Positions 1-35,536 of a stretch of 35,536 nucleotides of DNA are shown piece after piece. The stretch is taken from IMG/VR virus record IMGVR_UViG_3300009160_000086, positions 1-35,536 of that record; one strand, 5' to 3'. A program made the position numbers and the translations under genes. A model generated the notes under the pieces. The model was not told the DNA's origin. It worked only from the letters and a program-made list of their open reading frames with translations, and ran no database searches. Origin of the DNA: a virus. The first letter of the stretch is position 1; each line of letters starts with the position of its first letter.

Positions 1-163
1 GGGGGGGGGGTAGGTTCTTCCCCGTCTACCTACCGGAAGCCTCACCGGCGAGCCACCTTGTTTTCACACTGTTTTTGACCACTGGCGGCCGGCTGGCGGT
101 TGAGTTTCCCTAGAAAAAAAGCCTTTTCCGCTTGCGGCGTTACGAATCACGGGCTTTTTCCGC
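1..163. other. left end, no gene; G-run and stem-loop before the terminase gene
   Basis: The window opens with ten G residues, which look like a sequencing or assembly artefact. I see no convincing gene. An inverted repeat AAAAAGCC (116-123) / GGCTTTTT (152-159) with a 28-base loop ends four bases before the terminase start; it could be a terminator for an upstream gene or a leader structure. A small-terminase gene would normally sit here, but none is visible. Confidence 0.5.
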
Positions 164-2263
164 ATGGCACGCACTTCCGACCGGACGCTCCGCGAAAACC
201 AGGCTCGTGACCGCTACGACCGCCAGAAGGCGGACGCCGGCAAGCGTTCGAGGTCGATCACCACGACGGCCCGCGACATCGGCGAGTTACCCGGCGTTGT
301 CGACCCGAAACGCCGCGACGCCTGCTTGAGAAACTTCCGGCAATTCTGCGAGACGTACGGGCAGGAATCGTTTCCGCTCGCATGGTCGCCCGACCACCTG
401 ACGGCGATCAGCAAGATTGAGGCGTCCGTCTTGCGTGGCGAGCTCTTCGCATTCGCCATGCCGCGCGGCTCCGGTAAGTCCACGCTCTGTATCTGGGCCT
501 GCCTCTGGTCGGTGCTCTGCGGCCATCGGCCGTTTGTGATGCTGGTCGGTGCCGACCAGGCGATCGCCTGCCAGATGCTCGACGTGATCAAGGTGCATCT
601 CGAGACAAACGATTTGCTGCTCGAGGACTTCCCGGCCGCGTGCTACCCAATTCGGGCTCTCGAGCGGATCAGCCAGCGAGCCAAGGGGCAGACCTACAAC
701 GGGCAGCCGACGCAACTCGAGTGGACCGCCGACCAGATCACATTGGCCTGGATCCCCGGCGCCCCGTCGGCCGGCGCCGCTGTGCGGGTGGCCGGGATCA
801 CCGGCCGCATCCGAGGAGCCCAGCACATTCGGGCGGACGGCAAGACGGTGCGGCCGTCGCTCGTCTTGATCGACGACCCGCAGACCGACGAGTCGGCCGG
901 CTCGCCGTCGCAGTGCGCCACACGCGAGCGAATCCTCTCCGGTGCAATCCTGGGCCTCGCCGGGCCGGGCGCGAAGATCAGCGGCCTCGCCACGATCACC
1001 GTCATCCGCCCCGACGACCTGGCCGACCGTCTGCTCGACCGGGCCAAGCATCCGGCGTGGCAGGGCGAGCGGACGCGCCTCGTCTACGACTGGCCGACGG
1101 CCGAAGATCTCTGGAGCCAATACGCCGAGCTCCGCCGCGAGGGGCAACGCAACGGCACTGGCACCGCGGCAGCCCACGAGCACTACCGGGCAAATCAAGC
1201 CGCCATGGACGCCGGGTCTCGAGTGGCGTGGCCCGAGCGAAAGAACGAAGACGAGCTCTCCGCGATCCAGCACGCATGGAACCTCCGCATCGACCGCGGC
1301 GAGTCGGCGTTTCTCGCGGAGTATCAAAACCAACCGATCGCCGACGACATCGCCAGCGACAAACTCGACAAGCGCAGCCTCGCCCTACGGGCCACGACCT
1401 TGGAGCGTGGGAAAATCCCACTTGACCACCAGACGCTCACGGCGTTCGTGGACGTTCAGGAAAAACTCCTCTTCTGGCTGGTGGCTTCGTGGAACCAGAG
1501 TTTCGGCGGGCACGTTGTGGCCTACGGGTGCTACCCCGACCAGGCGTCCACGTTCTTTGAGGCAAAGCACGCCAAGCGGACGCTCGCCCAGGCAGCCAAG
1601 GGTGCCGGGTTCGAGGCGGCGTTGAATGCTGGCTTAGAGCAGGTGGCGAAACTTCTCCTCGGCCGCGACTGGACGCGGGAGGACGGGGCCGCCATGCGGA
1701 TCTCCCAACTCCTGATCGACGCCAACTGGGGGCAGAGCACCGGGACGGTGCGGACGTTTTGTCGCCGCACGCCGTTTGCCGGTGCCATCCTGCCGAGCCA
1801 CGGCAAAGGTATCGGTGCGAGCTCGCAGCCGATCGGCGAGAAGAAAGGCAGGGGCGACCGGATCGGCCTGGCGTGGAAGGTCGGCCAGATTAGCGAGGGC
1901 CAACGGTCGGTTCTCTACGACACGAATTTCTACAAGACGTTCGTGGCGGCGCGGCTGCGACTGGCAATGGGCGACCCCGAGTCGATCGCCTTCCACGCCG
2001 GTGAGCACGACCTCCTGTTTGAGCACTTGACGGCCGAATACCCGGTCCGCACCGAGGCCCGCGGCCGTGTCGTGGACGAATGGAAAATGGCGGGTCGCGA
2101 CAACCACTGGCTCGACTGCCTGGTCGGCTCGGCCGTCGCCGCGAGCATCGCCGGCGTCCATCCGATCGCCACCGAGGCTGGCGGCCGCCAGCGGCGCAAG
2201 GTCTCTATCCCCGCCGGGCCAGACGGGAAACGTGTTATCACCGTGAAGAGGCTCAAGACGTGA
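164..2263 (+). CDS. terL: phage terminase large subunit, GpA-like
   Basis: This is the motor ATPase and nuclease that packages DNA into the prohead. The 699-residue protein has a Walker A motif PRGSGKST at residues 100-107 and a Walker B strand LVLIDD at 233-238. The ATITV stretch near 276-280 is a candidate coupling motif. The C-terminal nuclease half shows the acidic residues expected of an RNase H-like fold: D430 in FVDVQ, D519 in LLIDANWG and D651 in HWLDCLVG. The DVQ signature and the lambda-type portal downstream point to the GpA branch. No Shine-Dalgarno sequence precedes the ATG, which follows a T-run by four bases, so the start is less certain than the function. The stop overlaps the next start in GTGA. 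A partner small terminase is not evident. Confidence 0.93.
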   Translation: MARTSDRTLRENQARDRYDRQKADAGKRSRSITTTARDIGELPGVVDPKRRDACLRNFRQFCETYGQESFPLAWSPDHLTAISKIEASVLRGELFAFAMPRGSGKSTLCIWACLWSVLCGHRPFVMLVGADQAIACQMLDVIKVHLETNDLLLEDFPAACYPIRALERISQRAKGQTYNGQPTQLEWTADQITLAWIPGAPSAGAAVRVAGITGRIRGAQHIRADGKTVRPSLVLIDDPQTDESAGSPSQCATRERILSGAILGLAGPGAKISGLATITVIRPDDLADRLLDRAKHPAWQGERTRLVYDWPTAEDLWSQYAELRREGQRNGTGTAAAHEHYRANQAAMDAGSRVAWPERKNEDELSAIQHAWNLRIDRGESAFLAEYQNQPIADDIASDKLDKRSLALRATTLERGKIPLDHQTLTAFVDVQEKLLFWLVASWNQSFGGHVVAYGCYPDQASTFFEAKHAKRTLAQAAKGAGFEAALNAGLEQVAKLLLGRDWTREDGAAMRISQLLIDANWGQSTGTVRTFCRRTPFAGAILPSHGKGIGASSQPIGEKKGRGDRIGLAWKVGQISEGQRSVLYDTNFYKTFVAARLRLAMGDPESIAFHAGEHDLLFEHLTAEYPVRTEARGRVVDEWKMAGRDNHWLDCLVGSAVAASIAGVHPIATEAGGRQRRKVSIPAGPDGKRVITVKRLKT

Positions 2264-2676
2264 ACCAAATCACAATCGCAACCGTGGACGGGCTTGACCC
2301 TTCGGACTGTGTCGCCATTGCGCGCCGCCTCTGCCGTCAGGGCTCGGACTTCCAGCGTGAGGTCATCGGCGTGATGAACGGGGAGGCGTCGAGTTGCGCC
2401 CCCGTCGCCCTCTGGCACGCCGACGGTGCCCTCGTGGGCTGGGCCTCCTCGCACATCTGGCAGGGCTCGCAGACGCTCGAAATGTTCACCGACGAACGCC
2501 ACCGCGGCCGCGGCATAGCCTCGGCGCTATCGGCGGCCCTGGTGGCGGCCGGCGTCTTGGAGCGTGGCCGCATTCTGCAAGTGTTCTCTGAGTCGACCGA
2601 GATGATCGCGCGGCGGCTCTGCTTCGCCGAGGTGCATCGCTACCGCAGGCAGGGTAGCGACTGGGTGGCCGCATAG
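2260..2676 (+). CDS. GNAT-family N-acetyltransferase
   Basis: This 138-residue protein is predicted to transfer an acetyl group from acetyl-CoA to an unknown amine. The acetyl-CoA pyrophosphate-binding loop is clear: RHRGRGIA at residues 80-87, preceded by the strand LEMFTDE and followed by a long helix, which is motif A of the family. The length matches a minimal GNAT domain. The GTG start overlaps the terminase stop (GTGA), so translation is probably coupled; a longer in-frame reading from 2080 would lie inside the terminase gene and is rejected. It sits where lambda has nothing, between terminase and gpW, so it is an accessory insert. It could modify a virion protein, a host protein or a small molecule; the sequence does not say which. 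Confidence 0.82.
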   Translation: MNQITIATVDGLDPSDCVAIARRLCRQGSDFQREVIGVMNGEASSCAPVALWHADGALVGWASSHIWQGSQTLEMFTDERHRGRGIASALSAALVAAGVLERGRILQVFSESTEMIARRLCFAEVHRYRRQGSDWVAA

Positions 2677-2680
2677 CCGG

Positions 2681-2711
2681 CGACACCCCCTACGGTCTCT
2701 AGGGGCTTTTA
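2681..2711 (+). terminator. terminator-like hairpin carrying a 17-base repeat
   Basis: CCCCTA (2687-2692) pairs with TAGGGG (2700-2705) across a 7-base loop and is followed by CTTTTAG. The first 17 bases, CGACACCCCCTACGGTC, recur exactly at 16458-16474, also just after a stop codon. The stem is short, so termination may be partial. Confidence 0.5.
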
Positions 2712-2727
2712 GCCTACCGTCGCAGCA

Positions 2728-2931
2728 ATGAGCGACGAAGTTTCCAACAAGCTCGCCGAGGCGGCCGTCGGCCCAAAGCGCGTCCGCACCGACGCCGGCG
2801 AGGTCGAGGCACACGACCTCGTCGACATCATCGAGGCCGACAAGTACCTCGCGGCCAAGGCTGCGGCGGCCGGCACCAACAAGCACCGCGGCCTCCGGTT
2901 CAATCGCATCATCCCGCCGGGAACGATCTAG
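2728..2931 (+). CDS. gpW-like head-tail joining protein
   Basis: This is a 67-residue protein between terminase and portal, the position and size of lambda gpW (68 residues), which seals the connector after packaging. The pattern also fits: a charged N-terminal helix, a central KRVRTDAGEVEAHDL stretch resembling the beta-hairpin and following helix of gpW, then a basic RGLRFNRI tail. Sequence identity is low, so the call rests on position, length and pattern together. The stop codon touches the GTG of the portal gene with no gap. It is alanine- and charge-rich with no membrane segment. Confidence 0.72.
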   Translation: MSDEVSNKLAEAAVGPKRVRTDAGEVEAHDLVDIIEADKYLAAKAAAAGTNKHRGLRFNRIIPPGTI

Positions 2932-4356
2932 GTGGCGTTTCTCGACCTATTCCGAGGCCGGCAGACGCCCCGCCCCGCGGCGGTTCCGGTCGTGCGTGCA
3001 AAGTACGACGCCGCCGAGCGTGGCGACGACTACCGCCACTGGAGCAACGCCGACGCCTTCGCGGCCGACGCGGCCCTCTCGCCGAGCGTCCGCCGCACGC
3101 TCCGCAACCGGGCACGCTACGAGCGGGCAAACAACTCGTACCTCGCCGGGATCTCGGGCACGCTCGCCAACGACTTGATCGGCACCGGCCCCCGGCTGCA
3201 ACTCGACATCGGTGACGACGAGGCCGCCCGCCAGGTGGAGCGGCTGTTCTTCGACTGGGGCTGGCTGGTCGATCTGCCGGCCAAACTCCGCACGATGCGT
3301 GAGGCGCTGGTTGTGGACGGCGAAGCCTTCGCCCTCATGATCAACAACCCGCGACTCGCGGGCGTGCAACTCGACCTCCGGCTTGTTGAAGCCGAGATGG
3401 TGGCGACGCCGACCGAGCTGATGCGGCAAACGATCACGCCCGAGGGCAACACGGTCGACGGCCTGGAGTTCGACGAGGTGGGCAACGTCATCGCCTACCA
3501 AGTGTTGAATTTTCACCCCGGCAGTAATTACCGCATCAACAACCTCCAGTTTCAGCGGGTGCCTGCGTCGCAGATGGTGCATTGGTTCAAGCCATCGCGG
3601 CCGGGCCAAAATCGCGGCGTGCCCGAGGTGGCCCCGGCGCTCAAGCTCTTCGGCCAGCTGCGCCGCTACACCGAGGCCGTGATCGCGGCGGCCGAGACGG
3701 CGGCCGACCTTGCGGCGTTCATCCACTCGAACAGCCCGGCGGCCGAGGTCGACGAGGTCGACGCCTTTGCGGCGCTTGAGATCAGCAAGCGGACGCTCAC
3801 CACGCTGCCCGAGGGCTGGGACATTTCGCAACTCAAGGCGGAGCAGCCGACGACGCAATACCCGGCGTTCGTGCGTGCGATCCTCAATGAGATCGCCCGT
3901 TGCCTCCAACTGCCCTACAACGTCGCCGCCCTCGATTCGTCGTCTTACAACTACGCCTCCGGCCGCATGGATCACCAAGTTCATGCGATGAATCAGCGGG
4001 TCGAGCGCGACCAGCTAGAGCGGACAATGCTCGACCGCGTGCTCGCCGCGTGGGTCAACGAGGCGTCGCTCGCCGGCGTGCTGCCCGACGGCCTGCCGCC
4101 CTTCTCCGAGTGGAATTGGGGCTGGGTGTGGGACGGCAAGGAGCACGTCGACCCGAACAAGGAGGCAGAGGCAGCCGAGAAGCGCCTCCGCACGCACACG
4201 ACCACACTCGCCGCTGAGTATTCCCGGCAGGGCAAGCGGTGGGACGTGGAGCTCCGGCAGCGCGCCGCCGAGATCGCGCTCATGAAGGAATTGAACCTCT
4301 TTATCGACCCGACGCCGGAAGTCAATTACGGCGGCGAAGGAGATCCAAACGAATGA
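2932..4356 (+). CDS. portal protein, lambda gpB family
   Basis: This 474-residue protein should form the dodecameric portal at the capsid vertex through which DNA is packaged and ejected. The N-terminal region, with YDAAERGDDYRHW followed by a long LSPSVRRTLRNRARYERANN stretch and the segment SGTLANDLIGTGPRLQ, is typical of the lambda-type portal family (Phage_portal_2). The central region contains the usual MVHWFKPSRPGQNRGVPEV segment and later YNYASGRMDH. The GTG start directly follows the gpW-like stop. The last codons contain a strong AAGGAG (4337-4342) serving the next small gene, whose ATG overlaps the portal stop. Length is a little below lambda gpB (533). Confidence 0.92.
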   Translation: MAFLDLFRGRQTPRPAAVPVVRAKYDAAERGDDYRHWSNADAFAADAALSPSVRRTLRNRARYERANNSYLAGISGTLANDLIGTGPRLQLDIGDDEAARQVERLFFDWGWLVDLPAKLRTMREALVVDGEAFALMINNPRLAGVQLDLRLVEAEMVATPTELMRQTITPEGNTVDGLEFDEVGNVIAYQVLNFHPGSNYRINNLQFQRVPASQMVHWFKPSRPGQNRGVPEVAPALKLFGQLRRYTEAVIAAAETAADLAAFIHSNSPAAEVDEVDAFAALEISKRTLTTLPEGWDISQLKAEQPTTQYPAFVRAILNEIARCLQLPYNVAALDSSSYNYASGRMDHQVHAMNQRVERDQLERTMLDRVLAAWVNEASLAGVLPDGLPPFSEWNWGWVWDGKEHVDPNKEAEAAEKRLRTHTTTLAAEYSRQGKRWDVELRQRAAEIALMKELNLFIDPTPEVNYGGEGDPNE

Positions 4357-4412
4357 TCGACGAAGACTTTGAAGGCTTCGACGACATCACCGACCTCGTG
4401 GAGTGGCTATGA
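4353..4412 (+). CDS. 19-residue acidic microprotein between portal and capsid genes
   Basis: A short reading frame, MIDEDFEGFDDITDLVEWL, has better translation signals than many longer neighbours. AAGGAG lies ten bases before its ATG; the ATG overlaps the portal stop (ATGA), and its own stop overlaps the ATG of the protease-capsid gene (ATGA). Nine of 19 residues are acidic and none is basic. It may be a real peptide, for example one touching the basic connector, or simply a coupling leader that hands ribosomes from portal to protease-capsid. I know no named family. The overlap geometry is seen directly; the function is open. Confidence 0.55.
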   Translation: MIDEDFEGFDDITDLVEWL

Positions 4413-6247
4413 GCAACAATCTCAAACTCGCATCAAACGTGACGTTTCTACAGGCCGCCGAAGGCGAGGCCGCGGCCGGTCCGAAGAAGTTTCGGATCGT
4501 CGCCTACACCGGCGCGGCCATTCGCCAAGGCTGGAGCCGCGAGCCAGTCGTGATCGACCTCGCCGGCATGACGCTCCCGGCGACCGTGCCGATCGTCATG
4601 GGCCACGACTACGGGCTTGAGAGCATCCTCGGGCAGGGCGTGCCCACGGTTCAAGGAAACGAGCTCATCGTCGAAGGCGAGATCCTCGCCGACAGCGAGA
4701 CCGCCCGCAAAGTGCTGGCCCTCGCCGCTGGTGGCTACCAGTGGCAGGCAAGCGTAGGGGCCGACGTTGGTCGGCATCTCAAGTTCGGCGAAGACCAAGC
4801 CACCACCGCAAACGGGCAGTCCCACGTTGGGCCTGTTCGCATCGTTCGTGCGTCGACCCTCCGCGAAACGTCATTCGTGACGCTCGGGGCGGATCGGAGC
4901 ACGGCAGTCTCTATCGCGGCCGAAGAGGCCCAGGAGTCAACCATGGCGGAACACGCCAGCGAAACGCCCATCGAGGAGCCCGTCGTGGCTGCCGCGGTGG
5001 AAGCCCCGGCGATCGTCGCCGTGGAAGCCCCTGTCCAGGCCAGCGAGAGCGCCGAGCTCAAGGCCCAGATCGAAGCCCTCAACGAAAAGGTCAGCAAGAT
5101 GGAAAAGCTCAACGCCACGCGCGACGAGCGGCCCGCCGCCCCGGCGGTACACGTCGCCACCCCTGCCCCGCTCACCTCGCAGGTGATCGAGGCGTCCTTC
5201 GCCCTCCAGGGCGGTCTGCACGGTGCCGAGCGGCACTACGACGAGAAGACGCTCGAGGCGGCCAATAAGGCCCGCCGTGAGCTCTCGCTCGGCGAGGTGA
5301 TCGTCCAGGCGGCCGTGAGCAACGGCTACGACGGCCCGCGTCGCTTGAACGCCGCGACCCTGCGTCCGATCCTTGCTGCCGCGTGGGCGACTCACTCGAT
5401 CGCCGGCATCCTGAGCAACACCGCCAACAAGTTCCTCCTCGCTGGCTTCGACAGCGTCGAGAGCGCCTGGCGGCAGATCTCGACGGTCCGCAGCGTGAAC
5501 GACTTCAAGACCTTGACCAGCTACCGGCTCAACGGCGGGTTCAAGTTTGACAAGGTGAGCAATGGTGGCGAGCTCAAGAACGCTTCGGCCTCCGAAGAGA
5601 GCCGGACGATCTCGGCCGACACCTACGGGATCATGACCTCGGTCACCCGTACGGACCTCATCAACGACGACCTTTCGGCGTTGACGGCGGTTCCGCAGCG
5701 GATCGGCCGCGGTGGTGCCCTCAAGCTCAACGACGTGTTCTGGGCTGACTTCGTGGACGATTCGGCGTTCTTCACGAGCGGCCGAAACAACCTGTCGGCC
5801 GGCTCGCTGGCTCTCAGCCTTGCGAACCTCAAGGCGCTCGCCACGAAGTACCGCAAGCTCAAGGATCCCGACGGCAACCCCGTCGCGGTCGAGCCGCGGA
5901 TTCTGCTTGTGCCGGTCGACCTGGAGCTCGCCGCCGCTGAGATCATGGGCTCGACCCTGATCCAGAGCGGTAACACGAGCGGCCAGCCGGATCGCAACGT
6001 GCTTGCCGGTCGCTACCAGGTTGTCGCCTCGACCTACCTGACCAACACGACCGACTACTACCTCCTCGCGTCGCCGGCCGATCTGCCGGTGATGGAGGTG
6101 GCGTTCTTGAACGGCGTGCAAAGCCCGATCGTGGAGACGGCCGAGGCCGACTTCAACACGCTCGGCGTGCAGATGCGTGGCTACTTCGACTTTGGCGTCG
6201 CCAAGGCCGAGTATCTCGCCGGCGTGAAGTGCGACTCCGCGACCTAG
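4409..6247 (+). CDS. prohead protease - scaffold linker - major capsid protein fusion (gpT-like)
   Basis: One 612-residue polypeptide appears to hold the maturation protease and the capsid subunit. Residues about 25-170 resemble HK97-type (S78/U35) prohead proteases, with candidate catalytic H66 in MGHDY, S115 in WQASVG and E153 in LRETSFVTLGAD. Residues about 175-250 are Ala/Glu/Pro-rich with a predicted coiled coil near 214-236, which looks like a scaffolding delta-domain. Residues about 255-612 match the Mu gpT-like major head subunit, including the SYRLNGGFKF, TRTDLINDDL and RGGALKLNDVFW stretches. ATG 4409 overlaps the microgene stop; a GTG at 4403 would add two residues. A second, in-frame start with its own Shine-Dalgarno lies at 4943. 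Protease-capsid fusions are known in some phages; cleavage would release the mature capsid protein. Confidence 0.9.
   Translation: MSNNLKLASNVTFLQAAEGEAAAGPKKFRIVAYTGAAIRQGWSREPVVIDLAGMTLPATVPIVMGHDYGLESILGQGVPTVQGNELIVEGEILADSETARKVLALAAGGYQWQASVGADVGRHLKFGEDQATTANGQSHVGPVRIVRASTLRETSFVTLGADRSTAVSIAAEEAQESTMAEHASETPIEEPVVAAAVEAPAIVAVEAPVQASESAELKAQIEALNEKVSKMEKLNATRDERPAAPAVHVATPAPLTSQVIEASFALQGGLHGAERHYDEKTLEAANKARRELSLGEVIVQAAVSNGYDGPRRLNAATLRPILAAAWATHSIAGILSNTANKFLLAGFDSVESAWRQISTVRSVNDFKTLTSYRLNGGFKFDKVSNGGELKNASASEESRTISADTYGIMTSVTRTDLINDDLSALTAVPQRIGRGGALKLNDVFWADFVDDSAFFTSGRNNLSAGSLALSLANLKALATKYRKLKDPDGNPVAVEPRILLVPVDLELAAAEIMGSTLIQSGNTSGQPDRNVLAGRYQVVASTYLTNTTDYYLLASPADLPVMEVAFLNGVQSPIVETAEADFNTLGVQMRGYFDFGVAKAEYLAGVKCDSAT
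4932..4945 (+). promoter_or_regulatory. internal Shine-Dalgarno and nested in-frame start
   Basis: AGGAG at 4932-4936 lies six bases before an in-frame ATG at 4943 (Met179 of the fusion), exactly where the protease domain ends and the scaffold-like region begins. Initiation here would give a 434-residue scaffold-capsid product lacking protease. This mirrors lambda C/Nu3, where the scaffold starts inside the protease gene. Use of the site is inferred. Confidence 0.6.
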
Positions 6248-6254
6248 CCATAAC

Positions 6255-6288
6255 CCCGGCGGGCTGGTGATCTTGCCAGCCCGCCGGG
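6255..6288 (+). terminator. strong GC-rich hairpin after the capsid gene
   Basis: Thirteen perfect pairs join CCCGGCGGGCTGG (6255-6267) and CCAGCCCGCCGGG (6276-6288) across an 8-base loop. No long T-run follows (ATTCCT), so it may be a partial terminator or a 3'-end stabiliser that sets the capsid:decoration mRNA ratio. Confidence 0.65.
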
Positions 6289-6325
6289 ATTCCTAACCCA
6301 CAAACACAGAAAGCAGGTGATCCCT

Positions 6326-6643
6326 ATGGCTTCTTACGTTCAAGAAGGATACGTCATCGACCACACGCCGGCCTCGGCCGTCGCGGCTGGCGACGTGGTC
6401 GTTGTCGGTGCGCTCGTCGGCGTGGCCCCCCGTGCCATTGCCGCCAACGCGGTCGGTGCGCTCTCGGTCGAGGGCGTGTTTGAATTGCCAATCGCCACGG
6501 GTGCCACCGGCGCCCAGGGCTCGGCAATCAACTGGTACGCGGTCTCCGGCGTGGCTCACGCCTCGACGGGCGTCGCGGCCGGCAAGCTCGCCAAGGCTCG
6601 GCTCGCGGCCGACACGACGGTCCAAGTGATCCTCAACAAGTAG
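6326..6643 (+). CDS. DUF2190-type capsid decoration protein
   Basis: This 105-residue protein lies directly after the major capsid gene and is probably a capsid cement or decoration protein on the head surface. It shows the DUF2190 pattern: GYVIDHTPASAVAAGDVVVVG, then GVAPRAIAANAVGALSVEGVFELP, and a final strand ending in VQVILNK, all short beta segments rich in Gly, Ala and Val. The ATG at 6326 is chosen because AGCAGG lies a few bases upstream; a GTG at 6317 would start inside that site. It is flanked by two large hairpins, suggesting separate control of its dosage. Decoration proteins are commonly made in amounts similar to the capsid subunit. Confidence 0.82.
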   Translation: MASYVQEGYVIDHTPASAVAAGDVVVVGALVGVAPRAIAANAVGALSVEGVFELPIATGATGAQGSAINWYAVSGVAHASTGVAAGKLAKARLAADTTVQVILNK

Positions 6644-6709
6644 TCCACACCGCAACCCCCGGCAGGTGCGCCGCCTCACGGGTGGCGCGCCGCCGGGGCG
6701 TTGTGGACT
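6642..6709 (+). other. long interrupted stem-loop spanning a stop codon
   Basis: AGTCCACA (6642-6649) pairs with TGTGGACT (6702-6709), and further in CCCCGGC (6657-6663) pairs with GCCGGGG (6692-6698). The apex is GC-rich. The outer arm overlaps the stop codon of the decoration gene, and GGAGG of the next gene (6711-6715) follows directly, so the fold could couple termination of one gene to initiation of the next or act as a terminator without a T-run. Confidence 0.55.
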
Positions 6710-6719
6710 TGGAGGATAA

Positions 6720-7151
6720 ATGGCCGACCTGTTGGCGCAGGGTGCATCGTGGCTCACGGGGCAGTTGAAGGCTGCCGCCGGCTCCTCGGTCACCTACACA
6801 CGCGGCAACGAGTCGGCCGAGATCGTGGCGACGATTGGTCGGTCGAATTTTGAGGCGGCAAACCAGAGCGGCGTGATCGAGCAATGGGAGTCTCGCGATT
6901 ACTTGATCTCCGCAGCGGACTTGCCCTTCGGCCTGCCCGAGCGTGGAGACGAGATCATCGAGGCACAAAACGGCGACCTTGTGACGTATGAGGTGACGAG
7001 CCCCCGTGGCGTCCCCGAATGGCACTACGGCGATGCGTTTCGGTCGATTGTCCGCGTCCACACAATCGCGACCGACAATGGCGCGACGTTCTTGGTATCG
7101 GAAAACAACGAACAACTCACAACCGAGGCCGGCGAGTTGCTGGTGATCTAA
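6720..7151 (+). CDS. gpFII-like head-tail connector
   Basis: This 143-residue protein occupies the position of lambda FII, after the capsid and decoration genes. Its middle (VTYTRGNESAEIVATIG, then RDYLISAADLPFG and GDEIIEAQNGDLVTYEV) has the short beta-strand and LERGD-like pattern of the FII/phage-attachment connector family, which joins the filled head to the tail. The C-terminal segment NEQLTTEAGELLVI is an extra strand not found in lambda FII and resembles the strand endings of virion fibres. GGAGG lies only four bases from the ATG, a short but usable spacing. No membrane segment or catalytic motif is present. Confidence 0.68.
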   Translation: MADLLAQGASWLTGQLKAAAGSSVTYTRGNESAEIVATIGRSNFEAANQSGVIEQWESRDYLISAADLPFGLPERGDEIIEAQNGDLVTYEVTSPRGVPEWHYGDAFRSIVRVHTIATDNGATFLVSENNEQLTTEAGELLVI

Positions 7152-7922
7152 ATGGCTGCCAAAAAGATTTCCCAACTCGCGCTCGCAACCGGCGTCACGG
7201 GTGCCGACATTTTGCCGATCGTCCAGGGCGGCGTGACGAAACGCGCCCTCGTGTCGAGCCTCGGAGGGATCGGTGCCACTGGACCGACGGGCGCTGCGGG
7301 TGCGGCCGGCAGCGCTGGAGCGGCTGGCGTTACTGGGCCGACTGGAATCGCCGGATCTGCGGGAGCCACGGGCGCGACGGGGGCCGCTGGTGTCGCTGGT
7401 GGCGTCGGTGCCACAGGACCGACAGGTTCCGTCGGTGCAGCATCCACAGTAACCGGCCCTACTGGAGCCCAGGGTGCGGCGTCCACAGTCACCGGCCCCA
7501 CTGGAGCTCAGGGCGCGGTTTCAACTGTTACCGGCCCAACGGGCAGCGTCGGCAGCACCGGACCAAGCGTCACCGGCCCTACTGGTGCCTCGTACACCAA
7601 CGTAGTCACAACGCCATCGGTCCTCACGGCCAACACCACAGTTACCGGCTACAATCCAGGCTCCGGCGACATCTACCGCCTAGCGGTCACGGGCTCGACC
7701 GGCGTCGTAATTCAAAACATGGGCATCACCGGCATCGACGGCGACGCCAAGCTCCTCGTCAACGTCGGAGCCACGGCCCCGATTACCCTCAACCACGCGA
7801 CCGGGCCAAATGCCAACGCTAGGTTCGCGGTGCCGTGGGCCGGGAACTATGTTCTCGACGCCAACGGCGGCGCTGCTTTGATCGTTTACGACTCGACTAG
7901 CCAAGTCTGGAGAGTCGTCTAA
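7152..7922 (+). CDS. collagen-like virion fibre protein 1
   Basis: A 256-residue protein in three parts. Residues 1-38 ([24 protein letters not shown]) resemble the N-terminal anchor seen in many phage fibre and baseplate proteins. Residues about 39-146 are collagen-like Gly-X-Y triplets, mostly GPTG, GATG and GAAG with STVTGPTG blocks, predicting a trimeric triple helix. The C-terminal 110 residues (from about [12 protein letters not shown] to STSQVWRVV) look like a compact beta domain that could serve as trimer cap or receptor binder. Threonine is very frequent in the Y position, as in glycosylated bacterial collagens such as BclA. The stop overlaps the next start by one base. It is probably an accessory fibre on head or tail. 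Confidence 0.85.
7266..7590 (+). repeat. collagen-coding repeats, block 1
   Basis: Imperfect in-frame repeats encode Gly-X-Y triplets. A longer period around STVTGPTG is visible: ACCGGCCC(C/T)ACTGG returns at 7454, 7491 and 7531. Such DNA is prone to slippage and repeat-number change. Confidence 0.8.
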
Positions 7923-9208
7923 TGCCATTCTTCGCGCTACCGAGCGGTGCCTCGCCCGTGCTCGCGGGCAACGCTGCGCCGACTGGTGGCGTAGGTAACG
8001 CTGGCGATCTGTTCATAGATCGCACAAACAAAAAACTTTACGGTCCCAAGGATGCCGTCACTGGGTGGCCGACCGGAATAGATTTGAGCAATGGTCCGAC
8101 GGGGGCCGCGTCCACGGTAACAGGCCCCACAGGCGCTGTTTCTAGCGTGCCTGGACCTACGGGCAGCACTGGCAGCGCTGGCATCACTGGCAGCGTCGGC
8201 GCCACTGGCGCAACGGGCGCAACTGGCGCAGCGTCTAACGTGACGGGGCCTACAGGCAGCACGGGGCCTGCTCCGCTTGTCACTAGCGGGCCGACTGCCA
8301 GCACCGTCTACATCGGCGGCGTCCTTGTGACGGCTGCCCCAGGCCCCACGGGGCCGCAAGGCAACTCGATCACAGGCCCGACCGGCGCCGCGTCAACTGT
8401 CACGGGGCCGACTGGCAGCGTCGGCGCTACGGGCAGCACTGGCGCAGCCTCTACAGTGCCCGGCCCTACTGGCAGCGTCGGCGCAACTGGCGCGACGGGC
8501 GCAGCGTCTAGTGTGACCGGACCTGCTGGCAGCGTTGGCGCCACAGGAAGCGTCGGGCCGGCGGGCGCTGGTGCCACTGGTCCGCGAGGCCAAGGCGGCA
8601 TAGGGTTTGGTGTTGAGACAGTTACGTCGTCAATCATGGCGATCAGCGACGTGCCCGGTGAAGCCGGGACAAACGTAACCAATATCAACTTGTTGCGCGG
8701 CAACACTTACTACATCACGCCTATCTCAATTAGATCCGTGCGCGTGCTCTCGTCTTCAGACGTGGAGCTCACAAACGGCATCACCGTCGAGGCGGGCCTC
8801 GGCAAGACGTTGCAATACGTCGTTCCGATCGCCGCCGCTGCGTCGCAGAAATTGCGGCTATACAACTCGGGCGGCGGCACGGCGAGCACCATTACGCTCA
8901 CAGTTAGCGACCTAGCGCCTACGGGGCCGACGGGCACTGCGTCCACAGTGACAGGCCCCGCCGGCGCCACGGGCAGCACAGGCGCGGCAAGCACCGTGAC
9001 GGGACCAACGGGAAGCGTCGGACCTACTGGTAGCACAGGCGCAGCAAGCACGGTGACGGGGCCTACTGGCAGCGTCGGACCAACGGGCAACGCAGGCGCG
9101 GCAAGCACCGTGACGGGGCCTACCGGCCCAGCCGGCGGCCCAACTGGCAGCACTGGCCCAAGTGGCAGGGCTGGCGCTGGCATCGGACTCATAATCGCCC
9201 TCGGGTAA
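7922..9208 (+). CDS. collagen-like virion fibre protein 2
   Basis: A 428-residue companion of the preceding fibre. The N-terminal 58 residues (DLFIDRTNKKLYGPKDAVTGWPTG) resemble a short beta motif common in phage fibres, where a label such as LYGPK follows a FIDRTN-like strand. Two collagen-like blocks follow, about residues 58-226 and 336-422, separated by a non-collagen beta domain (about 227-335, containing VETVTSSIMAISDVPGEAG and LQYVVPIAAAASQKLRLYNSGGG). The triplets again have Thr in most Y positions. The protein ends just after the second block without a capping domain, so it may pair with other fibre parts. Its ATG overlaps the previous stop, suggesting coupled production. Confidence 0.85.
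   Translation: MPFFALPSGASPVLAGNAAPTGGVGNAGDLFIDRTNKKLYGPKDAVTGWPTGIDLSNGPTGAASTVTGPTGAVSSVPGPTGSTGSAGITGSVGATGATGATGAASNVTGPTGSTGPAPLVTSGPTASTVYIGGVLVTAAPGPTGPQGNSITGPTGAASTVTGPTGSVGATGSTGAASTVPGPTGSVGATGATGAASSVTGPAGSVGATGSVGPAGAGATGPRGQGGIGFGVETVTSSIMAISDVPGEAGTNVTNINLLRGNTYYITPISIRSVRVLSSSDVELTNGITVEAGLGKTLQYVVPIAAAASQKLRLYNSGGGTASTITLTVSDLAPTGPTGTASTVTGPAGATGSTGAASTVTGPTGSVGPTGSTGAASTVTGPTGSVGPTGNAGAASTVTGPTGPAGGPTGSTGPSGRAGAGIGLIIALG
8093..8600 (+). repeat. collagen-coding repeats, block 2
   Basis: In-frame degenerate repeats with units of roughly 11-15 codons around [11 protein letters not shown] and GSVGATGSTG. CCTACTGGCAGCGTCGGCG and its variants recur, with synonymous changes that break up exact identity. 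Confidence 0.8.
8928..9186 (+). repeat. collagen-coding repeats, block 3
   Basis: This is the most regular block. The unit [19 protein letters not shown] is repeated about three times, with near-identical DNA such as AGCACNGTGACGGG(G/A)CC, pointing to recent tandem duplication. Confidence 0.8.
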
Positions 9209-9214
9209 AAAAAC

Positions 9215-9589
9215 ATGGCAAATCCAAACATTGCAGCCGCAACAACTGTTCTTGCGAACAACGCACAACTTTCGCTCACCGCCACAACAGCCACGCAACT
9301 CATCACCAACGCGGCCTCAAGCGGGAAAGTCTTGCTTGTGGACTCAATCATCGTGGCGAATGTCGACGGTACAAACGCCTGCGACGTAACAGTCGCACGG
9401 TTCCAGAGCGCAACAAACACTGGAACGGCGTTTGCCATCGCATCGACGATTACCGTCCCGGCAAAGGCATCTGTCGTCATTATTGGGAAAGACAACGCCA
9501 TAAATCTCACCGAGGCCGAATCGGTCTACGTTACGGCGAGTGCGGCAAACCGGCTGGTCGTGGACGCCAACTGGAAAGAGTTGTCGTGA
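9215..9589 (+). CDS. small beta-rich virion protein
   Basis: This 124-residue protein has the pattern of small structural proteins that accompany phage tail or neck genes: a strand LLVDSIIVANVDGTNACDVTVARF, a Thr/Ala-rich middle, VPAKASVVIIGKDNAINLTEAESVYVTAS, and an ending LVVDANWKELS. No catalytic motif, signal peptide or membrane segment is present. It follows the second collagen fibre after six bases and its stop overlaps the next GTG. The likely role is an assembly or decorating component of the fibre apparatus; I cannot name a specific counterpart in lambda. Confidence 0.65.
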   Translation: MANPNIAAATTVLANNAQLSLTATTATQLITNAASSGKVLLVDSIIVANVDGTNACDVTVARFQSATNTGTAFAIASTITVPAKASVVIIGKDNAINLTEAESVYVTASAANRLVVDANWKELS

Positions 9590-10356
9590 GCAGGCAACCG
9601 GGGGGATACATCGGATTCAATCGCGCCCCGGCGGCGTCTGCGCTCAACTCTGACGCTGTAGGCATGTGGAAACTGCGCGAGGCTGAGGCTTACAGAAGGG
9701 CTGGAACGTGGCCCACTTCGCCCACCGCACCAGGTGCGCCGACAAGCCTTGCCACCACTGGAGGGAACGCTCAGGTAGCGCTAACGTGGACAGCCCCCGC
9801 GAGCAATGGAGGCAATGCCATCACCGATTACGCCGTTCAATTTAGCAGCGACTCTGGCGCAAACTGGACGACTTTTGCGGACGGCACATCGACGGCAACG
9901 AGTGCGACCGTTACGGGGCTGACTAACGGAACGGCGTATGTGTTTCGTGTGGCTGCGGTGAATGCCGTGGGCACCGGAAGCTACACGGCTGCTAGTGCGG
10001 CGGTGACGCCGGCTGTGTCGTCTGGCAATAGCTTGACGGCTACAGGCTGGAGCGGCGCGGGAACGTCGGCTAGCAAATTGGCACCGCCTGCCAGCCCTGC
10101 GACGTTTACCAGTTCTCCGTCTATCAGCGTTGCCACGAGCGGCACTCTGAGCGTCAGCATTGTTTCTGACGATAATTACAACGACGCCTGGGAAGTAATC
10201 ATTCGGCGCAACGGCACTACTGTGTATTCAAACGACGGCAACGCCGCCAACGGCACGACGTTCACCGTCTCGGTGACATCTGGGCAAACAATCACGCTCG
10301 CGGTGAGCGGTGGCGGCGCTCGGTGGTTTGCGGGCACAAGGCTTTGGGTTTCGTGA
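9586..10356 (+). CDS. virion protein with fibronectin type III domain
   Basis: A 256-residue protein with three parts. The N-terminus contains the GMWKLREAEAYRRAGTWP motif (residues 26-43), a signature I associate with phage structural proteins of this kind. Residues about 48-142 form an Fn3 domain: PGAPTSLATTGGNAQVALTW, then ITDYAVQFSSDSG and GLTNGTAYVFRVAAVNAVGTG. The last 110 residues are a Gly/Ser/Thr-rich beta domain ending in WFAGTRLWVS. Fn3 domains in phages are exposed and thought to aid weak binding to cell-surface carbohydrate. The GTG start overlaps the previous stop. It is probably part of the same fibre complex as the collagen-like proteins. Confidence 0.82.
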   Translation: MSRQPGGYIGFNRAPAASALNSDAVGMWKLREAEAYRRAGTWPTSPTAPGAPTSLATTGGNAQVALTWTAPASNGGNAITDYAVQFSSDSGANWTTFADGTSTATSATVTGLTNGTAYVFRVAAVNAVGTGSYTAASAAVTPAVSSGNSLTATGWSGAGTSASKLAPPASPATFTSSPSISVATSGTLSVSIVSDDNYNDAWEVIIRRNGTTVYSNDGNAANGTTFTVSVTSGQTITLAVSGGGARWFAGTRLWVS

Positions 10357-10523
10357 TGAGACACACCCTTGAGCTCCTCCTCTGCTCGACGATCGGAGCG
10401 TACTGCGTGTGGCGGTGCTACTCCGTACTGCCGCTGGCAATCGCAGAGGCTCACGCCCTGGTCGCGGCCATGCTGGGGCGTGTGCGGGAGTTGGACGCGA
10501 TCGTCGAACCGGACGCTGACTGA
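10356..10523 (+). CDS. small membrane protein of unknown function
   Basis: This 55-residue protein begins at the ATG that overlaps the previous stop by one base. Residues about 4-27 (TLELLLCSTIGAYCVWRCYSVLPL) form one probable membrane segment, followed by an amphipathic helix ending in acidic residues. Its place in a virion-fibre cluster is unusual for a membrane protein. It could be a holin-like or superinfection-related peptide, but nothing in the sequence decides this. An upstream in-frame start at 10323 would lie inside the Fn3 gene and is less likely. Confidence 0.5.
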   Translation: MRHTLELLLCSTIGAYCVWRCYSVLPLAIAEAHALVAAMLGRVRELDAIVEPDAD

Positions 10524-10554
10524 CCCAACATCAACCTACAAGAGCGCACTTCCC

Positions 10555-11319
10555 ATGCCCATGTCGCCACGTTTGTTGCGCCCGCGTCAGGCTGGCGGCT
10601 TCAACCCGAAGACCGTTGGGACGCTCGCTGTCTGGCTGAACCCGTCCGACACGTCCACGCTGACGTACAACGGCAGCACGATTTCGCAGATCAACGACGC
10701 CAGCGGGAACGGCCGGCACTTCGTGCAGGCAACTGCGGCATCTCAGCCTGGAACTACTACCGTAAACGGCCGGAATGCCTTGCTGTTTGACGGCAAGTGG
10801 ATGCGTCAAACGGCGCTCTCGGCCTACGCAAACCGCACAGTAATCCTCGTTGTGCGCAGGGACGCCGGCACCAATCCTACGGCGTTCGGTGCAGTTTTTG
10901 GGTATCGCTCCAGCGCGACCGCGATCAGCGGCGTTAGCAACTCAGACTTGTTCTTCGAGCTTCGCGCCGACAGCGCATCGTCTGGCACGCCTACCGGGTT
11001 TGACACAGCAAACTCAGCAACAGTTGTCGCATGGGCAAACGGAGCTTCAGCAACACTTCAAGCAGGAACAACGGTATCACAGCGGTTCGCCACCTGTCCG
11101 CTGTCTACGGCAGGAGCGGCGGCGATTATTTCAGTTAACACGACGCAGACAGGCAACGGAAATAAGATGCTGCTCTTGGGAGTGGAAGGCAACGCCTCTG
11201 CGAGAACGTATCTCATGACGCTGTGCGAGGTGCTGGTTTACTCCGATGAACTGGGCACAACGGCACGCCGTGCGGTTGAGTCATACCTATCGAAAAAGTG
11301 GAACGTGGCTGTCACATGA
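10555..11319 (+). CDS. LamG/concanavalin-like lectin domain virion protein
   Basis: A 254-residue protein matching the LamG-like jelly-roll pattern of phage adhesins. It has LAVWLNPSDTSTLTYNGSTISQINDASGNGRHFVQ near the N-terminus, NGRNALLFDGKWM, a central beta region, and the closing EVLVYSDELGTTARRAVESYLSKKWNV, which is typical of these domains. The probable role is binding of surface glycans. Start at ATG 10555 (a second ATG follows at 10561); a much longer frame from 10369 would overlap the small membrane gene and has no support. Its stop overlaps the ATG of the next gene. Confidence 0.8.
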   Translation: MPMSPRLLRPRQAGGFNPKTVGTLAVWLNPSDTSTLTYNGSTISQINDASGNGRHFVQATAASQPGTTTVNGRNALLFDGKWMRQTALSAYANRTVILVVRRDAGTNPTAFGAVFGYRSSATAISGVSNSDLFFELRADSASSGTPTGFDTANSATVVAWANGASATLQAGTTVSQRFATCPLSTAGAAAIISVNTTQTGNGNKMLLLGVEGNASARTYLMTLCEVLVYSDELGTTARRAVESYLSKKWNVAVT

Positions 11320-11591
11320 GATACTTTCGCTCCACGCCTGCCGTTTACGCTTCGATCTGTGCCCAGTTGGACGCGGCGTATGGCTACCCCAACGCCGAGA
11401 CTAAGACCGAGCGAGCACTGCCCCTGGTGAGCGATCTGCCCGCCGACGCACAGGGCCGCGTGTATCTGGCGATCTCTGCGGCCTACTGCGATTACATCCT
11501 GCCGTCCGAGATGCTGCCGCGACTGCTTGCCAGCGGTGCGGTGGAAGAAGTCGCGGCGGCTGTCTACGAGGCGTTGCTGCCTGCCGTCTGA
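11316..11591 (+). CDS. conserved phage protein of unknown function, 91 aa
   Basis: The protein starts MRYFRSTPAVYASICAQLDAAYGYPNAETKTERALP and contains GRVYLAISAAYCDYILPSEML. I recognise this pattern from small phage proteins encoded next to collagen-like or LamG fibre genes, but no function is known to me. It is acidic, soluble and mostly helical. The ATG overlaps the previous stop (ATGA), which places it in the fibre operon; an earlier frame start at 11298 lies inside the LamG gene. It may be a fibre chaperone or assembly factor, which is a guess from context. Confidence 0.65.
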   Translation: MRYFRSTPAVYASICAQLDAAYGYPNAETKTERALPLVSDLPADAQGRVYLAISAAYCDYILPSEMLPRLLASGAVEEVAAAVYEALLPAV

Positions 11592-11739
11592 GTGACGCTC
11601 TTCACCTTAGAGACGGCTATACCGGATACGGTATGACGCTCTTGCACCAGTGTGGCGACTGGGATGGCATTGCGCGGCGTGACTCGCCGGGTAGAATGTT
11701 CTTCGATCTGAGTGCCAGGAATACATCGGCGGTATATCC
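11592..11739. other. intergenic: direct repeats flanking an operator-like palindrome
   Basis: No gene is visible in 148 bases. TGACGCTCTT occurs at 11593-11602 and 11634-11643. Between them, TACCG-GATA-CGGTA (11620-11633) has the same half-sites and 4-base spacing as the operators at the right end of the window. No clear -35/-10 pair is seen nearby. Confidence 0.5.
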
Positions 11740-11943
11740 GTGATCGCCATATTGAAGTTCTCGTTGCCTGCCGAACAGGCTGAGTATGACGCCGCCCGCC
11801 TGGGGAGCGAGGCGATGCAGGTTCTATGGCAGATCGAACAGCGGCTGCGGTCGCTGACGAAATACGGAACGCCCAGCGGCGAGACTCGCATACTGTGCGA
11901 CGAACTGCGGGCGATGATCCCGAACGAACTGCTAGACATTTGA
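11740..11943 (+). CDS. small conserved phage protein, 67 aa
   Basis: The protein begins ILKFSLPAEQAEYDAARLGSEAMQVLWQIEQRLRSLTKYG, a pattern I know from small phage proteins (a strand, LPEE-like motif, then a helix ending in LR..KYG), with no assigned function. It has a GTG start with a weak ribosome site: AGGA lies more than 20 bases upstream. It is the first of three short genes placed between fibre and sugar genes, each on its own with an intergenic gap, unlike the overlapped virion genes. It is probably soluble and helical, and possibly a host-takeover peptide. Confidence 0.6.
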   Translation: MIAILKFSLPAEQAEYDAARLGSEAMQVLWQIEQRLRSLTKYGTPSGETRILCDELRAMIPNELLDI

Positions 11944-11979
11944 CGCAACACGCCGCAGAGAGAGACAAAGGAGTTACAG

Positions 11980-12273
11980 ATGAAGATGATTTACAGCACC
12001 CACAAGGCCGCAATCGTTCGCCGCGACAACCTCATATCTGGCCTGCGTGACTCGCAGCAATTCATGGCCGAGTCGCTGAACCGGCAGCATGACAACTTCA
12101 CCGGGTGGCTCCGGTGGCAGATTGAGAAGCGTGAGACTCGCATGGACACCATCGGCCTGATTGGAAAAGCGGGAGGCGGCGACTTGGCCGCAGAGTCGGC
12201 ACGGTCGGCCGGTGAGGCGGCAGCGTTTCGTGCCGTGTTGGATTACGTCAACAACGGCTGGAAGGCCGAGTGA
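11980..12273 (+). CDS. small helical protein of unknown function, 97 aa
   Basis: The ATG is preceded at good distance by AAAGGAG, so translation is likely. The protein is basic at the N-terminus (MKMIYSTHKAAIVRRDNL), then strongly helical, with a Trp-rich WLRWQIEKRE segment, and ends VLDYVNNGWKAE. I recognise no domain, metal site or membrane segment. It lies between two other small genes whose stop codons are likewise followed by CGC. No function can be assigned. Confidence 0.6.
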   Translation: MKMIYSTHKAAIVRRDNLISGLRDSQQFMAESLNRQHDNFTGWLRWQIEKRETRMDTIGLIGKAGGGDLAAESARSAGEAAAFRAVLDYVNNGWKAE

Positions 12274-12296
12274 CGCTCTAGAAATCAGAGAGAGCC

Positions 12297-12497
12297 ATGA
12301 GCATTGCAGTTGGATTGGCGTGGGCTGAAGAGGCGCGGCGGCAGGCGGCGGCAGAAATAGAACTGCTGCGGCTCACCGACGAGGAGAGAGAAGCAATTGA
12401 AAAGGCCATCAGCCGAGAACTAGATTCCGACTGGTACGGCGGGCCAGAGCCATCCAGAGTTGTGGCCCTTCGCGGTCTGCTGAAACGGCTGGCGTGA
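12297..12497 (+). CDS. small acidic helical protein, 66 aa
   Basis: AGAGAG precedes the ATG by two to eight bases. The 66-residue product is almost entirely helical and charge-rich (EEARRQAAAEIELLRLTDEEREAIEKAI), then a short SDWYGGPEPSRVVALRGLLKRLA tail. The DEEREAIEKAI segment resembles small helical phage proteins with no known activity. It is the last short gene before the sugar cassette. It is unrecognised; a small regulatory or protein-binding role is possible but unsupported. Confidence 0.55.
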   Translation: MSIAVGLAWAEEARRQAAAEIELLRLTDEEREAIEKAISRELDSDWYGGPEPSRVVALRGLLKRLA

Positions 12498-12601
12498 CGC
12501 TACTGAGCGAACCTAGCGTCTGGCCCGGTGCGCTACTGCGGCGAGAGACGCCTCCCCCACCCCCTCTAGCCTGAGCTCGGCCACCGGCACAATTGCCGGC
12601 C
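12498..12601. other. intergenic gap before the sugar cassette, with hairpin
   Basis: About 100 bases without a gene. CCGGCA (12584-12589) and TGCCGG (12594-12599) form a 6-pair stem with a 4-base loop two bases before the next ATG, which could limit translation. A C-rich stretch ACCCCCTCT lies at 12559. No clear promoter is seen. Confidence 0.4.
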
Positions 12602-13684
12602 ATGATCGACCACCTCCAGGCCCTCGCCATCCACGCCTACTACGCCGGCGAATTTGACGCCGGCCGCCGGGCCTGCGATCGCCTGCTCTTGATGCCACTC
12701 CCGCCGGAGGTCGAGATGCAAACGCGGTCCAATCGCCTTTGGTATCAACAGCCGCTCGACGAGCTCGTCGACTGCCGCTTTGTGCGGATCGACGTTGAGC
12801 CCGCTCACGATGGCTGGAGCCTGTTTAACCCGTCCATCCTCGCCCACGGCGACGAGCTCCTCGTATGGGTGCGATCCTCAAACTACCGCATCGTCGAGGG
12901 CCGCTACGAGATGCCTCCGGCGGACGGCGGCATCATCCGCACCGAGGGCCTGCTCGCACGCTACACGGCCGACCTCACGCTCCGCGACTGCCGCGGCGTC
13001 CGCAGGCCCGACTACCCGACCACCGGCTACCCAGTCGACGGCCTTGAGGACTGCCGCCTCCGCCATACCCAAACGGGGATAGGCGTGTCGGCCACGATCC
13101 GCAACGCCGCCCCCTACGACGGCCGCTGCCGCATCGCGACGGCAACGCTTGACGTATGTCACGCAAGCCTTGACGGCCTGGTCGTGCTCGATTCGCTCTC
13201 GACTCAAGAGCACGAAAAGAACTGGATGCCGCTAGAGGGCGGCCCGCACGCCGGAGGCTGGCTCTACGCCGCTAGCCACCGCGGGCACGTCGTGACGGTC
13301 GACGGTGACCCGAGCCTCGCCGGGGCCTACCTCATGCACCAGCGCGGCCCGGCTCCGCTGATCGCGAAAGAGTTCCGGGGCGGCGGCCAAGCGATCGCCT
13401 TCCGCGACGGCTACCTGGCCGTGATCCACGAGGTGGCCGCCATCGGCGACAGGAGGGCCTACGAGCACCGGCTCCTCTGGCTCGACAATTCGTTAACTCT
13501 GCGGCGCATGTCGCAGCCGTTCGCATTCCGCGAGCCGCGGGCGATCGAGTTTGCGGCCGGGCTCGCCGCCATGGGCGACCGGATCGTCGTGAGCTTCGGC
13601 GTGCGTGACGCCGAGGCGTGGCTCGTCGAGATTGCCGCCGGCCATGTAGAGGAGATGCTAAATGCCATCCCTGTTTCGCACTAA
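12602..13684 (+). CDS. GH130-like five-bladed beta-propeller protein
   Basis: A 360-residue protein probably acting on or binding glycans. The first 50 residues are a TPR-like helix pair (YYAGEFDAGRRACDRLL, then TRSNRLWY) of the kind fused to glycosyltransferases. The rest follows the GH130/GH43-like propeller pattern: WSLFNPSIL at 73-80, VRSSNYRIVEGRYEMP at 90-105, the acidic GLEDCRL at 147-153, EKNWMP at 205-210 and GGGQAIAF later. GH130 enzymes phosphorolyse mannosides, but I cannot confirm a catalytic acid here, so lectin-like or transferase-partner roles remain. It overlaps the methyltransferase gene by 23 bases, which supports one cassette. The start at 12602 follows a hairpin and has no good Shine-Dalgarno. 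Confidence 0.7.
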   Translation: MIDHLQALAIHAYYAGEFDAGRRACDRLLLMPLPPEVEMQTRSNRLWYQQPLDELVDCRFVRIDVEPAHDGWSLFNPSILAHGDELLVWVRSSNYRIVEGRYEMPPADGGIIRTEGLLARYTADLTLRDCRGVRRPDYPTTGYPVDGLEDCRLRHTQTGIGVSATIRNAAPYDGRCRIATATLDVCHASLDGLVVLDSLSTQEHEKNWMPLEGGPHAGGWLYAASHRGHVVTVDGDPSLAGAYLMHQRGPAPLIAKEFRGGGQAIAFRDGYLAVIHEVAAIGDRRAYEHRLLWLDNSLTLRRMSQPFAFREPRAIEFAAGLAAMGDRIVVSFGVRDAEAWLVEIAAGHVEEMLNAIPVSH

Positions 13685-14210
13685 GGTCTCCAAGGCCCTC
13701 GCCGACGCTTGGCGGCCGCACGACTGGTTTGAGCTCAACCAAGCGGTCGAAAATCACTACGTCCATAAGGCGAGCGTCTGCGCCGAAGTGCGACCCAAAC
13801 GGGTGATTGAAATCGGCACGCGGTGCGGCTATTCGCTGGTCGCGTTTGCGATAGCGGCCCCCGAGGCCCGCTACCTGTGCCTCGACGGGGCGACCGACTC
13901 CGACTCGTTTGACTGCCTCGCCCACTGGGCGAGTGTGGTCGAGCGGTGGGTGATCGACGCGAGCCTCGTCGTCGTCGACACCAAGCACGTCCGCAGCCTG
14001 CCGCCGGCGGACTTCGCCCACGTTGACGGCGACCACAGTTTCGGCGGTGCCCTCCGCGATCTGCGGCTCGTCTCGCACTGCAAAACCATACTCGCCGACG
14101 ATTGCTGCAATCCCGAGGTCAAACGAGCGGTCGTGCAGTTCGCGGCCGAGCGTCACCGCCGCGTCGACTGGCATCACGACGGGCTCAGGGAGAGTGCCGT
14201 CCTCACATGA
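13662..14210 (+). CDS. class I SAM-dependent methyltransferase-like protein
   Basis: A 182-residue protein with a Rossmann-type methyltransferase core. Motif I is VIEIGTRCGYS (48-58), followed by the acidic end of strand 2 in YLCLDG (71-76). FAHVDGDHSFGGALRDL (118-134) and KTILADDCC (141-149) match the Methyltransf_24 pattern, whose members often act on sugars or small metabolites. GAGGAG lies seven bases before the ATG. It starts inside the propeller gene and its stop overlaps the ATG of the glycosyltransferase, so the three are translated as a unit. A plausible substrate is the glycan made by its neighbour; this is inference from context. Confidence 0.78.
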   Translation: MPSLFRTKVSKALADAWRPHDWFELNQAVENHYVHKASVCAEVRPKRVIEIGTRCGYSLVAFAIAAPEARYLCLDGATDSDSFDCLAHWASVVERWVIDASLVVVDTKHVRSLPPADFAHVDGDHSFGGALRDLRLVSHCKTILADDCCNPEVKRAVVQFAAERHRRVDWHHDGLRESAVLT

Positions 14211-15262
14211 AAATCGGCATCTACGCGCTCGCGAAAAACGAGATCAAGCACGCGGCCGCCTGGGCCGAATCCTGCCTCGAGGCCGACGTTCGCGTTGTGA
14301 CCGACACCGGCTCAACCGATGGCACCGTCGAGGCCCTAGAGGCTGCCGGCGTGACGGTGGCCCGTGGCTACGTCTGCCCCTGGAGATGGGACGACGCCCA
14401 CAACCTATCGCTCAACCACCTGCCGCCAGACCTCGACGTTGCCATCCGGCTCGACCTCGACGAGCGGATCCAGCCCGGCTGGCGGGAGGCAGTCGAGCGG
14501 GCGTGGGCGGACGGCGTCAACAACCTTCGGTATCACTACGTCTGGTCGTGGGCGCCAGACGGCTCTGAGGGGCTGACGTTTCACTGTGATCGCGTCCACG
14601 CCCGCCGGGGATTCCGCTGGGCACAGGCGACCCACGAGGGGCTAATTTGCTGGAGCGGCGACAAGGTGCAGGCTTTTGCCGAAGGGCTCCAGATCCACCA
14701 CCACCGCGACGCCGGCAAGAAGCACGTCACCGACTTGACGCTCCTAGAGGTGGCGGTCCGCGAGGCTCCGCACGACGCTCGAGCCCAGTGGTATCTCGCC
14801 CGCGAGCTCGACTACGCCGGTCGGCCCGAGGCGGCCGACGCCTTCCGCCATTACCTGACGATGCCGGGTGGCACGGCCACCGAGCGGAGTTACGCCGAGC
14901 GGTCGCTCTACCGGCTCACGGGCGACGAGCAACACCTTCACAACGCCGTCAAGGAGGCCCCCGGCGAGCCCGACGGGTGGGAGCGGCTGGCGTGGGTGAA
15001 CTACCAACGCCGCGAGTGGCGAAACGTGGCCGGCTTCGCACGGCAGGCGACCGTAGCCGATTGGCCGGGCACGCATTGCACCGACCCGCAGGCACCGACG
15101 AAGGCACTCGATCTGCTCGCGGTCGCCCTCTGGGAGCTCGGCAGTCGGACAGACGCCCTACATCATGCAAGGCAGGCTGCGGCAAGATGGCCGGAAGACG
15201 AGCGGCTCGCCAACAACGTGGCCGCGATGGAACGCATCCTCGCCCAAGGGGCCGCCGCGTGA
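14207..15262 (+). CDS. GT2-family glycosyltransferase with C-terminal TPR region
   Basis: A 351-residue predicted glycosyltransferase. The GT-A fold is shown by YALAKNE (6-12), VTDTGSTDGT (31-40), RWDDAHNLSLN and the metal-binding DLD at residues 83-85. About residues 170-345 are helical repeats of TPR type (ARAQWYLARELDYAGRPEAADAF, LAVALWELGSRTDALHHARQAAARWPEDERLANN). TPR-bearing GT2 enzymes include protein O- and S-glycosyltransferases, such as the SPbeta prophage enzyme SunS, so a protein acceptor is plausible. There is no membrane segment, so it would act in the cytoplasm, before virion assembly ends. The start is the ATG overlapping the methyltransferase stop; its own stop overlaps the next GTG. 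Confidence 0.88.
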   Translation: MKIGIYALAKNEIKHAAAWAESCLEADVRVVTDTGSTDGTVEALEAAGVTVARGYVCPWRWDDAHNLSLNHLPPDLDVAIRLDLDERIQPGWREAVERAWADGVNNLRYHYVWSWAPDGSEGLTFHCDRVHARRGFRWAQATHEGLICWSGDKVQAFAEGLQIHHHRDAGKKHVTDLTLLEVAVREAPHDARAQWYLARELDYAGRPEAADAFRHYLTMPGGTATERSYAERSLYRLTGDEQHLHNAVKEAPGEPDGWERLAWVNYQRREWRNVAGFARQATVADWPGTHCTDPQAPTKALDLLAVALWELGSRTDALHHARQAAARWPEDERLANNVAAMERILAQGAAA

Positions 15263-15714
15263 GCTATCTACGAGAGATTGCCGATTCTCTGGCCGACGGA
15301 CTGGCGGCCGTTTCGTGGAGCATTCAATCCACGACGGTCGAGCGCAAGAACTGGGTAGCGGTCGACATTGAGGAGCTCGCCACTCCGCGTATCTACGTCA
15401 CGCCCGGCGGCGCGACGATGAGTCGGGTGAGTCGAGCCACCTCGCAGGCGGACTACTCGGTCGCAGTGTTTATCGGCCGCCACGTCCAGACCGACGCGGA
15501 CGTGGATGGAATGATCGACCTAGCCGACGAGGTGCTTTTGCACATTCGGGCGCACGACTGGGGCAACGCCGAATCATGGCCGGAAGGCGTGACGAGCCCG
15601 ATGGAAGTGGAGATTGAGCTCAACCCCGACGACGCGCTGAATGAACGCAACGCCTGGCGGGCTGCCGTGAACGTGACCTATCGCGTGTTTCTGGCGGACG
15701 CACTACCGGAGTAA
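15259..15714 (+). CDS. tail completion/minor tail protein (gpU-like position)
   Basis: This 151-residue protein starts at the GTG overlapping the glycosyltransferase stop. It has the alternating pattern of phage tail-terminator proteins: an N-terminal helix (YLREIADSLADGLAAV), a long strand region (RIYVTPGG, QADYSVAVFIGRHV), a helix (DADVDGMIDLADEVLLHIR) and a final strand (NAWRAAVNVTYRVFLAD). Lambda places its tail completion proteins Z and U between FII and the tube gene, which suits this location once the fibre and sugar inserts are removed. Its coupling to the sugar gene shows that the cassette is embedded in the tail operon. Confidence 0.68.
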   Translation: MSYLREIADSLADGLAAVSWSIQSTTVERKNWVAVDIEELATPRIYVTPGGATMSRVSRATSQADYSVAVFIGRHVQTDADVDGMIDLADEVLLHIRAHDWGNAESWPEGVTSPMEVEIELNPDDALNERNAWRAAVNVTYRVFLADALPE

Positions 15715-15717
15715 GCC

Positions 15718-16449
15718 ATGGTGTCGTTTGGCTCCACCCGTCTTGTGCCTTCGTTTCGATTTAAGGCAAAGCTCAACATTCCGCATGTAAAAAAGCGCGT
15801 CAAGTCTGGCAATCTGAAGGCGCTTGATCGGGCTGGCAGCATCGTGCGGCAATCTGCAAAAAAGCAGTTTTCGCACCGCAGTGTAAAAGCCAAACCAAAG
15901 TGGTCGGTTGTCGGGAAAAAAGACGGTGACAACGTGCTCGCGATGGACTTCCGGCCGCCGAGAGCCGGCAAGATTACAAGCTGGAAAAACCCACGAGGAA
16001 GAGGGGCAACGAAGACGGGTTTTTTGCGGACGCTGATTGCGTATGCCGTCGACAATGGCCGCGAGTCCGTCGTGATTGGTCCAACCGCCGAGGCGACGTG
16101 GCTCAATAAATTGCAGGAGTTTGGTGGATCATCGCGCCGCGTGTTGCGGCTTGTGGGGCGTTACCCGACAAACCCAAATAAACCCAATCGCGTCCTCGAA
16201 GCCAACCCGCCGCCTGCCAGTATGCTCGGCGCTTCAGTTCGCAAAAGACGCAAAAGCCGAGGGTGGTACGGGGGGCGTGGGGCGTATGTCGGCGTGTGGA
16301 TCGACCCGCTCCACACCAGGCGGCGCAGGACACAGGACTTGGCAACAAGTTCCGGCAAAGTGCCCCCGGCTCGGTTTATGGCGAATGGATTGGCGGCCAA
16401 GCGCGCCAAGCTCGCCGAGCAGTGGCGCGGCAAGATTTCTGGCCCGTGA
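15718..16449 (+). CDS. HK97 gp10-like/gpZ-like tail completion protein
   Basis: A 243-residue, strongly basic protein. The N-terminus carries an amphipathic segment with many Lys (NIPHVKKRVKSGNLKALDRAGSIVRQSAKK), then GFLRTLIAYAVDN and ESVVIGPTAEATWLNKLQEFGG, which is the strand-turn pattern of gp10-like neck proteins (VIGP..., then HEFGG-like). It ends PPARFMANGLAAKRAKLAEQW, another family feature (PARPFM...al). The middle (residues about 145-205) is longer and richer in Arg/Pro than usual, probably an insertion. It would help join tail to head. Two bases separate the preceding stop from TGCC; a terminator follows. Confidence 0.7.
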   Translation: MVSFGSTRLVPSFRFKAKLNIPHVKKRVKSGNLKALDRAGSIVRQSAKKQFSHRSVKAKPKWSVVGKKDGDNVLAMDFRPPRAGKITSWKNPRGRGATKTGFLRTLIAYAVDNGRESVVIGPTAEATWLNKLQEFGGSSRRVLRLVGRYPTNPNKPNRVLEANPPPASMLGASVRKRRKSRGWYGGRGAYVGVWIDPLHTRRRRTQDLATSSGKVPPARFMANGLAAKRAKLAEQWRGKISGP

Positions 16450-16457
16450 CCGCGTGA

Positions 16458-16497
16458 CGACACCCCCTACGGTCGCGCTTCTGCGGGCCGTAGTTTT
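16458..16497 (+). terminator. rho-independent-type terminator with the repeated 17-mer
   Basis: CTACGG (16467-16472) pairs with CCGTAG (16488-16493), with further partial pairing inside, followed by TTTT (16494-16497). It begins with the same 17 bases as the element at 2681. It separates the head-tail completion genes from the highly expressed tube genes. Confidence 0.68.
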
Positions 16498-16530
16498 GAC
16501 GCTACCACCCCCGCACACCAGGAGGCCAGC

Positions 16531-16854
16531 GTGGCTATCACACTCGGGAAAGACGTGACGATCACCGGCTTGACCGGCGCCCGATCCGTCTCCGTCACAA
16601 ACTCTGCCGCCGAGGTCGACGTGACCAAGTTTGGCGACACCGCTCGCAAGTTCAAAAAGGCCATGATCGAGCAGACCGTCGAGGTCGAGTGCGTCGATGA
16701 CCCCGGCATTGCCGCTGGCGCGACGTTCACGCTCGGCGGTTCGAGCACTGGCAACACGATTGAGTTCATCGTGACCAGCGTGGCCCGATCGGAGCCGATC
16801 GACGGAATCGCGACCTACACCGTGAGCGCCTCGCGCGCCGCCGTTCAAACCTGA
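16531..16854 (+). CDS. tail-tube-like protein, copy 1 of 3
   Basis: First of three adjacent paralogues that all begin AITLGKD and end in an IDG-ATYTV-type strand. The 107-residue product (GARSVSVTNSAAEVDVTKFGDTARKF, EFIVTSVARSEPIDGIATYTVSASR) has the small beta-sandwich pattern of siphophage tail-tube proteins: early paired strands with E(V/I)DVT, and a final TYTV strand. AGGAGG sits five to six bases before the GTG start, the best ribosome site of the three, consistent with a major virion protein. Position before the gpG-like chaperone matches lambda V. Which copy forms the tube is not decided by sequence. Confidence 0.75.
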   Translation: MAITLGKDVTITGLTGARSVSVTNSAAEVDVTKFGDTARKFKKAMIEQTVEVECVDDPGIAAGATFTLGGSSTGNTIEFIVTSVARSEPIDGIATYTVSASRAAVQT

Positions 16855-16873
16855 CCCTAAGGAATTACAAACC

Positions 16874-17194
16874 ATGGCAATTACGCTAGGCAAAGACGCC
16901 GCCGCCCCTCCGTTTGGCACCGACATCATCTCGGCAAGCTACACCGAGGAATGCGAAGTCATCGACGTGACCAACCGCACCAACAAGGGCGGCACGGCAG
17001 GCAACCCTGGCTATCGCGCCAACGCTGCCGGCTTCAAGACCAAGACGTGGGAGATTGAGTGTCACGACGCCACGGGGCTGATCACGGCCCTCCAAAGCAA
17101 CACGGCGACGAGCGGTTTCATCGTGATGAGCGTCGCGGAAAACATCTCGATCGACGGGGCGGTGACGTTCACCGTGACCGCACGGGAGACCTGA
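16874..17194 (+). CDS. tail-tube-like protein, copy 2 of 3
   Basis: The middle paralogue, 106 residues, begins AITLGKDAAAPPFGTDIISAS and keeps ECEVIDVTNRTNKGG and IDGAVTFTVTARE. The central region is shortened and diverged compared with copies 1 and 3 (EIECHDATGLITALQSN instead of the usual V-E strand and loop). AAGGA lies nine bases before the ATG. The gap to copy 1 is 19 bases and to copy 3 four bases. It may form an alternative tube ring, a tube-tip initiator or a decorating ring. The shared ends and conserved D-V-T strand show common descent. Confidence 0.7.
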   Translation: MAITLGKDAAAPPFGTDIISASYTEECEVIDVTNRTNKGGTAGNPGYRANAAGFKTKTWEIECHDATGLITALQSNTATSGFIVMSVAENISIDGAVTFTVTARET

Positions 17195-17198
17195 GCCC

Positions 17199-17558
17199 GT
17201 GGCGATCACGCTGGGGAAGGACTGCTCGATTTCGATCGGTGGCAACATTGCCAGCGCCCGGAACGTCAGCCTTTCCTACAGCGTCCGAACGATCGACGTG
17301 GAGGAATACGGCAGCCGCGAGGCTGCCGTCTATCCCGTGGGTGTCGAGGCCACCGTGTCCGTCGAGTTCAACGACGCCGCCGATCTAGGCGGCGTCTACG
17401 GCATGGTAACGGCCGGCACGCCGATCACCGTCTCGGGTGGTGCCGGGTCGTGGTCGTTCTTGGGCGTGATCACAAGCATCTCTGAAACTGATCCGATCGA
17501 CGGCGTCGCGACCTACACGGTCGAGGCCCGTCTCACCCGTGCTGGACTGAGGACGTAA
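17199..17558 (+). CDS. tail-tube-like protein, copy 3 of 3
   Basis: The third paralogue, 119 residues, begins AITLGKDCSISIGG and contains RNVSLSYSVRTIDVEEYGSREAAVY and ETDPIDGVATYTVEARLTR. It is the longest copy and keeps the clearest tube-like middle (VSVEFNDAADLGGVYGMVTAGTPITVSGG). The GTG start lies four bases after the copy 2 stop. No strong Shine-Dalgarno is present, so it may depend on coupling. Its stop overlaps the ATG of the tail chaperone by one base. With copies 1 and 2 it could form a hetero-ring or serve a distinct part of the tail. Confidence 0.72.
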   Translation: MAITLGKDCSISIGGNIASARNVSLSYSVRTIDVEEYGSREAAVYPVGVEATVSVEFNDAADLGGVYGMVTAGTPITVSGGAGSWSFLGVITSISETDPIDGVATYTVEARLTRAGLRT

Positions 17559-18136
17559 TGAAAGAGTTTCGCGATGACCAGGGGCGGCCCTGGATGGTGG
17601 CGATCACGGTGGCGGCCGCCGAGCGTGTTCGCGGCCTGGTCACGGTGGACGTGACAGAGGACGTGGAGCAATCCGACGGCACCGTTTCCCGCCAGACCCG
17701 CAAGGCACCGCTCGACATCATCGACACCTCGAGTATCGCGAACACGCTCCAGATCCTCCGCAGTCAATACGGCACCGTCGGCGAGGTGCTCTACGCGATC
17801 TGCCGCAAGCAGGCAGAAGAAAAGAAAATCAGCCGCGAAGACTTCCTCGACGGCCTCCGCGGCGACGCGATCGAGGCCGGCGTAAAGGCGATCGAGGAGG
17901 AGCTTGTCGATTTTTTCCCCCCGCGCCTCCGCAAGATGGTCGGTCTTCTGGCGACAAAGATGGACGAAGTCGCAACGCAGATGCTCGACCAGGCGGAGGC
18001 GCGAATGCAAGCGGCTACGGCGGCGAGCCTGCTCGAACAATCTGGCACGCAATCTACGAGGCCGCCGGAATCCTCGGCGTCCACCCCGGAAAGTGGACGC
18101 TCCGAAACCTCCTCATCGCTCGCGACGCCCGCCTAG
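17558..18136 (+). CDS. tail assembly chaperone, gpG-like (zero-frame product)
   Basis: A 192-residue protein between the tube genes and tape measure, where lambda has gpG. It contains an N-terminal beta part (RPWMVAITVAAAERVRGLVTVDV), a central SSIANTLQILRSQYGTVGEVLYAI helix pair typical of these chaperones, and the acidic KISREDFLDGLRGDAIEAGVKAIEEELVDFF segment. The tail after residue 155 is low in complexity (Ser/Thr/Pro) and may be disordered. Such chaperones coat the tape measure during tail building and are made in two forms by a -1 ribosomal frameshift; a matching slippery run lies at codons 118-122. The zero frame stays codon-like (G/C third positions) well beyond the slip site. Confidence 0.8.
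   Translation: MKEFRDDQGRPWMVAITVAAAERVRGLVTVDVTEDVEQSDGTVSRQTRKAPLDIIDTSSIANTLQILRSQYGTVGEVLYAICRKQAEEKKISREDFLDGLRGDAIEAGVKAIEEELVDFFPPRLRKMVGLLATKMDEVATQMLDQAEARMQAATAASLLEQSGTQSTRPPESSASTPESGRSETSSSLATPA
17911..17923 (+). promoter_or_regulatory. probable -1 ribosomal frameshift site
   Basis: The 13 bases TTTTTTCCCCCCG contain two overlapping X-XXY-YYZ heptamers in the gpG reading frame: T-TTT-TTC and C-CCC-CCG. Both allow tandem -1 slippage with good re-pairing. The -1 frame stays open from here to 18321 and encodes the conserved second chaperone domain. Confidence 0.68.
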
Positions 18137-18321
18137 AAATGGATTGGTGGCATACCGCCAACCTGCTCGCACAACAAGCAAACCTCAACAAAGCAAAGCA
18201 CGCCCCAACCACAGACCCGGCGAAATTGAATCCGTTTGCCAAGAAGGCCAAGCCAAGGCAGGCGACGCCGGAAGAAATTCAGAAACTCCTCGGACCTAAC
18301 TGGCACGACGTGACCACATGA
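17917..18321 (+). CDS. frameshift extension of the tail chaperone (gpGT-type)
   Basis: Read in the -1 frame, this segment encodes TIWHAIYEAAGILGVHPGKW, then LRNLLIARDARLEMDWWHTANLLAQQANLN, the pattern of gpT-type second halves (W-x-x-IYEAAG, then W-x-x-TA-x-L-A). The conserved part begins near 18035, yet the first in-frame ATG is 18139, after the IYEAAG motif, and no usable GTG or TTG precedes it. A frameshift is therefore the simplest way to make it. Slippage at 17911-17923 would give a fusion of about 254 residues. Caveat: the stretch 17923-18030 looks more like coding sequence in the zero frame than in the -1 frame, so the shift point could be nearer 18030 or the region may be dual-coding. 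The stop overlaps the tape-measure ATG. Confidence 0.68.
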   Translation, partial: PPAPPQDGRSSGDKDGRSRNADARPGGGANASGYGGEPARTIWHAIYEAAGILGVHPGKWTLRNLLIARDARLEMDWWHTANLLAQQANLNKAKHAPTTDPAKLNPFAKKAKPRQATPEEIQKLLGPNWHDVTT

Positions 18322-20855
18322 GCGCTTCAAAGGTCAAAGCCGGCCAAGTATTCGTCGAGATCGGGGCCGACCCGCGGGCGTTTTTCTCAGCCCTCAACAA
18401 GATCAACCGCCAGATCGGCAACCTCGGCCGGTCGATGAGCGGGGCCGGCACCAAGATCGCCGGCATGGGGGCGGCGGCCTTGCTGCCGTTCGGGGCAGCG
18501 ATCCGCCAGGGCACGGCATACCAGTCGACGCTGCTCAACATTCAAGCGAGCACAGGGGCGACCGCCTCAGAGCTCGACAGGATCCGCGCCGCCGGGATGC
18601 AAGTCTCGCAGGCTCTTGGCGTCGGCCCGACCGAGGCGACGCAAGGCTTTCTCGAGCTCCTCAAGGCCGGTATGAGCCTCGAGCAAGTGCTCGGCGGTGC
18701 CGGGCAGACGGCGCTAGAGTTTGCCAAGGTCGGCAACATGGACGTGGCCGCCGCCTCGGTGGTCATGGCCGACGCCATGAAAGTCTTTGGCGTTACGGCC
18801 GACGTTGCCGCAAACACCATGTCATCTGCGGCCGACGCCTCCTCGACGAGTATCGAGGAAATGACGATGGCGTTTAGCCAGTCCGCCGCAGTGGCGGCGT
18901 TGGCTAACCAGTCGATGGGCGACCTGTCCGCGGCCTTGGCCGTGCTCGCCAACAACGGCGTCAAGGGCAGCGACGCTGGCACCAGCGTCAAGACAATGCT
19001 CATGCGGCTCATGGCTCCGGCCGACGACGCCGTGGGGGCATTGCAGCAGGTAGGGCTTTCCGTCGCGTCGTTCCGTAACGCGGACGGCAAGATGAAACCG
19101 CTCGTCGAAATCATCGGTACGCTGAGCGGTGCCCTCGCCGGCATGGATCAAGCGGCGAAAGACGACATCTTCCGCCGCATCTTTGGGGCGGATGCTATTC
19201 GCGCCGCCGCCATCCTGACGGCAACCGGCGTCGATGGCTTTAACGCCATGACCGACGCGATGGGTAACGCCCTGCCGGTCAGCGAGAAATACAAAACGCT
19301 TTCGGCTGGCCTGGCCGGTGCGATGGCAAGGGTCGCCGCTGCCATGCAGCGGGCGGCGATCGCGATTAGCGAGGCCGTCGGCCCTGCCCTCATGGCAATC
19401 GCCGGCCCGATTGGCGAGGTGATCGACGGGTTCACCAAATTCGTCGTTGCAAATCAGGAGCTCGTCGCCGGGTTTGCCAAGGCGGCCGTCGTGGTGACCG
19501 GCGTCGGCCTCGCGCTCGTCGTGCTGGGCGGCACGCTCACGCTCCTGAGTTCATCGGTCGGCGGCGTGCTCACGGCGATCGGTGCGATCGCAACCGTCGT
19601 GGGCGTCGTGCTATCTCCGGTCGGCCTCCTCGTCGCCGGCCTGGCCTCGCTCGTGGCATTCGGCCCCAAGATCGCTGCGTCCATGCAAGGTATGTTTGGC
19701 GGCGTGGGCGGGATGATAGAGGGCGTTTCCGCCTCCATTGGCGGCACATTCCAAAGTGCGGTGGCTGGCGGGATGACGGTCCTAAGCGACCTCGGGACCA
19801 CGGCCTCCGTCACGTTCGACGGGATCTACGCCGCCATCGCCGAGGGCGACCTTGCCGGGGCAATGGATGTTCTCTGGGCCGGACTCTACGCCGGCTGGCT
19901 CCGCGGCGTTGAGGCGTTGATGAACGCGGTCGACCCGTGGGTGTCGATGTTCCAGAATGCGTTCACGATTCTCGGGGCGGAAATCTACAAGATTTGGGAC
20001 GGGCTCTGGACGAATGTCGGGGCCACCGTCAACACCGGCGGCGCCTATCTGCTTGGCGCCTTCGACAACATCATCAACCCGATCCTCGCAGCGTGGGACA
20101 CGCTCGAAGCCGGGATCCGCAAGTCGTGGAACCGCATTCAGTCCTTTTTGAAAAAGGGCTTTGATCTCAAGAAGGAAAACGACAAGGTCGACTCCGAGAT
20201 GGCCGCCCGCAAACGCGAGCGCGAGGTGAGCCGCCCAGGCATTGAAGGCCGCACCGACAAGGCTGCCCAAGAGAACGCTCGGGCACAGAAGGAGCAGGCC
20301 GACCGCAAGCGGGCAATCGACGACAACACTCAGGCCACGGTCGACGGCCGCGAGGCCGCCAACAAGGCACGCCGCGACGAGCGTCGGTCCGCCACGCAAG
20401 CGGCCGAAGGGGCCGTCGCCGGCGCAAGCCGCGGCAAGCGCGAGACGCAAGCCCGCAACCAACAATTCACCGACCTGCTCAAGAGCATCGAATCGGCAAG
20501 CAGCCTCTCGGCCCTGCGCGATCTGTACGACGAGTTCGACACGCTGTCCCAAAACGGACGGCTCACCTCGGGCCAGTTCTTGACGCTTGAAGCTGCCCTT
20601 GCAGACGCACAGGAGCGGGTCAGCAAGGCAGGCATGGGCGGAGCCGGCTCGTCGCCTTCCGAGAAGGCTGCGGCCGGAGCCGGGGCCGCCGGGGCGGACG
20701 CCGCCCAAAGCAAGGCCGAGGTCGCCGGGACGTTCTCCTCGACCAACCTTGGCGGCATGGGATTTGGCTCGTCTCTAGGCGAGAGGCAACTCAAGGCCCT
20801 CGAAACGATCGCGAGCAACACAGCCAACATGGAGCCGGCCGCGGTCGCCGAATAA
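18318..20855 (+). CDS. tape measure protein, TP901 family
   Basis: An 845-residue protein that sets tail length and is ejected with DNA. The N-terminal half (about residues 60-300) matches the TP901 core: YQSTLLNIQASTGATASELDRIRAAGMQVSQALGVGPTEATQGFLELLKAGMSLEQ, ADASSTSIEEMTMAFSQSAAVAALA, and GTSVKTMLMRLMAP. Two or more hydrophobic segments lie at about 378-455, which in related proteins help cross the membrane. The C-terminus (about 610-730) is highly charged and coiled-coil-like (KKENDKVDSEMAARKRERE, DEFDTLSQNGRLTSGQFLTLEAALADAQERVSKAG). At about 1.5 angstrom per residue the tail would be near 125 nm, an estimate only. The ATG overlaps the chaperone stop (ATGA). Confidence 0.93.
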   Translation: MSASKVKAGQVFVEIGADPRAFFSALNKINRQIGNLGRSMSGAGTKIAGMGAAALLPFGAAIRQGTAYQSTLLNIQASTGATASELDRIRAAGMQVSQALGVGPTEATQGFLELLKAGMSLEQVLGGAGQTALEFAKVGNMDVAAASVVMADAMKVFGVTADVAANTMSSAADASSTSIEEMTMAFSQSAAVAALANQSMGDLSAALAVLANNGVKGSDAGTSVKTMLMRLMAPADDAVGALQQVGLSVASFRNADGKMKPLVEIIGTLSGALAGMDQAAKDDIFRRIFGADAIRAAAILTATGVDGFNAMTDAMGNALPVSEKYKTLSAGLAGAMARVAAAMQRAAIAISEAVGPALMAIAGPIGEVIDGFTKFVVANQELVAGFAKAAVVVTGVGLALVVLGGTLTLLSSSVGGVLTAIGAIATVVGVVLSPVGLLVAGLASLVAFGPKIAASMQGMFGGVGGMIEGVSASIGGTFQSAVAGGMTVLSDLGTTASVTFDGIYAAIAEGDLAGAMDVLWAGLYAGWLRGVEALMNAVDPWVSMFQNAFTILGAEIYKIWDGLWTNVGATVNTGGAYLLGAFDNIINPILAAWDTLEAGIRKSWNRIQSFLKKGFDLKKENDKVDSEMAARKREREVSRPGIEGRTDKAAQENARAQKEQADRKRAIDDNTQATVDGREAANKARRDERRSATQAAEGAVAGASRGKRETQARNQQFTDLLKSIESASSLSALRDLYDEFDTLSQNGRLTSGQFLTLEAALADAQERVSKAGMGGAGSSPSEKAAAGAGAAGADAAQSKAEVAGTFSSTNLGGMGFGSSLGERQLKALETIASNTANMEPAAVAE

Positions 20856-20858
20856 CGA

Positions 20859-21761
20859 ATGCCCCTCGCCTGGATTGAAGACAACTCAAGCCGCTCGGCC
20901 ACGATCGTCCGCCTCGGGCGGAAGGCGGTGAGCTCCTACTCAAAGTCTTACAAGGTATTCGGCACCACCGACGACACGATCGTCCACGCCGAGGCTAACG
21001 GCTACCTCACCGGGGAACTTGCGTACTGGACGTACCCAGGCCAACCAAACGTACAGCTGCGGGCCGAGTCATACAGCGTCTCCTACCTCGGCGACGACGC
21101 CTGGCAGGTGTCGATTGCCTACGAGAAGCAAGGGGCCGAGGACGACGATCAGCGTGATCCGCTCAAGCGGTCGAGGTCGTTTGACACAAGCGGCGGGTCG
21201 CAGCACATCACGCAAGCGGCGGGCGGCTCGGTCACGACGAGCGGCGGGACGACCGTAACGCAAGGCAGCGAGCGGAGGTATCCGCCTGGCACCGCGCCAA
21301 GCATGAACAATGCAATCGGCGTTGACGGCACGTCTGTCAACGGCGTCGACATCGTGAGTCCCGCGCTCACTTGGACGGAGACCTACGACGTTCCACACCA
21401 GTACGTCACGGCCAACTACATCAAGAGTATCGCCGCCCTGACGGGCACCGTAAACAACAGCGGGTTTCGCACCTTCGCCGCTGGCGAGGTGCTCTTCATG
21501 GGATGCTCGGGCTCGCAGGAATGGGACGACCAGCGTGGAAACGGGCCGTGGACGCTCTCGTATAAGTTTGTGGCGTCGCCAAACGTGACCGCCCAGAAGA
21601 TCGGCGACATCAGTGGCATTGAGAAGAAAGGCCACGAGTATTTGTGGGTGAGATACGAAGACGCCGTGTCGGATAACGATCTCGTCAAAAAACCGAAATA
21701 CGTCTACGTCAACAAGGTCTACCGCGACGGTAATTTCTCCGGTCTGGGAATCGGCAGCTAA
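20859..21761 (+). CDS. tail-tip protein downstream of tape measure
   Basis: This 300-residue protein begins three bases after the tape measure stop. It is beta-rich with a YKVFGTTDDTIVHAEANGYLTG segment early on, which reads like the small sheet domain of distal tail/baseplate proteins, then a Gly/Ser/Thr loop region (TSGGSQHITQAAGGSVTTSGGTT). The second half contains TYDVPHQYVTANYIKSIAALTGTVN, GFRTFAAGEVLFMGCSGSQEW and WTLSYKFVASPNV. The position matches the distal tail protein (Dit-like) that organises the tip. I recognise no enzymatic motif. Identity is by position and pattern, so the family label is withheld. Its stop overlaps the ATG of the next gene by one base. Confidence 0.68.
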   Translation: MPLAWIEDNSSRSATIVRLGRKAVSSYSKSYKVFGTTDDTIVHAEANGYLTGELAYWTYPGQPNVQLRAESYSVSYLGDDAWQVSIAYEKQGAEDDDQRDPLKRSRSFDTSGGSQHITQAAGGSVTTSGGTTVTQGSERRYPPGTAPSMNNAIGVDGTSVNGVDIVSPALTWTETYDVPHQYVTANYIKSIAALTGTVNNSGFRTFAAGEVLFMGCSGSQEWDDQRGNGPWTLSYKFVASPNVTAQKIGDISGIEKKGHEYLWVRYEDAVSDNDLVKKPKYVYVNKVYRDGNFSGLGIGS

Positions 21762-22438
21762 TGGCACGCCCAGACGGACGCATCGAGAAGGGGCAGCGGC
21801 TCTCGTCGGCGATCTCCGCCAGGGCGTGGAACCGGGCGCAAGAGGCGGCGGATCGGGTGCTCGGGGCCGGGACTGGCGTGGAGGCTTGGCAACTAACAGA
21901 TCTTAGCGCTCCGTACACTTGGGCCTATGCCAAAAACGATGGCTCCACAATTAGCCGTTGGGCAGTGCGCTCAATTACTGGTTTCGCCATTGAGCCAACT
22001 AGCGACGAGTCGGCGTCCGAAACAAAGAGTTTTCTCGCCATGCCATGCTTGACGCTTGGCAGCCGCACAAGCGCCGACAACATGAAAAAAGCATGGTGCG
22101 TAGCGCTAGAGCCAATCGCGTCCGGCAAAGTTGGCAGGGTTGCTGTATCTGGCGTTGTGCAAGTTAAAAGGTCAGATATTCGGAAGGCCAGTGGATGCCG
22201 CGTTCTTTTCAAAGGAAATGACTGGGCGCTCGTAGACATAACCGGAGGCGGAGTTGTCCGCGGGACGTTTTCGGGGTCGTGGGCCAAAGGCGCTGAATCC
22301 ACAGTGACAGATTCGGTAGACAGCGCTCTAACGTACACCGCTAAAAACTACTTTGTCAGCTTGACTGGCGGATCAACCAAGGCTTGCGCGATAGCGTTTG
22401 TGGCCGAAGAGTGGATTTTGATTGCGGCCGAGTGCTAA
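21761..22438 (+). CDS. tail-tip accessory protein of unknown family
   Basis: A 225-residue protein with an Arg-rich helical start (GRIEKGQRLSSAISARAWNRAQEAADRVLG) followed by alternating strands rich in Val, Ser and Gly. It contains NMKKAWCVALEPIASGKVGRVAVSGVVQVK and a final CAIAFVAEEWILIAAEC. The VRG-type middle and the fold pattern resemble secondary tail-tip or receptor-binding pieces in many phages, but I cannot name it. Toward its 3' end the DNA becomes more AT-rich (more AAA, ATT), leading into the following AT-rich gene. The ATG overlaps the previous stop by one base, so it belongs to the tail operon. Confidence 0.65.
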   Translation: MARPDGRIEKGQRLSSAISARAWNRAQEAADRVLGAGTGVEAWQLTDLSAPYTWAYAKNDGSTISRWAVRSITGFAIEPTSDESASETKSFLAMPCLTLGSRTSADNMKKAWCVALEPIASGKVGRVAVSGVVQVKRSDIRKASGCRVLFKGNDWALVDITGGGVVRGTFSGSWAKGAESTVTDSVDSALTYTAKNYFVSLTGGSTKACAIAFVAEEWILIAAEC

Positions 22439-22472
22439 CCGTACACGCTGCGGCGACACAATTGGTGAATCA

Positions 22473-24449
22473 ATGATTGACGCAATCGACCCGCTCTCGG
22501 CGTGCGTGTGGATGGTATGGCTTGCGGCGATGGCGATGTTTCCACTCGGTATCCTGTTACCCGGGTGCCCGTGTTGTAGCATCTGCCCGGAAGAAGTCGA
22601 GTTTGATAGGTGCATCAGACTGCGGAACCTTTCTCCGGTGACGCCACCAGACGCCTGGGATGGTGTCGCGCACGTCCATGGATTCTCTGTCGTGGTGCGT
22701 CGTTTGTCTGACATAAATGTTATACAAGCGTGCCGGGAACAGGACAGCAGTGGGTCGTGCATACGATACGGCTACAACATTCGCTTTAGAGAGCCTAACT
22801 TTGGCGCACTTGCCCAAGAAACCATAACGAACTTCGATGCCGTGGCCGCATTTTTGAGAGGTCAGCAGCCAATTACTGCGACGTTCTCTGGCTTTTTGGG
22901 TGTGGCAAGCTCGCAGTGGGAAATCACGGTTGCATCGCCAACTCCATTCTGCGGAAAGCCGCTTTGCTCGAATTCCAATAACTCCAACGCACAGTTAGCA
23001 GCCGGCACAGTTCCGTTTTCAGCCACCATTCAGTATCCAAAAGAAATTGAGACTTATCCAAATTCCTCCAGTGATGATGGTATAAGTCAATTCACAAACA
23101 CTTGCGTCTCGCAATCTCAGCAAGCCACGCAGACCATGAGGCTTACACGTTTCGGAGGAAACGCTGGCCCGGTTTTCGGCACAGATTGTACCTATGGGGA
23201 AGAACGACGCACGTGCGAAACGTACTTATCCGCGCTTTCGCGCTTGCGTAGGTATGGTAATTGGCTCGAGCCTCCGCCGGCAGGTGGTTATGGCGGCGTG
23301 AGGACTTATGCGAGCGCAATCTCGGCCCACTCGTTTTTCTGTGGGGATCTGCTTTGGGCGATTGAGAACGGCCCGTGCAAGAGCAGTCGCAAGTTGAATT
23401 ATAATGTAGAAGGCGAGGCTACTGTGACGCTTGGAGGAGACGATAACAAACCCTGGAGGTCGGGCTATTGTTTTCCAACAACGCTCGTCCAGCAACCGCC
23501 ATACAATAAAGGCAAGTGCGCTCCACTTGAGGTGGAGTTCGACGTTTCCGAAAAAAACCTTGAAGACTACGGTGGCGGCCTTACTGGGTGTTTTGTGCCG
23601 CGCGGGACATACATTGCCAGTGGAGGCTTCCAGAATTGCAACTTTCTGCTTTACTCGGCTCCTGTGACGCTGACCAACGATTGTGGCGTAAATACACTGG
23701 TGGCTGCGTTGGTAAGGGAGAAGTGGTGTGATCCATTTATTGGGGGAGAATACATGTGCTTCCCTTTTGGTGGCGGCGGGTGCAATGTGGGCAAATTTTT
23801 GCCAGCCAGACCGGCAGAAACCGTGTATTACGGATTGACACCGGATTACGGTTATCGGCCGCGCGCTTTGCAAGCGGTTGGATTAATAAAAAACTTCACG
23901 CCAAACCAAGAAGGCACATTTACAGCAACGCCAGCATCATCGACTGTTCCAGCCGCAGGTGGAGTAGTCACGGTTGAATATTGCTGCCCACCGTCGACGC
24001 AGACGTATGAGGTTCCTCGGACTGAAGACCGCTATCCTAGAACTGTGCTTATTGAAGGATTGAATTTAAGCGCCAGCCGTGGCGCTGGCAGAACAGCGTA
24101 TGCCACGCAACTCGGCCACGGGGAGTGTCGGTTTAACGTGAGATGGCTCGGCGTGGCGTTTGGAAGCGGAGACAACGCTGAGTATTGGTGGTTTAGCGGT
24201 TACAGTCCACGGTGTTTTTACGGCCAGGTCGAGACAATCGATGCCCCGCAGTGCAACTGGAGCGTTTCATTGCCAGACGGGGAGGAATGGTTGCAGGTCA
24301 CAAAAGTTGCGGATGGCAACGACGCCGGACTAATAAAAGTCGTAGTTGATGACTACCCCACGTTTGCAACAATCAGACGCGCCAAAATCGAAGTGCTTGA
24401 CGCAGGCGGCTGGAAAAGGACGTATTTTGTAAGGCAGGGGTTTTACTGA
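22473..24449 (+). CDS. Cys-rich tail-tip protein with split BACON-like domain
   Basis: A large, probably surface-exposed protein of 658 residues from ATG 22473 (a TTG at 22422 would overlap the previous gene). A hydrophobic N-terminal segment (CVWMVWLAAMAMFPLGILLPGC) ends in a lipobox-like LPGC and Cys residues; no basic residues precede it, so secretion is uncertain. The C-terminus has the BACON beta-sandwich pattern: FTATPASSTVPAAGGVVTV, then, after an apparent insertion of about 85 residues, NWSVSLPDGEEWLQVTKV and a final RRAKIEVLDAGG...FVRQGF. BACON domains bind carbohydrate or mucin. Dozens of Cys suggest disulfides or metal. The gene is clearly AT-richer (one line is 33% GC), a sign of recent transfer. 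It overlaps the next gene by one base. Confidence 0.7.
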   Translation: MIDAIDPLSACVWMVWLAAMAMFPLGILLPGCPCCSICPEEVEFDRCIRLRNLSPVTPPDAWDGVAHVHGFSVVVRRLSDINVIQACREQDSSGSCIRYGYNIRFREPNFGALAQETITNFDAVAAFLRGQQPITATFSGFLGVASSQWEITVASPTPFCGKPLCSNSNNSNAQLAAGTVPFSATIQYPKEIETYPNSSSDDGISQFTNTCVSQSQQATQTMRLTRFGGNAGPVFGTDCTYGEERRTCETYLSALSRLRRYGNWLEPPPAGGYGGVRTYASAISAHSFFCGDLLWAIENGPCKSSRKLNYNVEGEATVTLGGDDNKPWRSGYCFPTTLVQQPPYNKGKCAPLEVEFDVSEKNLEDYGGGLTGCFVPRGTYIASGGFQNCNFLLYSAPVTLTNDCGVNTLVAALVREKWCDPFIGGEYMCFPFGGGGCNVGKFLPARPAETVYYGLTPDYGYRPRALQAVGLIKNFTPNQEGTFTATPASSTVPAAGGVVTVEYCCPPSTQTYEVPRTEDRYPRTVLIEGLNLSASRGAGRTAYATQLGHGECRFNVRWLGVAFGSGDNAEYWWFSGYSPRCFYGQVETIDAPQCNWSVSLPDGEEWLQVTKVADGNDAGLIKVVVDDYPTFATIRRAKIEVLDAGGWKRTYFVRQGFY

Positions 24450-24934
24450 TGACAAACGAATCAATGTGCACGTTCAGTGCCGAGACGCTGCGGTGCAGCC
24501 GATGCGGCTACACGGCGAAGTCGCTCCCGACGTTTCGCGTGTGCAAGACAGTGCTAGAGATGGCCGAAACCTTGCTTGAGGAGAAAACGACGCAGCGGAT
24601 TAAAGTGCCGCCGGTTCCGCTCGGCGGAATGGTTTCGACCGCGCTCGCCGCTGTCGGTGTCACGAAGGAGCGGGTTTCAAAACTTATCGGTCAAGACTGC
24701 GGCTGCAAGGCACGAGCCGACGCCTTAAATTATGTTGGAGCCGGAATCTCAAAAGCAGTTCAAAACGCAGCCAACTTTGCGTTGAACCTTGCCATACCAT
24801 CTCCTTACTCGCAGCAAGAGGTAGCAGACGTGGCAAACATGATTGCCGCAAGCGAATGGGTGAATGAAGGCTTGAGAGATGCGGCGATGTCGAGCGTCTC
24901 TGTACCACAAAACGACAGCGGATCGCAGGGGTAG
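24449..24934 (+). CDS. small phage protein with zinc-ribbon-like Cys motifs
   Basis: This 161-residue protein starts at the ATG overlapping the previous stop. The N-terminus has CSRCGYTAKS (C-x2-C) with another Cys at residue 31, and the middle has LGGMVSTALAAVGVTKERVSKLIGQDCGCKARADALN, a CGCK signature I have often seen in small phage proteins of unknown role (V-x-K-x-x-G-CGCK-R-LN). The C-terminal 60 residues are helical and hydrophilic. It lies at the end of the tail operon and shares the AT-rich composition of its upstream neighbour. A metal-binding structural or regulatory part is likely, but its function is unknown. Confidence 0.65.
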   Translation: MTNESMCTFSAETLRCSRCGYTAKSLPTFRVCKTVLEMAETLLEEKTTQRIKVPPVPLGGMVSTALAAVGVTKERVSKLIGQDCGCKARADALNYVGAGISKAVQNAANFALNLAIPSPYSQQEVADVANMIAASEWVNEGLRDAAMSSVSVPQNDSGSQG

Positions 24935-24942
24935 TCGGCGTG

Positions 24943-25065
24943 ATGCGTGAGGAGGCCAAGGCACGCGGACTGCCGTTTGTTGACGCCGTGGGACGGATGC
25001 TTGTGAAACGGGCGATCCATAACGCCAGACGCAACGCCCCGACCCCCTCCGGCCCCGCCGCCTAA
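24943..25065 (+). CDS. 40-residue basic protein, small ORF
   Basis: A short frame (ATG 24943, or GTG 24940 one codon earlier) encodes MREEAKARGLPFVDAVGRML followed by VKRAIHNARR and a Pro/Ala tail. The REEAKARGLPF and LVKRAI..AR pattern is one I have seen in short phage proteins next to the CGCK-type gene above. It has seven Arg or Lys against three acidic residues, suggesting nucleic-acid or head binding. Supporting points are the location in a 140-base gap and the ordered helix pattern; there is no strong Shine-Dalgarno. Confidence 0.5.
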   Translation: MREEAKARGLPFVDAVGRMLVKRAIHNARRNAPTPSGPAA

Positions 25066-25074
25066 CCCGCCCTA

Positions 25075-26037
25075 ATGGGGCGCATGACCGCCCCCTTTCG
25101 CGCCGCCCTCGCTAACGCCCTCGACTCCCCGCCGTGGATCCTGCCCGCCGTCCGCGAGCTCCGCGGGATCGTCATCCCGGCAGGCGGCGAGCTCTACGGC
25201 CGACTCGCCTGGAACCTCGTCACCACGCTCCGCGGCCTCGGCTGCACGCTGCCCGTTGAGATTTGGCATCTGGCCGACGAGATGCCCGACGATATGGCCG
25301 CCGTGTTCACCGATGCCGGCTGCCGCCTGGTCGACGCCGACGCCACGCTTGCCCGACTCGGCATCCGCCCCCGCACCGTCGAGGCCGAGATCGGCCGCGG
25401 CCGCGGCTGGTGGCTCAAGGCGATCGCCGTCCGCCACACCGGCTTTGCCGAGGTGCTCCTCCTCGACGCCGACAACGTGCCAGCCCGCGACCCGACGTAC
25501 CTGTTCCACGACCGTGCCTACACGCGGCCAGGTGCGTTGTTCTGGCCTGACCTCCCGCCGGCCGGCAACCGCTCCGAGTGGGTGCCGGAGGCGGCGTGGC
25601 GAAACGTGGGGCTCGCGCCCGTCTACGGGGCTCGCCCGCTCGAGAGCGGGCAACTCATGGTCGACCGCCGACGCCACCTGCACGCACTTGACCTGTGTGT
25701 TTTGCTGAATGAATGGCGCGACCACGTCTACCAGTTCGTCTACGGCGACAAGGACACATGGCTCCTCGCCTGGCACCTCGCCGGCAGCGAGTACGGCATT
25801 CCGAAACGCAACCCGGCGTATCGGCACCCGGCGATCTGCCAGCACGACCCAGCGGGCGAGCTCGTGTTCCAGCACGCCTGCAACGGCAAGGACGATCTCG
25901 CCGCCGGGAAGGTGATCGCGGGAATCGTCTCGCGGCGGTTTGCACCGGATGCCGCGGCGAGTTTCGCCGAAAAGCGGCGCCGCGTGCGAGAGAAACAGGC
26001 TTTTGTGATTCCGCCGCCGTCGGGCATCGTGGACTGA
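25075..26037 (+). CDS. Mnn2-like (GT71) glycosyltransferase
   Basis: A 320-residue predicted glycosyltransferase of the alpha-mannosyltransferase family (Mannosyl_trans3) known from fungal Mnn1/Mnn2 and from some bacteria and viruses. Matching motifs run in order: GIVIPAGGELYGRLAWNLVTTLR (31-53), GCTLPVEIWHLADEMP (56-71), GWWLKAIAV (111-119), LLLDADNVPARDPTYLF (128-144) with the DxD-type DAD at 131-133, GALFWPDLP, LESGQLMVD and GDKDTWLLAW. No signal peptide or membrane anchor is visible, unlike the Golgi enzymes, so it should be cytoplasmic. ATG 25075 or ATG 25084 could start it. It returns to high GC after the AT-rich tip gene. Its stop overlaps the zincin gene. It could modify a virion or host-surface glycan. 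Confidence 0.86.
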   Translation: MGRMTAPFRAALANALDSPPWILPAVRELRGIVIPAGGELYGRLAWNLVTTLRGLGCTLPVEIWHLADEMPDDMAAVFTDAGCRLVDADATLARLGIRPRTVEAEIGRGRGWWLKAIAVRHTGFAEVLLLDADNVPARDPTYLFHDRAYTRPGALFWPDLPPAGNRSEWVPEAAWRNVGLAPVYGARPLESGQLMVDRRRHLHALDLCVLLNEWRDHVYQFVYGDKDTWLLAWHLAGSEYGIPKRNPAYRHPAICQHDPAGELVFQHACNGKDDLAAGKVIAGIVSRRFAPDAAASFAEKRRRVREKQAFVIPPPSGIVD

Positions 26038-26318
26038 TGCGACGACGACGCCGCACGATCTACATCGGCGACCAGCGATGGAAGATTCAGCGAGACAAGC
26101 GGCTCGCAGGAAAGTACGGCGAGTGCGACTACGGAGCCAAGACGATCCGCCTCTGCTCATCGCTCACAGGATTTGACAGCCTCGGCACGCTGATACACGA
26201 AGTCCTTCACGCCCGCCTTCCAGACCTTTCCGAAGAGGTTGTCGCGGACTTGGAGGAAACGCTCATCACGCTGATCGAGGCCGAGGGATTCCGGCACGCC
26301 GACGACCACGAGGATTGA
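26037..26318 (+). CDS. minimal HExxH zincin, SprT-like
   Basis: A 93-residue predicted metalloprotease. HEVLH at residues 54-58 is the zinc-binding motif, preceded by TLI and followed eight residues later by SEE (E66, E67), where SprT-type and related zincins place a third ligand or helper. The N-terminus, RRRRRTIYIGDQRWKIQRDKRLAGKYGECDYGAKTIRL, is a strand pattern often found in such compact phage zincins. The length is short compared with SprT (about 165), so it may be a stripped-down enzyme. The ATG overlaps the stop of the sugar gene (TGATG). Possible targets are repair or virion proteins. Confidence 0.78.
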   Translation: MRRRRRTIYIGDQRWKIQRDKRLAGKYGECDYGAKTIRLCSSLTGFDSLGTLIHEVLHARLPDLSEEVVADLEETLITLIEAEGFRHADDHED

Positions 26319-26320
26319 CC

Positions 26321-26572
26321 ATGGCGAAAAAGGAAGACGCTATCGCGGCAATCAAGGCAGCGATTCCGAAGCCGCAGTCGATGCGGTGGCACGATCGCGT
26401 AGATCCCGCACACCTCGAAACGCTCCGCCAGATCGAGGCGGCGTTTCTCGCCGGCGAGTTTGGCACCAAGAGAAAACCGGCGTATGTCGCCATCGCGGCC
26501 TACCTCAACACGGCGGGCATCGCCTCCATCGGACATCAAGGGGTACGCGAATGGCTCGAAAAGCGGCAGTAG
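26321..26572 (+). CDS. small helix-turn-helix-like protein
   Basis: This 83-residue protein has LETLRQIEAAFLAGEFGTKRKPAYVAIAAYLNTAGIASIGHQGVREWLEKR, a two- to three-helix stretch in the form of DNA-binding domains (first helix, turn at GEFG, then VAIAAYLN... and a recognition-like helix HQGVREWL). It is followed, with a 22-base overlap, by a metallophosphoesterase gene, a pairing that occurs in phage genomes. A small terminase role is conceivable since none is found elsewhere, but position and length do not prove it. GAGGAT lies a few bases before the ATG. Confidence 0.6.
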   Translation: MAKKEDAIAAIKAAIPKPQSMRWHDRVDPAHLETLRQIEAAFLAGEFGTKRKPAYVAIAAYLNTAGIASIGHQGVREWLEKRQ

Positions 26573-27627
26573 CCGAGATAGCCGAAAGCGTCGAGCACGC
26601 CAACCGCCTCGCGGCAGACGCCGAGATCGCCCGCCTACGCTCCGAGCTTGCTTCGTACAAAGGCCGCTACAAGGCGGCCCTCACGGCGATCGACCGCGAG
26701 CGCGAGCGCGCCGACGCCCTGGTCGCCGTGAAAGGCATCAAGGCTACGCCGCTGCCTGTCGCCAAGGCGGCTGCCGGGAAATTGCATCCGGCGACGATGG
26801 TCTTGTTGATCTCGGACGTACACGCCGAAGAGACGGTCCGCCCCGAGACCGTGAACGGGCTCAACGAATACACCCTCGACGTATGCGAGAAGCGTCTCGC
26901 CGAGCTCCAAGAGCGATTTCTCGGGATGCTTGACCACGAGAGGCGGCTTGCCCGAATCGACCGCGTGGTCGTCTGGCTGGGTGGCGACCTCATTAGCGGC
27001 ATGATTCACCCCGAGCTCGCAGAGGAAAACGCCTTGCATCCGCTGGCGGCTATCCGGTGGGTCGGCGAGCGGCTCCGCGGGTTTCTCAACACCGTGGCGG
27101 ACAACGCCCGCGAGGTGATTGTCGCCACCTCATGCGGCAATCACGGGCGGACGACCGAGAAACTTCGCACGAATGAGGCCGACACCTCCTACGAGCAACA
27201 CCTCTACCTGACAATGCGGGCCGCCGAGTCGCGGCGGAATGTCCGCTGGCAGATTGGGGAGGGGCACCTCAACTACCTTGACCTCGACGGGTTTGTGATC
27301 CGGTTTTGCCACGGGCACGCGATCAAGTTTTCGGGTGGCATCGGCGGTATCCATGTGCCACTCAAAAAGGCTATCGCCGCGTGGGACACGCACCGGCCGG
27401 CGGATTTGACGTGCATCGGTCACTGGCACCAGTTCTCCGCCGGCCGTAACTACGTCAGCAACGGCAGCGTAATCGGCTACTCGGCGTATGCCGTGCGGAT
27501 CAAGGCCGAAGGCGGCGAGCAGCCAGCCCAAGCCGCGATCGTCATCGACCATAAACGTCGCGAGATGACCAAGGCATATCGAATTTTCTGCGACCGCGAC
27601 CTCCGCGAGCGTCGCCATGCTCAGTGA
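26551..27627 (+). CDS. calcineurin-like metallophosphoesterase
   Basis: A 358-residue phosphoesterase with all core two-metal motifs: SDVHAEE (88-94, D89 and H91), GGDLISG (144-150), CGNHGR (195-200), CHGH (253-256) and GHWHQF (290-295). The first 75 residues are a coiled coil (LAADAEIARLRSELASYKGRYKAALTAIDRERERADAL), probably for self-association or partner binding. The family hydrolyses phosphomonoesters, diesters or nucleic acids; substrates cannot be told from sequence. The ATG lies inside the preceding HTH gene, so the two are likely co-expressed. Phage members are often linked to DNA processing. Confidence 0.88.
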   Translation: MARKAAVAEIAESVEHANRLAADAEIARLRSELASYKGRYKAALTAIDRERERADALVAVKGIKATPLPVAKAAAGKLHPATMVLLISDVHAEETVRPETVNGLNEYTLDVCEKRLAELQERFLGMLDHERRLARIDRVVVWLGGDLISGMIHPELAEENALHPLAAIRWVGERLRGFLNTVADNAREVIVATSCGNHGRTTEKLRTNEADTSYEQHLYLTMRAAESRRNVRWQIGEGHLNYLDLDGFVIRFCHGHAIKFSGGIGGIHVPLKKAIAAWDTHRPADLTCIGHWHQFSAGRNYVSNGSVIGYSAYAVRIKAEGGEQPAQAAIVIDHKRREMTKAYRIFCDRDLRERRHAQ

Positions 27628-28270
27628 TGACTACCTCCGCGAGGCTGAATACCGAGCCCGACGTTTCTCTGGCGCTTATTTCGGCACATCCGGCTCTCTT
27701 GCCGCTGACGTTATTCGATTGTTGAACCTCATCCGCCACCAGAAACAGGAGCTCGCACGCATGACGACAACGCTCGAACAGGCCAACCAAGAACTGCGGG
27801 CCGCCGTGGAGGCCCGCCTCGCCCAAGGGTGCGCCGCGGATGCCGCGTGTTGCGAAGGCCCCGAGCCCGAGGAGACGCTCGAGCCCGATGCCCCGATTCC
27901 TGTCGACTGGATCCTCCGCGGCGAGCGTGAGCTCCACGACGAGGAGCCGCGGCTTACTGGCGACGGCATCCTCGCCGCCCAGGCCGACGACGACGCCAGC
28001 CCGGCCGAGGGCTTGCTCCACGAAACCATCGCGGCCGTCCGCGACCGCCGGCCAAAGTACGGCGGACCCAAGGCACATTTCGGCCGCACGGTCGGCATGA
28101 TCAACGCGGCCTTCGCCGACGTTCTCAAGCGCCCGCTCACCCCGAGCGACTGGGCCTTGATCATGACGCTCGACAAGGTTTCGCGGTTCTTGGGGCCAAC
28201 AAAAACACACGACCAGATCGTCGACCTCGCCGGTTACGCCGCCTGCCTCGCCGAATGCGAGCAGGCATAG
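27617..28270 (+). CDS. DUF6378-like protein with N-terminal coiled coil
   Basis: A 217-residue protein with two halves. Residues about 25-65 (DVIRLLNLIRHQKQELARMTTTLEQANQELRAAVEAR) form a coiled coil, then a Cys/Glu-rich link. From about 130, LLHETIAAVRDRRPKYGGPKAHFGRTVGMINAAFADVL... and MTLDKVSRFLG..HDQIVDLAGYAACLAE match DUF6378, a helical domain (R-x-x-x-YG-x-P, K-x-x-R, D-x-x-D-x-AGY) common in phages. The domain recalls all-alpha NTP pyrophosphatase helices but activity is unproven. The gene starts ten bases before the phosphoesterase stop, so it belongs to the same transcript. The acid- and Cys-rich link (ADAACCEGPEPEE) is unusual. Confidence 0.75.
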   Translation: MLSDDYLREAEYRARRFSGAYFGTSGSLAADVIRLLNLIRHQKQELARMTTTLEQANQELRAAVEARLAQGCAADAACCEGPEPEETLEPDAPIPVDWILRGERELHDEEPRLTGDGILAAQADDDASPAEGLLHETIAAVRDRRPKYGGPKAHFGRTVGMINAAFADVLKRPLTPSDWALIMTLDKVSRFLGPTKTHDQIVDLAGYAACLAECEQA

Positions 28271-28310
28271 CCCCTGCGCCTGCCGGCTCACGGCCTCTAC
28301 CCTCAACGGT

Positions 28311-28544
28311 GTGATCGCGTACGCGCATTACCGCCGGGGCGGTGCCGATGGCCGCGAGCCGATCGCCGGCCCCGATGAGATTGTGTCGATCGCGAAAAAC
28401 TACACAGCCTCGCAGCAATTCTGGGGAAAGGTGACGAGCAAGCGGCCGCAACCAACTAACACCGCCGACATCGAGCTCGTCGCCTTCCAACTGGGTTGCA
28501 CCGTAGAGGCCGCCCGCCGTGCCATCAAATTCGGGTTGATCTAA
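28311..28544 (+). CDS. small protein of unknown function, 77 aa
   Basis: The gene starts at GTG 28311 and ends two codons' length before the next ATG without a gap. The product has YAHYRRGGADGREPIAGPDEIVSIAKNYTASQQFW, then DIELVAFQLGCTVEAARRAIKFGLI, whose second half reads like a small helix-turn-helix (LVAFQLGCTVEAARRAIKFG). I cannot name a family. A 40-base gap precedes it. It could regulate the virion-like paralogues downstream, but that is only a guess from position. Confidence 0.5.
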   Translation: MIAYAHYRRGGADGREPIAGPDEIVSIAKNYTASQQFWGKVTSKRPQPTNTADIELVAFQLGCTVEAARRAIKFGLI

Positions 28545-29078
28545 ATGGCCGACACCGTCACCGACGCACTCACCGGCTCGCTGCGGACCACGCTCGCGTG
28601 GAACCGCACCGACACGCAAGAGGTCGGGACGGTGGTCAACCGCCGCACAGCGAGCGGCTCCTACACGATCACCGACGGCGACGGCCCCGGCGAGGCGGAC
28701 CTCGTGTTTGCCGACCAACGGACGATCCCAGCCAACTCGGTCGAGACGTTTGACCTATTGAACCTGTCTCAACAGGCGCTCGGCGTTACGGTGCCGTTTG
28801 TGTTTCGCCAGTTGCGGGTGATCCGCGTCGTCAACGAGTCAACAACGCCCGGCCGCCGGCTCCTAGTCGGCGTTGATCCCGGCCGCCCGACCGCCGTCTA
28901 CGCCGCCGAGGTCGGGCCGGGCTCCGAATGGTGTGCGGTCAATCAGACCGACGCTTGGGTCGTGACGGCCGCCAACTCGATCGTCCGCATCAGCAACCCG
29001 AATGCGGCAGCGGTCACCTATTCGCTGTTCTTAATCGGCACCTCTACGGCAGCGCCGGGGAGCGGCAGTGGCAGCTAG
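28545..29078 (+). CDS. beta-rich structural-type protein, paralogue A
   Basis: This 177-residue protein has an N-terminal strand pair (SLRTTLAWNRTDTQEVGTV, YTITDGDGPGEADLVF) followed by SVETFDLLNL, LRVIRVVNESTTPGRRLLVGVD and a closing IVRISNPNAAAVTYSLFLIG. The architecture is shared with the next gene: a TDG strand, DL-x-NL, a V(I/L)VN strand, then GP(G/E)..., and a final I-G strand. Such small sandwich proteins are often virion or fibre components. The start is directly after the stop of the preceding gene. It has no signal or enzymatic motif. The location among lysis and envelope genes rather than tail genes is notable. Confidence 0.62.
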   Translation: MADTVTDALTGSLRTTLAWNRTDTQEVGTVVNRRTASGSYTITDGDGPGEADLVFADQRTIPANSVETFDLLNLSQQALGVTVPFVFRQLRVIRVVNESTTPGRRLLVGVDPGRPTAVYAAEVGPGSEWCAVNQTDAWVVTAANSIVRISNPNAAAVTYSLFLIGTSTAAPGSGSGS

Positions 29079-29565
29079 TTTCTCACTCGCCGGAACGCTG
29101 CGCGTTGTGCCCACCTGGGTCGACGAGCTCTCGACGACCGCCCTCACCGATTCGGTGACGGCCTTGATTCCGTTCACGCTCACAGACGGCACGGGCAGCG
29201 GCAACGCAAACGGCTACTACAAGGACGTGATCACGATCGCGGCCGGCGCCACGGCCAACGTCGACCTCCGAGCCCTGCCGCTCGTGTTCATGGGCGGGTC
29301 GGGCACGCTCTCGCTCGCGAGCGTCAAGCTGCTCCTCATCGTCAACCGCTCGGCGACTGCCAGCCTCTCGGCCGGCGTCAGCGTCACCAACCGCTGGACG
29401 CCCCTGTCGGCGTCGTCGATCGCCATCGGCCCCGAGGGCGTGCTCTACACGACGCACCTCGGCACGGGCCTCGCGACAACCACCACCAACAAGGTGCTCG
29501 CCATCACGAACAACGGGGCCGCCGCGGCCGATCTCGAAATCTACATCGTCGGAGTCCAGGCATGA
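29068..29565 (+). CDS. beta-rich structural-type protein, paralogue B
   Basis: A 165-residue companion of the previous gene. It keeps FTLTDGTGSGNANGYYKDVITI, VDLRALPLVF, KLLLIVNRSATASLSAGV, SIAIGPEGVLYTTHLG and the ending VLAITNNGAAAADLEIYIVG. The last two match paralogue A's VRISNPNAAAVTYSLFLIG. The GTG start lies inside the upstream gene, so the pair is translated together, and its stop overlaps the next ATG. Divergence between copies is large, meaning an old duplication. Role unknown; virion decoration or a fibre tip is likely from the fold pattern. Confidence 0.62.
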   Translation: MAASFSLAGTLRVVPTWVDELSTTALTDSVTALIPFTLTDGTGSGNANGYYKDVITIAAGATANVDLRALPLVFMGGSGTLSLASVKLLLIVNRSATASLSAGVSVTNRWTPLSASSIAIGPEGVLYTTHLGTGLATTTTNKVLAITNNGAAAADLEIYIVGVQA

Positions 29566-29936
29566 TTTCATCAGCACCCATCGCCGCTACGACCGACCTC
29601 TTTTCACTCGCCGACAAGGTGCGAGCGTTCGTGGCTGCCGCCAAGAGCGCGGCCGCTGGTGGCGTCACGGTCTCGGAGTTTGCCGAGCTCACCGTGTCGC
29701 TCCTCAAGATCGCCATGGCCGCAGCCGACGCGATCCCGGTCGACGGGGCCGACCGCAAGGTCTTCGTTTTGAACGCCGTCGCGCTGCTCTTTGACAACGT
29801 CGCCGACAAGTGCATTCCGTTTGCGGCGTGGCCCGTCTGGCTGATCGTCCGACCAGCCGCACGCCAACTGCTCCTCCTCGTCGCCTCGGGTGCGATTGAG
29901 TCCCTGTTGCCGCTGGTCAGAAAGGCCGCCGCATGA
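29562..29936 (+). CDS. small helical protein, candidate holin-associated
   Basis: A 124-residue protein opening a run of four overlapping small genes before the papain-like enzyme. It has a helical N-terminal half (LADKVRAFVAAAKSAAAGGVTVSEFAELTVSLLKIAMAAADAI), then KVFVLNAVALLFDNVADKCIPFAAWPVWLIVRPAARQLLLLVASGAIESLLPLVRKAA. The second half has moderate hydrophobic stretches that could enter a membrane. Helix pattern and context fit phage holin-like or host-envelope proteins, yet no classical holin motif is present. The ATG overlaps the previous stop (ATGA) and its own stop overlaps the next ATG. Confidence 0.5.
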   Translation: MISSAPIAATTDLFSLADKVRAFVAAAKSAAAGGVTVSEFAELTVSLLKIAMAAADAIPVDGADRKVFVLNAVALLFDNVADKCIPFAAWPVWLIVRPAARQLLLLVASGAIESLLPLVRKAAA

Positions 29937-30187
29937 TTTATGTCGCTTTGCTGGGGGCTGCCGCCGCCCTGCTCTTTGGTCCGTCCGCGTGGAAGGCCCG
30001 GCCCGTGATCCTAGGGCCGTCGGAGGCGGCGACGAAGCCGCCGCACCTCGCCCCGACCTACCAATCGGCTATCGCCGACCTGGCCCACGTCCGCCTCCGC
30101 CTGGTGCAGACGAAGGCGCTCGACGAGACGGCCAAGAAGGCGATCGACACGCTCACTCTGGCCCTCGTGGCCGGGAGCGACGCATGA
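29933..30187 (+). CDS. small N-terminally anchored protein, spanin/holin candidate
   Basis: The 84-residue product begins with a hydrophobic segment, MIYVALLGAAAALLFGPSAW, that can act as a membrane anchor or signal, and continues as an amphipathic, coiled-coil-like helix (SAIADLAHVRLRLVQTKALDETAKKAIDTLTLALV). A single N-terminal anchor plus periplasmic helix is the plan of inner-membrane spanins, though holins also have short anchors. There is no lipobox. Start and stop both overlap neighbours by four bases, so it is strictly coupled. Function rests on topology and context only. Confidence 0.5.
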   Translation: MIYVALLGAAAALLFGPSAWKARPVILGPSEAATKPPHLAPTYQSAIADLAHVRLRLVQTKALDETAKKAIDTLTLALVAGSDA

Positions 30188-30645
30188 GCGACCGCACACG
30201 CTACACGCTCGCGGCCTGCCTTGTGGCCGGCAGCATGCTTGCCTGGATGCTCGAGGGCCGCAGCGGCCCTACGCCGGCCCCGCAGCCCGACGGCGGGCTC
30301 TCGATGCGTGGGTTGTTCATCGGGCCAGAGGCGGCCGCTGACGCCGCCAAGCTCGCGGCCCTCTGCGACGAGCTCGCCGAGTGCATCCAGGCCGACGGCG
30401 ATCGCGAGGGCGGGCCGCGATTGAAATCCGGCGTGGCGTTTGACGACCTCCGCGTCGCTGCCCGCGAGGCCCGGCTCCGCGGCGACTCCATTGGCGCCCG
30501 CCAGCCGCACGCCAAGAAAGCAATTCACGACTATCTCGACAAGGCCGTCGGCACCTCGGGCGGGCCGGTCGGGCCAGAGGAGCGGTCGAAGTGGGTGGCG
30601 GCCTACCGCGAGCTTGGGAGGGCGTGCGCCGATGCGGCACGATGA
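30184..30645 (+). CDS. membrane-anchored or exported protein, 153 aa
   Basis: The ATG 30184 overlaps the previous stop; an earlier frame start at 29890 lies inside two other genes and is rejected. The first 25 residues (RTRYTLAACLVAGSMLAWMLEG) form a signal or anchor, followed by a Pro-rich spacer (PTPAPQPDGG) and a helical domain with KLAALCDELAECIQADGD, VAFDDLRVAAREARLRG and EERSKWVAAYRELGRACADAA. The anchor-spacer-helix layout again resembles envelope-acting phage proteins. It overlaps the peptidase gene by 14 bases and probably works with it. No known family was recognised. Confidence 0.6.
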   Translation: MSDRTRYTLAACLVAGSMLAWMLEGRSGPTPAPQPDGGLSMRGLFIGPEAAADAAKLAALCDELAECIQADGDREGGPRLKSGVAFDDLRVAAREARLRGDSIGARQPHAKKAIHDYLDKAVGTSGGPVGPEERSKWVAAYRELGRACADAAR

Positions 30646-31750
30646 GCCCTACCGCTCGTGGCGGATCGTCGCCGCTGCGGTGCTCCTGTTTATCGCGGCG
30701 GTGATCGCGGCCCGCTCATGGGTGACGCTAGAGCAAAACGTCGGCGGGCGGTTTGGGTACACGCCGGATCCAGAGGGGGCTCGCGCCTTTCTTGCCGAGC
30801 TCGGCGACGAGCGTTTCTTCTCACAGGCCGCCCCCGAGGCGATGCAAAAGGCTGCCGGCCGCGACACGTTTCTCTACCGGGCCATGCAACGCGCCCACCA
30901 GGCCCGTTACGGCAAGCCCTTCGTGGTCGGTAAGCAACTCAACGGGTCGTGCGTCGCGTGGGGTGCAATGCACGCGGTCTGGATAGCCGAGGCGATCGAC
31001 TGGGAACTAGGCAAGGCGAGCGAGCCGCCCCTCGCCCCGAGCACCGAAGCGATCTACGGCGGGAGCCGCTGCGAAGCCAGGGGCAAGACGTTTGCGGGAT
31101 GGTCAGACGGGTCCACCGGATTTGCCGCGGCCAAATGGTTGCGAGAGTGGGGCGTTGTGTACCGCAAACAATACGCGGGCGTCGACCTCACGACGTACGA
31201 CGCCAAGCTCGAAAAAGATTGGGGAGCCTACGGGTGCGGAGGCCAGGCCGACGGCGGCAAGATGGACGCCGAGGCCAAGCGGCACCCGTGCCGGCACGTC
31301 GTGGCCGTCCGAAATTGGGCCGAGCTCACGGCCGCGATCGAGGCGGGCTTTCCGGTGACGCTGGCAAGCTCGCAGGGCTTTTCCTCAACGCTCGGCCCGA
31401 GCGGCATCGCCGAGGCTCAAGGCACATGGATGCACCAGATGGTAGCGGTCGGCGTCCGCTACAAGGCCAACGGTGCGCCCGACGATCTGATCGCGATCCT
31501 CAACTCTTGGGGGCCGAATTGGATCGGCCCGCAGACCAACCGCTACCCCGACGACTTTCCGGCCGGCGCCTTCTGGGCACGCCGCCGCGTCGTCGAGGGA
31601 ATGCTCGGCGACGCTTGGGCCATCGGCTCCGTCGAGACCGGGTTCAAGTGGCGCGACATCCACCACGGCGACTGGCTCGCGCCGGCCGTCGACACGCTCA
31701 CGCGGCTCCCGATCCGCAATCCGTTCCTCGATTTCCAGTTGGGGCTATAG
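30632..31750 (+). CDS. membrane-anchored papain-like (C1 family) cysteine peptidase
   Basis: A 372-residue protein. Residues 11-28 (RIVAAAVLLFIAAVIAAR) form an N-terminal membrane anchor or uncleaved signal. The papain catalytic set is in the right order: Q102 and C107 in QLNGSCVAWG, H268 in GTWMHQMVAVGVRY, and N291 in LNSWGPNWIG, the last strongly papain-like. IYGGSRCEARGK and YGCGGQADGG add Cys/Gly loops like those near papain subsites. Papain-fold enzymes cleave peptide bonds; here the substrate may be envelope peptides, host proteins or virion parts. It lies last in a run of small membrane proteins, the position of an endolysin, but murein activity is unproven. GC and codons match its neighbours. 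Confidence 0.84.
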   Translation: MRHDEPYRSWRIVAAAVLLFIAAVIAARSWVTLEQNVGGRFGYTPDPEGARAFLAELGDERFFSQAAPEAMQKAAGRDTFLYRAMQRAHQARYGKPFVVGKQLNGSCVAWGAMHAVWIAEAIDWELGKASEPPLAPSTEAIYGGSRCEARGKTFAGWSDGSTGFAAAKWLREWGVVYRKQYAGVDLTTYDAKLEKDWGAYGCGGQADGGKMDAEAKRHPCRHVVAVRNWAELTAAIEAGFPVTLASSQGFSSTLGPSGIAEAQGTWMHQMVAVGVRYKANGAPDDLIAILNSWGPNWIGPQTNRYPDDFPAGAFWARRRVVEGMLGDAWAIGSVETGFKWRDIHHGDWLAPAVDTLTRLPIRNPFLDFQLGL

Positions 31751-32011
31751 ATGACGTTCACAAATCGCCAACTCGTGATCCTGTGTCTTGCTTGCATGGC
31801 CGCCGGCTGGTGGCTGTCGAGCTCGCCGGCCTCGCCCGTCAACCCGAGGCCGCAGCCCGACCGCCCGGTCATTCGGTGGATCGCCCGCGCCGCCAAGTCG
31901 TTCCTATGGATTGCCCTGGTGGCAGAGAAGCCACCTGAGGATTCGCACCTCGTACACGCCCGCGTTGGCGACGACGGCCAGCCGCTCCTTGACCACTCCC
32001 GAGGCTGGTAG
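31751..32011 (+). CDS. small Trp-rich exported or membrane protein
   Basis: This 86-residue protein starts immediately after the peptidase stop. It has a signal-like N-terminus (NRQLVILCLACMAAGWWLSSSPA), a Pro-rich stretch, a second hydrophobic piece WIARAAKSFLWIALVAEKPP and the end HARVGDDGQPLLDHSRGW. I recall proteins of this shape in planctomycete prophages, though I cannot name a role. Two hydrophobic parts could span or lie on the membrane. Its place after the peptidase suggests lysis or envelope function. Confidence 0.58.
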   Translation: MTFTNRQLVILCLACMAAGWWLSSSPASPVNPRPQPDRPVIRWIARAAKSFLWIALVAEKPPEDSHLVHARVGDDGQPLLDHSRGW

Positions 32012-32013
32012 CC

Positions 32014-32349
32014 ATGTGGCGTCAACTGATCGCATTCCTCGCCAGCCTGGCGGCAGAGCCCGCCGCGATCGACCAAGAGCAACCCCGCGCCGCTGCGGCC
32101 GTGGCGGTCGCCTACGCCGGGCTTGCGGTCGAGGCCCCCGCCCCTGCCCCGACGCCGGCCCCCGGCAAGTGCTGCTCCGACTGCGGCGGCAAGGGCTACA
32201 TCGTCCACGGCGACGGCCATCGGACGCCGTGCCCGTGCCCGGCGTCGTGCCCGTGCAAGAAGGGGGCCGGGTGCCCCGATGGCAAATGCGGCGTAGCGGG
32301 AGCGTCGCCCGCGACGGTTCTACCGGCCAAGCCTGCGGGCGGGAGGTGA
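32014..32349 (+). CDS. small Cys-rich protein with DnaJ-like zinc motif
   Basis: A 111-residue protein with a hydrophobic start (WRQLIAFLASLAAEPA), an Ala/Pro linker (VEAPAPAPTPAPGK) and a compact Cys cluster: CCSDCGGKGYI...CPCPASCPCKKGAGCPDGKC. CSDCGGKGYI follows the CxxCxGxG zinc-finger repeat of DnaJ chaperones. Ten Cys in about 40 residues imply zinc or disulfides. The start follows two bases after the previous stop. It may be an exported metal-binding peptide that works with the peptidase; I have not seen a specific function for it. Confidence 0.6.
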   Translation: MWRQLIAFLASLAAEPAAIDQEQPRAAAAVAVAYAGLAVEAPAPAPTPAPGKCCSDCGGKGYIVHGDGHRTPCPCPASCPCKKGAGCPDGKCGVAGASPATVLPAKPAGGR

Positions 32350-32352
32350 CTG

Positions 32353-32751
32353 GTGGGCGACGCTCTCGACACGCTGACGCTGGAGGGGCTGCGGGCGACC
32401 GTCCGCGAGTTCATCGGCCCGTCGGGTGCCACGCTAGAACACACATGCGACGTGATCGTTGACGAGATTTGCCGGCAGTGGCCGGAGCGAACCATGGCCG
32501 ACTACGCTCGCAAGCTCGACTCCAACGCCGTCGGGACGAAGGTGCTCGACGCGATCCCGGTGATCACGGCCAGAGTCCGCGAGCAGATCGAAGCCCGGTG
32601 GGGGATCAAGCCCAGCCATACCGCAGCGCTCGACCTCGTGCTCCGCGGCTGTGTGATCGAGTACGCGAACCTGTGGTTTGCGTCGCCGACAAATCGCATC
32701 GCCATGCGGTCGATCATTGCGGTCGTGCGGCACGCGCGGCGTCCTGGTTGA
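32353..32751 (+). CDS. helical protein of unknown function, 132 aa
   Basis: The GTG start lies three bases after the preceding stop. The product is mainly helical and basic at the C-terminus: LEGLRATVREFIGPSGATLEHTCDVIVDEICRQWPERTMADYARKLDSN, then VITARVREQIEARWGIKPSHTAALDLVLRGCVIEYANLWFASPTNRIAMRSIIAVVRHAR. No zinc site, Walker motif or membrane segment is found. It could be a DNA-binding or structural protein; the sequence does not allow a better call. Confidence 0.52.
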   Translation: MGDALDTLTLEGLRATVREFIGPSGATLEHTCDVIVDEICRQWPERTMADYARKLDSNAVGTKVLDAIPVITARVREQIEARWGIKPSHTAALDLVLRGCVIEYANLWFASPTNRIAMRSIIAVVRHARRPG

Positions 32752-32774
32752 CACATGGGCGACAATGGCCAGCC

Positions 32775-33233
32775 ATGCCGCACGTCCAGCGGACATTTTT
32801 TGCCGAAGAGCCTTCCGAGGCAGTCCTATGCCTGCGCGTAAGCGAAAAGCCAAAAAGAGAAAAGCCGCCGCCGACCCCCAAGCGATCGGCCCCGCCGAAA
32901 ATTCGAGTCTGGCTCACCCGGCTGACGCGAATCCACGCACACGCGAGATATATCGTCCGACTCTTCGCACACCCCGAGATTGCCGGCGGGCAATCACTTG
33001 AGGGCGAGACGTACGCGGCCCGCGCTGCCCGTTTTGACCAGACGTTGATTCACGACGCATTCATGCTGATCCGCGACCAAGCAGGGGATGGCGTGGTCGA
33101 GGTTCAAGCCGCCATGGATAGTGCGCCGCCGACCGTCGCCTTGCCTGGCACGCCGGAGAAGGTCGCCAAAATGGAGGCTCGGGCCATGCGTGGCGAGAGC
33201 ATATTCATTGACAAGGACGCGAAGATCGTTTGA
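32775..33233 (+). CDS. basic protein of unknown function, 152 aa
   Basis: Starting at ATG 32775, the protein has a Lys/Pro-rich early part (RVSEKPKREKPPPTPKRSAPPK), an Arg- and His-rich helix (TRLTRIHAHARYIVRLF), then helical QSLEGETYAARAARFDQTLIHDAFMLIRDQ and a closing GTPEKVAKMEARAMRGESIFIDKD. The last stretch is regular and seems to be a separate motif. A longer upstream frame overlapping the previous gene is rejected. It is the last + strand gene before a bidirectional terminator and the opposed integrase. No function is known. Confidence 0.55.
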   Translation: MPHVQRTFFAEEPSEAVLCLRVSEKPKREKPPPTPKRSAPPKIRVWLTRLTRIHAHARYIVRLFAHPEIAGGQSLEGETYAARAARFDQTLIHDAFMLIRDQAGDGVVEVQAAMDSAPPTVALPGTPEKVAKMEARAMRGESIFIDKDAKIV

Positions 33234-33244
33234 CGAGCCGGGCG

Positions 33245-33294
33245 GCGGGTAGAGGCGGCGCAGGGTCTCCCTTTCCCCCGCGCCGTCTCCCCGC
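33245..33294. terminator. bidirectional terminator-like stem between convergent genes
   Basis: GCGGG...GGCGGCGC (33245-33261) pairs with GCGCCGTCTCCCCGC (33280-33294), about 15 pairs with a bulge. It lies between the convergent ends of the + strand unit (33233) and the integrase (33304), where transcripts would otherwise collide. Confidence 0.65.
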
Positions 33295-33303
33295 TTGCCA
33301 GGT

Positions 33304-34191
33304 TCAGCCGAAGTCGAGCGGCGGCAGGAAGTCTAGGGCCGAAGCCTCGCCCACGATCTTGGGATCTAGGTAGTGATCCCTGGTTGTCTTGCTGTCTTTG
33401 TGCGTCAAAAATTCCGTGGCATCTCCACCGGCAGCCTTCAGATAACTTCCGGCCGCTTTGCGAATTGCATGAAAGCCCCTCGGCTTTACGCCCGCCGACC
33501 GGCAGATGTACCGAATCCGCTGGTAGATGGAGTTCGCCGCCCTGTGGTCTGTCCAGGGCCACACGAGATCGTCAGAGGCTCGACGCCCGGCCTGGAGCAT
33601 CGACGCCAGCTGCGGCGTGACCTGACGTGTAATCGTTCGCCCGAGCCCCTTGCGGTGCTCAGAGAGAAACGTGATCGTGCGGCGGGCTGGGTCCACCTGC
33701 TCCCACCGCGTCTCGAGGTGCGACCCGATCCGCTCGCCCGTGTACCAGTTCGACATCAGCAGCGTAGTCCAGAACCACGGAGCCGGGCACGGTCCGATCA
33801 GCCCTGAACGCCGCCTGGCCTGCTGCACCATGCGGCTGATCTCTTCGACCGTGTAGGCAGACGGTGAGCGGTGCGGCACCCTAACGATGCCACGGGGCAG
33901 GTCTGGGAACACCTCCACGAGCCGTTTGCGAGCGGCAGCATTCCACAGGCTGACCAGGTGGGCCTTGTCCTTGGCCACGCTGGCAGCGGCACAGATCCGC
34001 CCTCGGTGCGGTGTGACGGCCCGCCACCGCAGGAACTTGCCGATGGTCAAATCGTCAAAATCCGCTAGTTCTGGCTCGCGCCCGAGAAAGTCCCGCAGCC
34101 TGTCGATAGAGTGTCCGAAGATCTCGACGGTGCGCGGCTTCAGGTTGTGGAGCACGGCGTAGCGGTCATTCAGGAAATCACGCAACAGCAT
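33304..34191 (-). CDS. int: tyrosine recombinase (phage integrase)
   Basis: A 295-residue tyrosine integrase catalysing site-specific recombination between phage and host attachment sites. The catalytic set is visible: R154 (TGERIGS), K181 (EHRKG), H241 and R244 (HAIR), H264 (LTHKD) and the nucleophile Y274 (DHYLDP). The N-terminal 110 residues are the SAM-like core-binding domain. The ATG at 34191 is chosen because GGGAGG lies seven bases upstream on that strand; a longer start at 34251 would place it inside the operator. The GGDATEFLTHKDSKTT stretch resembles planctomycete recombinases. It reads against all other genes, ending at a bidirectional terminator, and starts next to an inverted-repeat promoter. 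Confidence 0.93.
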   Translation of the reverse strand: MLLRDFLNDRYAVLHNLKPRTVEIFGHSIDRLRDFLGREPELADFDDLTIGKFLRWRAVTPHRGRICAAASVAKDKAHLVSLWNAAARKRLVEVFPDLPRGIVRVPHRSPSAYTVEEISRMVQQARRRSGLIGPCPAPWFWTTLLMSNWYTGERIGSHLETRWEQVDPARRTITFLSEHRKGLGRTITRQVTPQLASMLQAGRRASDDLVWPWTDHRAANSIYQRIRYICRSAGVKPRGFHAIRKAAGSYLKAAGGDATEFLTHKDSKTTRDHYLDPKIVGEASALDFLPPLDFG

Positions 34192-34216
34192 TTCAAATCC
34201 TCCCTTGTGAACGCGG

Positions 34217-34254
34217 AGTATAGGCATGGTGTACAAACGTACAACCACCATGCC
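34217..34254 (-). promoter_or_regulatory. integrase promoter with nested inverted repeat
   Basis: On the - strand, TATACT (34217-34222) follows TTGTAC (34239-34244) at 16 bases, a fair promoter. It is covered by GGCATGGT (34223-34230)/ACCATGCC (34247-34254), with inner TGTAC (34230-34234)/GTACA (34239-34243). The repeat sits in the -35/-10 spacer and would suit an operator or recombination directionality site. Confidence 0.6.
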
Positions 34255-34353
34255 CTCCGCTGTTTGGTCTGTTCAGTATGGTACGGGAGGCAGGCGCCAG
34301 CCGGCAAATCTGCGCAGACCTGGTGAAATACAGCGGCCTGTGACTCGCGTAGA

Positions 34354-34388
34354 TTGACTTTTCTACCGTTGTCGGTAGGATTGGAGGC
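34354..34388 (+). promoter_or_regulatory. promoter-like site 1 with TACCG-N4-CGGTA operator
   Basis: TTGACT (34354-34359) and, 17 bases on, AGGATT (34377-34382, weak) flank an inverted repeat CTACCG-TTGT-CGGTAG (34363-34378). Six bases after the -10 box comes an ATG (34389), the same spacing as site 2. Repressor binding would cover the promoter. Confidence 0.6.
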
Positions 34389-34394
34389 ATGATT

Positions 34395-34661
34395 ATGGCC
34401 CTAAAACCACAGCCGAATCGCACGTTGTGCAGCTGCCGCGAGGCGGCCGAGATCCTCGGCTGCACGATGGGGCGCGTTCGCCAGCTCTGCCGCAAGCCAG
34501 AGCGAGGTGGTCCGGCGTTGCTGTGGTCGCAGAAGTTTGGGGCTCGCGCCCTGGTCCTCGACCTTGACGAGGTGAAGCGGCTAGCCAAGGTTCGGCGCAA
34601 GGCCCGTGACTCCGGCCTCACGCCAGGCCCCGCTCCCGGCGGCTTTCAGCCCGACACTTGA
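34395..34661 (+). CDS. small helix-turn-helix protein (excisionase/MerR-like)
   Basis: An 88-residue DNA-binding candidate, divergent from the integrase. SCREAAEILGCTMGRVRQLCR (about 14-34) is a helix-turn-helix of the excisionase/MerR type, then LWSQKFGARALVLDLDEVKRLAKVRRKAR forms a wing-like strand and a basic helix. Position and size suit an excisionase, Cro-like or control protein acting on the nearby operators. ATG 34395 has GGAGG seven bases upstream (34383-34387); if the transcript starts at 34389, as the promoter box spacing suggests, the first ATG (34389) would be leaderless and add two residues. A rho-independent terminator follows at 34717. Confidence 0.75.
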   Translation: MALKPQPNRTLCSCREAAEILGCTMGRVRQLCRKPERGGPALLWSQKFGARALVLDLDEVKRLAKVRRKARDSGLTPGPAPGGFQPDT

Positions 34662-34716
34662 CCCCGTTTTTCTCACGTTCCCAAGTGTCCACCTCGACCG
34701 GGAACTAGGCTTTTGC

Positions 34717-34735
34717 CCGCGAAAACGCGGTTTTT
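34717..34735 (+). terminator. rho-independent terminator after the HTH gene
   Basis: CCGCG (34717-34721) and CGCGG (34726-34730) with an AAAA loop, followed by TTTTT and, after CG, another long T-run. This is the most canonical terminator in the window. Confidence 0.85.
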
Positions 34736-34755
34736 CGTTTTTTTCCTCATGCCCC

Positions 34756-34790
34756 TTGACTCATCCTACCGATGTCGGTAATATACTGGC
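34756..34790 (+). promoter_or_regulatory. strong promoter 2 with embedded operator
   Basis: TTGACT (34756-34761), 17 bases, TAATAT (34779-34784) is a good sigma-70-type promoter. Inside the spacer is TACCG-ATGT-CGGTA (34767-34780). Transcription would begin near 34791, where an ATG lies. Confidence 0.75.
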
Positions 34791-34838
34791 ATGACGCGGA
34801 CGAGTGAGCCGCGACAAACCACGAAAGGAACCCTGACA

Positions 34839-34991
34839 ATGACCAAGACCAAGAACAACACGAAGGCCGACACGAGCGTCAAGAACCTGAAGCGTCTCTG
34901 CAAGGTGGCCGCCGAGATGCGGGCCGCCGGCAACGAGGACGGCTGCCAGGCGGTGCTGGCCGCGATCCACCAGGCCCTGGAGGCGGCCTGA
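34839..34991 (+). CDS. small basic protein, 50 aa (or 66 aa if leaderless)
   Basis: AAAGGAA lies about nine bases before ATG 34839, so the 50-residue form is preferred; an in-frame ATG at 34791 sits at the predicted transcription start and would add 16 residues if the message is leaderless. The protein is Lys-rich (TKTKNNTKADTSVKNLKRLCKV) then helical (AAEMRAAGNEDGCQAVLAAIHQALEAA). It is driven by the strongest promoter seen in the window and followed by a strong hairpin, so it is probably a regulated early peptide. No family recognised. Confidence 0.58.
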   Translation: MTKTKNNTKADTSVKNLKRLCKVAAEMRAAGNEDGCQAVLAAIHQALEAA

Positions 34992-34999
34992 GCCGCCAA

Positions 35000-35025
35000 G
35001 CCCGCCGGCAATTGGGCCGGCGGGC
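35000..35025 (+). terminator. GC-rich hairpin after the 50-residue gene
   Basis: GCCCGCCGGC (35000-35009) pairs perfectly with GCCGGCGGGC (35016-35025) across a 6-base loop. No T-run follows, as with the hairpin after the capsid gene, so it may be a partial terminator. Confidence 0.6.
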
Positions 35026-35107
35026 AACGCTGAACAAAGGTGGGGCCGCCCGGCCTGCCGCAAGCTGCCAAACGGGTGGCGCTTCTTTCAACGTCACGGA
35101 GGACACA

Positions 35108-35251
35108 ATGCCACGCACCTGGAACGCCGCGATCCACTCGCTGCTCTGCATTCGGCTCGGCCAAGAACTGGGCACCTCGAGCGAGCTTGCCCAGACGATC
35201 GCTCACTCGATTGACTTTGTTCTCGGCACGCTCGCCCGTTTTCTTGGTTGA
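35108..35251 (+). CDS. small protein of unknown function, 47 aa
   Basis: ATG 35108 has GGAGGA about five bases upstream. The product, beginning PRTWNAAIHSLLCIRLGQELG and containing SSELAQTIAHSIDFVLGTLARFLG, is a small helical protein, moderately hydrophobic, that may contact membranes or form a dimer. An earlier in-frame start at 35012 has no ribosome site. Its stop lies within the -35 box of the third promoter-like element. It is not recognised. Confidence 0.5.
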   Translation: MPRTWNAAIHSLLCIRLGQELGTSSELAQTIAHSIDFVLGTLARFLG

Positions 35252-35276
35252 CACAACCTACCGACGTGGGTACCGT
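35248..35276 (+). promoter_or_regulatory. promoter-like site 3 with related operator
   Basis: TTGACA (35248-35253), the consensus -35 box, is followed at 17 bases by a poor -10 (TACCGT). TACCG-ACGT-GGGTA (35259-35272) is a one-mismatch variant of the operator. Any gene it drives would lie beyond the window's right end. Confidence 0.55.
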
Positions 35277-35536
35277 CTTGCCGACGTGCACAATCGAGAC
35301 AGAAATCACCCGGAAAACTGGCCCCAAAAATCCGTTTGACCCCAAACGATACGCCCGTACATTACCCGCCCGACTTGCCACCAATGAGCCCGCCAACCAC
35401 TACAAAACTTTTCCGCACGTTCAAAAATCCCTGAAAAACAAGTGCCAAACGGCACGCCACTTGCCCCCCCCCACCCCCCCCCCCCCACCCCCCACCCCAC
35501 GCACCCACCACACAAAAACAAAAGCAAAGACAAAAA
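35277..35536. other. right end: no gene, low-complexity tail
   Basis: No convincing gene. A weak promoter-like TTGACC-N17-ACATTA lies at 35337-35365. From about 35463 the sequence turns into C-runs broken by A, then A-rich sequence; like the G-run at the left end this looks like an assembly or read-quality artefact. Confidence 0.6.

Follow-up and report, generated by a model that had tools for sequence, protein, structure and literature searches.

A membrane-anchored peptidase preceded by small overlapping genes and followed by two further small genes, at 29562-32349 of IMG/VR record IMGVR_UViG_3300009160_000086, raises the question of what such an enzyme does late in a virus infection. The record was analyzed over its full 35,536 nucleotides (the window). 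A first-pass annotation, made from the letters alone, had proposed an unusual lysis solution fitting a host with an atypical cell wall. The layout of the cassette, the fold of the peptidase, the distribution of the module and the complement of lysis genes were compared with this proposal.

Layout of the cassette

Six plus-strand genes (A, B, C, the peptidase, D and E; Table 1) are packed directly 3' of the tail genes, in the late operon. The A/B and B/C overlaps are 4 nt each, C and the start of the peptidase overlap by 14 nt, and the downstream gaps are 0-2 nt. Four overlapping small genes had been described as leading into the peptidase; three do so (A, B and C), and the fourth overlap lies between A and the gene before it, whose stop shares 4 nt with the start of A. 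A scan for promoters and terminators gave nothing informative.

Table 1. Coordinates of the cassette genes, their neighbors and the alternative protease module
Feature	Position	Strand	Description
Gene before cassette (G2)	29068..29565	+	Paralogue of 28545-29078, PHROG 22694; context, not core
Gene A	29562..29936	+	124 aa; C-terminal half amphipathic/hydrophobic
Gene B	29933..30187	+	84 aa; N-terminal TM, then short periplasmic tail (predicted); optional
Gene C	30184..30645	+	153 aa; N-terminal anchor helix, then helical bundle
Papain-like peptidase	30632..31750	+	372 aa; TM about 9-27; Q102, C107, H268, N291; NSWG motif
Gene D	31751..32011	+	86 aa; N-terminal hydrophobic segment and second amphipathic segment
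Gene E	32014..32349	+	111 aa; exported (predicted); 9 Cys
Gene F	32353..32751	+	132 aa; usually 3' of E
Alternative module	L272:6277-9149		
Alternative module	L273:10507-13318		
Alternative module	L276:15079-18232		
Alternative module	L288:5727-8880		
Alternative module	L298:10177-13414		

N-terminal anchors, previously noted in several of the small genes, were scored utilizing a simple hydropathy scan with a threshold. The hydrophobic segment was strong in B and the peptidase and weak in C and D; A had none above threshold. Gene A, which the alternative protease module described below also retains, is a candidate holin-like or membrane partner. An AlphaFold2 model of C (pLDDT 90) gave a confident helical bundle behind the anchor, and a fold search with it returned no significant match. 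A lipoprotein occupies the C position only in the distant relatives L154, L160 and L161, and L158 has a coiled-coil N-anchored protein. B and C gave no match in a comparison with two-component spanins (Rz/Rz1), and A-D include no homologue of a known holin or spanin. The C-terminal motif of D, ending ..DHxxGW, is conserved. A GlsB/YeaQ-type small membrane protein lies beside the peptidase in some relatives (L080:11126-11353, L100:5196-5435, L118:11349-11609); it is polytopic, and its Transgly_assoc match exceeded the cut-off only in G006.

Gene E carries a Zn-knuckle-like CxxCxGxG cluster and a CPDGKC motif; its Cys residues number nine where ten had been counted. The window protein has the Cys cluster only and no thioredoxin domain (CxxC). 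Thioredoxin matches were obtained in relatives L047, L155 and L160, and in Blastopirellula marina and relatives a thioredoxin with WCPYC takes the place of E. In L155 a single protein combines lipobox, Cys cluster and thioredoxin, a Cys-cluster lipoprotein adjoins a thioredoxin gene in L160, and in the alternative module an E-type Zn-knuckle is fused to a trypsin-like protease. The common denominator of these variants would be a redox or metal role next to a thiol protease. Gene F was located 3' of E in 80 of 143 loci and probably lies outside the envelope module.

Four further observations concern the window outside the cassette. A small SprT-like / DUF6782 metallopeptidase candidate (HEVLHA) is encoded in another part of the late region, at 26037-26318. 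The tail region includes two adjoining collagen-like proteins with a GPTG repeat (7152-9208). Three tandem, tail-tube-like paralogues starting (M/V)AITLGKD lie at 16531-17558. Carbohydrate-type enzyme, methyltransferase-like and glycosyltransferase-like genes are set among structural genes at 12593-15262.

The peptidase and the search for lysis genes

As a single sequence the peptidase gave no match to Pfam, PHROG or PDB sequences, and a profile and a structure were required to place the family. A profile from 22 relatives matched cathepsins weakly (E 0.05). The curated cut-off of Pfam Peptidase_C1 (PF00112) was not reached: one of the 22 members gave E 0.029 and the window protein gave no match. 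An AlphaFold2 model was generated with pLDDT 82 and pTM 0.79, and Foldseek searches of solved structures with this model returned xylellain as best match (E 4.5e-12) followed by cathepsins, within an E range of 1e-12 to 1e-6. Q102, C107 and H268 were invariant in 126/126 aligned sequences and N291 was retained in 123, the three exceptions having Gln. The Gln-Cys-His-Asn set is in the order of papain family C1 (clan CA). From the predicted model, the Foldseek matches and this near-invariant quartet, the peptidase is assigned as a papain-type enzyme whose sequence lies beyond the reach of the Pfam C1 model. The open reading frames, coordinates and catalytic set of the first-pass annotation were reproduced, and its description of a membrane-anchored, papain-type peptidase is supported; the enzyme lies in a late-operon cassette whose other small products are exported or membrane-bound. 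In a comparison with SAR endolysins, the TM segment at 9-27 was seen to be Ala-rich in the hydropathy scan, and no muralytic domain was recognised.

Typical endolysins, spanins and holins had been described as not recognised anywhere in the window. Searches of the cluster genes against Pfam and PHROG likewise recognised no family of these three types. One of two findings named in advance as counting against lysis by the peptidase was a conventional endolysin encoded outside the window, in the missing part. Relative G002 is 95% identical at the peptidase, is circularly complete by an end overlap at E/F and covers the missing 9 kb. When the G002 genes were scanned together with the window-specific ones, the 25 Pfam families with the most matching members included none of endolysin, holin or spanin type, and the idea of an endolysin hidden in the missing 9 kb was rejected, none being recognisable in G002 at the sensitivity used. 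The same result was obtained for G001 and for six further records, the six-record scan covering the best 25 of 36 families, with the rest weaker than 4e-7. Amidase_2, Phage_lysozyme, Peptidase_M23 and Peptidase_M15_3 were each found in 0 of 26 records, with working controls. A literature search on lysis genes of planctomycete phages found nothing on point. The early region of G002 also encodes a CsrA-like regulator (L134:3920-4210; Pfam E 2e-19).

Distribution, transfer and hosts

Relatives of the peptidase in viral contigs numbered 43 by sequence and were found in at least 540 IMG/VR stretches by profile; tblastn of 50,697 annotated phage records gave no peptidase match. Homologues counted per locus in an iterated profile search were 122 for A, 42 for B, 133 for C, 119 for D and 114 for E, and the order A-(B)-C-peptidase-D-E was unbroken in 142/142 loci. 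The peptidase and genes A to F, seven genes in all, were under purifying selection, with dN/dS of about 0.07-0.38 in three comparisons. The purifying selection, the homologues of A, C, D and E and the unbroken order mark the cluster as more than a chance grouping. This is a genuine, widespread module without a counterpart in the annotated phage records and PHROGs that were searched.

The cassette is kept, with peptidases 41-60% identical, in G001, G012, the B. marina prophage, G350 and several other records. No counterpart of the window TerL, portal, capsid or tape-measure was detectable in these records, some of which are partial. By these sequence comparisons the module has been transferred between phage types with unrelated head and tail genes. 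In the HK97-type phage G012 it is located between the prohead protease and the capsid gene, and in B. marina it lies ahead of the terminase genes.

Exchange at the G012-type slot was analyzed in 26 capsid-region loci that were terminase-related to G012 and had both flanking genes present. Twenty hold A-C-peptidase-D-E; the other six keep A and lack C, the peptidase, D and E. Five of these six were examined gene by gene (Table 1) and contain small anchored proteins, a 289-aa protein and an exported fusion of a Zn-knuckle with a trypsin-like protease (Pfam Trypsin_2, E 2.7e-23). The GDSGG motif of the trypsin-like protease was found just 3' of the 289-aa gene in 22 of 23 loci. One protease module has therefore been exchanged for another beside a shared membrane-protein candidate, A. 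The 289-aa protein has invariant Q76, C82, H234 and D252 and appears papain-like by eye; membership of the papain family is not claimed, as the profile does not relate it to the peptidase and no solved structure matches it. It gave no match in 392 planctomycete genomes. The peptidase was present in 4/4 window-type records of at least 39 kb, and the slot was filled by one or other protease module in all ten G012-type records of at least 29 kb.

Matches in genomes were to Blastopirellula marina DSM 3645, a Planctomycetaceae MAG and one MAG without assignment, and a phylum-wide search matched 10 of 392 planctomycete genomes. The host genomes named for these relatives of the window contig are planctomycetes. 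In two planctomycete genomes a compact cassette lies among apparently chromosomal genes (L160:9453-11906, L161:9554-11880), encoding a 2-TM protein, a C-like lipoprotein and a TM-less peptidase, with the Cys-cluster lipoprotein and thioredoxin also present in L160. This cassette is possibly a remnant prophage, a gene-transfer agent or a domesticated module.

The atypical wall anticipated for the host is in keeping with these planctomycete genomes, the envelope of the phylum being unusual (PMC3035269, PMC10632474). It is reported to be rich in Cys and Pro, with a disulfide-stabilised protein wall (PMC3035269). Planctomycetes do have peptidoglycan (PMC4432640). Most of the peptidoglycan-synthesis genes tested in P. 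limnophila were non-essential, and the essential set includes a Cys-rich YTV-domain protein (PMC10632474). A protease with a thiol partner would plausibly suit a disulfide-stabilised protein wall.

Role of the module and comparison with known systems

The cluster is probably a late envelope-degrading (lysis) module. Lysis is the most economical role, since the slot was always filled in the long records checked, the products are envelope-directed and the searches revealed no other lysis gene. Overlapping late genes, anchors and an enzyme occur together, as read from the sequence in comparison with phage lysis cassettes. Several findings count against lysis: the position between prohead protease and capsid in the HK97-type module is not classical for it, A-D lack homology to known holins and spanins, and B and the peptidase alone have strong TM segments. 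Since planctomycetes have peptidoglycan (PMC4432640), a muralytic enzyme that went unrecognised could also exist.

In the proposed mechanism A and the small anchored B, C and D would act at or across the inner membrane, in permeabilisation, control or linkage. The N-terminal signal-anchor would insert the peptidase with its catalytic domain outside the cytoplasm, where it would cut peptide bonds of the host envelope as infection ends. E would contribute metal or thiol-disulfide chemistry, which may loosen envelope protein joined by disulfides or may keep the catalytic Cys reduced. The outcome would be lysis, with envelope protein rather than peptidoglycan peptides as the main substrate. More tentatively, these phages may dismantle a disulfide-stabilised protein wall, without peptidoglycan hydrolysis, through an anchored papain-type or trypsin-type protease and a Cys-rich or thioredoxin partner.

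The role in lysis could be the same with the papain-fold enzyme acting as a peptidoglycan endopeptidase, comparable to CHAP and NlpC/P60 lysins or the cysteine-protease domains of mycobacteriophage LysA. The papain fold is widespread among phage lysins (PMC10318531, PMC3314691), planctomycete peptidoglycan exists (PMC4432640), and the BFVD fold matches of the peptidase include proteins annotated as N-acetylmuramidase and peptidoglycan-binding. The closest folds, however, are protein-cleaving C1 enzymes and not CHAP or NlpC, no cell-wall-binding domain was seen, the trypsin-like protease of the alternative module is a protein cutter, and the tested peptidoglycan-synthesis genes of P. limnophila are mostly dispensable (PMC10632474), which together make this substrate rather unlikely.

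Two further explanations place the module outside lysis. The anchored protease could be a late moron that alters the host surface or shaves receptors, in superinfection exclusion or lysogenic conversion; this would fit its membrane anchoring and a mobile module whose place in the genome differs, one phage type having it between the prohead protease and capsid genes. Morons are usually optional, whereas one or other protease module fills the slot in all records of adequate length from the two phage types checked; with the late-operon placement and no other lysis gene found in the searches made, a moron is considered unlikely. A head- or tail-associated virion or maturation peptidase, for assembly or entry, is less probable still; a virion component without lytic effect was the other finding that the first-pass annotation had named against its proposal. 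The module adjoins head genes in HK97-type relatives and lies 3' of tail genes in the window, but those HK97-type genomes already carry an S78-type prohead protease or a protease-capsid fusion, several module members have N-terminal signal-anchors or lipoboxes, and the module is retained across unrelated head and tail types.

If a proteolytic lysis module is confirmed, what the phage must cut would show what holds the planctomycete cell together; whether peptidoglycan or protein is the load-bearing layer in planctomycetes has been debated for decades. The peptidase family is also a large one (at least 540 IMG/VR stretches), although the annotated phage records and PHROGs searched do not contain it.

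Among known systems, papain family C1 (xylellain of Xylella, cathepsins B/L) has the same fold, the Gln/Cys/His/Asn order, NSWG and an N-terminal extension before the catalytic domain. The window peptidase differs in falling below Pfam Peptidase_C1 recognition, in its single-pass anchor and in being a phage late-module gene. Mycobacteriophage LysA N4 and N5 (PMC3314691) likewise combine a papain-like domain, a phage lysis context and an unusual envelope; their domain lies within a multidomain peptidoglycan lysin with amidase or muramidase, whereas the window enzyme is stand-alone and anchored. CHAP, NlpC/P60 and Amidase_5 phage lysins have the broad papain-like superfamily and the lysis context in common with the window enzyme, which is C1-like, with Asn as third residue and a cathepsin-like topology, lacks a binding domain and is missed by those models. 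Lambdoid holin/SAR-endolysin/spanin cassettes are also compact, overlapping late genes in which small membrane proteins accompany an N-anchored enzyme, and the placement before terminase genes in B. marina adds to the likeness. In contrast to these cassettes, the window module is without holin, spanin or muralytic homology and has an extra Cys-rich or thioredoxin partner.
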